Assembly (NCBI GenBank): GCA_009360885.1
Contig: SPEL01000001.1
Coordinates: 124,001 to 188,000, forward strand
Source: Sphingobium sp.
GTDB lineage: Bacteria > Pseudomonadota > Alphaproteobacteria > Sphingomonadales > Sphingomonadaceae
DNA: 64,000 nt
Reading direction: 5' to 3'
Shown here: piece by piece, positions 1-64,000 of the stretch
Position numbering within the stretch: position 1 is the first letter of the stretch
Layout of the letters: each line of letters begins with the position of its first letter
Notes under the pieces: generated by a model
What the model was told of the DNA's origin: nothing
Databases searched by the model: none
The model's input: the letters and a program-made list of their open reading frames with translations, nothing else
Made by a program: the position numbers and the translations under genes

Positions 1-2896
1 CATTGCCGATGGTGCCTATGTCGAAAGCAATGATCGCCGCACCAGTTCACCCGAAGCATGGATGAAACCGGCGGACGAAATGCGGCGCCTGTTCGATGAT
101 GTTCCTGAAGCGCTCAGCAATACTTTGGTGGTGGCACAGCGCTGTGCGGTGATGGCCCCCAAACGCAGCCCCATATTGCCCAGCCTTGCCGGTGACCGGG
201 ATGGTGAGGAGCAGATGCTGCGGGATCTGGCAACCAAAGGGCTGGAAGCACGGCTGGCAAAAATGGGGGTGAGCGGCGAAGAAGCGCGCAAGCCCTATCT
301 GGACCGGCTGGAATTTGAACTGGGCATCATCATCCAGATGGGCTTCCCCGGTTACTTCCTGATCGTTGCCGACTTCATCCAATGGGCGAAGGAGCAGGGC
401 ATTCCGGTGGGGCCGGGACGTGGTTCCGGCGCGGGCAGCGTGGTTGCGTGGGCGCTGACGATTACCGATCTTGATCCGCTGGCATTGGGTTTGCTGTTTG
501 AACGCTTTTTGAATCCTGAACGCGTTTCCATGCCTGACTTTGATATCGACTTTTGCGAAACCCGTCGCGGCGAAGTCATCCATTATGTGCAGCAAAAATA
601 TGGCGTCGATCATGTTGCGCAGATCATCACCTTCGGACTGTTGAAGGCACGCGCGGTGTTGAAGGACACAGGTCGCGTGTTACAGATGAGCTATGGTCAG
701 GTGGATCGCCTCGCCAAGCTGGTACCGAACCTGCCGACGGACCCATGGACGCTGGAACGCACCATGAATGGCAGCGCGGAATTTGTCGCGGAATATAAAG
801 CGGATGGGCAGGTCAAGCGGCTGGTCGATCTGGCGCGCCAGATAGAGGGGATGCCCCGGCATAGTTCCACCCATGCCGCCGGTGTGGTGATTGGGGACAG
901 GCCCCTCTCGCAGCTCGTGCCGCTGTATCGCGACCCGCGTTCTGACATGCCGGTGACGCAGTTCAACATGAAATATGTTGAAAGCGCGGGGCTGGTGAAG
1001 TTTGACTTTCTGGGCTTGAAAACCCTTTCCGTGCTGCAGCGGGCGGTTAATTTGTTGGCAGGCCGCGGCATAGAGGTCGATCTTTCTGCGCTAAGCTGGG
1101 ATGATGAGGAGGTTTATGCCCTCCTCCAGCGTGGCGATACAGTGGGCGTGTTCCAGCTCGAATCTGAAGGGATGCGGAAAACTCTGGCGGCGGTGCGGCC
1201 TACCAATTTTGGTGATATTATCGCGCTCGTGTCCCTCTATCGCCCTGGGCCGATGGATAATATCCCGATGTTTGGCCGCCGTAAAAACGGGCAGGAAGAG
1301 ATTGAATATCCGCATATATTGCTGAAACCGATCCTCGAAGAAACCTACGGGATTTTCGTGTATCAGGAACAGGTTATGCAGGCCGCACAGATATTGGCCG
1401 GTTATAGCCTTGGTGACGCAGACCTTTTGCGGCGCGCCATGGGTAAGAAAATTCAGGCGGAAATGGACGCGCAGCGCCTGCGTTTTGTGGAAGGCTGTGC
1501 TGCCAATTCCAACATCCCCGCCGCTAAGGCCAATGAACTATTTGATTTGATTGATAAGTTTGCGGGCTATGGTTTCAATAAATCCCACGCGGCGGCTTAT
1601 GCATTGCTCGCTTATCATACCGCATGGCTGAAGGCGCATCATCCTGCTGAATTTTATGCGGCCTCAATGGCTTATGATATTCATCTGACCGATAAGTTGA
1701 CGGTGTTCGTTGATGATATGCGGCGTACCGGCGTTCAGTGCCTGCCGCCTGACATTAACAAAGCGCAGGCAGATTTCTCGGTTGAGGAAGTTGAAGTAGA
1801 ACCGGATACCGACCCCCGTCTTGCTATCGCAGTGCGTTATGCGCTGGGGGGCCTCAAAGGTGTAGGCGAAAAGGCGATGGAGCAGTTGGTGGTGGAACGC
1901 ACCGCCAATGGCCCGTTCAAAGATCTCGATGATTTTGCTAACCGCATAGAGCCTCGGTTGCTCAACCGGCGGCAATTGGAAAGCCTTGCGGCGGCCGGGG
2001 CTTTTGATGGGCTGCATGATGACCGCAGCGGCGTTCACGCAGCCGCCGAAACCATATTACAGGTCGCGGCGTCCGCCGAAGATGCGCGCACCAGCGGGCA
2101 GGGCGGTTTGTTCGGCGGAGAGGATGTTGCGCAGGCGGATGTGCGCATACCGCCGCATCAGCGCTGGTCCCGCGCCGATGCGATGGCGCAGGAAAAGGAT
2201 GCCTTTGGCTTCTATTTCTCGGCTCATCCGGTCGATCGTTATCGCCATATCTGGCAGGCCAAAGGTGCGAAAAGCTTTGGTGATATATGTGCGCAACCAT
2301 CGAATGGCGGGGGTGGGCTGGAGAGTGATGGCAGTTCCCGAACCGGCGCAGTAATGGCGGCGCAGGTGGAGAATGTACGCTGGCGCGAAACGCGGCGTGG
2401 TGGAAAATATGTGTCTGCGCTGTTTTCCGATAGCAGCGGCCAGTTTCAGGCGAGTTGTTTTGAGGAAGATGGCTGCAAAGCCATTGCTGATCTCGCCGAA
2501 GCGGGCGGTTGTGCGCTGATGACGGTCGAACTGGAGCGCCAGCCGGGTGAAGATGTGCCGCGCGTAACAATCCGTACAGTGCAGAGTTTTGAATCGCTGT
2601 CGAGCGGGATGCGCATGGATGTCCTCATTGATGTGGATGATCCGGTCGGCTTGCCGCAAATGGCGGCGCTGCTCTCGGCCAATCGCGGTGGACGCGGTAA
2701 AGTATATATTCGCGCCAAAATGGATGATGGCCATGTCGCCTCACTGGCACTGAAAGGCGCTTATAATCTGGGTGCCGAAGTGGTGGAAGGGCTGTCCATC
2801 ATTCCCGGTGTGGTGGCGGTACAGGTGCCGACATCCTCTCATTCGGCCAGCGCAAGTGGGGTAATATTGCAGGAGCCATTGCGCCGGGCAGGGTGA
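1..2896 (+). CDS. dnaE: DNA polymerase III subunit alpha (DnaE1), 5'-truncated by the window edge
   Basis: Replicative polymerase, C family, which synthesises DNA in the Pol III holoenzyme. The reading frame (codons from base 2) is open at the left edge, so the start and the N-terminal PHP domain lie outside; 964 codons plus stop are visible, against roughly 1150-1180 for the whole protein. The catalytic palm carries the acidic motif PDFDIDF (about 532-552). The glycine-rich GPGRGSGAG segment is near 412-438, and HSSTHAAGVVIGD near 862-900. The DFDIDF form and these blocks fit housekeeping DnaE1 rather than mutasic DnaE2/ImuC. The C-terminal part (from about 2180) reads like the OB-fold/tau-binding end. 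It stops 23 bp from the convergent radical SAM gene. Confident as to family. Confidence 0.97.
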   Translation, partial: IADGAYVESNDRRTSSPEAWMKPADEMRRLFDDVPEALSNTLVVAQRCAVMAPKRSPILPSLAGDRDGEEQMLRDLATKGLEARLAKMGVSGEEARKPYLDRLEFELGIIIQMGFPGYFLIVADFIQWAKEQGIPVGPGRGSGAGSVVAWALTITDLDPLALGLLFERFLNPERVSMPDFDIDFCETRRGEVIHYVQQKYGVDHVAQIITFGLLKARAVLKDTGRVLQMSYGQVDRLAKLVPNLPTDPWTLERTMNGSAEFVAEYKADGQVKRLVDLARQIEGMPRHSSTHAAGVVIGDRPLSQLVPLYRDPRSDMPVTQFNMKYVESAGLVKFDFLGLKTLSVLQRAVNLLAGRGIEVDLSALSWDDEEVYALLQRGDTVGVFQLESEGMRKTLAAVRPTNFGDIIALVSLYRPGPMDNIPMFGRRKNGQEEIEYPHILLKPILEETYGIFVYQEQVMQAAQILAGYSLGDADLLRRAMGKKIQAEMDAQRLRFVEGCAANSNIPAAKANELFDLIDKFAGYGFNKSHAAAYALLAYHTAWLKAHHPAEFYAASMAYDIHLTDKLTVFVDDMRRTGVQCLPPDINKAQADFSVEEVEVEPDTDPRLAIAVRYALGGLKGVGEKAMEQLVVERTANGPFKDLDDFANRIEPRLLNRRQLESLAAAGAFDGLHDDRSGVHAAAETILQVAASAEDARTSGQGGLFGGEDVAQADVRIPPHQRWSRADAMAQEKDAFGFYFSAHPVDRYRHIWQAKGAKSFGDICAQPSNGGGGLESDGSSRTGAVMAAQVENVRWRETRRGGKYVSALFSDSSGQFQASCFEEDGCKAIADLAEAGGCALMTVELERQPGEDVPRVTIRTVQSFESLSSGMRMDVLIDVDDPVGLPQMAALLSANRGGRGKVYIRAKMDDGHVASLALKGAYNLGAEVVEGLSIIPGVVAVQVPTSSHSASASGVILQEPLRRAG

Positions 2897-2919
2897 TGCC
2901 ATCGATGGCGTACATGCCC

Positions 2920-3987
2920 TCAAAATAGCGAATATTGGGGGCCTTGCGGTGCGCGAAAACAATCGGTGCGCAGTTTCGGCCAGCTTTGGGGCAAGCCATA
3001 ACGCGCTATGGCCTTGCGGAAGCGCATACGCATCAGGTCTGCCCAAACGCCCTGCCCCTTCATCCGGTTGTGGAAACGGGGGTCATTATCTCGTCCTCCG
3101 CGCAAATCATGGATGATCGACATGACTTTGCCTGCCCTGTCAGGATAATGCTGCGCCAGCCATGCGCGGAAGAGCGGCGCAACCTCATAGGGCAGGCGCA
3201 CGACAATATAAGCGGCGGCGAGAGCCCCGGCATTGGTGATTTGTTCGATAATCGCCTCTGTTTCATGGTCGGTTATTGCGGGTATGACCGGGGCGATATT
3301 GACGGTTACTGGCACTCCAGCTTCTCGTAATTGACGCACGGCGGCAAGGCGTTTCATCGGGTGGGAGGCGCGGGGTTCGAGTGTCCGGGTGATTTTCGGG
3401 TCCAGACTGGTGATGGAGAGAGTGACGCAGACCAGATTATCCACCGCCATTTGGGCAAGCAGGTCAATATCCTGCACCACTCGGTCGGACTTGGTGATGA
3501 TATAAAGCGGTTGGCGACATTCTGCCAGCACCTCTATGCATTGGCGGGTAATGCGCCAGTCTGCTTCTATTGGTTGATAGGGGTCGGTATTTGCGCCCAT
3601 TAAAATGGGCTGCACCCGATAAGACGCTTTGCTGAGTTCGCGCTTTAGCAGTGCGGCGGCATCAGGTTTCGCAAATAGTTTCGTTTCAAAATCGAGGCCG
3701 GGGGAGAGGTCATGATAGGCATGACTGGGCCGGGCATAGCAATAAATGCAACCATGTTCGCAGCCTCTATATGCGTTCAACGAAATATCCATGCCCAGAT
3801 CGGGTGAGCTATTACGGGTGAGAATGGTGCGGGGATGTTCCACCGTCACGCTGGTGCGTAGCCGAGGAGCGGGGCCATCGATTCCCTCCATCGCGTCCAG
3901 CCAGTCGCCATCCTCCTGCCGGGCGGGCAGGCTGAAACGCGTGCTAAGCTGATTATCCGGGGCGCCCCGGCCCTTTATCATAGCCAT
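2920..3987 (-). CDS. Radical SAM protein, PA0069/SplB-like family
   Basis: Radical S-adenosylmethionine protein. The CxxxCxxC [4Fe-4S] motif is visible as RGCEHGCIYCYARPSH, followed by family blocks such as GANTDPYQP and ITKSDRV. This arrangement belongs to the PA0069/Rv2578c group, distantly like spore photoproduct lyase (SplB); the reaction is unknown. An upstream ATG at 4002 is possible, but it lies inside a LexA-type box (3997-4011). ATG 3987 (MAMIKGRGA) or 3981 is therefore more likely, giving 353-355 residues. The LexA box suggests SOS induction, which would fit a DNA-damage role; that role is inference. The gene is convergent with dnaE. Confidence 0.85.
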   Translation of the reverse strand: MAMIKGRGAPDNQLSTRFSLPARQEDGDWLDAMEGIDGPAPRLRTSVTVEHPRTILTRNSSPDLGMDISLNAYRGCEHGCIYCYARPSHAYHDLSPGLDFETKLFAKPDAAALLKRELSKASYRVQPILMGANTDPYQPIEADWRITRQCIEVLAECRQPLYIITKSDRVVQDIDLLAQMAVDNLVCVTLSITSLDPKITRTLEPRASHPMKRLAAVRQLREAGVPVTVNIAPVIPAITDHETEAIIEQITNAGALAAAYIVVRLPYEVAPLFRAWLAQHYPDRAGKVMSIIHDLRGGRDNDPRFHNRMKGQGVWADLMRMRFRKAIARYGLPQSWPKLRTDCFRAPQGPQYSLF

Positions 3988-3996
3988 GACATATGA

Positions 3997-4011
3997 GAAC
4001 ATAAAGTGAAC
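3997..4011. promoter_or_regulatory. LexA (SOS) box upstream of the radical SAM gene
   Basis: Direct repeat GAAC-ATAAAGT-GAAC, exactly the GAAC-N7-GAAC (GTTC-N7-GTTC on the gene strand) arrangement of alphaproteobacterial LexA operators. It lies about 10 bp upstream of the preferred ATG at 3987 and overlaps the alternative ATG at 4002. A second exact match occurs before the UvrD-type helicase at 23798-23812. Confidence 0.7.
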
Positions 4012-4065
4012 AATTGTGCAATGGGCAAAATTGATCGATCATCATCGTTCATCTCAGGACATAGA

Positions 4066-4098
4066 AAAGCACCCCATCCTATCTGGGTGGGGTGCTTT
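4066..4098 (-). terminator. Rho-independent terminator after the lytic transglycosylase gene
   Basis: Ten-base perfect stem (AAAGCACCCC at 4066-4075 pairing with GGGGTGCTTT at 4089-4098) with a 13-base loop. On the minus strand it ends in a short T-rich run, directly downstream of the stop at 4120. Confidence 0.8.
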
Positions 4099-4119
4099 GG
4101 GAATTAGAATGAAACCAGC

Positions 4120-5886
4120 TTATTTTGTGACGCGATAGCTCATCTGGGTGGGTTTACCGCCGCGCATCGTTGGGAAGGCGGGCCATTTGCCCTGCGCCAT
4201 CGCCGTCATTGCCTCGGCCTTGCCGTTGTCGCGCAACTGATACATCCAGTAATTGCGCATCACGATATTCACATAAGCGCGCGTTTCATAATAAGGCAGC
4301 GATTCCATGAATAATAGCGGATCACCGCCGTCCTTCACTTCGCTGTTCCAGCGCATTACCGGTGCGGGGCCAGCATTATAAGCCGCCATCACCTTGGGCA
4401 GTAGGCCGCCGGTTGCGCTCATGTCACGCAATTGTTCCAGATAGCGCTGACCATATTCCATATTGGTAGATGGGTTATGGAGGCGACTGGCATTGACGGT
4501 GCCGCCTGCCATATCCTTTGCGGTTCCGGGCATAACCTGCATCAGCCCGCGGGCGCCTGCCGGGCTGACGGCATCAGCGCGGAAGTTCGATTCCTGAAGG
4601 GCGTGGGCAAAGATCAGCGCCGGGTCCACTCGCCACCCGCCATCGGGCGTCCAGTTGGGGCGTGGGAAATGGGCAAAGCTGTCTGGCTGGCGTCCGGCGG
4701 GGCTACGCTGGGAAAGCCAGAGTTGCGTCACCGGGAGATTCATGGATTCGCTGAGCGAAAGCAGAGCGTCATAATCATTGGCCCCGCTCAGTTCCGCCTG
4801 ACGCTTTAACAGTTCATCAGCCAGCGTGATTTCGCCAATGTCGTTAAGAGCAATAGCGGCCTTTACCGCAGGGGCGCGGCTGACAGAACGGAGCGAGCTT
4901 TCGCTGGCATTGGCGATGGCCGCACGGGGGGCATCCATGCCCAATGTTTCACGTGCCAGCATGCCGTAAAAAGTGCCGGACCGCGCGGCGGCATCCTTCA
5001 GCCAGCCGGAAACGCGCGCGGGCTGGCCCGCATTCATCCATGAACGTGCGGCCCAATAGGAACCGGCGGCGCGCATATCTTCGTTCGATGCGCGGCGGGC
5101 GACCTGTTCAAAGGCCATGGCAGCGGATTTCGGGTCATTTTGACGCCATGACGCCATGCCGATCGTCCAGTGGGCCTGCACAGACCAGTCATTGGTGGAC
5201 CCGGTTTCCAGTACGCGGGTGGCAAGGCGCCGCGCATTGTCATCATCATTTTCAATGTAATAAGACCATGCAACCCGCTGGCGCACTTCGGCAAGGCCAT
5301 CGGGCGATAAAGTGCGTTCGGCGTTGCCGACCAGTGCCTCAGCCCCTGCGGGATCATCCTTACTGATATAAGGTTGAATCTGCGCGACAAGTGCCTGCGC
5401 TGACAAGTCTTCCTTCGTGGTTGGCAGATACCGGCGGCGCGGGGCCGACCCTACATAAGCCAGTTTCTGGACCTGTGCGCCATTGGGCAGTACCTGCGCG
5501 CCGCGTTTCTGGGCAAGGCGGCCAAGCTGATCGGCATCTGGCAGCCAGCTTGCGGTGTTTAAAAGGTCTAGCAGGTCAAACAGCTCAACCCGTGGCGAGT
5601 CCTTGGCGGTATAAAATTCCGAAAGAGCGACGGCCCGGACCGGGTCATCCTTATCCAGCGCGGCAGCCCGGCTTTTCACCTCGGCCCAGTTGCCGGCACG
5701 CAAGGAACCGAAAAGGGCGCGGTAGGCGTCTTTACCGCGCAGCGGCTGGACGGCCTGCGCGGCGCTGCTGCTATCGACTGGGGTGTCGAGGCTGGAAGGC
5801 GTCTCCGCCAGTGCCGCGCCCGATGATAATGCCCCTGATTGCAGGGCCAGAGCGCTGACGCTTATCGTTATGAGAAATTTCTTCAA
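4120..5886 (-). CDS. Soluble lytic murein transglycosylase (Slt/MltE-type catalytic domain)
   Basis: Peptidoglycan lytic transglycosylase that cleaves MurNAc-GlcNAc bonds with 1,6-anhydro product formation, expected in the periplasm. The chosen TTG start at 5886 gives 588 residues: its TTG shares bases with the TGA stop of the upstream gene (TTGA overlap), and it begins with a signal peptide (KKFLITISVSALAL...). A long alpha-superhelical region with TPR-like helices precedes the C-terminal SLT domain. There the motif HALQESNFRADAVSPAGARG contains the catalytic Glu, followed by GLMQVMPGTA and MAAYNAGP. Its translation is probably coupled to the glycosylase-like gene. An AmpG-like permease is encoded at 26.5 kb, so both halves of anhydromuropeptide recycling are in the window, though unlinked. 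Confidence 0.93.
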   Translation of the reverse strand: MKKFLITISVSALALQSGALSSGAALAETPSSLDTPVDSSSAAQAVQPLRGKDAYRALFGSLRAGNWAEVKSRAAALDKDDPVRAVALSEFYTAKDSPRVELFDLLDLLNTASWLPDADQLGRLAQKRGAQVLPNGAQVQKLAYVGSAPRRRYLPTTKEDLSAQALVAQIQPYISKDDPAGAEALVGNAERTLSPDGLAEVRQRVAWSYYIENDDDNARRLATRVLETGSTNDWSVQAHWTIGMASWRQNDPKSAAMAFEQVARRASNEDMRAAGSYWAARSWMNAGQPARVSGWLKDAAARSGTFYGMLARETLGMDAPRAAIANASESSLRSVSRAPAVKAAIALNDIGEITLADELLKRQAELSGANDYDALLSLSESMNLPVTQLWLSQRSPAGRQPDSFAHFPRPNWTPDGGWRVDPALIFAHALQESNFRADAVSPAGARGLMQVMPGTAKDMAGGTVNASRLHNPSTNMEYGQRYLEQLRDMSATGGLLPKVMAAYNAGPAPVMRWNSEVKDGGDPLLFMESLPYYETRAYVNIVMRNYWMYQLRDNGKAEAMTAMAQGKWPAFPTMRGGKPTQMSYRVTK

Positions 5887-6860
5887 TGTTCCCGGTTCCT
5901 GATAAATGCCCGCAGGGATTTCCATGCCTCTGCCTTTGCAGAGGGCTGTTCCAGCATCAAACGAGGATGCAGTATCGCAGCGCAGGCGACAGTGCCACCC
6001 GCATGGCTAACAAAAAGTGAATTTTTCGGTTCAATGCTATCATTGGCCGATAATAAGGCGCTTTTCGTCTCATCCCCGACGAGTAAAACGGCTTTGGGAG
6101 AGATGAGGGCAATATGATGGCGCATCCGCCGGGCCAGCGGGCTGACCAGATCCGAATCGATCATTCCGCCCGGTGGTGTGATGAGGCTGAGGGTCGCGAT
6201 GGCGCATTCATCAAGGGTGATGTCAATTGAGCGCAGCATGTTGTGGAGCAGGCGCAGTGCCTCTGGCCGCAGAGGAATAGGCGAAGAATTGGTTTCACTA
6301 TTTTCGTTGATCCCTGCTGCATTTATATCTGGTGCAGGCAGAATAATCATCAGTCTGGGTTGATGAGGCGTCCTATTCTCTGCGCCAGCATTTTCTGTGC
6401 CAATGTTTTCTGGGTTAGCGGGCGCAGCCACGGTGGCGGGTAAGACAGGCAGTGCCCTTGGGCCGGGCCAGCGCGCTTCGGGCAGGTCTGGCGCGTGGGC
6501 GAGATAATCATGAAAGGCCGGGAGGCTATCCGGGAAAGCGGTCTGCGATGGTGCAGAAACAGGCAAAGGCGCAGGCTGTGGGCGTGTCTGCGGGGTGGTG
6601 ACGTGCGGATTTCCTAATGGCGCATTGCCCGTTGCACGCGTGATAGCATTGGGATTTTGCTGTAGAGGATGCCGCTCAACGGGCTGGGGGGCGGAAGAAG
6701 CGGGCGTTAATGCGCCCTGCGCAGATCGGGCAGGCAGGTCGAACCAGTTCACCCGGTCCTCGTCCAGCGCGGAATCGACACCGGCCAGTGCCCACCATGA
6801 AAGCAGGCCGTCAATCTGTGCGCGAATCGCCTTATCTGTAGTTAATTGTGCCCCGGACAT
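5883..6860 (-). CDS. Degenerate uracil-DNA-glycosylase-superfamily protein
   Basis: 325 residues from ATG 6860 (an upstream ATG at 6896 would add 12). The C-terminal half resembles family 4/5 uracil-DNA glycosylases: a central hydrophobic strand (AVLLVGDETKSALL) and a terminal block ILHPRLMLEQPSAKAEAW like the conserved HP-x-LL-Q-P-xxK-xx-W ending. The first active-site motif, normally GEAPG, reads LPAPD, and the Fe-S cysteine ligands of family 4 enzymes are not seen. Base removal activity is therefore doubtful. The N-terminal third is Pro/Ala-rich and looks disordered. The gene overlaps the transglycosylase by four bases, and it is divergent from ETF-QO across an inverted repeat at 6880-6897. 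The role is unknown. Confidence 0.65.
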   Translation of the reverse strand: MSGAQLTTDKAIRAQIDGLLSWWALAGVDSALDEDRVNWFDLPARSAQGALTPASSAPQPVERHPLQQNPNAITRATGNAPLGNPHVTTPQTRPQPAPLPVSAPSQTAFPDSLPAFHDYLAHAPDLPEARWPGPRALPVLPATVAAPANPENIGTENAGAENRTPHQPRLMIILPAPDINAAGINENSETNSSPIPLRPEALRLLHNMLRSIDITLDECAIATLSLITPPGGMIDSDLVSPLARRMRHHIALISPKAVLLVGDETKSALLSANDSIEPKNSLFVSHAGGTVACAAILHPRLMLEQPSAKAEAWKSLRAFIRNREH

Positions 6861-6879
6861 GGAAATGCTTGGGCCACGG

Positions 6880-6897
6880 CTTGACGAAATCGTCAAG
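6880..6897. promoter_or_regulatory. Perfect inverted repeat in the divergent glycosylase-like/ETF-QO intergenic region
   Basis: CTTGACGA-AA-TCGTCAAG is a perfect 18-base palindrome between two divergent starts (6860 minus and 6992 plus). It could be an operator for either gene. No regulator is assigned. Confidence 0.4.
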
Positions 6898-6991
6898 ACG
6901 GGTCATCGCCCCTTTTGCTGAAACGTTGGAACTCTGCGCCGGTCGGAGCAGTGTTCTACAAGAAAATGGAACGGACCAGCGGGGAAAGACT

Positions 6992-8644
6992 ATGACTGAA
7001 CGTGACTCCATGCCCTATGACGTGGTGATTGTTGGCGGTGGGCCTGCGGGCTTATCAGCAGCGATTCGCCTGAAACAACTGGCGGATGCCGCAGGGCAGG
7101 AGCTGTCAGTCTGTGTCCTTGAAAAAGGATCGGAAATTGGCGCCCATATCCTGTCTGGCGCGGTGATTGATCCTAAGGCCCTTGATGAATTGCTGCCGGA
7201 ATGGCGCGAAATGGGCTGTTCACTGGCGGAAGTGCCGGTCACCGATAACCAGCATTGGGTATTGTCTGCCAAGGGTAAGATGGCGATACCGCATTTCATC
7301 ACCCCCAAATTCATGCATAATGAAGGGACGTATACCGGTTCCCTTGCTAATCTCTGCCGCTGGCTGGGGGAACAGGCCGAAGGACTGGGTGTCGAGATTT
7401 TCCCCGGCTTTCCGGCTGCGGAAATTCTTTATAACGAAGATGGGTCGGTCAAAGGTGTGGCGACCGGCGACATGGGCGTGGCGCGTGATGGCAGCCATAA
7501 GGATGACTATCAGCCGGGAATGGAGCTTCATGCCCGTTATACCTTGTTTGCCGAGGGCGCGCGCGGTCATCTGACCAAACAGATCAAGGCTCAGTTCAAC
7601 CTTGAGGCCGAATGCCAGCCGCAGACCTATGGCCTCGGCATGAAGGAATTGTGGGATATTGACCCGGCCAAGCATCAGCCGGGCCTTGTCATCCATACGC
7701 AGGGCTGGCCGCTCACTGATGCTTATGGCGGTGGTTTCCTCTATCATCAGGCCAATGGTCAGGTGGCCTTGGGCTTTGTGGTCGGTCTCTCCTATAAGAA
7801 CCCCTATCTCTATCCGTTTGAGGAGTTTCAGCGCTGGAAGCAGCATCCGGAAATCCGCAAATATCTGGAAGGGGGCCGCCGCGTTTCTTATGGCGCGCGC
7901 GCGATTAACGAAGGCGGCTGGCAATCCATCCCGAAGCTGGAATTCCCCGGCGGGGCGCTCATCGGGTGCAGCGCAGGTTTCGTGAATGTGCCGCGTATCA
8001 AGGGCACGCATACGGCGATGAAATCTGGCATGTTGGCGGCGGAGGCGGCTTTTGCCGCCTGCGCGGCGGACCGCAGCAGTGACGAACTAACGGACTATGG
8101 CATCAATCTGCGCAATAGCTGGATCGCGGATGAGCTGAAGCTGGTGAAAAACGCGGAACCGGCGGTGTCGAAATATGGCTCGGTTCTCGGCACCTTGCTG
8201 GCTGGCACGGATATGTGGATGCGCGTGCTGAAAATTGGCCTGCCCATCGAAATGAAGCATCAGGCTGACCACACCAAGCTGATGCGCAAAGAACATTGCC
8301 ACAAAATCGACTATCCCAAGCCGGATGGCGTTATCAGCTTTGACCGGCTGTCCTCGGTGTTCCTGTCGAATACCAATCATGAGGAAGATCAGCCCTGTCA
8401 CCTTCAGCTAAAAGACCCGGATGTGCCGGTAAAGATCAACCTGCCGCTTTATGATGAACCGGCGCAACGATATTGCCCAGCGGGCGTTTATGAAATTGTG
8501 GGTGAGGAAGAGGGCGCACCGCGTCTGCAAATCAACGCCCAGAATTGCGTGCATTGCAAAACCTGCGATATCAAAGACCCGACCCAGAATATTAACTGGG
8601 TTACACCAGAAGGCGGCGGAGGCCCAAATTATCCCAATATGTGA
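6992..8644 (+). CDS. Electron transfer flavoprotein-ubiquinone oxidoreductase (ETF-QO)
   Basis: Inner-membrane-associated FAD/[4Fe-4S] enzyme that passes electrons from reduced ETF to ubiquinone. It is the exit point for electrons from acyl-CoA dehydrogenases. The ATG at 6992 gives 550 residues, the normal size. The N-terminus has the dinucleotide-binding signature YDVVIVGGGPAGLSAA. The C-terminus has the ferredoxin-like cluster region with CPAGVYE and CVHCKTCDIKDP, then the family ending GGGPNYPNM. Partner genes etfA and etfB lie 50 kb away (57.2-58.9 kb). Two acyl-CoA dehydrogenases that could feed it are at 17.1 and 61.2 kb. It is the first gene of a plus-strand run reaching ispE. Confidence 0.97.
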   Translation: MTERDSMPYDVVIVGGGPAGLSAAIRLKQLADAAGQELSVCVLEKGSEIGAHILSGAVIDPKALDELLPEWREMGCSLAEVPVTDNQHWVLSAKGKMAIPHFITPKFMHNEGTYTGSLANLCRWLGEQAEGLGVEIFPGFPAAEILYNEDGSVKGVATGDMGVARDGSHKDDYQPGMELHARYTLFAEGARGHLTKQIKAQFNLEAECQPQTYGLGMKELWDIDPAKHQPGLVIHTQGWPLTDAYGGGFLYHQANGQVALGFVVGLSYKNPYLYPFEEFQRWKQHPEIRKYLEGGRRVSYGARAINEGGWQSIPKLEFPGGALIGCSAGFVNVPRIKGTHTAMKSGMLAAEAAFAACAADRSSDELTDYGINLRNSWIADELKLVKNAEPAVSKYGSVLGTLLAGTDMWMRVLKIGLPIEMKHQADHTKLMRKEHCHKIDYPKPDGVISFDRLSSVFLSNTNHEEDQPCHLQLKDPDVPVKINLPLYDEPAQRYCPAGVYEIVGEEEGAPRLQINAQNCVHCKTCDIKDPTQNINWVTPEGGGGPNYPNM

Positions 8645-8693
8645 TCGGTTAGGTGCGCGGCGGGCAGATGCCCGGTGGTTAAAGTCCCGGTGG

Positions 8694-10616
8694 ATGGGCG
8701 TAGCGGTACTGGCGCTGGGCCTGTGCGGGGTGCCGGTTTCGCTGTGGGCGCAGGCTGCGTCCCCGGCGCCAGAGGCAGGCGCAGAGGAAAGACCGGGGAT
8801 AGGGCCAGAAACAGGGGCCGCAACGGGGGCGGGGGATGCTCCGGCTGACGGCGCGCAAGGTGAGGCTGATGGTGTGGGTGAGGCTGCGCCTCCTGCCATT
8901 CCTGCGCCTGAAACCCTCGCCGTTGAGACCAGCCCTGCCGAGATTACGCCCCCAGAAACCGTGCCAGTCCCGCTGGCCGAGGATGCCTATGTTCGGGCGC
9001 GGCTGGCAGAGGGGGATCGCGACCTTCCCGAAGCTGCGCGCTTTTTCGGTGATGCGCTGGCGAATGATCCGGCTGGCCTGTCTGCGGCGCAGCGCGGTTA
9101 TCGTTATGCGGTACTGGCCGGGGACAAGGCGCTGGCGCTTAATGCGGCCAAACGGCTGGATGCTGCCGGGCAATTGACCCGTGATGGCACGGTGCTGTTG
9201 CTGGTTGATGCGTTGGAACGTCGGCAATGGCTGGAAATGCTTTCGCGCACTGACAGGCTGGAGGCAGAGCTGAACCTCGCTTTCCTTAGCCCTTATCTAC
9301 GCAGTTGGTTGTCGCTGTTGCGGAAAGACAAGGATTTTATCGCCCCGCAAATGCCGACGCAGAAGCAAATCGCGGCTCTGGTTGAACGGTATCAGCCAGA
9401 ACAGACCCTTCTTCTCGCTCTGGCGCGGCAGGACCGTGACGGGCTGGAAACGGCGCTTGCGGGGGTGCGTGGCGGTGTGATGTTCGGGCCGGAGCAGCGT
9501 GCGTTGATGGCCGCACATATCGACCGCATGGGCCGCAGGGATCTGGCGCTGGCTTTTCTGGTGCAGGGTGTAACGGCCACAGCAGAGGAGGCCTCCACCC
9601 GCCTTTCCCGCGCAAGGAAACTCTATCGCAAGCGCCCCGTTACCCCCCAATATGGCATAGCAATATTGCTCAACCGATTGGCGCAGGACCTGAAGGGGCA
9701 GGGTGATGGTATTGTCGCGTTCAGCATTGCCCGCATGGCCAGCTTTGTTGATTCTGCCAATGAAGACATACGGGTGAACCTTGCCCATGCGGCGTTGCTG
9801 GCCCGCTATCCTGATATATCGATAACAGAAGCAGCCAAAGTGCCTGCGACATCCGTTGATTACCCCGATGCGCAGATGGTTTTGGCGCGGGCGCTGATCG
9901 CGCAGGAGAATTTTGCTGCTGCTGAGCAGGTTGCGCAGGGGCTGATTGCGCAGGCGGGTAAGGCTCCGCAGGCAGAGGCTTTGGCTGGTGTCGAAATACG
10001 ACGTGGCTGGCGTTTGCTGGGGGATGTACGGGCGCAGGCGAATGATTATCCGGGCGCGGCAGAGGCCTATCAGATGGCAATGTCGGTGGGCACTATATCT
10101 GTCGGTAATGAACCGGCGGAGAATAGCCAGGAGGACCCGTCTTTACTGCTGCAACTGGGCGCATCGCTGGAACAGGCGGGGAAGTGGGATGCGGCCCGCC
10201 CGATGCTGGAACGGGTGGTGGAACTGGCGCCCGATAGCGCCATGGCGCTCAACCATCTCGGCTATGCTCTGGCAGACCGGAAGGAAGACCTACCCCGCGC
10301 CATTAATTTGCTGGAAAAAGCAAATCGCATCAGCCCTGATGAGGCGGCCTATAATGATAGCCTCGGCTGGGCATATTATCGCGCCGGGAACATTGGCAAG
10401 GCATTACCATTATTGCAACGCGCGGTAGAGATGGAGCCTTCGCACAGCGAATTGAACGATCATCTTGGTGATGTTCTATGGGCTGCTGGTCGCCGGTTTG
10501 AGGCTCGCTATGCGTGGATGGCGGCGCTGGTCGCGCTGGATGAAGATGATGAGCGTACCCCCGCGCTGAGGCAGCAATTGGAGCGGAAGCGGGAGAGCGG
10601 GCCGGAGGCGCAATGA
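8694..10616 (+). CDS. Secreted/periplasmic TPR-repeat protein
   Basis: About 640 residues from ATG 8694. The N-terminus is a hydrophobic export signal (VAVLALGLCGVPVSLWAQA). It has no positive charges after this ATG, and the frame upstream is Arg/Lys-rich, so a nonstandard upstream start cannot be excluded. A long Pro/Ala/Glu-rich low-complexity stretch follows, then helical repeats. The C-terminal third holds clear tetratricopeptide repeats (for example ALNHLGYALADRKEDLPRAI and YNDSLGWAYYRAGNIGKALP). The gene sits 49 bp after ETF-QO and overlaps ispE by four bases. TPR domains mediate protein-protein contacts; the partner is unknown. Confidence 0.85.
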   Translation: MGVAVLALGLCGVPVSLWAQAASPAPEAGAEERPGIGPETGAATGAGDAPADGAQGEADGVGEAAPPAIPAPETLAVETSPAEITPPETVPVPLAEDAYVRARLAEGDRDLPEAARFFGDALANDPAGLSAAQRGYRYAVLAGDKALALNAAKRLDAAGQLTRDGTVLLLVDALERRQWLEMLSRTDRLEAELNLAFLSPYLRSWLSLLRKDKDFIAPQMPTQKQIAALVERYQPEQTLLLALARQDRDGLETALAGVRGGVMFGPEQRALMAAHIDRMGRRDLALAFLVQGVTATAEEASTRLSRARKLYRKRPVTPQYGIAILLNRLAQDLKGQGDGIVAFSIARMASFVDSANEDIRVNLAHAALLARYPDISITEAAKVPATSVDYPDAQMVLARALIAQENFAAAEQVAQGLIAQAGKAPQAEALAGVEIRRGWRLLGDVRAQANDYPGAAEAYQMAMSVGTISVGNEPAENSQEDPSLLLQLGASLEQAGKWDAARPMLERVVELAPDSAMALNHLGYALADRKEDLPRAINLLEKANRISPDEAAYNDSLGWAYYRAGNIGKALPLLQRAVEMEPSHSELNDHLGDVLWAAGRRFEARYAWMAALVALDEDDERTPALRQQLERKRESGPEAQ

Positions 10617-11515
10617 CCAGACCAAGAGGGTGCCTTACAAGTCGGGGGGGGCAAGGGAGCGTGACGCAAGAGGATATAGCGCGAGATGCTGGCGTGCAGG
10701 AAATCGCATGGGCCAAAATCAACCTCGCTCTCCATGTCCGGGCGCGGCGAAAAGATGGCTATCATGAGATAGAGAGTCTGTTTGCGTTTGTGGATGATGG
10801 CGACCGGATTGATGTTTGCCCGGCGGATGGTTTGTCGCTGGCGATTACTGGCCCTTTTGGTGATGATCTGACGGTCGATGACGACAATCTCGTGCTGCGC
10901 GCTGCCCATGCGATGCAGGCATATTTTGGCGTGACGCAGGGCGCTGCTATTCTGCTTGATAAACGCCTGCCGATTGCAGCAGGACTGGGCGGCGGTTCTG
11001 CCGACGCCGCAGCGGTTGCCCGTGCGCTCAACCGACTGTGGGGTTTGGGCGCGGACGATGCATCGCTGATTTCTGCCATTGGTTCGCTGGGCGCAGATGT
11101 GCCGGTATGTGTGGCATCGCGCATGGTGACTGGCCGGGGCGTGGGCGATGAAATGACCCCTTTCGCCCGTGCCCCAGAATATCAGGGCCGCCCCTTGTTG
11201 CTGGTAAACCCTTGCATCCCATGCCCTACCGGCCCGGTTTTTCGGGTATGGGATGGGTTGGATCGGGGAGCGATGGGGGAGGATGCGGCCCATTGGCGTA
11301 ACGATCTGGAAGCTGGTGCGGTCACTCTGGTGCCGGTCATTGCCGATGTGCTGGATGCGCTGCACGCTGTAGGCGGCGCGGAAAGGGTCCGCATGTCTGG
11401 TTCCGGCGCGACCTGCTTCGCGCTGTTCTACGATGTGGCATTACGGGATGATGCAGCGAAAAAGCTGCGCGCGCTGCATCCCGACTGGTGGACGATGACG
11501 GGGGCATTATTATGA
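10613..11515 (+). CDS. ispE: 4-diphosphocytidyl-2-C-methyl-D-erythritol kinase
   Basis: GHMP-family kinase of the MEP isoprenoid pathway. It phosphorylates the 2-OH of CDP-methylerythritol using ATP, in the cytoplasm. Seen: the N-terminal substrate block AWAKINLALHVRARRKDGYHE, the ATP-binding GHMP motif PIAAGLGGGSADAAA (about 10969-11013), and the C-terminal motif MSGSGATCFALF. ATG 10613 overlaps the TPR gene's stop (ATGA) and gives 300 residues. A GTG at 10661 would remove a nonconserved 16-residue leader and is a real alternative. The stop overlaps the next gene's ATG. Confidence 0.96.
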   Translation: MTRPRGCLTSRGGQGSVTQEDIARDAGVQEIAWAKINLALHVRARRKDGYHEIESLFAFVDDGDRIDVCPADGLSLAITGPFGDDLTVDDDNLVLRAAHAMQAYFGVTQGAAILLDKRLPIAAGLGGGSADAAAVARALNRLWGLGADDASLISAIGSLGADVPVCVASRMVTGRGVGDEMTPFARAPEYQGRPLLLVNPCIPCPTGPVFRVWDGLDRGAMGEDAAHWRNDLEAGAVTLVPVIADVLDALHAVGGAERVRMSGSGATCFALFYDVALRDDAAKKLRALHPDWWTMTGALL

Positions 11516-12252
11516 ACGCAATGGCAGAACAGGTGGCAACAGAGGCCTTCACATGGATGAGCGGCGGTAAAACGCCAATCTTGATCGTCGCGGATCATGC
11601 CAGCGCGCATGTGCCCGATGATATTGACCTCGGCATTGATCCGGCTCTGCTTAACAATCATATCGCCGTCGATATTGGTGTGGCGCAGGTCGCGGCACTG
11701 CTGGTTGAGCGCCTGCAATGCAGCGCCTTATTGGGCGGGGTGTCGCGGCTGGTGATTGATCTTAACCGCGAAGAAACCTCCTCCGGCCTTATTCCGGTCA
11801 TCAGTGATGGCCACAAAATCGCTGGCAATGAAGGGGTGGACCGTGCGGCCCGTATCGCCCGCTTTTATCACCCTTATCATGATGAATTAACGGCGCGCCT
11901 TTCGGCAATGGCGCACCCATTCATTTTTTCGCTTCATAGTTTTACGCCCTTTTTGAAGGAAAAGCCGGAAGAAAAGCGCCCATGGGAAATCGGTATCCTT
12001 TATAATCAGGATGAGCGGGCGGCGCGTCTTGCCATCCCTATGCTGGAGGAAGCCGGGGCAGTTGTGGGCGATCAGCAGCCTTATTCCGGGCGCATATTGA
12101 ATGCGACGATGAACCGTCATGCGGAAGGGGCGGGCCATCCCTATCTGGGGGTGGAAATGCGGCAGGATATTTCTGGCACGTCTGTAGGGCAGCGATATTA
12201 TACCGATTTGCTGGCCCCGGTGCTGGAGCAATGCCGGGCTTTGCTTGCATAA
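11512..12252 (+). CDS. N-formylglutamate amidohydrolase family protein
   Basis: 246 residues, starting at ATG 11512, which overlaps the ispE stop. It belongs to the FGase family of zinc-type amidohydrolases: VADHASAHVP near the N-terminus, the SRLVIDLNREE block, HPYHDEL, and FSLHSFTPF. It may hydrolyse N-formyl- or related N-acyl-amino acids. No histidine-utilisation genes are nearby, so the substrate is open. The last codons lie inside the first unit of a 36-bp tandem duplication (12235-12306), so the second unit carries a copy of the stop context. Confidence 0.85.
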   Translation: MNAMAEQVATEAFTWMSGGKTPILIVADHASAHVPDDIDLGIDPALLNNHIAVDIGVAQVAALLVERLQCSALLGGVSRLVIDLNREETSSGLIPVISDGHKIAGNEGVDRAARIARFYHPYHDELTARLSAMAHPFIFSLHSFTPFLKEKPEEKRPWEIGILYNQDERAARLAIPMLEEAGAVVGDQQPYSGRILNATMNRHAEGAGHPYLGVEMRQDISGTSVGQRYYTDLLAPVLEQCRALLA

Positions 12253-12306
12253 GCTGGCCAGAAAGCACATCGGGCTTTGCTTGTATAAGCTGGCTAGAAA
12301 GCACAT
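12235..12306. repeat. 36-bp tandem duplication across the 3' end of the amidohydrolase gene
   Basis: Unit 1 is 12235-12270 and unit 2 is 12271-12306. They are identical except for two C-to-T changes (GCATAAG/GTATAAG and GGCCAG/GGCTAG). Four more bases (CGGG) begin a third unit. Unit 1 includes the gene's final codons and TAA; unit 2 repeats the stop context in the 3' untranslated region. Confidence 0.95.
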
Positions 12307-12422
12307 CGGGTTTTACGCGCCTGAGCGAGGCCTGTAAGGCTGCCCGCTTGCATGAAGGGAGGCAGCCCGGTAGAGCGGGAAGCGGGGCGGTTTCGCCCTG
12401 TAATGCCTGATAAGGAACGCAC

Positions 12423-12896
12423 ATGCAGCATCAACATTCTCTCCCGGCAGGGCGCGCTGCGACGGTGGCGGGCTTGTCTGTGCTGGCGTTGTTATCGGCC
12501 TGTGGCGGGGCGCAGGATAAGGGCAGCTTGCCTGACACGTCCACGACACCAATATCGTGCAAGACGGCAGGGGCGAAGGATTTTACCGATGGCTGCGCGT
12601 TGGAATGGCTGGTCACGGATAGCGGGAAGGATCGCCATTTTCTGCTGCATCACCCCGATGGTGGTTTTCGGCGGTTCATCTTGTCGGCAGATGGTGGGCG
12701 CATCAATGCGGCTGATGGCGCGGAGGCGCTGACCCTCGAAGGTCCGGCAGATGGCAAAGTGGCCCTTTTGATTGGCGAAGATGTGTATCGTCTGACGGAG
12801 CAGGATTTGCAGCCGCCCGCCTCTGATGCTCCTGCGTCTGGTGCCGATAGCGATAATGCTACCGATCACAACGCAGAGGCGGACGTTCAGCCGTGA
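12423..12896 (+). CDS. Predicted lipoprotein of unknown function
   Basis: 157 residues; not recognised as a named family. A signal sequence ending in the lipobox LLSAC predicts lipid modification at Cys (about residue 27) and attachment to a membrane facing the periplasm. The mature part holds the segment GCALEWLVTDSGKDRHFLLH and an acidic, Ala/Asp-rich tail. The start is supported by a GGA ribosome site (AAGGAACGCAC) before ATG. It follows the amidohydrolase by 170 bp and precedes nnr by 13 bp, so it may be co-transcribed. Confidence 0.75.
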   Translation: MQHQHSLPAGRAATVAGLSVLALLSACGGAQDKGSLPDTSTTPISCKTAGAKDFTDGCALEWLVTDSGKDRHFLLHHPDGGFRRFILSADGGRINAADGAEALTLEGPADGKVALLIGEDVYRLTEQDLQPPASDAPASGADSDNATDHNAEADVQP

Positions 12897-12909
12897 CAGG
12901 ATCGCCGTC

Positions 12910-14325
12910 ATGATAGGTGACGCCATGAAGGGGGCAGCCATAGTAACTGCCGCAGAAATGCGCACGGCAGAGCAGGCTCTGTTTGCGAGCGGCATCGCTG
13001 AATATGATGTGATGGTGCGTGCTGGCCGTGCAATTGCGAGCATCATCTGGCGTGTCGGGGCGCAGCGTGATGTGCTGGTGCTATGCGGTCCGGGTAATAA
13101 TGGCGGCGATGGTTATGTGATTGCGCGGGTGCTGCGGGACTATGGTGTGCCGGTCCGTGTGGCGGCTCTGGCCCTGCCGGTTACGCCATCGGCGCAGCAG
13201 GCCTTCGCGGAGTGGGGCGGCCCGGTTGAAGAGTTTATGGCAGCGTTCCCTGCAACGCAGATTGTCGATGCGTTGTTTGGGACCGGCCTGACACGGGGGC
13301 TGGATGCGGCAGTATCCGGCCAACTGAGCGCCCTCGCGCAGCAGGCCAGCTATGTTTATGCGGTGGATTTGCCCAGTGGTATCTCCACCGATGATGGGGC
13401 TGTCCTCTCCCCTGTGCCGCATTATTCGCTGTGCCTGTCGGTCGGTGCGTGGAAGCGCGCCCATATGCTGCGCCCTGCCATATCGCATTGGGATGATGCG
13501 CTGTGCCTCGATATTGGGGTGGATGGGCAGGCGGCGAAGCTGCGGCATCTGGAACGGCCTGTTCTCTCTGCCCCGGCTGATGATGCGCATAAATATCGGC
13601 GTGGGCTGGTGGCGGTGGTCGCCGGTAGCATGGCGGGTGCGGCGGCACTTGCGGCGCAGGCGGCTGCGCGCGGCGGTGCGGGCTATGTGCGGCTGCTCGG
13701 TGCGCAGGCGATTGTTGAAACGCCCCATGCCATTGTGCGGGCGTCGTTGCGAAATGAAGAAAAGCTCAGCGATGATCGCATATCAGCGTTGTTGATTGGC
13801 CCCGGCCTTGGGCGGTCGGATATGGCACGGGAGAGGTTGAGGGCAGGCCTTGCCACGCCTTATGCTAAGGTGCTGGATGCCGATGCATTATGGTTGCTGG
13901 CGGAGGAAGAGCGTGCCCTTCCTTTTGCGACAGCCAATATTCTTACCCCGCATGAGGGGGAATTTGCCCGTCTGTTCCCGGATATTGATGGTCCCGGTGG
14001 TGAGATGACAGTGATAGACCGCGCCCTTGCCGCATCGTCGCGCTGCGGTGCCGTGGTGGTGCTGAAGGGACCGACAACAGTGATTGCTGCGCCAGATGGT
14101 CGCGCTCGCGTTGCAGAGCGCGCCTCAAGCTGGCTTTCGACCGCCGGAACAGGGGACGTGCTGGCGGGCTTATGCGCCGCGCGTCTCGCCGTTACCCATG
14201 ATCCGTTCACGACGGCGTGCGAGGCTGTATGGTTGCACGCTGATGCTGCCCGCCGCGCAGGCCCGGCCTTTATTGCGGATGATTTGCTCTGCACCATTGC
14301 TCCTTCGATAGAAAGCTGCCTTTGA
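12910..14325 (+). CDS. nnr: Bifunctional NAD(P)H-hydrate epimerase / ADP-dependent NAD(P)H-hydrate dehydratase
   Basis: Repairs hydrated NAD(P)H. The N-terminal YjeF_N domain epimerises NAD(P)HX (LCGPGNNGGDGYVIARVL, then VDALFGTGLTRGL). The C-terminal ribokinase-like domain dehydrates S-NAD(P)HX using ADP (VAVVAGSMAGAAALAAQAA, LLIGPGLGR, VVLKGPTTVIAAPDG and the LSTAGTGDVLAG motif). ATG 12910 gives 471 residues. ATG 12925 is as plausible because AGGTGA lies just before it. The TGA stop overlaps the TTG start of the next gene. Confidence 0.93.
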   Translation: MIGDAMKGAAIVTAAEMRTAEQALFASGIAEYDVMVRAGRAIASIIWRVGAQRDVLVLCGPGNNGGDGYVIARVLRDYGVPVRVAALALPVTPSAQQAFAEWGGPVEEFMAAFPATQIVDALFGTGLTRGLDAAVSGQLSALAQQASYVYAVDLPSGISTDDGAVLSPVPHYSLCLSVGAWKRAHMLRPAISHWDDALCLDIGVDGQAAKLRHLERPVLSAPADDAHKYRRGLVAVVAGSMAGAAALAAQAAARGGAGYVRLLGAQAIVETPHAIVRASLRNEEKLSDDRISALLIGPGLGRSDMARERLRAGLATPYAKVLDADALWLLAEEERALPFATANILTPHEGEFARLFPDIDGPGGEMTVIDRALAASSRCGAVVVLKGPTTVIAAPDGRARVAERASSWLSTAGTGDVLAGLCAARLAVTHDPFTTACEAVWLHADAARRAGPAFIADDLLCTIAPSIESCL

Positions 14326-15521
14326 CCGATATTTCCACGATCATCCGTATCGCCGCCAAGGGCGATGGGGTTACTGCCGATGGCCGCCATGTACCGATGA
14401 GCGCGCCGGGGGACCGACTGCGCGTTGATGGCGGGTTGGATTTTGGCCCCCATCATGCGGACCCGATCTGCGCCCATTATCCCCTATGCGGCGGGTGCCA
14501 GCTTCAGCATCTCGATGATGAAAGCTATGTGGCCTATGTGCGGGACCGCGTGGCCGGAGCGCTGGTAGGACAGGATGTTGCGGTGGGCGATGTGCTTCCC
14601 GCTTATGTTTCTCCGGCAAAGTCTCGTCGCCGTGCGGCATTGCGGGCAGTACGTTTTGGACGGAAGGTTCTCTTTGGTTTCTCCAGCGAGAATAGCCATC
14701 GCATTGTTGACCTCAGCATGTGTGAGGTGTTGCACCCGGCCTTATTCGCATTGATTGCACCTTTGCGCGGCCTGCTCACCCCGATGGTGGGGGATAAAAG
14801 GGCGGTGCAGGCGAAAATGACCCTTACCGATCAGGGCGTTGATGTGCTGCTGGAGGGGGTTAAGGCGGAAGGGTTGGAGGAATCGGAACGGTTGACCGAT
14901 TTTGCGGCCCGGCATGGCCTTGCGCGATTGTCGCTTGACGATGGCTATGGTCCTCAGCCTCGGTATGAACCGGAACCAGTGACGATCAGTTTCGATGGTG
15001 TCGCGGTCGCTAGCCCGCCTTATGCGTTCTTACAGGCAACGCAGGATGGGGAAAAGGCGCTTGTGGGTGCCGTTGGCCGTGCGTTGGATGGGGTCAATAT
15101 ATGGGCCGATTTATTCTGCGGCATGGGGACGTTTGCGCTCAGCCTTGGGCGGAGCAAGCGGGTCTATGCGGCGGAGGCGGCACAGGATCTGATATTGTCC
15201 CTCAAGAGCGCAGCCGGGCGCGCCGGGCGACAGGTTGCGGCAGATCATCGTGACCTGTTCCGTCGTCCTCTCATCCCCGCTGAACTTAATCGCTTCGGGG
15301 CGATCTTGTTGGACCCGCCCCGTGCCGGTGCGAGGGAGCAGGTGGTACAGCTCGCGCAATCAGATGTTCCGGTCATTGCCTATGTCAGCTGTAACCCCGG
15401 CAGCTTCGCACGCGATGCGAAAACATTGACGGAGGCAGGTTATCGCCTTGAAACGGTGCAACCGGTGGGGCAATTTCGTTGGTCCACCCATGTGGAACTG
15501 GCGGGGGTTTTCCGTAAATAA
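14322..15521 (+). CDS. 23S rRNA (uracil-C5)-methyltransferase-like protein, RlmD/TrmA family
   Basis: Class I SAM-dependent RNA uracil-5-methyltransferase, 399 residues. A cysteine cluster that would bind [4Fe-4S] is seen (ICAHYPLCGGCQLQ, with a further Cys in SMCEVLHP). The SAM fold follows: DLFCGMGTFALSLG, then LLDPPRAGA, and the catalytic nucleophile Cys in YVSCNPGSFARD. The Cys cluster favours RlmC/RlmD over TrmA; the exact target uridine cannot be told. Translation starts at TTG 14322, in a TTGA overlap with nnr, which implies coupled translation. Confidence 0.88.
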   Translation: MTDISTIIRIAAKGDGVTADGRHVPMSAPGDRLRVDGGLDFGPHHADPICAHYPLCGGCQLQHLDDESYVAYVRDRVAGALVGQDVAVGDVLPAYVSPAKSRRRAALRAVRFGRKVLFGFSSENSHRIVDLSMCEVLHPALFALIAPLRGLLTPMVGDKRAVQAKMTLTDQGVDVLLEGVKAEGLEESERLTDFAARHGLARLSLDDGYGPQPRYEPEPVTISFDGVAVASPPYAFLQATQDGEKALVGAVGRALDGVNIWADLFCGMGTFALSLGRSKRVYAAEAAQDLILSLKSAAGRAGRQVAADHRDLFRRPLIPAELNRFGAILLDPPRAGAREQVVQLAQSDVPVIAYVSCNPGSFARDAKTLTEAGYRLETVQPVGQFRWSTHVELAGVFRK

Positions 15522-15579
15522 GGGTTGCGTATTGCCCACCCTTTGTTCGAATTAACGGCATTCGGCAGAAAGCAAAAAT

Positions 15580-15942
15580 ATGTGTGATCGTGATAAAGGC
15601 CTTGTCCTGAACCCTAAATATGACGCCAATGGCCTCATCACCGCCGTGGTGACGGATGCGGCGACTGGTGAGGTTCTGATGCTCGCCCATATGAATGCTG
15701 ATGCGCTGGTGAAAACACAGGAAACCGGTATTGCCCATTTCTGGTCTCGTAGTCGGGAAAAGCTGTGGATGAAGGGTGAGACATCCGGCCATGTGCTGCG
15801 GGTGAAAGAATTGCGGATTGATTGCGATCAGGATGCCTTATGGGTGATTGCGGACCCGGCGGGGCCAGCCTGTCATACGGGTGAACGGAGCTGCTTTTTT
15901 CGTCGGCTGACCAGTGATGGGTTGGAGCCTGTGTCGGGGTGA
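15580..15942 (+). CDS. hisI: Phosphoribosyl-AMP cyclohydrolase
   Basis: Third step of histidine synthesis: opens the adenine ring of PR-AMP, a zinc/magnesium enzyme in the cytoplasm. 120 residues. Family blocks are all present: [30 protein letters not shown], the metal site IDCDQDALW, and [10 protein letters not shown]. It is a stand-alone HisI with no HisE fused or adjacent. The stop overlaps the next gene's start region (GTGATGATG). Confidence 0.96.
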
Positions 15943-16571
15943 TGATGCCGCGCCGGGGCGTATCATTGGTTTCCATGGCCTTGGGCGTGGGCTTGCCGCT
16001 GATCGGCTTACTTTCCGCCTGTGACGGGGGGGCGGAAAACGCTGCGCAGCAACCTGTTGGTAAAGCGGCTTCCTCGGTCAACCGCAATATTGCTTCCTCC
16101 ATTCCCCCGGCGGCGCAGGCTCTGGAACTGGCTGCGGCGCAGGCCGGATTGATAACTAATGGAGGAGTTATCTCCCCCGTCGGTCTTTATCGACACCGGC
16201 ATGAGGCTGGGCGCGACAGCCTCTGTCTGCTTCCCGGCAAAGAAGATGGCGTTCTGCGTTTCGGCATGGAGGCCAGCTTTGGTGAGAATATTGATTGTCA
16301 GGGGCATGGAACGGCGCGGCTGTCGGGTGATCGGTTGATCTTCAATTTTGCCCGCTCTGCCTGCATCATTATCGCCCAATATGAAGGGGACCGTATCGTC
16401 CTTCCCGGTGCGCTGGATGGTGAATGCCAGAAACATTGTACCAACCGCGGTTCCCTTGCCGGGGTGTCCTTCCCCCGTGTTTCGCGTGAGGCGTCCGTCG
16501 CAGCGGCTGCCACGACAGAAAAAGCGGAGGGAGCAGCAAAAAGCGGTGGGGCGCTGTGTCCGGCGGTATGA
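15942..16571 (+). CDS. Predicted lipoprotein of unknown function
   Basis: 209 residues from ATG 15942 (15945 also possible). A positively charged n-region, hydrophobic stretch and lipobox LLSAC predict a lipoprotein. The mature region has paired cysteines (SLCLLPG, IDCQGHG, SACIII, GECQKHC, ALCPAV) that could form disulfides in the periplasm. The segment SFGENIDCQGHGTARLSGDR suggests a small beta-rich fold. No family recognised. It is translationally linked to hisI and ends 53 bp before the MerR gene. Confidence 0.7.
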   Translation: MMPRRGVSLVSMALGVGLPLIGLLSACDGGAENAAQQPVGKAASSVNRNIASSIPPAAQALELAAAQAGLITNGGVISPVGLYRHRHEAGRDSLCLLPGKEDGVLRFGMEASFGENIDCQGHGTARLSGDRLIFNFARSACIIIAQYEGDRIVLPGALDGECQKHCTNRGSLAGVSFPRVSREASVAAAATTEKAEGAAKSGGALCPAV

Positions 16572-16593
16572 TGAAAGTGTGAGTTTATGCGCT

Positions 16594-16617
16594 ATTGACG
16601 TTAACGTAAACGTCAAT
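16594..16617. promoter_or_regulatory. Palindromic operator inside the MerR-gene promoter
   Basis: 24-bp near-perfect palindrome: ATTGACGTT (16594-16602) and AACGTCAAT (16609-16617) around an ACGT core, with one mismatched pair. It fills the spacer of the sigma-70 promoter at 16595-16623. It resembles, from memory, the sites of LiuR-type MerR regulators; that match was not checked. Confidence 0.65.
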
Positions 16618-16623
16618 TATCAT
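16595..16623 (+). promoter_or_regulatory. Sigma-70 promoter of the MerR regulator gene
   Basis: TTGACG (16595-16600), 17-bp spacer, TATCAT (16618-16623). The spacing and hexamers are close to consensus. The predicted start point (about 16630) falls on the ATG at 16631, so the message may be leaderless. Confidence 0.65.
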
Positions 16624-16630
16624 CATGCCC

Positions 16631-17077
16631 ATGGATGATATGACAACCACAATGCCTTACTTCACTTTGGGCCGGGTTGATCTGCCCGATGTGAAAGAGC
16701 AGGAAAGCTATAGCATTTCTGACCTTGCAGGCGAATTTGGCGTTACTGCCCGTGCGTTACGTTTTTATGAAGATGAAGGGTTGCTTTCCCCTCGGCGTCA
16801 GGGGGCTACGCGCATTTATGGCAGGCGGGATCGCGCCCGCCTCGCATGGATATTGCGGGCCAAGCGCGTGGGGTTCAGCCTGTCTGAAATCCGTGAGATG
16901 ATCGATCTTTATGATCTGGGCGATGGCCGGGTGAAGCAACGCGAGGTCACACTGCAAAAATGTCAGGAACGCATTGCCCTGCTGGAGCGTCAGAGACAGG
17001 ACATCAACGGCGCAATAGAGGAACTGGCTGCCTTCATCATGCTGGTGGAAACCAGCCTGAAGCTGGAGCAGGAATAG
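16631..17077 (+). CDS. MerR-family transcriptional regulator (LiuR-like)
   Basis: 148 residues from ATG 16631; 16625, 16640 and 16652 are alternative ATGs. No ribosome site is seen before any early ATG, and 16631 matches the predicted transcript start. The MerR winged helix is clear: YSISDLAGEFGVTARALRFY, EDEGLLSPRR, then a coiled dimerisation helix (CQERIALLERQRQDINGAIEEL). The family controls acyl-CoA catabolism in many proteobacteria, and the next gene is an acyl-CoA dehydrogenase. The palindrome in its promoter suggests autoregulation. No metal-binding Cys pattern is seen. Function beyond this is inference. Confidence 0.85.
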   Translation: MDDMTTTMPYFTLGRVDLPDVKEQESYSISDLAGEFGVTARALRFYEDEGLLSPRRQGATRIYGRRDRARLAWILRAKRVGFSLSEIREMIDLYDLGDGRVKQREVTLQKCQERIALLERQRQDINGAIEELAAFIMLVETSLKLEQE

Positions 17078-17142
17078 CTGAAACACCTATAATCAGGCAA
17101 GATCACGCCCGTTAGCAGGCCGACAAGCAGGAGAGAGAAGCG

Positions 17143-18945
17143 ATGCCGATTTACCATCCGCCCGTTAAGGACACCCGCTTTTTTCTGGACCATGTCCTTG
17201 ATCTGAACCGATATGCTGCTTTGCCGGTCTTTGCCCCGGCCTCACCCGATATTGTCACGGCGATATTGGAAGAAGGGGCGCGCTTTGCTGCGGATGTCGT
17301 ATTCCCGCTCAATCAATCGGGTGATGCTCAGGGGTGCACCCGCCACGCTGATGGCCGGGTGACAACGCCCGATGGCTTTGCCGAGGCTTATCGTCAGTTT
17401 ACTGAGGCCGGGTGGACCACCCTTCATGCGCCGGAGGAATATGGCGGGCAGGCCATGCCAGCGGTCATATTCACGGCTTTTTCTGAATATGTCATCTCGG
17501 CCAATCAATCCTTCGCGATGTATCATGGGCTCACGGGCGGCGCGGTAGAGGCCTTGCTGGCCAAGGGAAGCGCGGAGCAAAAAGCGCTGTATCTTCCTAA
17601 AATGGTGTCCGGCGTGTGGGCTGGCACGATGAACCTGACCGAGTCGCAGTGTGGCACCGATCTGGGCCTTATCAAGACGAAGGCGGTTCCCAATGGCGAT
17701 GGCAGCTATGCCATTACCGGCACCAAAATCTTCATTTCGGCGGGGGAGCATGACCTGACCGAAAATATCATTCATCTGGTGTTGGCCCGTACGCCGGATG
17801 CGCCGGAAGGCAGCAAGGGCATTTCCCTGTTCATCGTACCGAAATTCATGCCCGATGATGCAGGCGAGGTGGGTGAGCGCAATGCCGTTAGCTGTGGTTC
17901 CATCGAGCATAAAATGGGCATTCACGGCAATTCCACCTGCGTGATGAACTATGATGGCGCGACCGGATGGCTGGTGGGGGAGGAGAATAAGGGCCTCTCC
18001 ATCATGTTCATCATGATGAATGCGGCGCGTCTGGGTGTTGGCCTTCAGGGGCTGGCTCAGGCGGAAATCGCCTATCAAAATGCGGCGGCTTATGCAGCAG
18101 ACCGGCGGCAGGGGCGGGCGCTTACCGGCGCGCAGGAGCCGCAGGAAAAGGCCGACACCCTATATGCCCACCCGGATGTGCGGCGCATGTTGATGGAGGG
18201 CAAGGCGCTGACAGAGGGGCTGCGCGGCCTGATGCTATGGGGTGGTTTGCTCGCTGATCTGGCCCAACATGCTGATGATGAGAAAGATCGTCAGCAGGCG
18301 GAGGATCTGGTGTCGCTGCTCACCCCGGTCATCAAGGGCTATGGCACCGATAAGGGCTTTGATGTGGCCGTTGCCAGTCAGCAGGTTCTGGGTGGCCATG
18401 GCTATATTCGTGAACAGGGCATGGAACAATATGTGCGAGATGCGCGCATTGCCCAGATTTACGAAGGCACCAATGGCGTGCAGGCGATGGACCTTGTCGG
18501 CCGCAAATTGCCGCAGAATATGGGGCGGGCGGTGCAGGCTTTCTTTGCTATCGTGGCAGAAGATATCGCGGCGGCGAAGGGTGATGAGCGCCTGACATCC
18601 CTTGCGGATGCGCTGGAAAAGGCCAATGGCCAGTTACAGGCCGCAACCATGTGGCTGATGCACAATGCGATGACCCATCCCAATCAGGCTGGCGCGGCGG
18701 CCCATAGCTATATGCATATCATGGGCATTGTTTCGGTTGGGCTGATGTGGTTGCGTATGGCAAAGGCGGCAACGGTCCTGCTGGATGCCGGGGATGAGGA
18801 TAGTGCATGGCTGGAGGCGAAGCTGGTGACAGCGCGTTTCTATGCGGAGCGGATTATGCCCGATGCGGGCGCATTACGCCGTAAGATAGAGGGCGGCGCA
18901 GAGGCGCTGATGGCCTTGCCGCCGGAGATGTTTGCGAACCGATGA
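17143..18945 (+). CDS. Acyl-CoA dehydrogenase, long form with C-terminal extension (DmdC/FadE-like)
   Basis: FAD-dependent alpha,beta-dehydrogenation of an acyl-CoA. 600 residues, about 200 more than a classical enzyme, as in the 3-methylmercaptopropionyl-CoA dehydrogenase (DmdC)-like group; the substrate is not determined. Seen: MNLTESQCGTDLG (flavin/substrate motif), ITGTKIFISAGEHD, and the catalytic-base block AQIYEGTNGVQAMDLVGRKL, then a helical C-terminal domain. A good ribosome site (AGGAGAGAG) precedes ATG 17143. It lies 65 bp after the MerR gene and is probably its target. Electrons would go to EtfAB and ETF-QO. Confidence 0.93.
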   Translation: MPIYHPPVKDTRFFLDHVLDLNRYAALPVFAPASPDIVTAILEEGARFAADVVFPLNQSGDAQGCTRHADGRVTTPDGFAEAYRQFTEAGWTTLHAPEEYGGQAMPAVIFTAFSEYVISANQSFAMYHGLTGGAVEALLAKGSAEQKALYLPKMVSGVWAGTMNLTESQCGTDLGLIKTKAVPNGDGSYAITGTKIFISAGEHDLTENIIHLVLARTPDAPEGSKGISLFIVPKFMPDDAGEVGERNAVSCGSIEHKMGIHGNSTCVMNYDGATGWLVGEENKGLSIMFIMMNAARLGVGLQGLAQAEIAYQNAAAYAADRRQGRALTGAQEPQEKADTLYAHPDVRRMLMEGKALTEGLRGLMLWGGLLADLAQHADDEKDRQQAEDLVSLLTPVIKGYGTDKGFDVAVASQQVLGGHGYIREQGMEQYVRDARIAQIYEGTNGVQAMDLVGRKLPQNMGRAVQAFFAIVAEDIAAAKGDERLTSLADALEKANGQLQAATMWLMHNAMTHPNQAGAAAHSYMHIMGIVSVGLMWLRMAKAATVLLDAGDEDSAWLEAKLVTARFYAERIMPDAGALRRKIEGGAEALMALPPEMFANR

Positions 18946-18984
18946 TGGAGCTTTGGGGTCGCTGTTCAGGATAGAAAAAGCGAG

Positions 18985-19010
18985 AAGGGGCCGCATAACA
19001 ACGGCCCCTT
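18985..19010. terminator. Bidirectional terminator between acyl-CoA dehydrogenase and cysK
   Basis: Nine-base perfect stem (AAGGGGCCG 18985-18993 with CGGCCCCTT 19002-19010) and an eight-base loop, lying between two convergent stops. Confidence 0.8.
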
Positions 19011-19016
19011 TCACTA

Positions 19017-19961
19017 TCAGAAATTGACGGCGGCTTCCGGGAGGAATTCCGGGACGGAAAGGTAGCGTTCGCCCGTATCATAGTTGAAGCCCAATATTTT
19101 GGTGCCGGGGGCAAATTCCGGCAGCTTTTGCGCGATGGCGGCAAGGGTGGCACCGGAGGAGATGCCGACCAGCATTCCTTCTTCGCGGGCGGAGCGACGG
19201 GCATAATCCTTGGCGCTGTCACCATCGACCTGAATAATACCATCAAGCAGCCGGGTATTGAGGTTAGCAGGAATGAACCCTGCGCCAATGCCTTGTATGG
19301 GGTGCGGGCCGGGTGCGCCGCCGCTGATAACCGGGGAGAGAACAGGCTCTACCGCAAAGACCTTGAGATGGGGCCATGCTTCTTTCAGCACCCGCGCGCT
19401 GCCGGTAAGGTGGCCGCCGGTGCCAACACCTGTAATCAGCACATCAATCGGGTCCTCCGCGAAATCAGCAAGAATTTCCTGCGCTGTGGTGCGGCTGTGT
19501 ACATCAGCATTAGCGGGGTTTTCAAACTGCTGCGGCATCCAGGCACCGGGGGTTTGCTCCACCAGTTCGATCGCGCGCTCGATTGCGCCCTTCATGCCCT
19601 TTTCCTTGGGCGTGAGGTCAAAGCTGGCCCCATAAGCGAGCATCAGGCGGCGACGTTCCACTGACATGCTTTCCGGCATCACCAGAACGAGCTTATAGCC
19701 CTTCACCGCCGCAACCATGGCGAGGCCCACGCCGGTATTCCCCGATGTTGGCTCGATAATTGTGCCACCGGGCTGTAAATGGCCACTGGCTTCTGCCGCT
19801 TCGATCATCGCAAGGGCGATACGGTCCTTGATTGATCCGCCGGGATTAGACCGTTCCGACTTGATCCAAACCTCCGTGCCGGCGGGGGCATCCGAAAACA
19901 ATCGGTTCACACGAATATGCGGTGTCCCACCTATCGTCGCGAGGATATTTGCTGCTTTCAT
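19017..19961 (-). CDS. cysK: Cysteine synthase A (O-acetylserine sulfhydrylase)
   Basis: PLP enzyme making L-cysteine from O-acetylserine and sulfide, in the cytoplasm. 314 residues. PLP lysine in [12 protein letters not shown], substrate loop [11 protein letters not shown], phosphate loop [10 protein letters not shown], and [11 protein letters not shown] near the end. The ATG overlaps the stop of the upstream MFS gene (ATGA), with GGAG (GGAGATTAAGCA) as its ribosome site inside that gene. A cysK coupled to a drug-type MFS permease raises the idea of a cysteine-related efflux role for the permease, which is speculative. Confidence 0.96.
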
Positions 19962-21298
19962 TGCTTAATCTCCTGTGATGTGGAGTGGTCTGTTGGTTCG
20001 ACAATTGCGTCAAAGCGGCGCGCCTGCCCAATTTCAGGGAATAATCTGGCCCATAATATCACCGTTATGATCGCCCCGACACCCCCTGCAACCACCGCGA
20101 TAACCGGGCCAATGGCGGCGGCGAGGAAGCCCGACTCCGCCTCCCCCAATTCATTCGATGCCGATATGGCGATGAGGGAAAAGCTGGCCACGCGGCCCCG
20201 CATCTCATCGGGTGTATATATCTGGATGAGGGTCTGACGGACGAAAACTGAAAACATATCCGCAACGCCGCAGGTGAAGAGCGCTGCCATGGCCACTTGC
20301 TGGTTGATGCTGTCCGGCATGAAAGCAGTAAGACCGAATATGATTGTCGCACCGCCAAAGACTCCTACTGCAATCAGCATTTTATTGCCGACATTATTCT
20401 GCGGCGGACGCATCCCGAAGATTAAAGCCGTTAACGCTGCCCCAATGCCAGGTGCCGCCGCCATTTCACCCAGCCCCTGCGCACCGACATGAAATACATC
20501 CCGCGCATAAATGGGAAGTAGCGCTGTGGAGCCAGCGAGCAGCACCGCCATCAGATCCAGCGTAATCGCGCCTAATACCAGCCGGTTACTGTGCACATAG
20601 CGCACCCCATCCCATATCTGGCCCAATATCTGACGTTGCGATTGGCGAGCGCCCTCTGAGCTGGTCAATGGAGGTAATGGTTTTATCTTCCACACCGCGA
20701 GCAGCGTTACCAAAAATAATGTGCCAGCAAGGGCATATGGCCCCCAATCCAATGCTGCGAAAACATAGCCACCCAAGGCCGGGCCGACAATCATCGCGCT
20801 TTGCCAGATCATTGAACCAAAGGCGACCGCACCGGGCATTGTTTCACGCGGCACAAGGCGCGGAACCATAGAGCCGAAAGCCGGGCCGCTGAAGCACCGC
20901 GCAATCCCCAACAGCACTGCGGTACTGAATAGCACGGGTAGGCTGATGGTATCTGCGGCTGTCGCATAACCAAGAATGAGGGCGCTTAGAAATTGTATCG
21001 ACACCGCGAACATGATGACCCGGCGGCGGTCATAATGGTCGGACAACCAGCCTGAAAAGGGGGACAGCAGAAACACAGGGATGAACTGTGCCAGTCCTAT
21101 AAAACCAAGCTGAGCTGCCGCGCTATGGGTGTCCATCGTTAGCCGGGCGGTGGAATAAGTTTGCCATCCGATGACGATCATCATCGAAAACTGGCCAAGC
21201 GTTACGAACAACCGGGCTAGCGCATAATAACGATAATCACGGAAATAGAGCGGGTGATGGGCTTTTACGGAAGCTTTGCTATGGCTGGTGCTGACCAT
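19958..21298 (-). CDS. Major facilitator superfamily transporter (EntS/DHA3-like)
   Basis: About 446 residues with twelve predicted membrane segments, inner membrane. The loop between helices 2 and 3 has the MFS signature [15 protein letters not shown]. Similar in style to the EntS/MefA (DHA3) efflux group, often used for siderophores, drugs or metabolites. The substrate is unknown. ATG 21298 is preferred over 21304 because GGGGG lies at good distance; they differ by two residues. An inverted repeat (21336-21351) sits 38 bp upstream. The stop overlaps cysK. Confidence 0.85.
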
Positions 21299-21335
21299 AT
21301 TCATGCCCCCTTATGCAGTACGGCTTTGGCCTCGT

Positions 21336-21351
21336 CAGATGAGGACATCTG
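21336..21351. promoter_or_regulatory. Perfect inverted repeat upstream of the MFS gene
   Basis: CAGATG-AGGA-CATCTG, six-base perfect arms. A possible operator for the MFS-cysK pair. Nothing else was recognised in the 21299-21501 gap. Confidence 0.3.
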
Positions 21352-21501
21352 CAGGGGGTAGGCCTTTGGCGCAATCGGATGGGAGGTGGCGGCGCGCATC
21401 ATATTTCCTCTTTAATCAGGGCCACAGCAGGGCTTCAACATAGTTTGATACGCAGGGCCGATAGTTTCGTACGCAATGGATGGGCGGCAGGAAGATATTA
21501 T

Positions 21502-23793
21502 TCAGGCCGGTGTTACGAAATTGTCCATCACTCTTTTATGGCCAGCCTGTTCAAAATCTATCTCCAGCTTATTGCCATCAATCGCAGACACAATGCCATA
21601 ACCGAATTTCTGGTGGAATATCCGCTGATTAAGGGTGATGTCGGTGCGCGCTTTGGCGGTGGTTGTTGCCGGTTTCCGATGGGCCTGCGGTGGGGAGATG
21701 AGGGAGCCATTGCTGCCCGCCGCCTGCGCCGCCCGGTGCCAGCCGGGGCCACGCATTGCACCATGATTGCCTTGCTGCTGTCCATCACGATAAGGCGTGA
21801 CGGAGTCCGCCCAGTTGCTGCGCCATAAGTTAGAATTGGGGGCGCTATCGGCTTCTTCAATATGTTCGGGTGGCAGTTCACCAATGAAACGTGACGGAAT
21901 GCTGCTGGTCCATTGGCCATAAATGCGTCGATTAGCAGCATGAATGATGGTGCAGCGCTGCCGCGCCCGGGTGATCGCTACATAAGCGAGCCTGCGCTCT
22001 TCCTCCAGCCCGGAAAGGCCGCCTTCATCTAATGATCGCTGTGACGGGAAAACCCCATCTTCCCAGCCGGGTAGGAAAACATCCTGAAATTCCAGCCCTT
22101 TTGCGGCGTGGATAGTCATGATGGTGACTTTGCGCTCATCCTCTGCAGCGTCATTATCCATGACGAGGCTGACATGTTCCAGAAACGCGCCGAGATTTTC
22201 ATAATCTTCCATTGCGCGGGTGAGTTCGTTCAGGTTTTCAAGGCGTCCTGCGGCTTCTGCGGTGCGTTCGGCTTGTAACATCGCGGTATATCCGCTTTCG
22301 TCGAGGATGATACGCGCCAGTTCGGAATGCGGAAGGGTGCTGGCCATATCGCGCCAGCGGGCAATGCTGGTCGCAAAGCCGGTAAGGGCGCGCCTTGCCT
22401 GCGGGGTTAGTTCGTCTGTGCTGACAATCTGCCCGGCGGCGGCCAGTAGAGGAAGATGGTGGGCCCGTGCCAGCCGGTGAATTTTCTCCAGCGCCTTATC
22501 ACCCAGCCCGCGCTTGGGGATATTGACGATGCGTTCAAACGCCAGATCGTCCGATGGCTGCGCCACCAGCCGTAAATACGCCAGTGCATCCCGGATTTCC
22601 GACCGTTCGTAAAAGCGAAACCCACCGACAATGCGATACGGCAAGCCGATCTGTATGAAGCGGTCCTCAAATTCCCGCGTTTGAAACTGGGCACGAACAA
22701 GGATAGCGAAATCATCAAAGGCTTGGCCCGCGCGGTGGCGTTCCTCAATGGCATCGCTGATCGTGCGGGCTTCCTCTGGCCCATCCCACACGCCGATGAC
22801 GCGGACTTTTTCACCTGCATCTACTTCTGTCCAGAGGCTTTTGCCGAGTCGCTCGCTATTCCCCTCAATCACCCCGGATGCTGCACCCAATATATGCGGG
22901 GTGGAGCGGTAATTTTGTTCGAGTTTAACGGTTTTCGCGCCGGGGAAATCCCGTTCAAAGCGGAGGATATTGGCGACCTCGGCCCCGCGCCAGCTATAGA
23001 TGGACTGGTCATCATCGCCTACGCAGCAGATATTCTTCCGTTCTTGTGCCAGCAGCCTCAACCACAGATATTGGCTGCTGTTGGTGTCCTGATATTCATC
23101 CACCATGATATAGCGGAAGCGTTGCTGATAATGTTCTAACACTTCACGGTTTTGACGGAGCAGTGTGAGCGGATGAAGCAATAAGTCGCCAAAATCACAG
23201 GTGTTGAGCGCCAGCAACCGCTCCTGATAGGCGGCGTAAAGGCGTTGCCCCTGCCCATTGGCGAAATATTCGCCCTCTTTTGCATCGACATCGGCAGGGT
23301 TGAGGCCCTTATTCTTCCACTGGTCGATCAGGCCCGCAAGCTGGCGCGCCGGAAAGCGTTTTTCATCAATATTCGCAGCCTGAATCAGTTGCTTCAGCAG
23401 CCGAAGCTGATCGCTCGTGTCCAATATGGTGAAGTTGCTCTGCAGGCCGACCAGTTCAGCATGGCGGCGCAACATCTTGGCGCCTATGCTGTGAAATGTA
23501 CCGAGCCAGGGCATCCCCTCCACCGCTTCGCCAATGAGCCGCCCCACGCGTTCACGCATTTCGCGGGCGGCCTTGTTGGTAAAGGTGACGGCGAGAATTT
23601 CAGAAGGGTAGGCGCGGCGTGTCGCGATAAGATGCGCAAGGCGCGCGGTTAGCGCGGCGGTCTTGCCCGTTCCGGCTCCTGCCAGCACCAAGAGGGGGCC
23701 CTCAGTGGTGAGAACGGCATCCCTTTGCGGGGGGTTGAGGCCAGCAAGATAAGGCGGTTCATGATCGACAGGAGAAAAAATAGGGCTGGACAT
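21502..23793 (-). CDS. ATP-dependent DNA helicase, UvrD/PcrA type
   Basis: Superfamily 1A 3'-5' helicase for excision repair, mismatch repair and removal of recombinase from DNA. ATG 23793 gives 763 residues (the frame is open further, without family similarity). Motif Q/I: NPPQRDAVL and AGAGTGKTAALTARL; motif II DEYQDTN; motif III VGDDDQSIYSWRGA; late motifs MTIHAAKGLEFQ and LAYVAITRAR. The tail HQKFGYGIVSAIDGNKLEID is the Tudor-like PcrA/UvrD C-terminus that contacts RNA polymerase. A LexA box sits 5 bp upstream of the start, so it is probably SOS induced. Confidence 0.95.
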   Translation of the reverse strand: MSSPIFSPVDHEPPYLAGLNPPQRDAVLTTEGPLLVLAGAGTGKTAALTARLAHLIATRRAYPSEILAVTFTNKAAREMRERVGRLIGEAVEGMPWLGTFHSIGAKMLRRHAELVGLQSNFTILDTSDQLRLLKQLIQAANIDEKRFPARQLAGLIDQWKNKGLNPADVDAKEGEYFANGQGQRLYAAYQERLLALNTCDFGDLLLHPLTLLRQNREVLEHYQQRFRYIMVDEYQDTNSSQYLWLRLLAQERKNICCVGDDDQSIYSWRGAEVANILRFERDFPGAKTVKLEQNYRSTPHILGAASGVIEGNSERLGKSLWTEVDAGEKVRVIGVWDGPEEARTISDAIEERHRAGQAFDDFAILVRAQFQTREFEDRFIQIGLPYRIVGGFRFYERSEIRDALAYLRLVAQPSDDLAFERIVNIPKRGLGDKALEKIHRLARAHHLPLLAAAGQIVSTDELTPQARRALTGFATSIARWRDMASTLPHSELARIILDESGYTAMLQAERTAEAAGRLENLNELTRAMEDYENLGAFLEHVSLVMDNDAAEDERKVTIMTIHAAKGLEFQDVFLPGWEDGVFPSQRSLDEGGLSGLEEERRLAYVAITRARQRCTIIHAANRRIYGQWTSSIPSRFIGELPPEHIEEADSAPNSNLWRSNWADSVTPYRDGQQQGNHGAMRGPGWHRAAQAAGSNGSLISPPQAHRKPATTTAKARTDITLNQRIFHQKFGYGIVSAIDGNKLEIDFEQAGHKRVMDNFVTPA

Positions 23794-23797
23794 ATGT

Positions 23798-23812
23798 GAA
23801 CAATTAGGGAAC
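23798..23812. promoter_or_regulatory. LexA (SOS) box upstream of the helicase gene
   Basis: GAAC-AATTAGG-GAAC, an exact GAAC-N7-GAAC direct repeat in the 87-bp gap between the helicase start (23793, minus) and the divergent GFA gene (23881, plus). It could affect both. Confidence 0.75.
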
Positions 23813-23880
23813 AAATAAGAGAGAGGCAAGGGCGGAAAATCGATCTTGCGCCGAATGTAATTATTAAAAGGGCATGAAGC

Positions 23881-24276
23881 ATGACGAGTGGCGGCTGTCA
23901 ATGTGGGGCGATTCGTTACACAGTTCGCGGTGAAGCGGGGCATAAATCCCTCTGCTATTGCGGAGATTGCCGAAAAAGCAGCGGCGCGCCGGTCGTGGGC
24001 TGGATGCTATTTGAACAGGATCAGGTGGAAATCAGCGGTTCCCCGGTCAGCTATAAATCATCCGATCATGGGGAGCGCCAATTTTGCGGCCAGTGTGGCT
24101 CGTCGCTTTTTTACCTGAGTGAAACAGTGTTTCCGGGGCAGGTAGATATAACTATTGCATCACTGGATGATCCTGCGGCTTTTCCACCGGAAGCGCGGAT
24201 TCAACTGGCCGATGCACCAGAATGGGCGCGGCACATGGATGAACTGCCGGGGTTTGAGCGCTACCCCGGCATGTAA
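23881..24276 (+). CDS. GFA-family (glutathione-dependent formaldehyde-activating-like, CENP-V fold) protein
   Basis: 131 residues. Zinc-binding cysteine pattern of the GFA family: GGCQCGAIRY, LCYCGDCRKSSGAP and FCGQCGSSLFY. The prototype Gfa was proposed to accelerate S-hydroxymethylglutathione formation, but most family members have no proven activity. It is divergent from the helicase and may share its LexA-controlled region. Ends 16 bp before convergent rsmD. Confidence 0.88.
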   Translation: MTSGGCQCGAIRYTVRGEAGHKSLCYCGDCRKSSGAPVVGWMLFEQDQVEISGSPVSYKSSDHGERQFCGQCGSSLFYLSETVFPGQVDITIASLDDPAAFPPEARIQLADAPEWARHMDELPGFERYPGM

Positions 24277-24292
24277 GGATTAGGTCCTTATT

Positions 24293-24856
24293 CTAAGCAG
24301 GGCTGTTTTCTGCTTCGTTGACGTGACGGAGCAGATGCAGTCGGGCCTTGCCAATGTCGCGCACAGTTTCCACCTCAAAGCCTTTGACCGTGATGGTTTC
24401 TTTGCGGTCGGTTTCGATGCTGACCCAGGTCGCAGGGCCGATCCAGCCCTGACGATTGAGTTTATCGAGCGCCACTGCCCCTGCGCCGGTGCCATAAGGT
24501 GGGTCCATCATGATGAGGTCGAGAGGGCGAGGAGCTGTGCCAAGGTTGAGGGCAGAAGCGGCGCGAATGTCAGGGTGGTCCAGCCCCAGTTTCCCGGCAT
24601 TAGCGCGCAGGGCATCAAGAGCGCTGCGGTCTTGCTCTACAAACAGGCAGGATGCGGCGCCGCGTGATAATGCCTCCAGCCCTAATGCGCCCGACCCGGC
24701 GAACAGGTCCGCCACGGCCAGTCCTTCCAGATCACCCATGCGGCTGTTGAGCATGGAGAAAAGGGCTTCCCTTGTGCGGTCGGCGGTGGGGCGGGTGGTA
24801 TCCCCCTTAGGTGCGGTGAGCGGACGTCCGCGCCATTGCCCGGCAATGATCCTCAT
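24293..24856 (-). CDS. rsmD: 16S rRNA (guanine(966)-N2)-methyltransferase
   Basis: SAM-dependent enzyme that methylates G966 in 16S rRNA during 30S assembly. 187 residues from ATG 24856. Seen: MRIIAGQWRGRPL, TRPTADRTREALFSML, the SAM loop DLFAGSGALGLEALSRGA, and the catalytic MMDPPYGTG (DPPY). Its start codon and first six codons lie in the last unit of a 38-bp tandem repeat. Upstream there are two complete extra copies of ribosome site plus start, each opening a 13-codon ORF that ends on the next ATG. A longer in-frame ORF upstream (from 24904) is an artefact of those repeats. Confidence 0.95.
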   Translation of the reverse strand: MRIIAGQWRGRPLTAPKGDTTRPTADRTREALFSMLNSRMGDLEGLAVADLFAGSGALGLEALSRGAASCLFVEQDRSALDALRANAGKLGLDHPDIRAASALNLGTAPRPLDLIMMDPPYGTGAGAVALDKLNRQGWIGPATWVSIETDRKETITVKGFEVETVRDIGKARLHLLRHVNEAENSPA

Positions 24857-24894
24857 TGCGGGCCACCTAAAAACATACCGGCAATGATCCTCAT
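24853..24894 (-). CDS. Leader minicistron 3 before rsmD (13 codons)
   Basis: ATG 24894 to TGA 24853 encodes MRIIAGMFLGGPQ. Its TGA overlaps the rsmD ATG as ATGA. AGGTGG lies six bases upstream of its start. The peptide itself probably does not matter; the stop-start overlap would let ribosomes reinitiate on rsmD. Translation is inferred. Confidence 0.5.
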   Translation of the reverse strand: MRIIAGMFLGGPQ

Positions 24895-24932
24895 TGCGGG
24901 CCACCTAAAAACATACCGGCAATGATCCTCAT
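24891..24932 (-). CDS. Leader minicistron 2 before rsmD (13 codons)
   Basis: ATG 24932 to TGA 24891, the same peptide MRIIAGMFLGGPQ, again ending in ATGA on the next minicistron's start. The 38-bp unit equals 14 codons minus the 4-base overlap, so repeat expansion keeps the chain intact. Confidence 0.5.
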   Translation of the reverse strand: MRIIAGMFLGGPQ

Positions 24933-24970
24933 TGCGGGCTACCTATATTCGCTGCTGCGATACGGCGCAT
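24929..24970 (-). CDS. Leader minicistron 1 after rluB (13 codons, diverged)
   Basis: ATG 24970 shares its A with the rluB stop (TGATG). The ORF reads MRRIAAANIGSPQ and ends in ATGA on minicistron 2. It is also exactly 38 bases start to start, and agrees with the repeat unit at about 23 of 38 positions. It may be an old, diverged unit or the ancestral linker. Confidence 0.45.
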   Translation of the reverse strand: MRRIAAANIGSPQ

Positions 24971-26382
24971 CAGTTCGCTCCCTTTGGTATCGGGTTTTTG
25001 AGATAATGGAGGAAACGGTCCATATCGCCGCGCTTTATCTCCACCAATGCACCGGGCGTGGAATCAGCCAGATCAAACGGGCCATATTTAACGCGGATGA
25101 GGCGATTGACCTGTAGCCCCAAATGCTCCAGCACACGGCGGACTTCGCGGTTCTTCCCTTCGGAAAGCGTCAGCTCAATCCATTGGTTCCGGCCTGTGCG
25201 CCGTTCCAGATTAGCATCAATCCGACCATAGCGGATGCCATCCACTTCTATGCCTTCGATCAGTTCCTCTAGCTGTGTCTGACTGATCTCGCCAAAGGCG
25301 CGGGCGCGGTAAGTGCGCTCCACCCCATTGGCAGGCAGCTCCAGATAGCGTTTCAGTTCCCCATCATTGGTGAGCAGCAACAGCCCCTCTGTCGTCATGT
25401 CGAGACGCCCCACCGGCATCAAGCGCGGCAGGCCATCAGGCAGACGATCATAGATGGTCGGGCGGCCAGCTGGGTCACGTTCGGCGGTCAGGCACCCTGA
25501 TGGTTTGTGGAATAGGAACAGGCGCGGGGCTTCTGCCTCGGCAACCGGATCACCGTCAACGGTGACGCCCCGAAGATTAGAAAGCAATGTTGCGGGGGTG
25601 TCGAGCGTTACGCCATTAAGGGCGATGCGGCCTTCCTCTATCATGCGTTCAATTTCACGGCGGGAGGCGATCCCTGCGCGGGCCAGCAGCTTGGCGATGC
25701 GTTGCGGCTCGCCGGAGGCTTTTGTGCGTAGCGGGCTGCGCGGTGTTTTGGTGTCAGTGCGTGGCTGGCGGGGCGAGCGAGGTTCCGACACAGCATTGTG
25801 ATGCGGTGATGCTCTGCCACGCGGCGATGTGCCTTCGCGACGGCCACCATCATAAGAGGAGCGACCATGGCCGGGATCTTTACGCGCTGCGCCACGGGGG
25901 CCTTCTGTGGTCATCGAGCGGTTCCCGCGTGGGGAGTCGGATCGTTCCGTTCTGCGACCCATTTGCGGGCCATCCTTGCGTCCATCATGCCCGGATGTGC
26001 GATCACCATCATGGCGTACGCCTAAACGCGGGCGGTGAGAGGATGAGCCAGTGGCCTGTTTGTCATCCGGCGCAGAAAAACGCCCGTGGCCAATATGGTT
26101 TCCGGTGGATGATGTTTTAGCGGGTCGCTTGCCTTTTTCCTTACGTTCTGGCGCAACGCCCCAGCTTGCCGCAACGCGGGCACTTTCCGATTTGCGGGAG
26201 GACGATGATGCGCCCTCGCGTCTATCGCTGGCCCGGTTGTCGCTGGCCCGGTTGTCGCTGGCGCGGTCGGCTGGCCGTGAGTCACCAGTGTGGCGGGTGG
26301 TAGGCCGACGTGGGCCAGCGGCACCGGCGCGCGAGGAAGAGGGGCGAGATGGTTTACGGGGTGGCTTCATGTCACTGCCCAT
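24970..26382 (-). CDS. Ribosomal large-subunit pseudouridine synthase (RluB/RsuA family) with disordered basic N-terminus
   Basis: Isomerises uridine to pseudouridine in rRNA. 470 residues; a second ATG four codons in (26370) is possible. Residues 1 to about 225 are Arg/Ser/Gly/Asp-rich low complexity, like an RNA-binding tail, including a short RASDN repeat. The S4 RNA-binding domain then begins (RIAKLLARAGIASRREIERM), followed by the catalytic domain with Asp in VGRLDMTTEGLLLLTNDG, then LTLSEGKNREVRRVLEHLGL. The family fits RluB (23S U2605), though RluE/RsuA cannot be fully excluded. It is the first gene of the rluB-minicistron-rsmD operon. Confidence 0.9.
   Translation of the reverse strand: MGSDMKPPRKPSRPSSSRAGAAGPRRPTTRHTGDSRPADRASDNRASDNRASDRREGASSSSRKSESARVAASWGVAPERKEKGKRPAKTSSTGNHIGHGRFSAPDDKQATGSSSHRPRLGVRHDGDRTSGHDGRKDGPQMGRRTERSDSPRGNRSMTTEGPRGAARKDPGHGRSSYDGGRREGTSPRGRASPHHNAVSEPRSPRQPRTDTKTPRSPLRTKASGEPQRIAKLLARAGIASRREIERMIEEGRIALNGVTLDTPATLLSNLRGVTVDGDPVAEAEAPRLFLFHKPSGCLTAERDPAGRPTIYDRLPDGLPRLMPVGRLDMTTEGLLLLTNDGELKRYLELPANGVERTYRARAFGEISQTQLEELIEGIEVDGIRYGRIDANLERRTGRNQWIELTLSEGKNREVRRVLEHLGLQVNRLIRVKYGPFDLADSTPGALVEIKRGDMDRFLHYLKNPIPKGAN
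26231..26260. repeat. Two 15-bp repeats inside the rluB 5' region
   Basis: GCCCGGTTGTCGCTG occurs at 26231-26245 and 26246-26260, and encodes part of the repeated Arg-Ala-Ser-Asp-Asn segment. In-frame length variation would be tolerated here. Confidence 0.85.
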
Positions 26383-26484
26383 GCCTTAGTCTGCGTCCAA
26401 TCGCAATGCGCCTGATTGCATCCGGGGCTGGCGGAGGGCAGGAATTTGGGTAAAAGAGAGGGCTATCACGCAACCGAGCCAGAG

Positions 26485-27825
26485 ATGAACCGCATGACCA
26501 ATGAAGCAGCCATCAGCACCGGCTGGCGCGCAAAACTGCCCGAAGCGATACGCCCTTACACCGAAAATGCGTCGGTTGCGGCTTTTTTCCTTGGAATATC
26601 GTCAGGTTTTCCCTTTGCGATGATTGGCGCAACGCTGACAACCCGGCTGGCGCAAGATGGCATTGATAAGAAAGCGGTGACGGCCTTCACCCTCGCTTTT
26701 CTGGTGTATAATCTGAAATTCTTATGGGCATGGGTGGTAGACGGTGTGCGCATCCCTGTGTTGGGGCGCTTGGGTCAACGCGTATCATGGCTGTTGCTTG
26801 TGGGGGTTTTGGTAATGCTGGCCGTTGCCAATTTGGCCTTCGTAGACCCGAAAACAAGCCTGCTGCAAACGGCTTATGCAGCGGTATTGCTGGGCTTTGC
26901 GGGCGCAACATTCGATATTGTGATTGACGCTTATCGCATTGAGATATTGAAGCCGGAGCAACTTGGCGTTGGTTCTGGCATGACGCAATATGGCTGGCGT
27001 ATTGGTTCTGTCGCGGCGGGGGCGCTGGCGTTGGTGCTAGCGGCGCGTGTCGGGTGGCAGGCGGCCTATATGGCCTGCGCAATTTTTGCTTTGCCTGCGA
27101 TGCTGACAGGCCTCTTCATGGGGGAACCGGAACGCCACAGGGAGGTGGCCGCCAAAAAGGGGCTGGCTGATCTGGGATCGTCAATCGTCGGGCCGCTCAT
27201 TGAGTTTTTCCGCCGTAAAGGCGCGTTTCTGGTTTTACTGTTCATTTTGCTCCATAAAATTGGCGATACGCTGGCGAACCTCACTTTCCGCCTGCTGTTT
27301 GATGATCTGGGCTATAGCAATGACGAGATCGCCATTTACGACATCGGCTTTGGCTTTTGGGCCTATCTCATCGGTATTTTCATCGGCGGTATCCTATATG
27401 CGCGCATGGGGATGAAGCGGTCGGTGTTGCTGAGCCTTGTCCTGATGGCCGTTTCCAATTTCAGCTTCGCGTTGCTGGCCCATGTCGGCCATAGCAACTG
27501 GGGCATGGCCGGGGCGATTGGATTTGAAAATATCGCCAGCGGCATTGGTGGCGTTACGGTCATTGCCTATTTTTCTGCGCTCTGTGATCTACGTTTCACC
27601 GCATCCCAATATGCGCTGATTTCGGCGGCGGCGAGCATCATTGGCCGCTTCGTAACGGGCACCACCGCCGGGTCGTTGATCGAAAGCCTCGGCTATGTGA
27701 ATTTCTATTTACTGACGACTTTGGCGGCGCTCCCCGGCATTATATTATTCTATCTGATGATGCGCAGCGGCTTGGTCGATGCCAGCGTCGGTACGGCGGG
27801 TAAGGACGAAGGCCGCACCAGTTAA
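26485..27825 (+). CDS. AmpG-like MFS permease
   Basis: 446 residues from ATG 26485 (26494 also possible; the open frame extends upstream without a ribosome site). Twelve predicted membrane helices. Conserved features resemble AmpG anhydromuropeptide permeases: FLGISSGFPFAMIGATLTTRLAQDG, KFLWAWVVDGVRIP, and GATFDIVIDAYRIE. It would import GlcNAc-anhydroMurNAc-peptides from the periplasm for cell-wall recycling, the same product type made by the lytic transglycosylase at 4.1 kb. No ampD or nagZ nearby. Divergent from rluB. Confidence 0.85.
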   Translation: MNRMTNEAAISTGWRAKLPEAIRPYTENASVAAFFLGISSGFPFAMIGATLTTRLAQDGIDKKAVTAFTLAFLVYNLKFLWAWVVDGVRIPVLGRLGQRVSWLLLVGVLVMLAVANLAFVDPKTSLLQTAYAAVLLGFAGATFDIVIDAYRIEILKPEQLGVGSGMTQYGWRIGSVAAGALALVLAARVGWQAAYMACAIFALPAMLTGLFMGEPERHREVAAKKGLADLGSSIVGPLIEFFRRKGAFLVLLFILLHKIGDTLANLTFRLLFDDLGYSNDEIAIYDIGFGFWAYLIGIFIGGILYARMGMKRSVLLSLVLMAVSNFSFALLAHVGHSNWGMAGAIGFENIASGIGGVTVIAYFSALCDLRFTASQYALISAAASIIGRFVTGTTAGSLIESLGYVNFYLLTTLAALPGIILFYLMMRSGLVDASVGTAGKDEGRTS

Positions 27826-27839
27826 CAAGCCCCCTATGC

Positions 27840-28289
27840 TCAGCGCAAGGGGGTGCCCAAATCCTCAAAGCAATTAGATACTGCCTGAAAACAGGTGGCC
27901 GCACCCAATGCCGTATCGGTGGCGAGCAATGCGCAGGCATCGCGGTGGCAGGCGTTAATCTGAGATTCCTCACGGCCCAATGCGCGCAGCATGGTGGCTT
28001 CGTCACGGGTGATGCGGGTGCTGCATGGCGGGGCCAGTTGAATGGAGCGATGTGACGCCCGCGCCAGTTCCAGCATCAGGGCGCGCATTAAAATGAGGGG
28101 GCGGCGATAATTCCGCCCGAACCAACCCATGATGATTGAAGTTGCCCGGGCATCATTCGCGCCGCCAATGGCCATTAACCGCGCCGATTTCAGGAAGATG
28201 ATGCGGGGCGCATCCCGGTGCTGAAGGGTTGCAGAGCGGGAAATATTCGCCTGCTCTGATGAAAGCGGGGAGAGAAAAGGCGCGGTCAT
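27840..28289 (-). CDS. Hypothetical protein with a Fur-box promoter (possibly DUF6628)
   Basis: 149 residues from ATG 28289, preferred over ATG 28304 because GGAG lies six bases before it. Soluble, no signal peptide. A helix-rich stretch GGANDARATSIIMGWFGRNYRRPLILMRAL has alternating hydrophobic and Arg residues; several Cys are scattered. From memory it resembles the sphingomonad DUF6628 type, but this was not checked. The promoter region has an exact TATAAT (28318-28323, minus) beside a Fur-like site, suggesting iron-repressed expression. It lies between the AmpG-like gene and folC. Confidence 0.6.
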   Translation of the reverse strand: MTAPFLSPLSSEQANISRSATLQHRDAPRIIFLKSARLMAIGGANDARATSIIMGWFGRNYRRPLILMRALMLELARASHRSIQLAPPCSTRITRDEATMLRALGREESQINACHRDACALLATDTALGAATCFQAVSNCFEDLGTPLR

Positions 28290-28323
28290 GGAATGCTCCG
28301 TCATGTTGGAGCATCACATTATA

Positions 28324-28344
28324 TTAATGAGAATGATTTGCAAT
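28324..28344. promoter_or_regulatory. Fur box upstream of the 27840-28289 gene
   Basis: AATGAGAATGATTTGC within this interval matches 12 of 16 bases of the Fur core AATGATAATCATTATC. It overlaps the region just upstream of a TATAAT on the minus strand, a position suited to repression. Confidence 0.6.
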
Positions 28345-28348
28345 AACT

Positions 28349-29677
28349 TTAATCAGGATATTGTTCATTCGCGCGCAACACCATACCGGAAAAATAGAGC
28401 GATCCACCAATGAGCAACGGGCCGTCATTTTGCTGCGTCCCGATTACTGCGGCAGCGGATTCCAGTCCGTCATGTGCTTGATGGGATATTCCCCAACGGC
28501 TCGCCAGTGCGGCAAAGGCCACTGGCGGGTGACAGACATGGCCATCGATGGAAACGGAATGAATCTCCCCGATGAGGTCCTTCATCGGCGCGAGGAAGCC
28601 CTCTATATCCTTGTTAACCAACATGCCAGCAAGGAAGGTCAGCTTCTCTCCGTCCCCCAGAACGTCCTTAAAATGGCGTGCCAGCATCTCACCTGCTGCG
28701 GCATTATGTCCGCCGTCCAGCCATATGCTGCGATCAGGTGCATGGGCGTTAAGCGTTGCGACTAACGGACCTTTGCTCAATTGCTGTAACCGTGCGGGCC
28801 ATGTTGCCCATAACGGGGCGGCCTTGAGCGCCGCATCACCCACCGGCAAAGCAGATTGATGCCGCAGCATCGCAATGGCGAGTGCGGCGTTCATCGGCTG
28901 GTGCGGGCCGGGAAGGCGCGGAAGCGGGGTTTCGAGTTGCCCCTGAGCGTCACGATAATGCAGGCTGCCCTTATAAACAGCCGCGTCCCATGCGCTCTTC
29001 ATCGCAGCCCAGCGCGCACCGGTGTCGGCGGCTCTGGCGGCGATAACGGCGGCGACATGTGGCTCATAATCCATTGTGACGAGCGGAACACCGGATTTAG
29101 CAATCCCCGCCTTTTCCGCGGCAATCTGGGTGATTTCGCTGCCCAGAAAGGCTTCATGGTCAATGCCCAACTGCGCGATGCCGCACACTGCTGGGCGCGT
29201 CAGTACATTGGTGGCGTCCAGCCGCCCGCCAAGGCCAACCTCGATAATACAGGCGTCAGCAGGATGTTCGGAGAAGGCGAGGAAGGCCGCCGCTGTTGTT
29301 ACCTCGAAGAAACTGGGGCTGATATCCTCCGCCACATCCAGCACGCGAGAGAGGTAAGAAGCCAGATCTTCGTCGGAAATCAACGAACCACTGAGGCGAA
29401 TGCGTTCATTGAACCGCACCAGATGCGGCGATGTGAACATATGGACGCTATAGCCCTCCGCCTCCAACGCGGCTCGGAGAAAGGCGCAGGTAGAGCCTTT
29501 GCCGTTGGTGCCGGCAACGTGGAACACCGGGGGCAGGGCGAGGTGGGGATCATCCAGCCGTTCTAGCAGGCGGGTAATGCGTTCCAGCCCCAATATATCC
29601 GCACCGGGGGATAGGGCATCCAGCCGATCAAGCTGAAGCTGCACGGCGGGGGCATCAGAAACGGCGTGATCGGCCAT
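28349..29677 (-). CDS. folC: Bifunctional dihydrofolate synthase / folylpolyglutamate synthase
   Basis: ATP-dependent ligase adding glutamate to dihydropteroate and then to folates; Mur-ligase fold, cytoplasm. 442 residues from ATG 29677 (MADHAV); the frame is open further without similarity. P-loop HVAGTNGKGSTCAFLRAAL, then FTSPHLVRFNERIRL, and the C-terminal WLDGGHNAAAGEML block. It follows accD, separated by 102 bp that contain a strong hairpin, so transcription from the trp-accD side may be attenuated. Confidence 0.95.
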   Translation of the reverse strand: MADHAVSDAPAVQLQLDRLDALSPGADILGLERITRLLERLDDPHLALPPVFHVAGTNGKGSTCAFLRAALEAEGYSVHMFTSPHLVRFNERIRLSGSLISDEDLASYLSRVLDVAEDISPSFFEVTTAAAFLAFSEHPADACIIEVGLGGRLDATNVLTRPAVCGIAQLGIDHEAFLGSEITQIAAEKAGIAKSGVPLVTMDYEPHVAAVIAARAADTGARWAAMKSAWDAAVYKGSLHYRDAQGQLETPLPRLPGPHQPMNAALAIAMLRHQSALPVGDAALKAAPLWATWPARLQQLSKGPLVATLNAHAPDRSIWLDGGHNAAAGEMLARHFKDVLGDGEKLTFLAGMLVNKDIEGFLAPMKDLIGEIHSVSIDGHVCHPPVAFAALASRWGISHQAHDGLESAAAVIGTQQNDGPLLIGGSLYFSGMVLRANEQYPD

Positions 29678-29740
29678 TTGGTTTGTCCTGCATAGGGCCG
29701 GGCGGATAGCCCTGCTTATCATGGGGCGGGTGTTTAATCA

Positions 29741-29768
29741 GGCGTGAGTCGGGGAAATGACCCACGCC
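29741..29768 (-). terminator. Hairpin between accD and folC
   Basis: Ten-base stem with one G-T pair: GGCGTGAGTC (29741-29750) with GACCCACGCC (29759-29768), eight-base loop. No long T run follows, so it may be a weak terminator or an mRNA-processing hairpin. Confidence 0.5.
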
Positions 29769-29779
29769 TATTATAAGGG

Positions 29780-30634
29780 TCAGGCGGCTTTGCGCGCCAT
29801 CAAATAAGCGGTGACATCGGCAAGGCGCCCCTTCAGGTCCTTGCGCTCTACCACCATATCAAGCATCCCATGTTCCAGCAGATATTCGGCGCGCTGGAAC
29901 CCTTCGGGCAATTTTTCGCGGATGGTGTTTTCAATGACGCGCTGGCCCGCAAAACCGATAAGGGCATTGGGTTCGGCAATCTGAATATCCCCCAGCATTG
30001 CATAGCTCGCCGTAACGCCGCCGGTTGTTGGGTCCGTCAGCACGACGATATAGGGAAGGCCCGCATCATGCAGCATTTGAATGGCGACGGTAGAGCGCGG
30101 CATTTGCATCAGGGATAAAATCCCCTCCTGCATCCGTGCGCCACCAGCGGCAGTGAAGATGATATAGGGGCATTGGCGGGCAATGGCTTCTTCGACGCCT
30201 TGCACAAAGGCTGCGCCAACTGCTGCGCCCATGGAGCCACCCATATAGGCAAAATTCTGCACGCCCATCACCACCGGCGCACTTTCAATCGTGCCGCTGG
30301 CGTTGATGAGGGCGTCCTGATCCCCCGTATTAGCGCGGGCGGCGCGAATGCGGTCGGTATATTTCTTCGTGTCCCGGAATTTGAGCGGGTCTTCGGGAAC
30401 CTGCGGCGTAGGCAGTATTTTTGCACTGCCCGCGTCCAATATCTGGGCGAAGCGCGCTTGTGGGCCGATACGCCCGTGATGGCCGCATTTCGGGCAAACG
30501 GAGAGATTTTCTTCCCACTCCTGCGTGAAGATCATCTGGCTGCATGCGGGGCATTTATGCCACAGATTGTCAGCGCTTTGTTCCTTCTTCGTGATGAAGG
30601 GGATGGCGTTACGGACCCGGTTGATCCAGCTCAT
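29780..30634 (-). CDS. accD: Acetyl-CoA carboxylase carboxyltransferase subunit beta
   Basis: Beta half of the carboxyltransferase that makes malonyl-CoA for fatty-acid synthesis. 284 residues. The N-terminal zinc ribbon is visible (CPACSQMIF and CPKCGHHGR), followed by the crotonase-like core with [15 protein letters not shown] and [16 protein letters not shown]. Its ATG overlaps the trpA stop. The trpF-trpB-trpA-accD-folC order is a common proteobacterial arrangement. Confidence 0.97.
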
Positions 30635-31449
30635 TGAGCGATTTCCTTCTGTTCCAATGCGGCACGCAGCGATGCTGTCAGCGCGCTAAGCGGGGCGGGG
30701 GCATCCGCGCCATGGGCCGCGATAATGTCCACCAATGCCGAGCCGACTACCACGCCATCGGCCACTTTGCCAATATCGGCGGCTTGTTCGGGTGTGCGCA
30801 CGCCAAAGCCGACGGCAATGGGGAGGTCCGTTCCGGCCTTCAGGCGGGCTACGGCTTCCTCTATGCTGGCGGTGGCGGCCTGTTGTTTGCCGGTGACCCC
30901 GGCGACCGAGACATAATAAAGGAAGCCGCCGCTGCCATCCAATACGGCGGGCAGGCGCTTTGCGTCGGTGGTGGGGGTAGCAAGGCGGATCATGTGGACA
31001 CCCGCAGCGCGCAGGGCCGGGCCGAGTTCCGGGTCTTCCTCTGTTGGAATATCTACGCAGATAACGCCGTCCACGCCTGCTTTTTGCGCCGCGTCTGCAA
31101 ACCAGTCCGCCCCGCGCCGGATCATCGGATTGGCATAGCCCATCAGGATGAGCGGAACATCGGGGTGACGTGCCCGAAAGGCAGTTGCGATAGCGAAAAT
31201 ATCGGCGGTTTTTGCGCCAGCGGCGAGTGCGCGAAGGTTCGCCGCCTGAATGGCGGGGCCGTCGGCCATCGGATCGGTAAAGGGCATACCCAGTTCGATG
31301 AGGTCTGCCCCGCCCGCGACCAGCGCGTCGAGAATGGCCCCAGTGGCATCGGGCGTCGGGTCGCACCCCGTTATGAAAGTAACGAGGGCCGCACGGCCTT
31401 CTTCGCGGCATTTGGCGAATGTTGCGGAAATACGGTCATTCATGGTCAA
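30631..31449 (-). CDS. trpA: Tryptophan synthase alpha subunit
   Basis: Cleaves indole-3-glycerol phosphate to indole and glyceraldehyde-3-phosphate; TIM barrel, channels indole to TrpB. 272 residues. Catalytic Glu in [19 protein letters not shown], catalytic Asp in [11 protein letters not shown], phosphate loop [11 protein letters not shown]. The start overlaps trpB's stop by four bases. Confidence 0.97.
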
Positions 31450-32669
31450 ATCTCCACCCCAAGCGCCTTGGCGACGGTGAAAATATCCTTGTCCCCGCGA
31501 CCTGAAAGATTGACGACGATGATCTTATCCTTGTCCATCGTCGGCGCGATTTTGGCGACAGCGGCAAGGGCATGGGCGGATTCCAGTGCCGGAATAATCC
31601 CTTCCAGTTGGCAAAGCTGCTGGAATGCGGTCAATGCCTCATCATCGGTAACGGGTTCATAACGGGCGCGCTTAATGTCATGGAGCCAGCTATGTTCTGG
31701 GCCAATGCCGGGATAATCAAGGCCCGCCGAAATGCTATGCGCCTCGGCAATCTGGCCGTCCTCGTCCTGTAGCAGATAGGTTTTGTTGCCATGGAGAATA
31801 CCTGGCAGGCCGCCCGTCAGGCTGGCGGCATGCTGGCCGGTTTCAAGGCCGAAACCAGCGGCCTCTACACCCACAATCTCCACATCCTTATCATCCAGAA
31901 AGGGGTGGAACAGGCCGATGGCGTTGGACCCGCCACCCACTGCCGCAATCAGCATATCAGGAAGGCGACCTTCGGCCTCCATGATCTGCTCACGCGTTTC
32001 CTTGCCGATGATGCTCTGGAAATCGCGCACCAGTTCGGGGTAGGGGTGTGGGCCAGCCGCCGTGCCGATGATGTAGAATGTGTCATGCACATTGGCGACC
32101 CAGTCACGCAGAGCCTCGTTCATCGCGTCTTTAAGGGTGCGCGCGCCGCTCTCGACCGCGCGGACTTCCGCGCCCAGCAGCTTCATACGGAATACATTGG
32201 GGGCTTGGCGTTCCACATCCAGCGCGCCCATGAAAATGGTACAGGGGATGTTGAACAAGGCCGCAACGGTTGCAGTGGCGACGCCATGCTGGCCCGCTCC
32301 GGTTTCCGCGATGATCCGCGTCTTGCCCATGCGCTTCGCGAGCAAAATCTGGCCAATGCAGTTGTTTATCTTATGCGCGCCGGTGTGGTTGAGTTCCTCG
32401 CGCTTCAGATAGATTTTCGCGCCGCCCAGTTCCTGCGTCAGGCGCTCGGCATAATAAAGCGGGTTAGGGCGGCCCACATATTGTTTCAGCAAATACTCAA
32501 ATTCGCGTTGAAATTCCGGGTCAGCCTTGGCCGCGCGATATTCGCGTTCCAGATCAAGGATTAGCGGCATCAGCGTTTCGGCAACATAGCGGCCACCAAA
32601 TTGGCCGAAATGGCCGCGCTCATCCGGCTGGGTGCGCAGGCTGTTGGAAGAAAATACGGTATTGCTCAT
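31446..32669 (-). CDS. trpB: Tryptophan synthase beta subunit
   Basis: PLP enzyme condensing indole with serine to give tryptophan. 407 residues. PLP Lys in [16 protein letters not shown], then [17 protein letters not shown] and the phosphate-binding [15 protein letters not shown]. The upstream gap to trpF (32670-32819, 150 bp) contains no gene or recognisable attenuator. Confidence 0.97.
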
Positions 32670-32819
32670 GATGATTTCAATCTTTCAGGCATGAAAATGG
32701 ATCGCTTTGACAGGTTCAAAACGATCAACGCCATCGCCCGTTGAAAAGAGGCAGAGAGCGGTTCCCTGCAACAGAGGGGCAAAATATGTCCCGGCGCGGG
32801 AGCAAAAGAGGTGATAGCA

Positions 32820-33467
32820 TCAGCATTGCAGGACCGCATTGCAGAAGGCAGCGATTTTGTCCACATCCTTGATGCCCGGCGCGCTTTCAACACCGGATGA
32901 TATGTCCACCAAAGGCGCGTTGGTGATACGGATGGCCTCTTCTACATTGTCCGCATCCAGCCCGCCAGAAAGGCCCCATGGGGCAGAGGGGCGATAATCG
33001 CGTAGCAATGTCCAGTCGAACCGCAGGCCCATGCCGCCGGGCAGGGGCGCGCCGTCGGGCGTTTTTGCGTCAAACAGGATGAGGTCAGCCGCCCCCATAT
33101 AAGCGCCTGCTGCCGTTATATCCTGCTGGCTTTTTACGGAAACAGCCTTCCAGAACCGGACCTGCGGGAAACGGGAGCGCAGCGCGGCCACTCGTTCTGG
33201 CGTCTCCTTGCCATGAAGTTGCACCGCGTCCAGCGCTTTCGTGTTCAGCAGCTTTTCGACAAGGGCGTCATCTGGCTCCACCATCACGGCGACCTTTTGC
33301 ACATGGCTGGGGACGCGGGCTGAAAGGGCCTGCATCTGCTGCGTTTCTACATGGCGCGGGCTTTTTGGGAAATGGACGAAGCCGACATGGCTGGCCCCGG
33401 CCTTCATGGCTGCGTCCAGCGTTTCCGGCGTCGAAAGGCCGCATATTTTAATCGCGATTCGGGACAT
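32820..33467 (-). CDS. trpF: Phosphoribosylanthranilate isomerase
   Basis: Amadori isomerisation of PRA to CdRP in tryptophan synthesis. 215 residues from ATG 33467 (MSRIAIKICGLS); a 16-residue upstream extension in the frame is not conserved. Catalytic Cys in KICGLSTPETL and Asp in GLSGGLDADNVEEAI. It is the first gene of the trpFBA-accD cluster. Start region 33468-33562 shows no clear leader peptide. Confidence 0.96.
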   Translation of the reverse strand: MSRIAIKICGLSTPETLDAAMKAGASHVGFVHFPKSPRHVETQQMQALSARVPSHVQKVAVMVEPDDALVEKLLNTKALDAVQLHGKETPERVAALRSRFPQVRFWKAVSVKSQQDITAAGAYMGAADLILFDAKTPDGAPLPGGMGLRFDWTLLRDYRPSAPWGLSGGLDADNVEEAIRITNAPLVDISSGVESAPGIKDVDKIAAFCNAVLQC

Positions 33468-33562
33468 GATGAGGGGTTTAGAGCCTGTTTGGGAAAGGGG
33501 CCAGCCCCTTGCCACGATCGTGCGGGCAAAGGACGCAGCGCATCACACTAAAATGCAAATGT

Positions 33563-34111
33563 TTAGCGCGGGCTTGAACCAATCATGCGGCTGAGGACAT
33601 CATCTTTCCACAACCAGCGATGGACAAACACCATCACTACATGGCCGATAATCAACAGCAGCAAAATCCACCCCAGATTGCCATGGGCCAGATTGGCGGG
33701 GGCCATCATCCATTCAACTTTTTCTCCGCCCGGCTGCTTTAGTATCAGGCCAAAGAATTTGACGCCCTTATCACCGCCAAAGGCCCGCATCAGCGCGATG
33801 GAAGGAACGATTAGCATCAACCCGTAAAGCGCGACATGGCCGATGGCGGCCAGCTTGCCGATAATGCCTCCATGATAAGGTGGGCGATGACCAAATTCGA
33901 CAAAAGCCCATATGGCACGCAGAATGAGCAGGGCCAGCAAGAGCATGCCGACAGAAGAATGGCTGCCTACGAATATGCCGGTCACGGGCGTGCGACCTAT
34001 GGTTTCCTTCAGGATCATCCCGGTAAATTGCCAGAGGAATAATAAGGCCATCCCCCAGTGTAAGAAGCGGCTGACGCTTCCGTACCGTATAGGCGTGTCG
34101 TTGATTGGCAT
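33563..34111 (-). CDS. Cytochrome b561 family protein (CybB-like)
   Basis: 182 residues, four predicted membrane helices, di-heme b cytochrome of the inner membrane. Heme-ligand histidines are seen in SRFLHWGMALLF, VGSHSSVGMLLL, IGHVALYGLML and IIGHVVMVFVHRWLW. The family can oxidise superoxide or shuttle electrons to quinone; the specific role here is unknown. Divergent from the HHH gene and separated from trpF by 95 bp. Confidence 0.88.
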   Translation of the reverse strand: MPINDTPIRYGSVSRFLHWGMALLFLWQFTGMILKETIGRTPVTGIFVGSHSSVGMLLLALLILRAIWAFVEFGHRPPYHGGIIGKLAAIGHVALYGLMLIVPSIALMRAFGGDKGVKFFGLILKQPGGEKVEWMMAPANLAHGNLGWILLLLIIGHVVMVFVHRWLWKDDVLSRMIGSSPR

Positions 34112-34210
34112 ATGATGTCTCCCCTCCTACTATCTGATGGCATCTATCATTATGCCTGAGATATTATATATCATCAACAACAGGTCTGTATCGATAGGTA
34201 TCAGCAGAAT

Positions 34211-34459
34211 ATGGTTATGTCTCAGCATTTTAACGAAGAAGAACGCACGGCACTGCTCGCTGTCAAAGGTGTGGGGCCAAAAGTGGTGGAACGGCTGGAG
34301 GAAATGGGTTTTGCCAGCTTTGACGCCTTATCTGATGCCAATGCGGATGATATTTGCGCCGGTGTTGCCGCTCTGCTGGGGGCTAGCTGTTGGAAAAACA
34401 GCCCTCAGGCCCGTGCCTCGATCAACGCGGCGATAGTGCGCGCGCGGCAGGGTCTGTAG
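34211..34459 (+). CDS. Small helix-hairpin-helix protein
   Basis: 82 residues (80 from ATG 34217). One helix-hairpin-helix motif, LLAVKGVGPKVVERLEEMGF, of the type that binds DNA or RNA backbone non-specifically. This is followed by a segment with CWKNSPQARASINAAI that recalls Cdd1-like proteins. No other domain. The role is unknown. Confidence 0.65.
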   Translation: MVMSQHFNEEERTALLAVKGVGPKVVERLEEMGFASFDALSDANADDICAGVAALLGASCWKNSPQARASINAAIVRARQGL

Positions 34460-34629
34460 TTGGCCTGTATTTGCGCCTGTAGCTGGTCGAAAAAAGACGT
34501 AACGCTCTTGCTTAATGGGTGTGCAATCGTCAATAGCATGAACTTTCCCGGCTTGTGAGCGGGCTATAGAAAGGGCCGGGGAATGGGCCGGTGGAACCTC
34601 CCCTGCCTCATGGACCATATGGACAGTAT

Positions 34630-35745
34630 ATGAAGTCAATCATCCCGGCGGCTATTGCCGATCAGTCATGGTCTGCCATATGGTTTTTATGCGCGCTGGC
34701 GGGCATTGGTATTGCCGCACTTTATTCCGTTGCAGGTGGGGCGCCAACACCCTGGGCAGCGGCCCATGCCGTGCGTTTTACCATGTTTCTCGTGCTAGCG
34801 CTGGTGATGTCTTATATTCGGCCGGAAACCTATAAAGCATTGATGTTCCCGGCATTGGGCGGCAGCGCCCTTCTGTTAATTCTGGTGTTACTGATTGGTA
34901 CTATCGGGGGTGGCGCTAGAAGCTGGCTGAACCTCGGTTTTATGCAGGTGCAGCCATCAGAATTTGCGAAAATTGCCTTGTTGGGTGTGCTGGCGCGTTA
35001 TTATGAATTGCTGCCGCCCGGTGAAGTCAGGACGTTTCGTGCGCTTATCCCGCCGGTGCTGATTACGATGGTTCCTTTCATGCTGATCGTTATTCAGCCT
35101 GACCTTGGCACGGCTATGCTGCTCTTATTGTCAGTGGTCATTTTGTGCTTCATGGCCGGATTGCCCCTATGGTGGTTCATAGGCAGCGGCATGGCGGTGA
35201 TGATATTCATCCCGATAGCCTATAATTTTCTGATGATGCCGCATCAGCAAAAGCGGGTGACGATTTTCTTGAACCCGCAGGATGATCCGTTGGGGGCGGG
35301 TTATCATATATCCCAGTCCTTCATTGCTATTGGTTCCGGAGGAATTTGGGGTAAGGGCTATTTGCAGGGGACGCAGAGCCATCTCGATTACTTGCCGGAG
35401 CAGCATACGGATTTCATCTTTCCGGCCATAGCTGAGGAGTGGGGGCTTTTCGGGGCTTTCCTCATTATATTATTATTTGGTCTGTTGTTGCGCTGGGGGA
35501 TGGGGGTGGCCCAAAATGCCCGTAGTCGTTTCGAGCAGCTTTTCGCAGCGGGGCTGACATGCAGCCTGTTTCTTTACATTTCCATCAACCTGATGATGGT
35601 GACGGGGCTGGCACCTGTGGTCGGAATTCCCCTTCCTTTAGTGTCTTATGGCGGATCGGCTATGCTGGCGACCATGTTATGCGTTGGTATTTTAATGAGC
35701 ATTGATCGCAATAATCGCAGGGCGAGGCACCGGTCAGACTTCTGA
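34630..35745 (+). CDS. rodA: Peptidoglycan glycosyltransferase RodA
   Basis: SEDS-family polymerase that elongates the cell wall with a class B PBP. 371 residues from ATG 34630; a GTG at 34591 would add 13 unconserved residues. About ten membrane helices. Conserved: GGARSWLNLGFMQVQPSEFAK, IQPDLGTAMLL, EQHTDFIFPAIAEEWG and PLVSYGGSAM. Unusually there is no mrdA/PBP2 or mreBCD next to it. The 170 bp before it hold nothing recognisable. Confidence 0.94.
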   Translation: MKSIIPAAIADQSWSAIWFLCALAGIGIAALYSVAGGAPTPWAAAHAVRFTMFLVLALVMSYIRPETYKALMFPALGGSALLLILVLLIGTIGGGARSWLNLGFMQVQPSEFAKIALLGVLARYYELLPPGEVRTFRALIPPVLITMVPFMLIVIQPDLGTAMLLLLSVVILCFMAGLPLWWFIGSGMAVMIFIPIAYNFLMMPHQQKRVTIFLNPQDDPLGAGYHISQSFIAIGSGGIWGKGYLQGTQSHLDYLPEQHTDFIFPAIAEEWGLFGAFLIILLFGLLLRWGMGVAQNARSRFEQLFAAGLTCSLFLYISINLMMVTGLAPVVGIPLPLVSYGGSAMLATMLCVGILMSIDRNNRRARHRSDF

Positions 35746-35845
35746 TGTGTACGTCCTCTGCTTATCTTAGCACAGGACCGGTAAAAAATTCATTTAATAA
35801 CAATTGGTTATATGTTTCCTTCCATGCCGTATCCGCATATATTTC

Positions 35846-35864
35846 AATAATGATATTGATTCTC
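35846..35864. promoter_or_regulatory. Fur box upstream of the first TonB receptor
   Basis: AATAATGATATTGATTCTC matches the 19-base Fur consensus at 15 of 19 positions. It lies about 65 bp before the receptor start. Confidence 0.7.
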
Positions 35865-35928
35865 ATAGTTAATAACATTAGTGGCCCCCTGTGAATTGTA
35901 ATGCGAGGCATTCTTAAAGGGGATGAAT

Positions 35929-37998
35929 ATGCAAAAGAAACAGGGGGCGCATCGCGCCATATTAATGGGTTGCGGTGCGATAATGGCACTGGCTGGTGCT
36001 GCGCCAGCATGGGCCAATGACGCGGATAGTGCTGATGCCGCAGCAGAAGAGCAGCGCCGGAATGAAATTGTTGTGACAGCAACTGCCACGGGTGTAGACC
36101 TTTATGACGCGCCTGCGTCAATCAGCGTGATTACGCGCGAAGAAATTGAGCGCCAGCCTGTGCAAAGTCTGGCAGAATTGCTGGGCCGCCTTCCGGGTGT
36201 AACAGGTGGGATCAGCCCGACTGGTGCTATGTCAAAAATCACCATCCGTGGCCTTCCTGATAACTATACGTTGATGCTGGTTGATGGCCGTCGCATCGGC
36301 AATTCCCGCGATATCAGCTATCGTCCAGATCTTGGCCGTCAGGACCTGAACTGGATTTCGCCGGATATGATAGAGCGTATCGAAGTGGTACGCGGTCCAA
36401 TGTCGTCCCTTTATGGTTCTGATGCGATGGGTGGGGTTATTAACATCATCACTCGTCCGGTTGCGCCCAGTTGGCGCGGTTCTTTCAACGGAAGCATTAC
36501 CCTGCCGGAAAACTCTGAGCGCGGTGAAACATATCAGGCTGGTGTCAATATGACCGGGCCGATCACAAAAACCTTGGGGCTGCGCATCGGCGGTACTTAT
36601 TCGCGTACCAATGCGGATGAGGTGCTGCTTAGCAATAATAATGGTGCTGCGGGTACAGTCAGCAAAAATGTAAATGCTGTTCTGACATGGCGTGCGGCTG
36701 AAGGGCATATCTTCTCGGCCGAAGGTAGCTATGGTCTCGAAGATCCGCTCAATCCTTCATTTAGGAACGCTGCTGGTAATATACAGGGAGCTTTTGGTTC
36801 CAAGACTAAGCGCACGAGTCTTCGTGCCAGTTATGAAGGTAAGTGGGGTAGTGATATTAACTCACGCCTTGATGTTTATCATAACGCCTTCAATAATGAT
36901 GATATGACTGGCAATAATGAAGCTAAATTCAACGAAACCATTGTTGATGGTCTAGTGAATTTTTCTGCTAATGTTCTAACTGAACATAAAATTGCTGTTG
37001 GTGGTCAATATCGTAAAGAAGAACTGACGAATACGGATACTATTGGCACTGTTCCGGTGGATTATAGCGGTAATGTTGTAAGTGGAGCGACGCTTTCTGG
37101 CCATACATGGGCATTATTTGCCGAAGATCAGATTGTGCTTGTTGATGGGCTGAATCTGACCGTTGGCGGGCGTCTGGATAGCCATCATCGCTATGGTGAG
37201 CATTTCAGCCCACGTGGCTACCTAGTCTGGCACCCAATTGATGGCCTGACCCTGCGTGGCGGTGTCTCCAAGGGCTTCCGTGCGCCGTCGCTCAAGGAAA
37301 ACAGCGCGGGCGCTGCGACTAATTCAGGTGGTAATGGATGTACCAGCCTGCGTGGCGGGGCGTTCAGAGATAATAACGGCAACCCTTATACGACCGGTGC
37401 TTGCTGGATGGCGGGCAACCCCGATTTGAAGCCGGAAGAAAGCACCAATTATGAAGCTGGTGTTAGCTATGAGAACAAGATATTTGATTTCAGCGCGACC
37501 TATTTCCACACCAACTTCAAGAATAAAATCCAATATGCGCCGCTTGGATGGTTTGAAGGGCGCTGGTGGACCAAGAATGAAAATGTCCAGCGTGCTCGTA
37601 CAAAGGGACTGGAACTGACTGGTTCTGTGCGGATCATACCGGAAGTGAAAATCCGGGCAAATGCGACATATATGATTCAGGCGAAAAATCTGGATACGGG
37701 CGCTAATTTGATTACCACGCCGAAATGGTCGGCATTTGGTGCTATTGATGTTCAGCCTATTGAACGCCTTACGCTGAATATGACGGCACGTTACACGGGT
37801 AAGCAACTGGGTGGTGGATCTACTATCGAGAATGCCAATACGATCTTTGATTTAAATGGTGCCTTCGAAGTGGCTGAACCGCTGACGGTTCGGGCTGGCG
37901 TGATGAATCTGTTTAAGAAGGAAATCACGGGTAGCACCGGATCGGGCTATTATTCGCCTCTGCGTCGCTTCTTCATTGGTATTACCGCACGTTTCTAA
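35929..37998 (+). CDS. TonB-dependent outer-membrane receptor, FepA/CirA-like
   Basis: Outer-membrane ferric-siderophore-type receptor. ATG 35929 (AAAGGGG at proper distance) gives 689 residues; 35923 is possible. Signal peptide ending about ALAGAAPAWA, TonB-box-like EIVVTATA, plug domain (SISVITREEIERQPVQSLAELL, then IERIEVVRGPMSSLYGSDAMGGVINIIT), then a 22-strand barrel ending in aromatic Phe (FFIGITARF). Plug features are those of catecholate receptors; the ligand is unproven. The stretch looks more AT-rich than its neighbours. A Fur box lies upstream. Confidence 0.9.
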   Translation: MQKKQGAHRAILMGCGAIMALAGAAPAWANDADSADAAAEEQRRNEIVVTATATGVDLYDAPASISVITREEIERQPVQSLAELLGRLPGVTGGISPTGAMSKITIRGLPDNYTLMLVDGRRIGNSRDISYRPDLGRQDLNWISPDMIERIEVVRGPMSSLYGSDAMGGVINIITRPVAPSWRGSFNGSITLPENSERGETYQAGVNMTGPITKTLGLRIGGTYSRTNADEVLLSNNNGAAGTVSKNVNAVLTWRAAEGHIFSAEGSYGLEDPLNPSFRNAAGNIQGAFGSKTKRTSLRASYEGKWGSDINSRLDVYHNAFNNDDMTGNNEAKFNETIVDGLVNFSANVLTEHKIAVGGQYRKEELTNTDTIGTVPVDYSGNVVSGATLSGHTWALFAEDQIVLVDGLNLTVGGRLDSHHRYGEHFSPRGYLVWHPIDGLTLRGGVSKGFRAPSLKENSAGAATNSGGNGCTSLRGGAFRDNNGNPYTTGACWMAGNPDLKPEESTNYEAGVSYENKIFDFSATYFHTNFKNKIQYAPLGWFEGRWWTKNENVQRARTKGLELTGSVRIIPEVKIRANATYMIQAKNLDTGANLITTPKWSAFGAIDVQPIERLTLNMTARYTGKQLGGGSTIENANTIFDLNGAFEVAEPLTVRAGVMNLFKKEITGSTGSGYYSPLRRFFIGITARF

Positions 37999-38133
37999 TC
38001 GCGGAATGATTCCATAATGAATGATGGGGGAGGGGGAGCATGGCTTCACCCTCTTCTTTTTGATTTCTTCTCAGATACATGGCTGAACATTTCCTATGAA
38101 CGTAACTGATGGGCCATGCCCACTGCGGTGATA

Positions 38134-38149
38134 GTATCATGAATGATAC
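38134..38149. promoter_or_regulatory. Perfect inverted repeat in the region before the second TonB receptor
   Basis: GTATCAT-GA-ATGATAC, seven-base perfect arms, about 100 bp before the receptor start and upstream of both Fur boxes. It could be a second regulator's site or a diverged Fur site. Confidence 0.35.
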
Positions 38150-38177
38150 AGTCCATGGTGATTTTCCTGAAAATATC

Positions 38178-38196
38178 GATAATGATAGTGACTCGC
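38178..38196. promoter_or_regulatory. Fur box 1 upstream of the second TonB receptor
   Basis: GATAATGATAGTGACTCGC, with the first ten bases identical to the Fur consensus, 14 of 19 overall. Confidence 0.6.
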
Positions 38197-38219
38197 AAAA
38201 ATATCTGGCGTAGTGGCCT

Positions 38220-38238
38220 GCGACAGAGAATCATTATC
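38220..38238. promoter_or_regulatory. Fur box 2 upstream of the second TonB receptor
   Basis: Ends in AATCATTATC, identical to the right half of the Fur consensus; 14 of 19 overall. It lies 14 bp before ATG 38252, so bound Fur would also cover the ribosome-site region. Confidence 0.65.
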
Positions 38239-38251
38239 AGGGAGTTGCCAT

Positions 38252-40468
38252 ATGCGTTTCAATCCAAAACTGATGGCCGGGGCGGCTATTTGTGGGTTAA
38301 TGCTGCCCATCACCGCTTTTGCGGCTGATGCTGACGAAGATGCGGATAGCGCCCGCCAAGCGCGTAGCGACATCATCGTGATCGGTAAGAGCTATGGCGC
38401 AGAGGTGGGGAAAACCGTTACCCCGCTCAAGGATATTCCCAATACTGTGACAGTCATCGACCGCGGCCAGATTGAGGCGCAGGGCCTTTTCACATTAGAA
38501 GATGTGATGACCGCCACTAACGGTATTACTGTTACAGGCGTGGGTAGCGAAGACCCGTCCTATATGTCGCGTGGTTTTGCTATTAACAATTATCTGATGG
38601 ATGGCGTAGCAGTGACGTCCCCTGCGGTGATGGCAGACATGTTCTTCTATGATCGCATAGAAGTTCTGCGTGGTCCTGCTGGTCTGTTCAGTGGTTCAGG
38701 TAATCCTGCAGGCAGCCTTAATCTGGTTCGAAAACGCCCATTGGATGAACTATCGGTAAAGGCGATGGCTGGCTATGGCAGCTATGAAAATAAGCGCTTT
38801 GAATTGGATGTTTCTACGCCCTTGACCAGCATTGGCGGTGTGCGCGCCGGTGTGATGGTGCAGGATCAGGACCAGTTTTTTGATACCGCGCATCGTAACC
38901 GTCTGGCTGCTTTTGTCACCGGCTCTGTTGAACTGGACACAAAAACGACACTGACCTTTGGCGGCAGCTATGATCGTTACAAACCGGCCATTCAGTCAGG
39001 CTTGCCAGGATTCATTGGTGGGGCAGATGGCAGTAACGGCCAGTTGCTGGATATTTCACGCAGCACCTATTTGGGCGCAGATTGGAACCGATTCCGCTCT
39101 GATGTCTGGTCTGCTTTTGGTGAATTATCACACCGGTTTAATGATGACTGGGCGCTGCGTGCTACCGGGTTGGTGACGAGCACCCGCCGCAAGGATAATT
39201 ACAGCTATATCGGCAGCCAGCCGATCAGCGATGCGAATGAAGGGTGGACCAACCATATCGCCTATGCGTCGGATAACAGCTATTGGGCGCGTTCTGCGGA
39301 TGTTAACCTGATTGGCCGTTTCCAGATGTTCGGTCAGGATCAATCCCTCATTCTGGGTGCAGACTATCAGGCCAATAATGATAAGAGCTATTATACCCGC
39401 CTTTCCAACTATGCGCGTATAAATGTGTATGACCCGGTTTCCCCGGCAGAACCGCCGCTTAACCCCTATGCTTCCTCCCCACCTTATGAAACATGGGATG
39501 GGCGTCTGGTTTCACAGAGCATCGGGGGTAGCCAGACTGATACGAAGCAATTCGGCGCTTACGGGCAGATCAGCCTCAGCCCGCTTGCTGGTTTGACCTT
39601 CGTCGGTGGCGGACGTTTTACCTGGTGGGAAACACAGACGCGGGCGCTGCTGCCTACAGTGGCGGCCTATAGCGGTTATAAGGTCAAGGGGCGCTTCACC
39701 CCTTATGGCGGTGTTGTATGGGACGTTACCAATAGCTGGAACATTTACGGCAGCTATGCAGACAGCTTCACGCCGCAGACTTCAACCCGCCGCCGCCCGG
39801 ATGGGCAGGCGATTAAGCCTTTGGTCGGTGCGCAATATGAGATTGGCAGCAAATTATCGCTGTTCGATGAAAAATTGCTGCTGTCAGTTGCAGGCTATCA
39901 AATTACCCAGTCCAATCGTCTGTATACCAATGATACAGAGCTTGGCCCTGATATTGTGCTGCAAATCGGCAAGGTGCGGTCACGCGGCATAGAGGCTGAA
40001 ATCGGCGGCGAAGTGTTGCCGGGGTGGCGGGTCAATGGCGGTTATAGCTATACCAAGACCAAATATCTGGAAGATAGCAATCCGCTGTTCGAAGGTCTTT
40101 CCTTCGTGCCCATCATCCCCAAGCATTCCATTAAGATGTTCACCAACTATGCCCCGGAAACCGGGCCACTAGCGGGTTTCAGCATTGGTGGCAGCGTGAC
40201 ATGGTTCACGTCTACATTTGGTGGTAATGCCGCAACATACAGGGCAGACAACAGCCTTAACGCGCGTTCCACCATCGTGCGTCAGGATGCCTATATTGTT
40301 GCGGATGCCCGTGCGGGGTATAAGTTTAGCGATCAGCTTTCTTTGTCGGTTAACGTCAACAATCTGTTCGACCGCACTTATTATTCCCGCATTTCGTCGA
40401 CGTCTCGCGGCAATTATTTCGGCAGCCCGCGTACGGTGATGGCAACATTACGGCTTGCCTATCCATGA
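38252..40468 (+). CDS. TonB-dependent siderophore receptor, FhuE/FpvA-like
   Basis: 738 residues from ATG 38252, preceded by GGGAG. Signal peptide (LMAGAAICGLMLPITAFA), TonB-box-like DIIVIGK, plug with IPNTVTVIDRGQIEAQG and YDRIEVLRGPAGLFSGSGNPAG, barrel ending TVMATLRLAYP. The GLFSGSGNPAG style is typical of the hydroxamate/mixed siderophore receptor group. It heads a four-gene operon with overlapping stops and starts (receptor, DUF3649, PepSY, DUF3325). Two Fur boxes precede it. Confidence 0.92.
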   Translation: MRFNPKLMAGAAICGLMLPITAFAADADEDADSARQARSDIIVIGKSYGAEVGKTVTPLKDIPNTVTVIDRGQIEAQGLFTLEDVMTATNGITVTGVGSEDPSYMSRGFAINNYLMDGVAVTSPAVMADMFFYDRIEVLRGPAGLFSGSGNPAGSLNLVRKRPLDELSVKAMAGYGSYENKRFELDVSTPLTSIGGVRAGVMVQDQDQFFDTAHRNRLAAFVTGSVELDTKTTLTFGGSYDRYKPAIQSGLPGFIGGADGSNGQLLDISRSTYLGADWNRFRSDVWSAFGELSHRFNDDWALRATGLVTSTRRKDNYSYIGSQPISDANEGWTNHIAYASDNSYWARSADVNLIGRFQMFGQDQSLILGADYQANNDKSYYTRLSNYARINVYDPVSPAEPPLNPYASSPPYETWDGRLVSQSIGGSQTDTKQFGAYGQISLSPLAGLTFVGGGRFTWWETQTRALLPTVAAYSGYKVKGRFTPYGGVVWDVTNSWNIYGSYADSFTPQTSTRRRPDGQAIKPLVGAQYEIGSKLSLFDEKLLLSVAGYQITQSNRLYTNDTELGPDIVLQIGKVRSRGIEAEIGGEVLPGWRVNGGYSYTKTKYLEDSNPLFEGLSFVPIIPKHSIKMFTNYAPETGPLAGFSIGGSVTWFTSTFGGNAATYRADNSLNARSTIVRQDAYIVADARAGYKFSDQLSLSVNVNNLFDRTYYSRISSTSRGNYFGSPRTVMATLRLAYP

Positions 40469-40773
40469 TGAAAGGGCCGGATATCGGCCATTGGAAACGG
40501 CGGGGAGACATGGTTTTGCGTGTCCTCGCCGCCATTCCATTGGGCTATGGCGTTGGCAGCCTGTGGGCTATGGCGCTTGCGCGGATATTGCCGGGAGACC
40601 GGGCGCAGGCCACCATAGCCGCGACGCTCATTGCCTTTGTGATTTGTGCGGTGGCGGCAATGTGGGCTTTTGCTGCGCGCAGTGGTTGGCGTGCGGTGTG
40701 GAGCCTGCTCCTGCTGGGGGGGATTGCCGGAGCCATTGCGTGGATTTCTATTGAGATGGGTGGACGGATATGA
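40465..40773 (+). CDS. DUF3649 family membrane protein
   Basis: 102 residues, three predicted membrane helices (VLAAIPLGYGVGSLWAMALA, IAATLIAFVICAVAAMWAFA, VWSLLLLGGIAGAIAW). From memory this is the DUF3649 protein usually found between a TonB siderophore receptor and a PepSY protein. Start overlaps the receptor stop (ATGATG), and the stop overlaps the PepSY start (ATGA). Probably an accessory in iron release or reduction; no activity is known. Confidence 0.75.
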   Translation: MMKGPDIGHWKRRGDMVLRVLAAIPLGYGVGSLWAMALARILPGDRAQATIAATLIAFVICAVAAMWAFAARSGWRAVWSLLLLGGIAGAIAWISIEMGGRI

Positions 40774-42401
40774 GCAAAAATTTCCGTCAGTCTCAGGCCT
40801 TTTTGCACACATGGTCTGGCTTGCTGCTGGGATGGTTATTGTTCGCCATTTTCGTGGCGGGCACCATTGCCTTTGCGCGGGAAGGGTTGAACCGCTGGAT
40901 GCGGCCTGAACTCCCCCGTGTGGAAGAACCGATGAAGGTGGTGGCAGGCGCGCAGGCTTTCCTCCAGAAAAAGGCGCCGGACGCCAAAAGCTGGTATATC
41001 AGTGTGCCATCACAGCAGAGCTTTGGTGCGCAGCTTTTCTGGGTGCCGCAGCCCAAAGAGGGGGAAGGTCCGCGTGGTCGCCGTGGCGGTAGGCGTGATA
41101 ATCAGGCGCTCATCGGTGGGGACGGGCAGGTAGTAAACGCACGTGAAACACGGGGCGGCGAGTTTTTCTATCGGTTCCATTTTGATCTCCACTATATGCC
41201 TGTCATCTGGGCACGCTGGCTGGTTGGCTTCGCGACTATGATGATGTTGGTTGCGATATTGTCCGGTGTTGTGACACATAAGAAAATCTTCAAGGATTTC
41301 TTTACCTTGCGCCGGAATAAGGGGCAAAGGTCATGGCTGGATGGGCATAATGCCACGGCTGTGCTGGCGCTGCCTTTTCACCTGATGATTACCTATACCG
41401 GGCTGGTGACGCTGATGGCGATGCTGATGCCATGGGCGGTGGTAGCCAACTATACCGAGCCCAATAAAATTTATGATGTGCTCTTCCCACAGGGGGAGGT
41501 AGCGGAACGCACCGGAGAGGCCGCGCCATTGGTGAACATAGCGCAACTGATGCGGGACGGTGAAAAGCGCCTTGGCGGGCCAATTGGTTCTGTGCAAGTC
41601 AGTGAGCCGGGCGATACAGCGGCGCGCATCACCATGTCACGCGGGGCGGAAACCATGCTGTCAACGCGTACCCCCAGCCTCACTTATGATGGGGTGACGG
41701 GTAAGCTGTTGTGGCAATCCCCTCCGCCGGGCGGCGCGGCGGTGACGGCGGGTGTGATGGTGGGGCTTCACGCTGGACGTTTCGCAGAAGCGGGCCTGCG
41801 CTGGATATATTTTCTATGCGGTGTCGCAGGGTCTTTGATGGTCGGCAGCGGGCTGGTCTTGTGGATTGTAAAACGGCGGGAGAAACTGCCGGACCCCATG
41901 CGGCCCTATTTCGGTTTTCGTCTGGTGGAGAAGCTGAATGTCGCGGTTGTCGGTGGTTTTCCATTGGGCATCGCGGTCATGTTCTGGGCTAATCGCTTGT
42001 TGCCGGTTGAGATGGCAGGGCGGGCGCAATGGGAAATCCATTGTCTGTTCATTGCGTGGGGCGGAGCGTTGGTCGCAGCATTGATACAGCCTGCCCGCCA
42101 GATATGGACAGGTTTGTTTGCCGGGACGGGCGGTCTGCTGCTGGCACTGCCTTTTTATAATATGCTGGCGACCCATAGAGGCTTGCCTGCTTCGATCCTC
42201 GCCGGAGATGGAATGTTCGTTGCGATTGACGCGACATTGCTGGTCAGTGGTATGGCATTCCTATGGGTGGCCGTACGGGTTGCCCGTTACACGCCTCCGG
42301 TGCGGCGGGTAAAAGGACAGCGTAAAGGCACAAAGCCGCAGGGAACGGTGGCCTCGGTTCCCGTGGCTGAAACGCCTGTTCTTGCGGAGGCAGAAGCATG
42401 A
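40770..42401 (+). CDS. PepSY-associated membrane protein (PiuB-like), iron-uptake accessory
   Basis: 543 residues. N-terminal helix with HTWSGLLLGWLLFAIF, further helices (VGFATMMMLVAILSGVVTHK, ALPFHLMITYTGLVTLMAML), a large periplasmic part, and C-terminal helices. His residues in HTWSGL, THKKIF, DGHNAT and FHLMI are candidate heme b ligands. The family is common in siderophore loci, where members act as or are proposed to be inner-membrane or periplasmic ferrisiderophore reductases. This role is inference. The tail after about residue 510 is Lys/Pro/Val-rich. Coupled by ATGA overlaps to both neighbours. Confidence 0.85.
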   Translation: MSKNFRQSQAFLHTWSGLLLGWLLFAIFVAGTIAFAREGLNRWMRPELPRVEEPMKVVAGAQAFLQKKAPDAKSWYISVPSQQSFGAQLFWVPQPKEGEGPRGRRGGRRDNQALIGGDGQVVNARETRGGEFFYRFHFDLHYMPVIWARWLVGFATMMMLVAILSGVVTHKKIFKDFFTLRRNKGQRSWLDGHNATAVLALPFHLMITYTGLVTLMAMLMPWAVVANYTEPNKIYDVLFPQGEVAERTGEAAPLVNIAQLMRDGEKRLGGPIGSVQVSEPGDTAARITMSRGAETMLSTRTPSLTYDGVTGKLLWQSPPPGGAAVTAGVMVGLHAGRFAEAGLRWIYFLCGVAGSLMVGSGLVLWIVKRREKLPDPMRPYFGFRLVEKLNVAVVGGFPLGIAVMFWANRLLPVEMAGRAQWEIHCLFIAWGGALVAALIQPARQIWTGLFAGTGGLLLALPFYNMLATHRGLPASILAGDGMFVAIDATLLVSGMAFLWVAVRVARYTPPVRRVKGQRKGTKPQGTVASVPVAETPVLAEAEA

Positions 42402-42679
42402 TGGCGATAGCTGGTTTCTTCCTGTGCATGCTTGCCTTTGTGCTGTTCGGCCTCACCAATGATGAGCATCATCGGCGCTGGTTGGGACGGCGGCCTGATA
42501 AAGAGCGCAAGCTTCGTCTGAAATATGCGGCGTCTCTTGCGCTGGTGGCGGCATTCTTCGTCACTTGCGCAGGGTTGGGCTGGGTCATGGGGCCTGTGAT
42601 CTGGTCCGGCGAAATCATGCTGGCGGCGGGGCTGATATTTCTGTCCTTTAACTTTGCCCCAGCGAGTAAGAAGGATTAA
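42398..42679 (+). CDS. DUF3325 family small membrane protein
   Basis: 93 residues, about three membrane helices (MMAIAGFFLCMLAFVLFGLT, ALVAAFFVTCAGLGWVMG, LAAGLIFLSFNF). Last gene of the receptor-DUF3649-PepSY operon; DUF3325 is the usual family at this place. Ends 5 bp from the convergent EamA gene, with no terminator visible between them. Confidence 0.7.
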   Translation: MMAIAGFFLCMLAFVLFGLTNDEHHRRWLGRRPDKERKLRLKYAASLALVAAFFVTCAGLGWVMGPVIWSGEIMLAAGLIFLSFNFAPASKKD

Positions 42680-42684
42680 GGACT

Positions 42685-43551
42685 TTATTTCTGGCGGGCG
42701 GTTAATGCACTGCCCGCCGATGCCGCGACGATGCACCCTATCGCAACCCATTGCAGGCCGGTCAGCTTCTCCCCCAGCATGAAAAACCCGGCCAAAGCGG
42801 CGATGGCGGGCGCGGAACTTAAAAGCAGCCCGAAAACCGGGGGCGGTATGCGCCGTAATGCCAGCATTTCCAACGAATAAGGGAGAGCGCTGGAGAAGAT
42901 AGCGACGATGAAGCCCATGAATATTATCGTTCCCGTCATTCGTGAGGGATCAACGGTTGCTATCCCCACGGGTAGGGTGATGCATGAGGCAATTAACAGG
43001 CCCCATGCTACTGCATCCGTGCCCAATGCGCCCGCGATTTTACTCCCATAGACAATGTAAAGCGCCCAACAGACCGCCGCGCCGCAGGCAAAGGCAATGC
43101 CCCATGGGTTAAGCGTTGAATTTGAATATAGCGGCAAAAGCAGCAGAAGCCCTGACACCGCCAAAAACAACCAGAGATAATCCCTTGGTCGTCGGGAACC
43201 TAATAGCACGATCAGTAACGGCCCGGTAATTTCTATGCCGGTTCCGATGCCGATGGGAATACGCTCAAAGGACTGATAAATTAATATATTCATCATGGCC
43301 AGCATCGCGCCATAAACTAGCAATGCTGGCAGCAGCGACAGAGAAAAAGGCCTGCGCCATGGACGAAGCACGACCATTAAAATGACTGCGGATAGCGACA
43401 CGCGAAACATCGTTGCGCCAAATGCGCCAATGGCCGGGAACAAGGTTTTCGCGCAGGCTGCGCCAAAATTCATGAACAGCAGTGACGCCATTACAGCCCC
43501 CGCGCCGATCATGGTGTCCTGTCTTGAAAAGGTGGGAGCGGAAGCGGTCAT
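42685..43551 (-). CDS. EamA-family exporter (RhtA-like)
   Basis: 288 residues from ATG 43551 (14 extra upstream residues possible), ten predicted membrane helices in two EamA repeats. Sequence style (GIEITGPLLIVLLGSRRPRDYLW, FSSALPYSLEMLALRRIPPPVFGLL, GLQWVAIGCIVAASAGSAL) matches the RhtA threonine/homoserine exporter subgroup. Divergent from an Lrp/AsnC regulator, which commonly controls such amino-acid exporters. The substrate is inferred only. Confidence 0.87.
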   Translation of the reverse strand: MTASAPTFSRQDTMIGAGAVMASLLFMNFGAACAKTLFPAIGAFGATMFRVSLSAVILMVVLRPWRRPFSLSLLPALLVYGAMLAMMNILIYQSFERIPIGIGTGIEITGPLLIVLLGSRRPRDYLWLFLAVSGLLLLLPLYSNSTLNPWGIAFACGAAVCWALYIVYGSKIAGALGTDAVAWGLLIASCITLPVGIATVDPSRMTGTIIFMGFIVAIFSSALPYSLEMLALRRIPPPVFGLLLSSAPAIAALAGFFMLGEKLTGLQWVAIGCIVAASAGSALTARQK

Positions 43552-43567
43552 AGCGCCCGCACATATC

Positions 43568-43579
43568 CTTGATTTCAAG
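43568..43579. promoter_or_regulatory. Dyad in the exporter/Lrp intergenic region
   Basis: CTTGA-TT-TCAAG, centred in the 83-bp gap. It is flanked by a longer imperfect dyad CGCACAT/GTGTGCG. Suited to control of the divergent pair by the Lrp-type protein. Confidence 0.35.
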
Positions 43580-43634
43580 AGGCGTGTGCGCAAATATGAT
43601 GCGAGAAATGCAATATTGCTTCAGGAAATAGCCA

Positions 43635-44141
43635 ATGAATGGTTCATCCACTCGTCAAACCGCAGTTTTGGACCAATATGATCGTGCGATATTACGCATA
43701 TTACAGCAGAATAACCGCCTGTCGCAGCGCAAAATTGCCGAGCAGGTGAACCTGTCCCCGGCCGCTGTTCAGCGCAGAATTGCGGCGATGGAGACGTCGG
43801 GCGTCATCATGGCCAATGTTGCCATCGTTCGGCCTGATGCTGTGCAGGCGGGCATCAGCATCATTGTTGAGGTGCATTTGCAGCATGACCGATCAACCAT
43901 TGTGGAGCCGGTTAAGGCATTGTTCCGCGAAACGGCGGAAATACAGCAATGCTATTATGTGACCGGCAATGGCGGCTTCATATTGTTGATGATCGTTCCT
44001 GATATGGCCTATTATGAAAAAATTGCCCGGCGGTTATTCGCTGATAATGAGGCCGTAGAAACATACCGCACATTGGTTGTACTGGACCGCGTGAAAACCG
44101 GGACGGCGCTTAATATCATGGATGAGAAGAGCCTGAGATAG
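43635..44141 (+). CDS. Lrp/AsnC-family transcriptional regulator
   Basis: 168 residues. N-terminal HTH (LDQYDRAILRILQQNNRLSQ, RKIAEQVNLSPAAVQRRIAAM) and a C-terminal RAM/ACT-like effector domain (EIQQCYYVTGNGGFILLMIV). Probably senses an amino acid and controls the divergent RhtA-like exporter; a dyad lies in the shared gap. Confidence 0.92.
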   Translation: MNGSSTRQTAVLDQYDRAILRILQQNNRLSQRKIAEQVNLSPAAVQRRIAAMETSGVIMANVAIVRPDAVQAGISIIVEVHLQHDRSTIVEPVKALFRETAEIQQCYYVTGNGGFILLMIVPDMAYYEKIARRLFADNEAVETYRTLVVLDRVKTGTALNIMDEKSLR

Positions 44142-44193
44142 TCTCCTTCTCCCTGCGCGGCTATCATAGGTTATGGCCCATGGGATAGGGAAA

Positions 44194-44221
44194 CGGGGCC
44201 GACCATATTGGTTCAGCCCCG
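44194..44221 (-). terminator. Terminator hairpin after the STN-type receptor gene
   Basis: CGGGGC (44194-44199) pairs with GCCCCG (44216-44221); read on the minus strand the stem is followed by TTTCCC. It lies between convergent genes ending at 44141 and 44269. Confidence 0.5.
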
Positions 44222-44268
44222 CTTGTTAATATTAAGATCCTCTGGCTAGTGGCCTTAGGGGCCTGACC

Positions 44269-47200
44269 CTAGAAAGTGCCCTTAATCCCGATATTCCACA
44301 TTGAGCCATAGATGCTATATTGCTGCACCCGGCTTGCTACGTTGGAATAGATGATATCCGGCGCATTGAAGATGTTGCGGCCTGCCAGCATCACTTCGAA
44401 ATTCTTGTTGATCTTATAGCTGGCGCTGATGTTCCACAATTCACGGCCCTTATGATATAATATGCCGTTATTCGCGGTTGTCTCTGTGTTACTGAGCGCG
44501 CTGGTCCGGTATTTGGCCTGCCAGTTGCCGGTCAGTTGCACATCAAATTTACCATAAGCGTAGCGCAGGCCCCAATTGGCCGAATGTTTGGGCAGGTTGA
44601 CCCGCACGCCATCCGGGTCCACATTGGTATAGGAACCGCGTAGGCTGAACCCGCGCAATGCGCCGGGCAGGAAGGTTAGCTGCTGGTCATATTCCACCGT
44701 GAGGCCGTTATTGCGGCTGGTGCCGGGGGCATTCTGGGCACTGCGGAAGGTGTAACCAGCATAATCATTGGGGTTATAGCCAACATCCTCCGGGTTCACC
44801 GTAATGCCGGTGATCTGCATGTCCTTCATGTCCAGCCGGTAATAAGACACCGCAATAATGCCTGATGGTTCCAGAAAATATTGCAGGCTGGCATAATATT
44901 TGGTGGACCGTTCCGGCTTCAGTTCCGGGTTCGGCACCGTAACGATCATCGTATCATCATTCACGGATACGACCCCGCCCAGATTGCCATAATCAGGCCG
45001 CAGGATGGACTGGCTGAAGGAGACCTGACCCACCAGTTTCCGGGTAAAGTCATATTTGACGCCGCCGCTCAGGAACCAGTCATCATAATTGCCATCGCGG
45101 GTGGAATAGCGGCCACCATTATATTGATAGAGCAGCCCATCAACTGTGTTCACATCATAACCAGCGGCGGTTACTTCGCTGACAGGACGAATATCGGCGA
45201 TGCGGGCCTTGGTGCTGGTTTTTTCATAGCGCAGGCCCAGATCGAACGATGCTTTGCCAGCCTTGCCCTGTACTTCAAAATAAGCGGAGGAAATTTCTTC
45301 CTGAATTCGTTTGTCATTGTCGAGGCGGCGTTTGAGGTTGGCAACGGTATCCGCCACGAAATATTCGGGGTGATTACGATAAATATCATAAGTGGCGTAG
45401 TTGCTGTCGGCGCGCCAGTTTTGCGCATTCATATTGCCCGCGTCAAAGCCGTGAATCTGGAACTGATAGCGCGTCGTCCAGGGGATAACGGCCTCTGGTG
45501 CGCGTTGTGTCAGGTCACCGGTTGGGCCGACATATTGATATTGCTGCCACGATCCTTCGTTGGTCCGCCAGTCATTTTTGCGGATACCACCGCCCGCCAT
45601 CAATGTGATGGGAACCTCGCCAAGGGCTAGCTTCTTTTTCAGATCGAGATTGATGCCATACATTTCATTTTTGGCATCTGATTCCGATGTGCGGACATTG
45701 TTACCAATATCAGCATCGCGGTTATAGCTGGTAGGGTCACCCCATGGGCGGCCAGCCGTTTGCGTCAGCGTCCATGCGTTGGAATCCTCAGATGGGCGCG
45801 TGGCGGTGAAACCAATGCCGGTCAGGTGGCTATCGGTACGCACGAAAAAGCCTTTGCTGACATCGCGAAAGTTAAACTCTGCGCTGGAATAGCTGGTCCG
45901 CAGTGCGGCTTCCCATGTATCGCCCTTATATTCCAGCTTCGGGTTGATGAGATAGGTTGGCGTTCCGGCATAACGGTGGGAATATTCGGTGCGCAGCCGG
46001 GTGTTGGTGCCATTGGGATTCACGACAATATTGGTCGATGTGGAATCCGGCGTGGCGTAAGAGCGGGTGGTCGTACCGAAATAGAGATAGGTATATTGGT
46101 TGAAATATTCGACATCATAAAAGGAATACGTGCCACGCAGCGACAAAGCGAGCTGGTCCGTCAGCTTATAATCAACCGTCAGATTGGCGGCCTTGCGGCT
46201 GGTTTTCTTTGGGCCGGGACGCCACATCAGGCGATAGGGAATGACGGTGCCATCAGGAAGATAGGACCAGTCAGTCTGGATACGATCCTGCTGAACATAA
46301 TTGGCGTTATAGCTGGCGCTGAAGGCGACGCCGAGGCGGCCATCCAAAAATACATCAGCATAGCTGAACTGGGCCGAAGGGAAGATGCGCCCATGCCGTT
46401 TGTCATCGGGCATGTAGAAGGCACCAAGGCCTGAATCTGACGTGCCGACCCCGCCAAGCTGAAACCGGATTTGCCGCTTATTGCGCTGAAACGCATATTT
46501 ACTGCGCATATTGATGCTGCCACCGGGGGAGTCCGCATCCATGCTGGCGGTGAGGGTGTGGTTCAGCTCAATGGATTCAATGCCGGTGATGGACATCTGT
46601 TCAAAGCTGTTCTGACGGCCCGCATTATTATTGGATGTGGCGGTTGCCATGCGCGCGCCATCGGTGGTGAAGGTCGAATATTTTGGGTCGAGCCCGCCAA
46701 TACGCACGGCGGTGGCGTCTACCTCGGTATAGTCAAGGGAAATGCCCGGCATATTCTTCATGAATTCGCCGACATCGCCCATGGTGAGCGCACCGAAATT
46801 GTCGGCGGCGACCACGGTTTTGGCATTCACGGCGGCGCGGCGTTCCATGATGGCCGCGGCCTGTCCTTCGCGCTTGGCGGTGACGATCAGCATGTTGCTC
46901 TCGTCACTGGTACCCGATGCGGCGTAGGCAGGGACCTGCAAATCAAAATCCAGCGTGGCAACCTGCCCATTGCCGATGGTTGCGACAGATTTCGCGTCCT
47001 GCAGGCCGGTATAGCGGACGCTGATGGTGTTTTCGCCAGCTGGCACGCCGGAAAGGCGGAACGTGCCGCCATCTTCGGAATAGGTCACGATCGTCGTGCC
47101 TTCGACGCGAACCTCTGCATTGCGCACATATTCGCCGGTTGCGGTGTTAAAGACGCGCCCTCTTACGCTGCCGGTTCCGGTCGCCTGCGGCGGGCTTTGT

Positions 47201-47526
47201 TGCGTCGTGCCAGATGAACTGCCCGATGAACGCAAAGTGATGATCTGGCCATTGTCGGAATCAATGCGCAGGGATGTGCCAGAGATTAGCAGGCGCAATG
47301 CTGCGCGAACGTCCATTCGGCCCTTTACCGCGGCGGTTGAAATCCCCTTCAGGTCGCGCGCGGGGGCGATAATCTGCACCTGTGCCTGGCGCGCGAGTTC
47401 GGGAATGGCGCGCACCGCAGGCTGTGCTGCAATATTGAACATGCGTTCCTGCGCATAAGATGGCGCAGCGGCGCTCAGCGCGACAATTGCAGCCCCGCAA
47501 GAAAGAATGGAAGTGCGGAAATTCAT
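44269..47526 (-). CDS. TonB-dependent receptor with N-terminal STN signalling domain
   Basis: 1085 residues, outer membrane. Signal peptide to about residue 25 (SAAAPSYAQ), STN (secretin/TonB short N-terminal) domain (FNIAAQPAVRAIPELARQA, residues about 30-100), then a carboxypeptidase-regulatory-like beta domain (GSVRGRVFNTATGEYVRNAE, about 118-200). Plug (DVGEFMKNMPGISLDYTEVD) and barrel follow, with a terminal Phe (IGIKGTF). The STN domain fits signalling to the FecR-like protein encoded just upstream. The barrel resembles the large Caulobacter/sphingomonad receptor type; the ligand may be a sugar or a metal chelate and is not determined. Confidence 0.92.
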   Translation of the reverse strand: MNFRTSILSCGAAIVALSAAAPSYAQERMFNIAAQPAVRAIPELARQAQVQIIAPARDLKGISTAAVKGRMDVRAALRLLISGTSLRIDSDNGQIITLRSSGSSSGTTQQSPPQATGTGSVRGRVFNTATGEYVRNAEVRVEGTTIVTYSEDGGTFRLSGVPAGENTISVRYTGLQDAKSVATIGNGQVATLDFDLQVPAYAASGTSDESNMLIVTAKREGQAAAIMERRAAVNAKTVVAADNFGALTMGDVGEFMKNMPGISLDYTEVDATAVRIGGLDPKYSTFTTDGARMATATSNNNAGRQNSFEQMSITGIESIELNHTLTASMDADSPGGSINMRSKYAFQRNKRQIRFQLGGVGTSDSGLGAFYMPDDKRHGRIFPSAQFSYADVFLDGRLGVAFSASYNANYVQQDRIQTDWSYLPDGTVIPYRLMWRPGPKKTSRKAANLTVDYKLTDQLALSLRGTYSFYDVEYFNQYTYLYFGTTTRSYATPDSTSTNIVVNPNGTNTRLRTEYSHRYAGTPTYLINPKLEYKGDTWEAALRTSYSSAEFNFRDVSKGFFVRTDSHLTGIGFTATRPSEDSNAWTLTQTAGRPWGDPTSYNRDADIGNNVRTSESDAKNEMYGINLDLKKKLALGEVPITLMAGGGIRKNDWRTNEGSWQQYQYVGPTGDLTQRAPEAVIPWTTRYQFQIHGFDAGNMNAQNWRADSNYATYDIYRNHPEYFVADTVANLKRRLDNDKRIQEEISSAYFEVQGKAGKASFDLGLRYEKTSTKARIADIRPVSEVTAAGYDVNTVDGLLYQYNGGRYSTRDGNYDDWFLSGGVKYDFTRKLVGQVSFSQSILRPDYGNLGGVVSVNDDTMIVTVPNPELKPERSTKYYASLQYFLEPSGIIAVSYYRLDMKDMQITGITVNPEDVGYNPNDYAGYTFRSAQNAPGTSRNNGLTVEYDQQLTFLPGALRGFSLRGSYTNVDPDGVRVNLPKHSANWGLRYAYGKFDVQLTGNWQAKYRTSALSNTETTANNGILYHKGRELWNISASYKINKNFEVMLAGRNIFNAPDIIYSNVASRVQQYSIYGSMWNIGIKGTF

Positions 47527-47630
47527 TGATGATGCCCCTGTTTGTCCTGTGAACCGGTCATCGCATGACGCGCGACGTTCGGTGCTGAGAGGCTTGGGCG
47601 GATGAGTTCCGCTACAGCAGATTAAAATTT

Positions 47631-48659
47631 TTATTGCGATGCAGCAGGTCGGGTCAGAATGAGCCTGTCGTTACCCTGTTCCAGCCGTGCATCAAATATG
47701 CGGGCGATGGCGCGGCTGAACCCGGCGGGATCATTGGCCGCAAAAAGCCCGGTCACGGGTTCCTGCGCGAGGACAGGGTCAGGGATGATGATATGGGTGT
47801 CGCTATAGCGGGCAAAGGCGGTGGCGGCTTGTTTTAGCGTTTCGCCCTCAAACGCCAGTCTGCCTTCGCGCCATGCCAGTTCACGCATCACGGTTTCGGG
47901 CGTGATATTCTGTGGGGTGGCGGTCTGTAACCGGCCAGTGCTACCCGCGCCTAAATTCATCCGCATATTGGCTTGCAGGGATAGTGGGTGGCTATTTGGT
48001 GCATCGCCCACCGGCAGATCAACCCGGCCCTGTTGCACCAGCACATCCACCGGATTTTCATTCAGCTTTTGTACGCGAAAGGTGGCCTGCATGGTGCGAA
48101 GCCGTTTTCCACCAACCTCAACAACAAAGGGGCGCTTTGCATCATGGGTGACGGAGAAATAAACCTCTCCGTCCAATACTGTAATGAAACGCTCCGTCGC
48201 GTTATAGCCGATACGGATGCTGCTATTGGTGTTGAGGAGCGCGGTGGAGCCATCTTTTAACGGTACCAGACGAATTTCCCCCCGGCCTGTGGTGATGGTG
48301 GCCCCCATGGCGGGCAGGCTGATGCCCAGAGCCGCTACGGATGCCGCCGCAACTGCGCCGCCGCCCCAGCCCAGTGCCTGTCGCCGGGAGAGGCCCGCAA
48401 AGCGATGGCGCGGTGCTATAGTTGCAGGGGCCGGGGCATTAAAGGCCGCCGGATTAAAGCCGGGACCGAGCGCCTTTGCGGACTCGCTCATCATCGACAA
48501 TGCCTGGGCGCGCATCATCGCCCCCTTATTGCGGGGGTCGCTGTTTAACCAGCGTTGAAGGGCTTCTTCCTCGTCCGCAGATAATGACCGGCCATCCATC
48601 CGGGCTGTCCAGCCGGATGCTATAGTATCAATGTCTTGACTGGTTTCGTACGTGGTCAT
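47631..48659 (-). CDS. FecR-family anti-sigma factor/signal transducer
   Basis: 342 residues. N-terminal DUF4880-like cytoplasmic part (ASGWTARMDGRSLSADEEEALQRWL), an Arg-rich stretch (SRRQALGWGGGA) leading into one membrane helix near residues 100-118, then the periplasmic FecR domain (TTGRGEIRLVPLKDGSTALLN, LDGEVYFSVTHDAKRPFVVEVG). The C-terminal part would contact the receptor's STN domain. It overlaps the sigma-factor gene by 32 bp and precedes the receptor by 104 bp. Confidence 0.92.
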   Translation of the reverse strand: MTTYETSQDIDTIASGWTARMDGRSLSADEEEALQRWLNSDPRNKGAMMRAQALSMMSESAKALGPGFNPAAFNAPAPATIAPRHRFAGLSRRQALGWGGGAVAAASVAALGISLPAMGATITTGRGEIRLVPLKDGSTALLNTNSSIRIGYNATERFITVLDGEVYFSVTHDAKRPFVVEVGGKRLRTMQATFRVQKLNENPVDVLVQQGRVDLPVGDAPNSHPLSLQANMRMNLGAGSTGRLQTATPQNITPETVMRELAWREGRLAFEGETLKQAATAFARYSDTHIIIPDPVLAQEPVTGLFAANDPAGFSRAIARIFDARLEQGNDRLILTRPAASQ

Positions 48660-49230
48660 TTACCGAGGCATACTCCAATTGCATCTTCCCAGAGGTTTGA
48701 GACCGTGTTTTTCCGCCACGACCGAACCAATCAACCAGAAATCGGATGCCTCGTGAAATATGTGTCTCGACCGTATTTTCGGATATGCGCATTTGCGCGG
48801 CGATCTCCCTTTGTGTCAAGCCTTCTACGCGACGCAACACAAAGGCCTCCCTTGTTTTGAGGGGCATAGCGGCGATGGCGCGCGCCAGATGGCGCAGTTC
48901 GTCCCGGTCAATCGCATATTGTTCAGGCGTTGCGGCATCGTCGGGATGGTCCAGCCGCTCCAGATCCTCGACCGCGTGAATGGATACGATGCGGGCGCGC
49001 CGGACATGGCGCGTGATGACGGATCGCGCCACCTGAAACAGATAGGCACGAGGGTAGATGATGCCGTCAACGCTCTCCATCTCTGCCAATATCGTATAGG
49101 ATTCCTGTATGATGTCGTCCGCATCCACACCTATGGGGGCGCATCGCGACAGCCAGCCCCGCAGCGCGGACTCGTGCGGCAAAATATTGCGTAGGAACCA
49201 AAAAGTTCTTTCCCTGTCGGTGACGTTCAT
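48628..49230 (-). CDS. ECF RNA polymerase sigma factor, FecI-like
   Basis: 200 residues from ATG 49230 (MNVTDRERTFW); an ATG at 49335 would add 35 unconserved residues but would sit 15 bp after the upstream gene. Sigma region 2 (DADDIIQESYTILAEM, PRAYLFQVARSVITRHVRRAR) and region 4 HTH (PLKTREAFVLRRVEGLTQREI, RISENTVETHISRG) are clear. Expected to be held by the adjacent FecR protein and to activate the STN receptor gene. Its C-terminal codons overlap fecR. Confidence 0.92.
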   Translation of the reverse strand: MNVTDRERTFWFLRNILPHESALRGWLSRCAPIGVDADDIIQESYTILAEMESVDGIIYPRAYLFQVARSVITRHVRRARIVSIHAVEDLERLDHPDDAATPEQYAIDRDELRHLARAIAAMPLKTREAFVLRRVEGLTQREIAAQMRISENTVETHISRGIRFLVDWFGRGGKTRSQTSGKMQLEYASVNDHVRNQSRH

Positions 49231-49350
49231 CTTACCCGCAGACTGAATAGGACTGGTTACGAAGAGATAGGCCGCCGCAATTGGTGAACAGAGCTGCTTC
49301 GATTCGCGGCCCGTCCTAGACGGCAATTGTGACATTCCGGCTTCGTCCGT

Positions 49351-50541
49351 TCAGGGGATGACGGACGAAGGCAGATCCTCTTTCCGCGCCGGTGTGAAGG
49401 GGGCCTGCGCGTCCCCTGTCCAGCGCATCAGTGTGATGTCTGCGCTCTGCCAGCCTTTGCCGTTGTTGCTGATGCCATTGCTGTTTTTCGCGATGTAGAA
49501 CAGGCCGTTACCGACGGGTTGAAAGCCGACATCGGCCTTCTGGTTCCAGCCCCGGATAGCCGTTGCAGCGTCATTAAGGCCATCTTGGGCAAGCGGGATG
49601 ACAAGCCCCTGTTCCCATTTTTCGGTGCTATTGAGGGCGGTTACGCCAATCAGGTCGGCCTTTACCGGCTGTGCCTTGGCGTCCACCGCAAACAGCAGAT
49701 AATTGGGGAAGGTGGGCTTCTTGCCCTGATAAACGCCCATGAACCAGCATTTCAGCCCATCATCATAAGCGAGATTCTGCACGCCATAGCTGCTGTTGCC
49801 GGTGCGGACGAAATATTTGCCGGCGGTGGTGGCCGGGCCATTATGATGCGGGGCCTGTTCCGTCAGCGGGCTGGCATAGCGCGCCCAATCGCTAATATCA
49901 TATTGCAGCAAAATCTGATGGTCATTGTCGCTGCGCTCCGTATTGCCGTAAATGCCATATGCGACCGTCAGATAGCGCGGTCCATCAGCGCGCCCAAAGG
50001 CCGGGCCGAAAGACACGCCATCAATACCGGATGTGCCATAGCGATGGTCGGCTGTATTTCCGATGTCGCCATCAAATTTACCGTCGCCGTCCATATCGGC
50101 GGCATAATCATGCGTGACTTCGGGTAGATAGACGGTGCGGAGAATATCGCTTTTGCCGGCCTCTATGCCAATGCGGTTCAGCTTTTCCCCGTCAATGATG
50201 GCGATGTAAAAGGCCTTATCCTTCTTATATTCAAGGGACCCATAAACTTTGGCATCAGCCGGGTTGAAATCCATATCCCCCAAATGGCCGGTCCAGCCGA
50301 CTAAGGTGCCAATCAGCCTGCCGTTGAAATCATATTTGGCGAGGAGATTGGTGAAGCTGTAATAAATATAGCCTCCCTGCACATCCACCGCGATGCCCTG
50401 CACATGACCTGATGCCCATGTCCCGCCATTTTGTTTGAGGGGGAGGGGAGGCAGCGGTGCGGTAGTCCGCGTAATAGGCTGCGCTAAGGCGGTTGTGGAC
50501 AGAGTTAGGACTGCAAGAGACAGGAAAAGGCGCAATTTCAT
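49351..50541 (-). CDS. Secreted propeller-like protein with a calcium-type loop
   Basis: 396 residues, not assigned to a named family. Signal peptide MKLRLFLSLAVLTLSTTALA. Repeated strand patterns (GHVQGIAVDVQGGYIYYSF, LLAKYDFNGRLIGTLVG, DMDFNPADAKVYGSLEY) suggest a beta-propeller. ADMDGDGKFDGD looks like an EF-hand/dockerin Ca2+ loop. It might be a phosphatase/phytase-like or binding protein, but no catalytic motif is recognised. It lies just upstream of and co-directional with the sigma/anti-sigma/receptor genes, so it may belong to the same uptake system. Confidence 0.6.
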   Translation of the reverse strand: MKLRLFLSLAVLTLSTTALAQPITRTTAPLPPLPLKQNGGTWASGHVQGIAVDVQGGYIYYSFTNLLAKYDFNGRLIGTLVGWTGHLGDMDFNPADAKVYGSLEYKKDKAFYIAIIDGEKLNRIGIEAGKSDILRTVYLPEVTHDYAADMDGDGKFDGDIGNTADHRYGTSGIDGVSFGPAFGRADGPRYLTVAYGIYGNTERSDNDHQILLQYDISDWARYASPLTEQAPHHNGPATTAGKYFVRTGNSSYGVQNLAYDDGLKCWFMGVYQGKKPTFPNYLLFAVDAKAQPVKADLIGVTALNSTEKWEQGLVIPLAQDGLNDAATAIRGWNQKADVGFQPVGNGLFYIAKNSNGISNNGKGWQSADITLMRWTGDAQAPFTPARKEDLPSSVIP

Positions 50542-50741
50542 TGGGAGCCGCCGAAATTAAAGGAAAAGAGGTGTCCAGCTAATGCTGTAATATGACAAAC
50601 AAGAGACAATGAAATAAGGAGTTGTTGCGATAAGATCTGGATACCGACCCTAATCGACAGTACCCATTAAATACATGAACCGTGATAAATCATTGGCAGG
50701 ATGAAATTGATTCTGCCGCCATAAGCAAAGGATGTTTCTTC

Positions 50742-51185
50742 ATGAATAGAAAGACTCTGCTGACAGTATCGCTGGCCTGTATGGGCACTATTCCTGCCTT
50801 CGCTAACGAACCACCCGTGCCGAAAGAGCTATATGGCAGCTATGCCCCCGCCGGTGATTGTACAAAGCAACCCAAAGTTTCTGTGCGCAAGGAAGGTGTA
50901 TTCATTGATAGCAGCGCCGGGAAATCCGGGCCTCTGCCAGTAAGTGTGTGCTATAGCTGTGCTGGCGGCGCCCGGTATGAAGGCATAGAAATCTGGGTTT
51001 ATGTCAAATATGGCAAGGATAAATGGGGCGGTGATAATATGCCCGTCACCCTGATGTTTAACGCGGGCGAAAAACGCGGTGCACTGGAAATTACGCATGA
51101 TGATACGCTACGCACGCCATTAGGTGCGCCGATGACGCAGTTGGTGAAGGCAAAAACGCTCAGGCAATGTCGGGCTGCTCAGTAG
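50742..51185 (+). CDS. Small secreted protein of unknown function
   Basis: 147 residues from ATG 50742 (the frame is open 20 codons upstream). Signal peptide (TLLTVSLACMGTIPAFA). Mature part begins with ELYGSYAPAGDCTKQPKVSV and has four cysteines outside the signal (GDC, VCYSC, RQC), which may form disulfides in the periplasm. No family recognised. Divergent from the propeller-like gene over 200 bp with no motif recognised; convergent with the efflux pump. Confidence 0.65.
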   Translation: MNRKTLLTVSLACMGTIPAFANEPPVPKELYGSYAPAGDCTKQPKVSVRKEGVFIDSSAGKSGPLPVSVCYSCAGGARYEGIEIWVYVKYGKDKWGGDNMPVTLMFNAGEKRGALEITHDDTLRTPLGAPMTQLVKAKTLRQCRAAQ

Positions 51186-51195
51186 AACGCTCTTA

Positions 51196-52710
51196 TTACT
51201 GACCGCTATTGCTCCTAAAGCCTTTGAGGCCAATGAAGACGAGCACAGCCAATGCGCCGATTAATAAGGCCGAACTGGTCAGGACGGCGCTATGCGCGCT
51301 GGCGAAAGAAGCACGGGCGAGGGCGGCTATTGCCGTGCCTTGCTCTCCGCCAATATCGCGGCTGATAATCATTGCCTCACCGATGGAATGAAAGGCTGGG
51401 GAATAAGGCTCCGTATAGGCCAGTTCGCTGGCCTGCGCCCCGTCCACGAAGGCGCGGTGGTAGATAGTGCTGAGTAATATGCCGAAAAAGCTAATGCCGA
51501 GGCCCGCACCCAGCTCATAACCGGTGGCCTCTAGCGACCCTGCCGCACCTGCTTTTTCTGGCGGGGCACTGCCCATGATCGCAACAGAGGATGCCAGCAA
51601 TCCGCAGCCCAGTGATAGCCCAAAGGCCACCAGCAGCACCGATGTCTCCCATATATTGTTCAGGTCTGCTCGGCTCAGCAGAAAGAGGGACGAGGCTGAC
51701 ACGGCCATGCCGGTGGTTGCTACGGCGCGCAGGCCGAAACGTCCGGTCAACAGCCCGGCCAGCGGGCCTGCCGCCGCCGATGCGAGGGCGAGTGGGACCA
51801 TGAATAACCCGGCCTGAAGCGGGGTTTTGCCCATTATATATTGCAATTCCTGCGCCAGCAGCAGCTCAAACCCGGCCATCGCCCCGGACGCGACCAGCGC
51901 CATGATAAGGCCGATGGTAAAGACAGGGCGCGAAAAGAGCGTGAGGTCGAGCATCGGCTCAGCCGATCGTAATTGCAGCCGCGCAAAGAGGAGCAGAAGC
52001 ATTATTCCCCCTGCCAGTAACGCCAGTGCCTGTGTGGGCTGGCCGGTGGGGGACAGGCCCGATTTCACCGCATAAACGGTCGTAATTAACCCGGCAATCA
52101 GCAGTAGAGCCTGACCTATGTTCCAGTTCCCCAGCGGGCGAGCGGGCCGATACGGCAGCAGGCGCCAGCATATGGGCAGCACAATGAGCATGATCGGGAT
52201 GTTTATCAGGAAGACGGAACCCCACCAGAAATGCTCCAGCAGTACCCCGCCTGCTAGCGGGCCGATAGCCGCCCCGCCTGATGCAACGGTACTCCACAGG
52301 CCAAGGGCAAAGGCACGCTCTTTATCATCGGTAAAGCTCAGCCGGATCAGCGCTAATATCGATGGGATAATCATGGATGCGCCCACTGCCAATATCGCCC
52401 GTGCGGTGATAAGCAGCGCCGGGGTAGGGGCGAAGGCGGCCATTGCGGATGCCAGCGTGAAAATGCATAACCCCGTCAACATAAGCGGACGATGGCCAAT
52501 GCGATCTGCCAGTGTCCCCATGGGCACCAGTAATCCCGCCATCATCAGCGGATAAATATCGATAATCCACAATATTTCGGTGCTGCCAGCCTTTAGCGCC
52601 ATGGTTAGCGACGGAACAGCGATGTGGAGGATCGTCATGTCGATAACGATCGGGAAAAAAGCGAGGATTAGGGCCGTCAATATTAGCCAGCGATTGGCGG
52701 GGGACTGCAT
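51196..52710 (-). CDS. DHA2-family MFS efflux transporter (SmvA/QacA-like)
   Basis: 504 residues, about fourteen membrane helices, inner-membrane proton/drug antiporter type. Seen: DMTILHIAVPSL in helix 1, GTLADRIGHRPLMLTG (motif A), and LALIRLSFTDDKERAFALGLWS with ASGGAAIGPLAGGVLLEHFWW (motif C), typical of QacA/SmvA pumps for quaternary amines and dyes. The substrate is inferred. Upstream 52711-52966 is AT-rich without a gene. Confidence 0.9.
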   Translation of the reverse strand: MQSPANRWLILTALILAFFPIVIDMTILHIAVPSLTMALKAGSTEILWIIDIYPLMMAGLLVPMGTLADRIGHRPLMLTGLCIFTLASAMAAFAPTPALLITARAILAVGASMIIPSILALIRLSFTDDKERAFALGLWSTVASGGAAIGPLAGGVLLEHFWWGSVFLINIPIMLIVLPICWRLLPYRPARPLGNWNIGQALLLIAGLITTVYAVKSGLSPTGQPTQALALLAGGIMLLLLFARLQLRSAEPMLDLTLFSRPVFTIGLIMALVASGAMAGFELLLAQELQYIMGKTPLQAGLFMVPLALASAAAGPLAGLLTGRFGLRAVATTGMAVSASSLFLLSRADLNNIWETSVLLVAFGLSLGCGLLASSVAIMGSAPPEKAGAAGSLEATGYELGAGLGISFFGILLSTIYHRAFVDGAQASELAYTEPYSPAFHSIGEAMIISRDIGGEQGTAIAALARASFASAHSAVLTSSALLIGALAVLVFIGLKGFRSNSGQ

Positions 52711-52966
52711 AAATTACTTCTTGAAAATGTTCGATGTGCTATTTCAGGGCATATGGCGCATAGCATAATGGATATAAAATGCCTTCCTTAAAAAGGATTT
52801 TGTAACGATCAATGCTCTATCACTTCGCCAGTTTACTGCGGATGATGGAAAAATTCTCCTTTTTGGGATTAGAAAGCATTATTTACTTTCATGAAAAATA
52901 AAGAGATTTCAGAGAAATAAGAATTTTTAGGGCAGGATTCGGAATAGATATTCGAAGGAACAGTGG
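52711..52966. other. AT-rich intergenic region, no gene recognised
   Basis: 256 bp between divergent genes, noticeably more AT-rich than the surroundings, with runs such as AAAAATAAAGAG. It presumably holds both promoters. No operator, RNA or ORF could be supported. Confidence 0.6.
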
Positions 52967-54844
52967 GTGCTGGGATTTAGGAATAATATTCTGAAGTTGA
53001 TTGCCAAGGGTATGCCATTGCAGGATACCCTTGAGAGACTATGCGTCGAAGCTGAGAATTTCTTTGATAATGGGCGGTTAACTGTAATTTCGGTGGATGC
53101 CGCCGCGACCCTGCACTTGCTTGCTGCCCCTGCTTTTCCGCCTTTATACCGTAACGCCATTGAAGGTATCATGACCGGGCCGAATATCGGCTCCTGTGGC
53201 AGTGCGATCTATCGTAATGAGATGGTTTGCATTTCTGATATTGAAAATGATCCGAAGTGGACAGCATTCAAGACAATGGCGCTTCCCTTGGGCTATCGGG
53301 CTTGTACATCGGCACCGATCAGAAATGCAGCGGGTGATGCTATTGGTGCCGTTGCGGTGTATTTCACCGAAAAACGCCTGCCGCATGAGAAAGAGTTAGC
53401 GGTTCTCGCCGAATGTGTTGAGCTATGCGAACTGGCGATAGCCCGACAGGAACGCGTGATGGACAGGGAAAGGCGGGCGACGCTTGACGCCCTGACCGGC
53501 CTCCCCAACAGGGCGGCTTTTGATGATGTGCTTGCCCAGTTGCGCTGCGAATTGCCGGGAAGCTGGGCTTTGTTCGTCATCGATGTGGATAATCTAAAGG
53601 TGACAAATGATACATTCGGCCATGATGTCGGGGATGCGTTGATAGAGGCAGTTGGTCAGCGTGTCGCCGCTGCGCTGACCCCTGATACGGTATTTCGCAC
53701 TGGTGGCGATGAATTTACCGCGATTATACGAGATTCTATTTCTCTGCATGATTTGCACCACAGCGCAGAGAAAATATTAGAGTCCGTGGCTGTGCCGCTG
53801 GAGCATGAAGGTACGGTGATGTTGCCGCGTGTTACCATTGGCGGCGCGGTGCTGACACCGCAGGATGTCCGGCCTGCCGCCGTGCGTCGCAACGCTGATT
53901 TTGCGCTTTATCATGCCAAAGAAACGCAACGTGGTGGATTTGTGCGCTATTGGTCTGGCATAGGTACGCGCATGGCCCATCGGCAAGATAGCGTGCGGGA
54001 CGTGTTCCAGGCATTGGAGCAAGGGCGGATCGAGGCATATTATCAGCCGATACTCAAGCTGGATACATATGAAATTGTCGGTTTTGAGGCATTATGCCGG
54101 ATGGTTAGCGAGAGCGGGCAGGTGGTGCCTGCGGCGTTGTTCCATGATGCATTTGCCGATGCGCGGGTGGCGTCAGAGCTTACCCGCTACATGCTTACCA
54201 TCGTAGCGCGGGACCTTCGTATGTGGTTGGATGCTGGCCTGCCGGTGCAGCATGTTGGCCTAAATGTTACCTCGGCGGATTTTTACCTCGGCAATTTGCT
54301 GGGGCGGATAGAGGCTGCGTTCGGTGAATATGATGTGCCGCTCGATCATCTGATCGTCGAAGTGACGGAGGACGCCTATATTGGCCAGCGCGATGATGTG
54401 ATGGCGTCTGGTATTCGCGCTTTGCGGCTGAAGGGGGTGAAGGTCTCTCTTGATGACTTTGGGACCGGTTTTGCTGCCCTCACGCATTTGCTCAACGTGC
54501 CGGTGGATATTATCAAGATTGATCAGTCTTTCGTGCGGAAATTATTGCCGGGTCATCCGGGAATGGCGATTGTTCGGGGGCTGATCCAGATTGCCAATGA
54601 TTTGGGCATCAAAGTGGTCGCGGAAGGTATTGAAACGCGCGAACAGGCTGAAACCGTGCAGGCGCTGGGCGGGCAACTAGGGCAGGGCTATGCCTTTTCA
54701 AAGGCGGTATCCTGCGCTGATGCTGCTGCACTGCTGCGTCGCCATGGCCAATATTCGCCATATGCAACTCCGTTTTGCCCCAAATCTTCTGTTTCGCCGA
54801 TCAGCGATAAGCATGCAAAAACAGGCGCTTCAGGCCGTCGTTAA
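52967..54844 (+). CDS. GAF-GGDEF-EAL cyclic-di-GMP signalling protein
   Basis: 625 residues from GTG 52967, chosen because AAGGAA lies six bases before it and the frame closes shortly upstream; ATG 53012 is the next option. An N-terminal GAF sensor domain (about 1-165) is followed by GGDEF (RTGGDEFTAI, intact active site) and EAL (FEALCRM; EVTED; DDFGTGFAALTHL; VVAEGIET). All EAL catalytic residues I can recognise are present, so phosphodiesterase activity is likely; cyclase activity is possible. No membrane helix, so cytoplasmic. The last 40 residues are extra. Confidence 0.92.
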   Translation: MLGFRNNILKLIAKGMPLQDTLERLCVEAENFFDNGRLTVISVDAAATLHLLAAPAFPPLYRNAIEGIMTGPNIGSCGSAIYRNEMVCISDIENDPKWTAFKTMALPLGYRACTSAPIRNAAGDAIGAVAVYFTEKRLPHEKELAVLAECVELCELAIARQERVMDRERRATLDALTGLPNRAAFDDVLAQLRCELPGSWALFVIDVDNLKVTNDTFGHDVGDALIEAVGQRVAAALTPDTVFRTGGDEFTAIIRDSISLHDLHHSAEKILESVAVPLEHEGTVMLPRVTIGGAVLTPQDVRPAAVRRNADFALYHAKETQRGGFVRYWSGIGTRMAHRQDSVRDVFQALEQGRIEAYYQPILKLDTYEIVGFEALCRMVSESGQVVPAALFHDAFADARVASELTRYMLTIVARDLRMWLDAGLPVQHVGLNVTSADFYLGNLLGRIEAAFGEYDVPLDHLIVEVTEDAYIGQRDDVMASGIRALRLKGVKVSLDDFGTGFAALTHLLNVPVDIIKIDQSFVRKLLPGHPGMAIVRGLIQIANDLGIKVVAEGIETREQAETVQALGGQLGQGYAFSKAVSCADAAALLRRHGQYSPYATPFCPKSSVSPISDKHAKTGASGRR

Positions 54845-54869
54845 AATACAGGGCTGTTAAAATATAGAA

Positions 54870-54901
54870 AAGGGCTGGCACGGGGATGCCGGGCAGCCCT
54901 T
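54870..54901. terminator. Bidirectional terminator between the EAL gene and cytochrome c gene
   Basis: Eight-base stem AAGGGCTG (54870-54877) with CAGCCCTT (54894-54901), lying between convergent stops. Confidence 0.7.
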
Positions 54902-54938
54902 CACTGATTATCGCTTATGGCCTTCGTTGGCTGACGGA

Positions 54939-55571
54939 TCAGCCCTCAACCGCTGTTTCAGCCGCCGCATTGCTGGTTTCTGTATCCGCTGCGCCTGCAT
55001 CATTGGTTGTCGCGGTGTCGCCTGCCGCAGCATCGGGTGCTGCTGCATCGCCAGTAGGTAAGGGCAGATTAGAACCTTGCGCATTCAGATAAGCAATCAG
55101 ATTCGCCCGGTCCTCCGGCTTGCTAAGGCCAGCAAAGGTCATCTTAGTACCCGGCGCAAATTCTCGCGGGCTTTTCAACCATGCGTCCAGCGTCGCGAAA
55201 TCCCACGACCCGCCTTTGCTTTTCAGCGCGTCTGAAAAGGCGAAACCAGCATGGCCCGTGCCGACATGTTCGCCAACGACGCCATATAGATTGGGGCCAA
55301 TGGCATTCGCGCCGCCCTGATTAATGCTGTGGCAGGCAACGCACTTGGCATAGACCTTCTCACCCTTCGCTATATCCGCGCTGGCAAGCAGGGTGCTGAG
55401 AGAGGGGCCGTCGGCGGCGGCTCCCCCGTCTTCCTCGACGCCTTCAATCGCATAGCCCATTACTTCGGGACGCTGTGTGTGAAAAATCTTGGAGGATAAA
55501 ATGCCGCCGCCCAAGGCGATGATGGCGGCAAAAAACGCCCATCCTGCAAATGTATTGAAACGATTGTTCAT
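54939..55571 (-). CDS. Membrane-anchored cytochrome c (CycM/c552-like)
   Basis: 210 residues from ATG 55571. One N-terminal membrane anchor (GWAFFAAIIALGGGILSSKIF), heme c site CVACHSI, axial Met in GTKMTFAGL, class I fold. It would carry electrons from bc1 to an aa3-type oxidase on the periplasmic side. An Ala/Thr/Asp-rich tail of about 40 residues follows the heme domain. Divergent from pheA; the shared 174-bp gap shows no clear operator. Confidence 0.93.
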   Translation of the reverse strand: MNNRFNTFAGWAFFAAIIALGGGILSSKIFHTQRPEVMGYAIEGVEEDGGAAADGPSLSTLLASADIAKGEKVYAKCVACHSINQGGANAIGPNLYGVVGEHVGTGHAGFAFSDALKSKGGSWDFATLDAWLKSPREFAPGTKMTFAGLSKPEDRANLIAYLNAQGSNLPLPTGDAAAPDAAAGDTATTNDAGAADTETSNAAAETAVEG

Positions 55572-55745
55572 GCGCGCGTGACCCCTCTTGAAGCTTATCG
55601 CATGGGAACAAACCGAACTTGTGCGCTTAACACCCGGCCGTTCCTCTCCCCTAGTCTCTTGGCTTTCCATAATCCCCCGACAACAGCCACGCAAGGGATG
55701 CTTGCACAGCGGGCGGGTTACGCCTACACGCGCCGCAGGATATTG

Positions 55746-56642
55746 ATGATGGAAAGCTACCCTCTCCCCGCCCGTTTGCTGGTCGAAGAAATGAGCCGAA
55801 AGGCTGCGGCCAATCCCCGAAATGCTGTTGCTTTTCAGGGCGCCCCCGGTGCGAATTCGCATCTGGCAGCATTAGGCTATGACCCGGAATGCGCCCCTTT
55901 ACCGTGCTTTTCTTTCGAAGACGCGATTGATGCTGTGCGTGAGGGCAGGGTGGAAAAGGCCATCATCCCTATCGAAAATTCTCTGCATGGCAGGGTGGCG
56001 GATATTCATTTTCTGTTGCCCGAATCAGGCCTCTCAATTGTTGATGAATATTTCCTGCCTATCCACCACAGCTTGATGGCATGGGACGATTCGTCCATCC
56101 ATCAGGCGCTCAGCCATGTGCAGGCGTTGGGGCAATGTCGCCATTATTTGCGCCGTCATGATATTCGGCCGGTGGCCTATGCGGATACTGCTGGCGCTGC
56201 TGCTCTGGTGGCGGAGCGTGCAGAATCGGGCGTTGCTGCCATTGCGCCCGCGCTTGCGGCGCAGCTCTATAATCTGACGATTGTGGACCAGAATATCGAA
56301 GATAGCAGCGATAATATGACCCGCTTTGTTATCTTATCGCGTGATGCGATTGTGCCATCGACGGACAAGCCGGTGATGACCAGCTTCCTGTTTGAAGTGA
56401 AAAATATCCCGGCGGCGCTTTATAAGGCGATGGGTGGTTTTGCGACCAATGGCGTCAATATGACCAAGCTGGAGAGCTATCAGCGTGGTGCCAGCTTCTC
56501 CGCCACGCAGTTCTATGCGGATATTGAAGGGATGCCGGGGGATGCCGCGGTAGACCGGGCGATGGACGAACTGCGTTTTCACACAAAATGGGTGCGGTTG
56601 CTTGGTAGCTACGCGCAGGCCCGTACACGCCAGCCGAGTTGA
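55746..56642 (+). CDS. pheA: Prephenate dehydratase
   Basis: Converts prephenate to phenylpyruvate for phenylalanine synthesis. 298 residues from ATG 55746 (55749 equally possible), preceded by AGGA. The frame is open 56 codons upstream without similarity. Seen: VAFQGAPGANSHLAAL, IPIENSLHGRVADIHFLL, the catalytic SSDNMTRFVILSR, and an ACT regulatory domain with KLESYQRGASF (Phe feedback site, usually ESRP). No chorismate mutase domain is fused. Confidence 0.95.
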   Translation: MMESYPLPARLLVEEMSRKAAANPRNAVAFQGAPGANSHLAALGYDPECAPLPCFSFEDAIDAVREGRVEKAIIPIENSLHGRVADIHFLLPESGLSIVDEYFLPIHHSLMAWDDSSIHQALSHVQALGQCRHYLRRHDIRPVAYADTAGAAALVAERAESGVAAIAPALAAQLYNLTIVDQNIEDSSDNMTRFVILSRDAIVPSTDKPVMTSFLFEVKNIPAALYKAMGGFATNGVNMTKLESYQRGASFSATQFYADIEGMPGDAAVDRAMDELRFHTKWVRLLGSYAQARTRQPS

Positions 56643-56809
56643 AAATAGGCTGCCGGTAAGGCGGCTTTGCGGCCTGTTTATGCCCGATGTCTGGCTAGAC
56701 GAAATTAAAAAGTAAAAAGGCGAAAAGCGCCGTTGCCAAGCGGCAAAGCCCTCGCTATAGCGCATGCCTCGGCCAACGGTGCCTTTCGGGGTATCGTTCA
56801 CATCTGTGC

Positions 56810-56901
56810 GGAGACGTGGGTGAGTGGCTGAAACCAGCGGTTTGCTAAACCGTCGAGCCCTGAATGGGGCTCCCCGGGTTCGAATCCCGGCGTCTCCGCC
56901 A
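56810..56901 (+). tRNA. tRNA-Ser(GCU)
   Basis: Acceptor stem GGAGACG (56810-56816) pairs with CGTCTCC (56891-56897), discriminator G, CCA encoded at 56899-56901. Anticodon stem GCGGT/ACCGT with loop TTGCTAA gives anticodon GCT (56844-56846). A long variable arm (GAGCCCTGAATGGGGCTC) and T-loop GGTTCGAATCC confirm class II serine tRNA. Remnants of an integrase follow directly. Confidence 0.97.
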
Positions 56902-56908
56902 TTTTCTG

Positions 56909-57095
56909 CTATTTCATGTCCCTTCGTTTTCTGATTGTGGTGAAAACCGTTAAAGCTGAGTCGCTTTTGGTATCCCCCGCCTGAGCGACCCTTTGCTGCG
57001 CTAGCGTAAGATAATTCAGATATTGCTCCGTCGTTTTGATACTTCTGTGTGCTAAATGTTTTTGGAGGTCACAGATGCCGGCCTGCAGCCGCTTG
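56909..57095 (-). pseudogene. Tyrosine recombinase (integrase) C-terminal remnant
   Basis: Minus-strand frame ending at TAG 56909 contains LQKHLAHRSIKTTEQYLNYL. This is the H-x4-TT-x2-Y end of phage/XerC-type integrases, with the nucleophile Tyr retained. The catalytic Arg/His block (LRHT) and everything before it are missing. The frame runs on to 57169, but beyond about 57095 it is antisense to the IS fragment. Eight bases from a tRNA-Ser gene, it looks like the scar of an element integrated at that tRNA. Not expected to be functional. Confidence 0.65.
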
Positions 57096-57182
57096 GTGGA
57101 CACTGAGATAAGGTGTTTGTCAGACATGAGGACATGATTGGAGCGAAGGAAGTATAGCCGCGAGTTCAAGATTGAAGCGGCC
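57095..57182 (+). pseudogene. IS3-family transposase (OrfA) 5' fragment
   Basis: From TTG 57138 the frame reads ERRKYSREFKIEA, the characteristic start of IS3-family OrfA transposases. Similarity stops after about 14 codons, where etfA's terminator region begins. The upstream 57095-57137 (TGGACACTGAGATAAGGTG) may contain the element's left end; this was not verified. A truncated insertion lying against the integrase remnant. Confidence 0.55.
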
Positions 57183-57198
57183 CTGACGTTATGCGGTC

Positions 57199-57230
57199 GA
57201 AAAGAAAACCCCGACGATTGCGCGCCGGGG
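57199..57230 (-). terminator. Rho-independent terminator after etfA
   Basis: On the minus strand a CCCCG...CGGGG stem (57209-57230, one mismatch, six-base loop) is followed by TTTTCTTTT. It lies 33 bp after the etfA stop. Confidence 0.85.
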
Positions 57231-57262
57231 ATCCGTTGTTTTGTGATGCAAGGCTGAAGGGA

Positions 57263-58192
57263 TTATAGCTTTTCGAGGAGTTCCGGGACGACCGTGTAGA
57301 GGTCGCCAACAAGGCCAATGTCCGCGACCTGAAAAATCGGTGCGTCCTCATCCTTGTTGATGGCGATGATGGTCTTGCTGTCCTTCATGCCCGCCAGATG
57401 CTGGATCGCGCCGGAGATGCCAACAGCGATATAGACTTCCGGTGCAACGATTTTGCCGGTCTGGCCGACCTGAAAATCATTCGGCACATAGCCAGCATCA
57501 ACCGCCGCACGCGATGCGCCAATGGCCGCGCCTAACTTGTCTGCGAGCGGGAAGATAACCTGTTCAAACGTCTCCGCATCCTTGAGCGCCCGCCCGCCGG
57601 ATACGATGATCTTCGCACTGGTGAGTTCAGGGCGTTCCGATTCCGCGATTTCCGCACCAACAAAGCTGCTGATCGCCTTATCGCCGGTGGAAGAAACGGC
57701 TTCGATCACGCCTGCGCCGCCTTCTGCTGCTGCCTTTTCAAAGGCGGTGCCGCGCACGGTGATGACCAGCTTGGCATCCTTCGTCTTGACGGTCGCAATG
57801 GCGTTGCCTGCATAGATCGGGCGGGTGAATGTATCCGCACCTTCGACCGAAAGAATGTCAGAAATCTGCATCACATCGAGCAGAGCAGCGACGCGCGGTG
57901 CGATGTTCTTGCCGGTGGTGGTTGCAGGCGCGAGGAATGCATCATGATGCCCCATCAGATCAACGATCAGCGGCGCGACATTTTCCGCGAGCGCATGGTC
58001 ATAGGCCGCGTCATCCGCAACATGGACCTTGCCCACGCCCGCGATTTTCGTGGCAGCATCTGCCACACCGCCAATAGTGCTGCCCGCAACGATCAGATGC
58101 ACTTCACCCAGCTTTGCAGCGGCGGTGACGGCGTTGAGGGTGGCGTCCTTCAGTTCGCCGCCTTCATGTTCTACCCAGACGAGCGTTTTCAT
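57263..58192 (-). CDS. etfA: Electron transfer flavoprotein alpha subunit
   Basis: FAD-carrying half of ETF, accepts electrons from acyl-CoA dehydrogenases and passes them to ETF-QO. 309 residues. Alpha-type domain I at the N-terminus, then the FAD domain ([82 protein letters not shown]). Start overlaps the etfB stop by four bases. Confidence 0.97.
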
Positions 58193-58938
58193 GCCGATAC
58201 CCCCAGAGCCTTGAGTTTTTCTACCAGTTCATCGACAGAGCCGACCTTCACGCCAGCCTGACGCTGCGGCGGTTCGGCAACCTTGATCGTTTCAAGACGC
58301 GGGGCAATGTCCACACCGAAATCGGCAGGGGTCTTTTTCGCCAGCGGCTTGGCCTTGGCCTTCATGATGTTGGGGAGCGACGCATAGCGCGGCTCATTGA
58401 GGCGAAGATCCGCCGTCACAATAGCAGGCAGCGTCAAGCGAACCGTTTCAAGGCCGCCATCAACTTCGCGGGTGACGTTGACGCTATCGCCTTCTACTTC
58501 AACCTTGCTGGCGAAGGTGCCCTGTGCCCAGCCAAGCAGTGCAGCGAGCATCTGGCCGGTCTGGTTGCTGTCATCATCAATGGCCTGCTTGCCCAGAATG
58601 ACGAGGCCGGGTTGTTCTTCTTCTGCAACCTTGGTCAGCAGCTTGGCAACGCCCAGCGGTTCAACCGCTTCGTCGGTTTCGATGAGGATAGCGCGGTCGG
58701 CGCCCATCGCAAGGGCGGTGCGCAGCGTGTCCTGCGCCTTTGCCGGGCCGATGGAAACAACAACAACCTCGGTCGCGACGCCTTTCTCCTTCAGACGAAT
58801 TGCTTCTTCAATTGCAATCTCGTCAAACGGGTTCATCGACATCTTGACGTTGGCAAGGTCAACACCCGTGCCATCCGCCTTCACCCGCGGCTTCACATTA
58901 TAATCAATTACCCGCTTCACGGGTACGATGATTTTCAT
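58189..58938 (-). CDS. etfB: Electron transfer flavoprotein beta subunit
   Basis: AMP-binding half of ETF. 249 residues from ATG 58938, with GGAG six bases upstream; the ATG at 58950 lacks this. Seen: [53 protein letters not shown] and the [19 protein letters not shown] beta signature. Promoter: TTGACA at 58991-58996 (minus) with its -10 region inside the AATGGTATTACCATT palindrome, so the GntR protein next door likely represses it. Confidence 0.97.
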
Positions 58939-58958
58939 CGGACTCTCCATTAAGGTAT

Positions 58959-58973
58959 AATGGTATTACCATT
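58959..58973. promoter_or_regulatory. Palindromic operator before etfBA (GntR/FadR type)
   Basis: AATGGTATTACCATT, a perfect 15-bp palindrome, 21 bp before the etfB start and covering the -10 position of a promoter whose -35 is TTGACA. The same 15 bases occur at 62376-62390. TGGT-N3-ACCA is a usual core for FCD-type GntR regulators. Confidence 0.75.
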
Positions 58974-59065
58974 AAGGAGGTGAATTATTTTGTCAAGCGC
59001 GTGGTAGTAAGGGGGCTCTTTGTGTAAACAGGGGCAGCTATTCTAATCTCAGGGGCATCAGGGCC

Positions 59066-59824
59066 ATGGTCGCTAATCCTAATTTCGCACCAGTTAAAAC
59101 GCAGCGTGCGTTTGAAGTTATCTGCGAGCAGATACGAAATATGCTGGCGGATGGGACACTAAAAGCTGGCGATAAATTGCCTGCCGAACGGGAACTGGCT
59201 GTGCAGTTTCAGGTAAGCCGTACTGCCGTAAGGGAGGCGCTGCGCAGTCTGGAAGTGTCAGGCATTATTCGCAACAGCAAAGGCGTAAAGGGCGGGGCGT
59301 TTATACAGTCTGCTGAACCTGACCATATCGTACAGGCTATGCAGGATTATGTGAATCTGGGCGATATATCCCTTGATGAACTAACAGAAGCGCGCCTTGC
59401 CTTGCAGGATATTATCATTCGTCTGGCATGTGAGAGGATAACGGAAACGGAACTGCAGGCGTTGGAAGAAATAGCGGAAAGGACAAGGCAGGAGACCAGT
59501 GTCGAGGCTCGTTATGAATGCGCGGTAGAATATTATGATGTGCTGGCGGTTGCGACGGGCAATCGTATCTTTGCAATATTTGTGGATTCCCTTTCCGTTA
59601 TTCTTCATGAGTTTGTGCGCGGGCCTGATTATGAAATGCTACAGGAATCATTGATTGATTCACGCTTCAAACTGATCCGTCACCTTCGCGCTAAAAATGT
59701 GGATGCTGCGGTGGCTGAAATGCGTAAGCATCTGGAAAGAGTGCATCGGCATGTGCGGAAAAACCTGAAAGCCGCTGGGGCCGGCACGAAGATGTCCCGT
59801 CCTGCGCGCAGGGGTAGGAACTGA
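59066..59824 (+). CDS. GntR-family transcriptional regulator, FadR/FCD subfamily
   Basis: 252 residues. N-terminal winged HTH (AGDKLPAERELAVQFQVSRT, AVREALRSLEVSGIIRNSKG, GGAFIQ) and C-terminal all-helical FCD ligand domain (DELTEARLALQDIIIRLACERI, with His in LHEFVRG and RHLRAKNVDAAVAEMRKHL). FCD proteins bind acyl-CoA or organic acids. It is divergent from etfB and followed by a CoA-transferase. Matching palindromes before etfBA, the CoA-transferase and the acyl-CoA dehydrogenase point to this protein as their regulator. Confidence 0.92.
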   Translation: MVANPNFAPVKTQRAFEVICEQIRNMLADGTLKAGDKLPAERELAVQFQVSRTAVREALRSLEVSGIIRNSKGVKGGAFIQSAEPDHIVQAMQDYVNLGDISLDELTEARLALQDIIIRLACERITETELQALEEIAERTRQETSVEARYECAVEYYDVLAVATGNRIFAIFVDSLSVILHEFVRGPDYEMLQESLIDSRFKLIRHLRAKNVDAAVAEMRKHLERVHRHVRKNLKAAGAGTKMSRPARRGRN

Positions 59825-59880
59825 ATATTTAGCTTCAATGTCGACCCATATCGCGATTGACGTTTTTGCCTGCTCATGAA

Positions 59881-59907
59881 ATAGGTATGACCATTATAAA
59901 AATGGTC
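59881..59907. promoter_or_regulatory. GntR-type operator element before the CoA-transferase
   Basis: 27-bp element identical at 23 positions to 62376-62402. It begins with a TGGTATTACCA-like site (12 of 15 matches to the palindrome) and continues ACCATTATA-A-AAATGGTC. It lies 17 bp before ATG 59925 and holds a TATAAA. Confidence 0.65.
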
Positions 59908-59924
59908 CTTTTGTGGGTGAGGTT

Positions 59925-61112
59925 ATGTCTGCTGATTCCGTTTCTTCCTCTGATGCCTTGCATGATGTACGAGTGCTTGATTTCACGACTGTTATGGCAG
60001 GGCCATTTGCCACCCGTATGATGGCTGATCTGGGTGCCGAAGTGGTGAAAATTGAATCGCTGGAGGGGGATCAGGTGCGCGCCCGTCCACCAATGCGTGA
60101 TGGGCGCAGCGCTTATTTCGGACATCTTAATGCTGGAAAGCGCAGCCTTGCCTGCAACCTCAAGTCACCGGAGATAAAAGAGCTTATCTATGGCCTTATC
60201 TCTCGTTTCGATGTGGTTGTAGAGAATTTCAGGCCGGGTGTTATGGCGCGCTTTGGGCTGGATTACACGACTCTTTCTGCCCTAAATCCCCGGCTCATAT
60301 ATTGTTCTATATCTGGCTATGGACAGGAAGGGCCAAAGGCGCATTTTCCCGCTTATGCCCCTGTCATTCATGCTGCCAGCGGGTTCGACATGGTCAACCT
60401 TCATTATCAGGATGGGGCGGATCGTCCGGCGACCAGCGGTATTTTTGTTGCGGATGTTCTGGGCGGAACCCACGCATTTGGTGCGATACAAGCGGCCCTT
60501 TATCAGCGGGAAAAGACCGGTAAGGGGCAATATATCGATGTTTCAATGCTGGAAGCTATGTTGGGTATGCTGGTATTTGAAACGCAGGAGGCCCAGTTTC
60601 CGGGAGGGGCGCGGCGCCCTCTTTATACTCCGTTGCGGACCAGTGATGGTTTCATCATGGTTGCACCCACCAGCCCCCGTAATTTTGAACAATTGAGCGA
60701 GGCGACAGAAAATCCGGAATGGATAAATGACCTGCGTTTCCTGACCAATGCTGATCGTAATGCAAATTGGGCTGTCTTGTTACAATTGACCGAGCAATGG
60801 ACTAGTCAGCGTAGTGCGCAGGAAGCGGAAGAGATATTATCTGCTCATGGGGTGCCTTGTGCGCGTTACCGGGAAATGGCGGAGGTATTGAAAGATCCTC
60901 AGTTGGAAGCACGCGGCGCTCTGACGCGTATTGATGATGGTGCGGGCGGGTTCAATGTTCCTAACCCTCCTTTTCATATGAGCAGCTCAAGGGTGCAGGC
61001 GAGAGATTATGTCGCAGGATTAGGAGAAGATGGGGCGCGCTTGTTGCAGCGGGAATTAGGGGTGACGGCGGATGTCATCGAAAAACTGAAACAAGCGGGG
61101 GACTTGGTTTAA
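59925..61112 (+). CDS. Class III CoA-transferase (CaiB/BaiF family)
   Basis: Moves CoA between carboxylic acids through an aspartyl-anhydride intermediate. 395 residues from ATG 59925; a GTG at 59913 would add four. Seen: VRVLDFTTVMAGPFATRMMADLGAEV..., VVENFRPGVMARFGLDY, YCSISGYGQEGP, and the catalytic Asp expected in SGIFVADVLGG. The acid substrate is unknown. It probably activates an acid for the adjacent acyl-CoA dehydrogenase. A GntR-type operator lies directly upstream. Confidence 0.92.
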   Translation: MSADSVSSSDALHDVRVLDFTTVMAGPFATRMMADLGAEVVKIESLEGDQVRARPPMRDGRSAYFGHLNAGKRSLACNLKSPEIKELIYGLISRFDVVVENFRPGVMARFGLDYTTLSALNPRLIYCSISGYGQEGPKAHFPAYAPVIHAASGFDMVNLHYQDGADRPATSGIFVADVLGGTHAFGAIQAALYQREKTGKGQYIDVSMLEAMLGMLVFETQEAQFPGGARRPLYTPLRTSDGFIMVAPTSPRNFEQLSEATENPEWINDLRFLTNADRNANWAVLLQLTEQWTSQRSAQEAEEILSAHGVPCARYREMAEVLKDPQLEARGALTRIDDGAGGFNVPNPPFHMSSSRVQARDYVAGLGEDGARLLQRELGVTADVIEKLKQAGDLV

Positions 61113-61133
61113 ATACGGACCCTAGGTAAAGCA

Positions 61134-61161
61134 AAAGGGGCAGTATATTCTCTGCCCCTTT
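61134..61161. terminator. Bidirectional terminator between CoA-transferase and acyl-CoA dehydrogenase
   Basis: Ten-base perfect stem AAAGGGGCAG (61134-61143) with CTGCCCCTTT (61152-61161), eight-base loop, A/T runs on both sides, between convergent stops. Confidence 0.88.
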
Positions 61162-61196
61162 CTTCTTTAACGATTACACTATTTCTATCATTGCTC

Positions 61197-62336
61197 TTAG
61201 CGCAGCAACTCTCTTGCGATGGTGTTGCGCTGAATTTCCGAAGAGCCTTCGTAAATACGCGTGATGCGAATGTCGCGATAGAGGCGCTCTACGGCAAAGC
61301 CCCGACAATATCCGGTGCCGCCAAAAATCTGGACTGCTGTGTCTACTGTGCGTGATCCGGCCTCGGTCGCGAATAATTTGGCCATAGATGCGAGTTCGCG
61401 GCGTTTCTCGCCCTGATCGTATCGCCATGCCGCATCCAGCAGCACTAGACGAGCCGCCCGCATGTCGGTCGCCATTGTTGCAATATAATGGCGGATGGCT
61501 TGAAAATCAGCGATTACGCCACCAAAAGCGGGGCGGGCTTTGGCCTCGTCAATGGCCAGTTCCAGCGCATATTCCCCCATGCCTACTGCAGTAGCGCCTA
61601 CATTCATCCGGCCTTCGTTCAGTCCCTCAAGGGCATAACGGAACCCCTGGCCTTCCTCGCCCAGCAGAGCGTCAGCGGGAAGCTGGCAATTGTCGAACGA
61701 CATTTCATAAACGCCGGGGCTGGCTGTTCCCATCAGTTCAATCGTGCCGGTAATTGAAAATCCGGGGGTGTCGGCGGACATCAGGAAAGCAGAAATGCCA
61801 GCACGCGGGCCTGCTGCTTTATCTGTATAGGCATATACGATTATATATTTCGCATTTTTCCCGTTTGAAATGAATGTCTTGCTACCGTTGATTAGCCATC
61901 CGTCGGCATTGCGCACGGCGGTTGTGCGCATGGAGCCGAAGTCGGAACCGGAATTTGGTTCGGTAAGGGCAAAGGCAATGGGTGTTTCGCCTGTTGCCAT
62001 GCCCGGCAGCAATAATTGCTTTTGCTCGGCTGATGCGTGGTAGATGATATTCTTTGCACCCGGCCCCATTAACGGGCGTAGCTCTGTCCAAAATTGCGGG
62101 GGCAGGCGTGCCAGCTCAATCTGGACAGCGGCCTGTGCCAATGCCCCTAGCCCTAGGCCACCATATTCTTCAGGCAGGGCCATCCCGAAATAGCCATTTT
62201 CAACCAGAGTTTTGCGGACAATAGGTGCAATAACGCCGCTTTCCTGAAACTGTTGTTCATAGGGCAGCAAATCCCGCACGATGGCGCGGGTTACATCGCA
62301 AAATTCTTTGACCTCATCTGGCAGTTCAAAATCCAT
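61197..62336 (-). CDS. Acyl-CoA dehydrogenase
   Basis: FAD enzyme introducing a 2,3-double bond in an acyl-CoA. 379 residues from ATG 62336, with GAGAGG upstream; the open frame to 62414 runs through the operator. Seen: FALTEPNSGSDFGSM, INGSKTFISNGKNA, VQIFGGTGYCRGFAVERLYRD and the catalytic Glu block RITRIYEGSSEIQRNTIAREL. Substrate unknown; neighbours suggest an acid activated by the CoA-transferase. Electrons go to EtfAB. Its promoter carries an exact TATAAT inside the GntR-type element. Confidence 0.94.
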   Translation of the reverse strand: MDFELPDEVKEFCDVTRAIVRDLLPYEQQFQESGVIAPIVRKTLVENGYFGMALPEEYGGLGLGALAQAAVQIELARLPPQFWTELRPLMGPGAKNIIYHASAEQKQLLLPGMATGETPIAFALTEPNSGSDFGSMRTTAVRNADGWLINGSKTFISNGKNAKYIIVYAYTDKAAGPRAGISAFLMSADTPGFSITGTIELMGTASPGVYEMSFDNCQLPADALLGEEGQGFRYALEGLNEGRMNVGATAVGMGEYALELAIDEAKARPAFGGVIADFQAIRHYIATMATDMRAARLVLLDAAWRYDQGEKRRELASMAKLFATEAGSRTVDTAVQIFGGTGYCRGFAVERLYRDIRITRIYEGSSEIQRNTIARELLR

Positions 62337-62375
62337 CAACCCTCTCCGATTCCTATCTGGGTAGTTGTTCAACGA

Positions 62376-62402
62376 AATGGTATTACCATTATATAAATGG
62401 TC
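62376..62402. promoter_or_regulatory. GntR-type operator element between acyl-CoA dehydrogenase and LysR gene
   Basis: AATGGTATTACCATT (62376-62390), identical to the etfB palindrome, running into ACCATTATA-T-AAATGGTC, which shares 17 of 18 bases with the CoA-transferase element. It contains TATAAT on the minus strand. Could control both divergent genes. Confidence 0.75.
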
Positions 62403-62460
62403 AGTCCATTGCAATTTGTGCTCTTGGCGATGCGCAGGGTCTGGGCTATGAAAGTCTGCT

Positions 62461-63690
62461 ATGTCGGCCCCGTTCGATCTTAACCTGCGTCATTTACGCG
62501 CGTTGCTCGCTATTGAGGAGCATGGCAGCATTACGGCTGCGGCCGATATTGTCAGCCTGTCTCAGCCTGCATTGACACAGGGCCTTTCCAAGCTGGAACG
62601 GCAATTTGGCTATACTTTGTTTGAACGGCGCTCTGGCGGTATGGTCCCAACCCCTATGGGGAAGATTGTCGTTGAGCGGTCCCGCTCTGCGCTGGAGCAT
62701 CTATCGCAGGGGGCGAAAGGCCTTTCGACAGTTTTTCAGAACCCCGAAAAATTGATGACGATGACGCAGCTGAGGGCATTTGTCGCGCTGGCCGAAGCGG
62801 GAAGCTTTGCAGGGGCCGCGCATAATACTGGCCTTTCTCAGACAGCGGTTCATCGTGCCGTAGGGGATTTGGAGCAGATGATCGGCGGCAAGCTGGTTGA
62901 GCGGCGCGGGCGGGTGGTGTGGCTTAACACTGCTGGTAAAAGGCTGGCGCGCGGAACAAGGCTGGCGGTGGCAGAGATAAGCGCGGCAATTGCCGATCTG
63001 GAACTCGATAGCGGCAGCGGCAGTGAAATGATTGCTTTCGGTGCTTTGCCGCTTTCCCGACCGTTTCTGGTGCCGGCGGCGATGGCCAGAATGGCGCGGG
63101 ATGAACCGCGTGCGGCTTTCAAAGTGTTGGAAGGGAGCTGGCGTGAACTGATTGAACCATTGAGAGATGGTGTGATTGATATGGTTGTTGGCACGGTGCG
63201 GCCTTATGAGATTGCCGATTTATATCAGATGCCATTATTTGAGGATCGCCTTGTTGTTGCAGCGGGCAGTAAACATCCGTTGGTGGGTGTAGAAAATCCC
63301 ACCAAAGAACAACTGGCTGCCTATCCATGGATTGTAGCGCCTGCCAATACCCCGTTAAGAGAACAGTGGGAGCGCTTTTTTGCAGATATTGAGGGGCCAA
63401 CCATACCGATTGAGTGTGGTTCTGTCATGATTATCGGGCGTTTGCTGACAGAAGGGGATTTTCTGACCTTATTGTCCCCCGATCAGGTTGCCCTGCAAAT
63501 ACGCAGCGGCCTGCTGGCGCGTATTGGCCCTCCGCTGGAGGATAGCAAGCGAACCATCGGCATTACTACGCGCAGAAGCTGGCGGCCCACCGCCACCCAA
63601 CGGCGTTTCCTTGATTTGTTGCGGGGGGTGTCAGAGGAACGAAAGAATAATATGGATATTATGGCCGATGGGGTAGGGGGCTGGATTTAG
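62461..63690 (+). CDS. LysR-family transcriptional regulator with two tandem HTH domains
   Basis: 409 residues, about 100 more than usual. Two complete LysR winged HTH units are seen. The first, near residues 9-80, has LRHLRALLAIEEHGSITAAA, SLSQPALTQGLSKLERQFG and LFERRSGG. The second, near 100-170, has MTQLRAFVALAEAGSFAGAA, GLSQTAVHRAVGDLEQMIGG and LVERRGR. One periplasmic-binding-like effector domain follows (from about 185; GALPLSRPFLVPAAMARM). Divergent from the acyl-CoA dehydrogenase and convergent with an aldehyde dehydrogenase. Likely controls this catabolic block; the inducer is unknown. Confidence 0.9.
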   Translation: MSAPFDLNLRHLRALLAIEEHGSITAAADIVSLSQPALTQGLSKLERQFGYTLFERRSGGMVPTPMGKIVVERSRSALEHLSQGAKGLSTVFQNPEKLMTMTQLRAFVALAEAGSFAGAAHNTGLSQTAVHRAVGDLEQMIGGKLVERRGRVVWLNTAGKRLARGTRLAVAEISAAIADLELDSGSGSEMIAFGALPLSRPFLVPAAMARMARDEPRAAFKVLEGSWRELIEPLRDGVIDMVVGTVRPYEIADLYQMPLFEDRLVVAAGSKHPLVGVENPTKEQLAAYPWIVAPANTPLREQWERFFADIEGPTIPIECGSVMIIGRLLTEGDFLTLLSPDQVALQIRSGLLARIGPPLEDSKRTIGITTRRSWRPTATQRRFLDLLRGVSEERKNNMDIMADGVGGWI

Positions 63691-63732
63691 AGTCCTGACT
63701 CTGAGCCGCCCCCTCCTTTTTCAGTTCAGCCC

Positions 63733-64000
63733 TTAATCCAGATTAATCCAGACGGCCTTTGTTTCCAGATATTCTTCGATATGGTGCGGCCCGGATTCCC
63801 GACCAAAGCCACTCATCCCATAGCCGCCAAAAGGCACAGCCGGGTCGAGCATCTGATAACAATTCACCCAGACAGAACCAGCGCGGATAGCACGGGCCAT
63901 ATGGTGGGCGGTTGCCAGATTTTGCGTCCATACGCCGCTGCCCAGCCCGAAGGAGGTGGCATTGGCGCGTGTGATTACTTCTTCGATGGTTTCAAAGGAG
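63733..64000 (-). CDS. Aldehyde dehydrogenase, C-terminal part (cut by the window edge)
   Basis: Minus-strand frame entering at the right edge and ending at TAA 63733; about 88 residues visible. The ending is typical of NAD(P)-dependent aldehyde dehydrogenases: EEVITRANATSFGLGSGVWT, ARAIRAGSVWVNCYQMLDPA, PFGGYGMSGFGRESG and EEYLETKAVWINLD. Catalytic Cys and Glu lie outside the window. Substrate unknown. Convergent with the LysR gene, 42 bp apart. Confidence 0.92.
   Translation of the reverse strand, partial: SFETIEEVITRANATSFGLGSGVWTQNLATAHHMARAIRAGSVWVNCYQMLDPAVPFGGYGMSGFGRESGPHHIEEYLETKAVWINLD

Follow-up and report, generated by a model that had tools for sequence, protein, structure and literature searches.

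Mycobacterial MIRUs, reportedly described by Supply et al. in 1997, have a unit length of 77 bp, are known from senX3-regX3, and can also form tandem arrays of variable number. In bicistronic designs, which usually have one leader frame, the next ribosome site lies inside the short frame, and stop and start are shared. The part of the literature that bears on MIRUs (PMC12548453) describes them as ORF-bearing repeats that, spaced at −4 nt, couple their ORF to the gene downstream, which the insertion barely disturbs; they are apparently mobile and insert at start codons. The leader ORF of E. coli iraD is also short, its stop overlaps the iraD start codon, and the ribosome site of iraD is sequestered in RNA structure, according to the relevant portion of PMC5574718. 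On distance, the relevant section of PMC10666635 reports three E. coli gene pairs set 38 nt apart: reinitiation was lost completely in one and fell by 80-90% in the other two. Local structure has been predicted at some coupled starts, and the authors of PMC6728339 hypothesize, in the pertinent passages, that such structure blocks independent initiation in coupled pairs.

We describe a naturally occurring array of minicistrons in a 64,000-nt stretch of DNA (the window) from a Sphingobium-like genome of 2.93 Mb (79.6% complete); among its named relatives, Sphingobium jiangsuense has the closest RsmD (88% over the best segment). Three minicistrons, here called U1, A1, and A2, stand between rluB and rsmD. 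The first-pass annotation knew of no described case, yet MIRUs, as presented in the cited part of PMC12548453, are a precedent: the window's repeat ORFs show the same −4 spacing (ATGA) at U1/A1, A1/A2, and A2/rsmD, coupling is predicted there, and by analogy the working principle would be the same. The difference is that the window's unit duplicates the start of rsmD itself and was found at one genomic place, not at several start codons, and because it is found at one place only we do not file it as a MIRU. Within the literature searched, what is new relative to MIRUs is that the units come from a gene's own start, lie at a single genomic site, and recur at one junction.

The other systems resemble the window in particular features. 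Termination-reinitiation pairs, in the portions of PMC6728339 and PMC10666635 that describe them, have the same overlap types that are found at all four junctions here (one TGATG, three ATGA) and predicted structure at the downstream start; coupling is described there for gene pairs, whereas the window has a series of four overlaps separated by 13-codon frames. As far as the cited portion of PMC5574718 goes, iraD has a single leader coupling ORF, repressed by CsrA, and repeats are not mentioned. Bicistronic design, as outlined in parts of PMC12548453 and PMC5995908, relies on a short translated frame to bring ribosomes to the next gene, as we propose here; it is engineered, whereas the window's array is natural, threefold, and putatively fed by rluB. 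The mgtQ ORF between mgtC and mgtB is likewise an intergenic small ORF that promotes downstream translation, but the pertinent section of PMC8092293 attributes this to ribosome-destabilizing acidic residues and alternative stems, with no overlap chain.

Anatomy and origin of the array

On the minus strand, the rluB-like pseudouridine synthase gene (24970-26382, a frame of 470 aa) ends in a TGA (24972-24970) that gives its A to the ATG of U1, so that start and stop overlap by one base as TGATG. U1 (24929-24970), the first and diverged minicistron, encodes MRRIAAANIGSPQ followed by its stop, and overlaps A1 (24891-24932) at an ATGA. A1 in turn overlaps A2 (24853-24894) at an ATGA, and A2 overlaps rsmD in the same way. 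All three are 13-codon frames with starts spaced 38 bp apart; A1 and A2 are identical, each encoding MRIIAGMFLGGPQ and a stop. The chain opens onto rsmD (24293-24856, 187 aa), the gene for 16S rRNA (guanine-966-N2)-methyltransferase, whose start lies 113 nt from the rluB stop (116 nt counted from the first base of the stop). The minus-strand chain of rluB, U1, A1, A2, and rsmD had been drawn correctly to the base in the first-pass annotation, and its arithmetic, by which the unit length of 38 equals 42 minus the 4-base overlap, holds. Tandem Repeats Finder reports the region as a 38-bp tandem array of 2.8 copies with a 98% match (24840-24945, minus strand). It also finds another tandem repeat at 12235-12314 of the window (36 bp × 2.2, 93% match), and a 15-bp × 2.9 repeat at 26225-26267, in the N-terminal part of rluB, encodes repeated ASDNR residues.

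Both flanking genes were assigned with family models. In a profile search, the rsmD product matched TIGR00095 at 136.1 bits against a cut-off of 117.5. The best match of the rluB product is the RluB model NF007976 (2.2e-49), at 168.2 bits and under that model's cut-off of 290, and the product lies above the own cut-offs of the TIGR00093, PseudoU_synth_2, and S4 models. The 38-bp unit was found at one place only in the 79.6%-complete genome, on which ground we rejected a dispersed repeat, and its tail motif occurs without mismatch only at the three local sites. Rfam returned zero families at gathering score across 23500-26500, and no sigma-70-type promoter was found between 24200 and 26600. Elsewhere in the genome, a 24-codon frame (L184, 11482-11552; G000:C1, about 359,480-359,560) overlaps both an upstream stop and the start of an 887-codon frame, and is a possible single natural bridge; from the translations, we take the upstream gene to be ylxR-type and the 887-codon frame to be infB-like.

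The composition of the units points to how the array was built. The proposal that the minicistron peptides copy the RsmD N-terminus stands for the 17 nt at the head of A1 and of A2, which copy the rsmD start exactly (MRIIAG), and fails for the 21-nt tail of the unit, whose similarity to rsmD is not significant: 54% of shuffles score equally, and we rejected the tail as a diverged rsmD copy on this basis. U1 and A are identical at 23 of 38 positions, and the last 20 nt of U1 match those of A at 14 of 20. The first 18 nt of U1 agree at 11 of 18 positions with the start of rsmD in G024 and likewise in G050, the two nearest relatives (p about 0.002), and with the window's own rsmD at 9 of 18 (p 0.02), where both p values count the common ATG. 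Because its start resembles the TGATGCG start of these relatives more closely and its tail matches A, we infer that U1 is the former rsmD start, stranded when the region first duplicated, and that A1 and A2 were made afterwards from the tail of U1 plus the new start. Since A1 and A2 do not differ, they are probably recent. U1, in keeping with the earlier suggestion that the design may predate the exact repeats, looks both older and decayed. Chance tandem duplication, which had been offered as the simple alternative, accounts for the origin of the array.

Start-copy bridges and the frame rule

Most genus members have an rluB stop that overlaps the rsmD start. Measuring to the rsmD start from the first base of the rluB stop, we found a direct overlap in 68 of 89 genus rows: 64 are ATGA (distance −1) and 4 the TGATG type (+2); the nearest relatives, G024 and G050, have TGATG. 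Another 13 rows have a gap of 42-168 nt and no chain, which indicates that coupling is dispensable in some lineages. The remaining rows comprise five at 10-19 nt (G061 included), one at 34 nt (G067), the window at 116 nt, and one unknown. Three of those at 10-19 nt (G010, G027, and G028) have a gap without an ATG, and among the 13 long unbridged gaps several (L112, L114, L132, and L144) carry repeat-like sequence of the TTCGCCCTGAGCCTGTCGAAGGGC kind. RsmD is present in 92 of 94 genus genomes; 90 loci were taken first, giving 89 usable rows (G004 missed the start pattern), 88 of them with an identified RluB end, and G084 and G040 were added later. A simple upstream-stop rule admits shadow frames and misplaced the rluB end of G084 at its mini-frame, besides altering a few gaps; the genus gap counts were thus not taken from that rule, and the rluB end of G084 was taken from translations.

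Upstream copies of the rsmD start, sought up to 130 nt ahead of the gene, occurred at 4 of the 91 genus junctions that could be anchored (from 92 loci) and at none of the 83 anchored in other genera of the family (88 loci, taken from 119 such genomes with an RsmD match). A start was placed at 12 or 22 codons in 5 of 254 rows, where a copy could be missed. In addition to the window, the bridged genomes are G067, with a 35-bp unit that encodes MRIIAGSPGGPQ and holds a 17-nt exact copy of the rsmD start; G061, with a 20-bp unit (MKMIAGQ) identical at 15 of 20 positions; and G084, with a 14-bp unit (MRIGQ) whose first 9 nt are exact. In all four, the small frame closes in the ATGA that opens rsmD. 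Its other end meets the rluB stop in three of them (the window, G061, and G067); in G084 rluB ends 10 nt ahead of the mini-frame and only the mini-to-rsmD half overlaps. Two of the bridges were met again (L036 and L062) among 80 named contigs, a set that overlaps with the genus set.

The bridged genomes fall on separate branches in trees of the RluB end and RsmD (three of them in one tree, four in another); the starred branches force as many changes, and G084 is a long branch whose exact position is unsure. No bridge is present in G024, the window's sister, nor in G076, G018, and G060, the nearest to G067. Similar bridges seem, from these comparisons, to have arisen separately in related bacteria. 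Two weaker candidates were set aside. A possible 17-bp decayed copy in G009 (L029; 12/18), whose length is also 2 mod 3, was dropped since among 450 control comparisons 28 score exactly 12 and a further 4 score 13, and a 13/17 match 40 bp upstream in L147 (the same sequence as L055) lies inside rluB, ahead of a direct overlap, and was taken as chance.

The first-pass annotation had proposed comparing relatives for copy number varying in 38-bp steps. No other genome examined has a 38-bp array, and the bridged relatives carry single units of 35, 20, and 14 bp. The array was found in 1 of 397 and 1 of 385 genomes (the window's own both times) and in 0 of 94 in a further search, all compared genomes being other species. 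The family and class pattern searches (397 and 385) need near-exact copies, so that units like those of G061 and G084 would escape them, and they include 11 genus members (own included) and the window's own genome alone, respectively. Tuning of RsmD by copy number is thus conjecture.

What the four bridges have in common is arithmetic. Their unit lengths (38, 35, 20, and 14) are all 2 mod 3. We simulated all tandem duplications with the left end at most 30 nt upstream of the ATG and the right end 12-45 nt inside rsmD, using 65 genus junctions that pass a simple ATGA rule, and scored a chain when the frame opened by the first ATG closed precisely in the ATGA of the second one. Chaining occurred in 22,327 of 22,815 duplications at 2 mod 3 (98%) and in 0 of 45,695 others, a fraction of 0.326 overall. 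This supports the earlier statement that an extra copy of this length is a self-contained unit that leaves rsmD intact; expansion never breaks rsmD because the unit length is 2 mod 3. If every duplication were kept alike, the chance that four of four units fall in the chaining class would be 0.326^4 = 0.011, which suggests selection for chain-keeping units. The 20-bp and 14-bp units, however, end at sequence resembling rsmD's own CAATGG, and their lengths may be owed to slippage between the start ATG and a CAATGG-like sequence at codons 7-8. Slippage between two ATGs could yield 2-mod-3 units without selection, which weakens the argument from 0.011, and four events make a small sample.

Ribosome sites and predicted start folds

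Shine-Dalgarno-like sites precede the starts of the chain on the minus strand. Pairing energies were computed between the anti-Shine-Dalgarno core and the 20 nt ahead of each start; GGATCACCTCCTT, presumably the 16S 3' end, was found once in the genome. The site before U1 is AAAGGGAG (24978-24985, −6.9 kcal/mol), and AGGTGG precedes both A2 (24901-24906) and, from within A2, rsmD (24863-24868), at −7.1 kcal/mol each. This equals the 5% point of the background. Before A1 the site is AGGTAG, at only −3.8 kcal/mol. As in bicistronic designs, the Shine-Dalgarno-like site for the next start thus lies inside the short cistron.

A predicted hairpin at 24838-24863 (minus strand) spans the A2 stop together with the rsmD start. 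With 11 pairs, one bulge, a 3-nt loop, and −16.1 kcal/mol, it gives the window's rsmD start the strongest predicted fold among 91 genus starts. Its 7-bp core is found again at the A1 and A2 starts. Taken over its full length, the RNA of the array is of ordinary stability (z −1.36; 19 of 200 shuffles do as well), and we rejected an unusually stable RNA on that score. The rsmD start of G067 ranks eighth in the genus (−14.0), and its unit sets GGAGGT (−10.5) ahead of rsmD. In the window and in G067 (L010), the hairpins predicted at the rsmD start follow the same plan of 4 pairs, a 1-nt bulge, 7 pairs, and a GGA loop, and their arms differ by one compensatory pair (GCCC/GGGC vs GTCC/GGAC); a single such pair is too little for a conserved RNA, a candidate that we set aside. 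Structure may nevertheless be relevant in these two long-unit genomes. It is not a general feature of bridges: by predicted fold, the rsmD start of G061 comes last among 166 (−2.4) and that of G084 ranks 103rd (−7.4), both behind weak ribosome sites (−2.6 and −2.7 kcal/mol, respectively). The mean fold over the 166 starts is −8.65 vs −11.65 at control positions, and 5 of 75 other-genus starts, with no bridge seen in them, out-fold the window's rsmD start.

Proposed coupling and its alternatives

We propose that the array is a coupling bridge that holds rsmD translationally tied to rluB over 113 nt, a reading to which we give a probability of about 0.52. The insert would consist of tandemly repeated rsmD translation starts, chained because a unit of 3n+2 bases makes each copy a short frame ending in the ATGA that opens the next. 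Ribosomes finishing rluB would pass through U1, A1, and A2 to rsmD, handed over by termination-reinitiation or because the start fold is opened for a new ribosome, and rsmD would remain coupled to rluB despite the intervening distance. Given the loss of reinitiation at 38 nt in the distance data of PMC10666635, an unbridged gap of 113 nt should break coupling. The peptides are probably by-products. Three links could lower the flow through loss per step or raise it through extra entry sites. The anatomy, the prevailing coupled layout of the genus, the bridges of four genomes on separate branches, and the frame rule are what we observed; minicistron translation, the importance of coupling, and selective retention are what we infer. 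A bolder version strikes us as improbable: stop-start overlaps would be hot spots that duplicate a gene's own start, only 3n+2 units would persist, and the arrays would act as an evolvable multi-step relay in which each added minicistron shifts RsmD output by a fixed factor, a repeat-number dial for translation that leaves promoter and protein untouched.

The main competitor is neutral slippage, in which duplications arise at the overlap, one in three chains by arithmetic, and the array is invisible to selection. We consider this a real if clearly less probable explanation. A third of simulated duplications (33%) chain perfectly; A1 and A2 are identical and hence probably recent; relatives lack a copy-number series; and two of the four bridges (G061 and G084) have no strong folds or ribosome sites. 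In addition, the same mechanical rule picks out bridging frames at 4 other places in 304 kb of this genome (one two-link, zero three-link), some of which rely on frames that are possibly not genes. Against neutrality stands the observation that four of four units on separate branches belong to the chain-keeping class, expected about 1% of the time by chance. That the diverged U1 is still open and in register points the same way, but weakly, as the odds are about even for 13 random codons. On balance, we regard the coupling bridge as real and tidy, and a function for it as more probable than not.

Other explanations would change what the array is. In both A1 and A2, the hairpin GCAATGAGGATCATTGC with the T run that follows it was flagged as terminator-like, and the two copies could be weak terminators that cut rsmD transcription unless covered by ribosomes; this is very unlikely, as the T run starts 7 nt past the 7-bp stem, the scanned region holds 5 such sites on both strands vs 2.5 (sd 1.9) in shuffles, and the hairpin core is partly dictated by the MRII codons. 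Part of the array would instead be coding if RsmD began at GTG 24904, in frame with rsmD, where a frame of 203 aa (24293-24904) is open, yet of 254 anchored rows, some of them duplicated between sets, 249 place the conserved MRII-type start 21 codons ahead of the anchor motif (the others at 12, in 4 rows, or 22, in 1), and the extension is the repeat read in another frame; we give this longer N-terminus hardly any credence. It is also highly improbable that the repeat count or the insert was misassembled. The window rests on one assembly, 79.6% complete, and at least two of the other bridges, those of G067 and G061, also come from metagenome assemblies, but U1 is diverged, separate assemblies hold bridges of their own, and the array is about 106 bp, shorter than the usual sequencing reads.

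A duplication of 3n+2 bases at a stop-start overlap creates a whole minicistron at no extra cost, which would be a route of micro-gene birth. And if coupling selects such arrays, the genus would offer natural experiments on ribosome handover, with 0, 1, and 3 steps at one gene pair.
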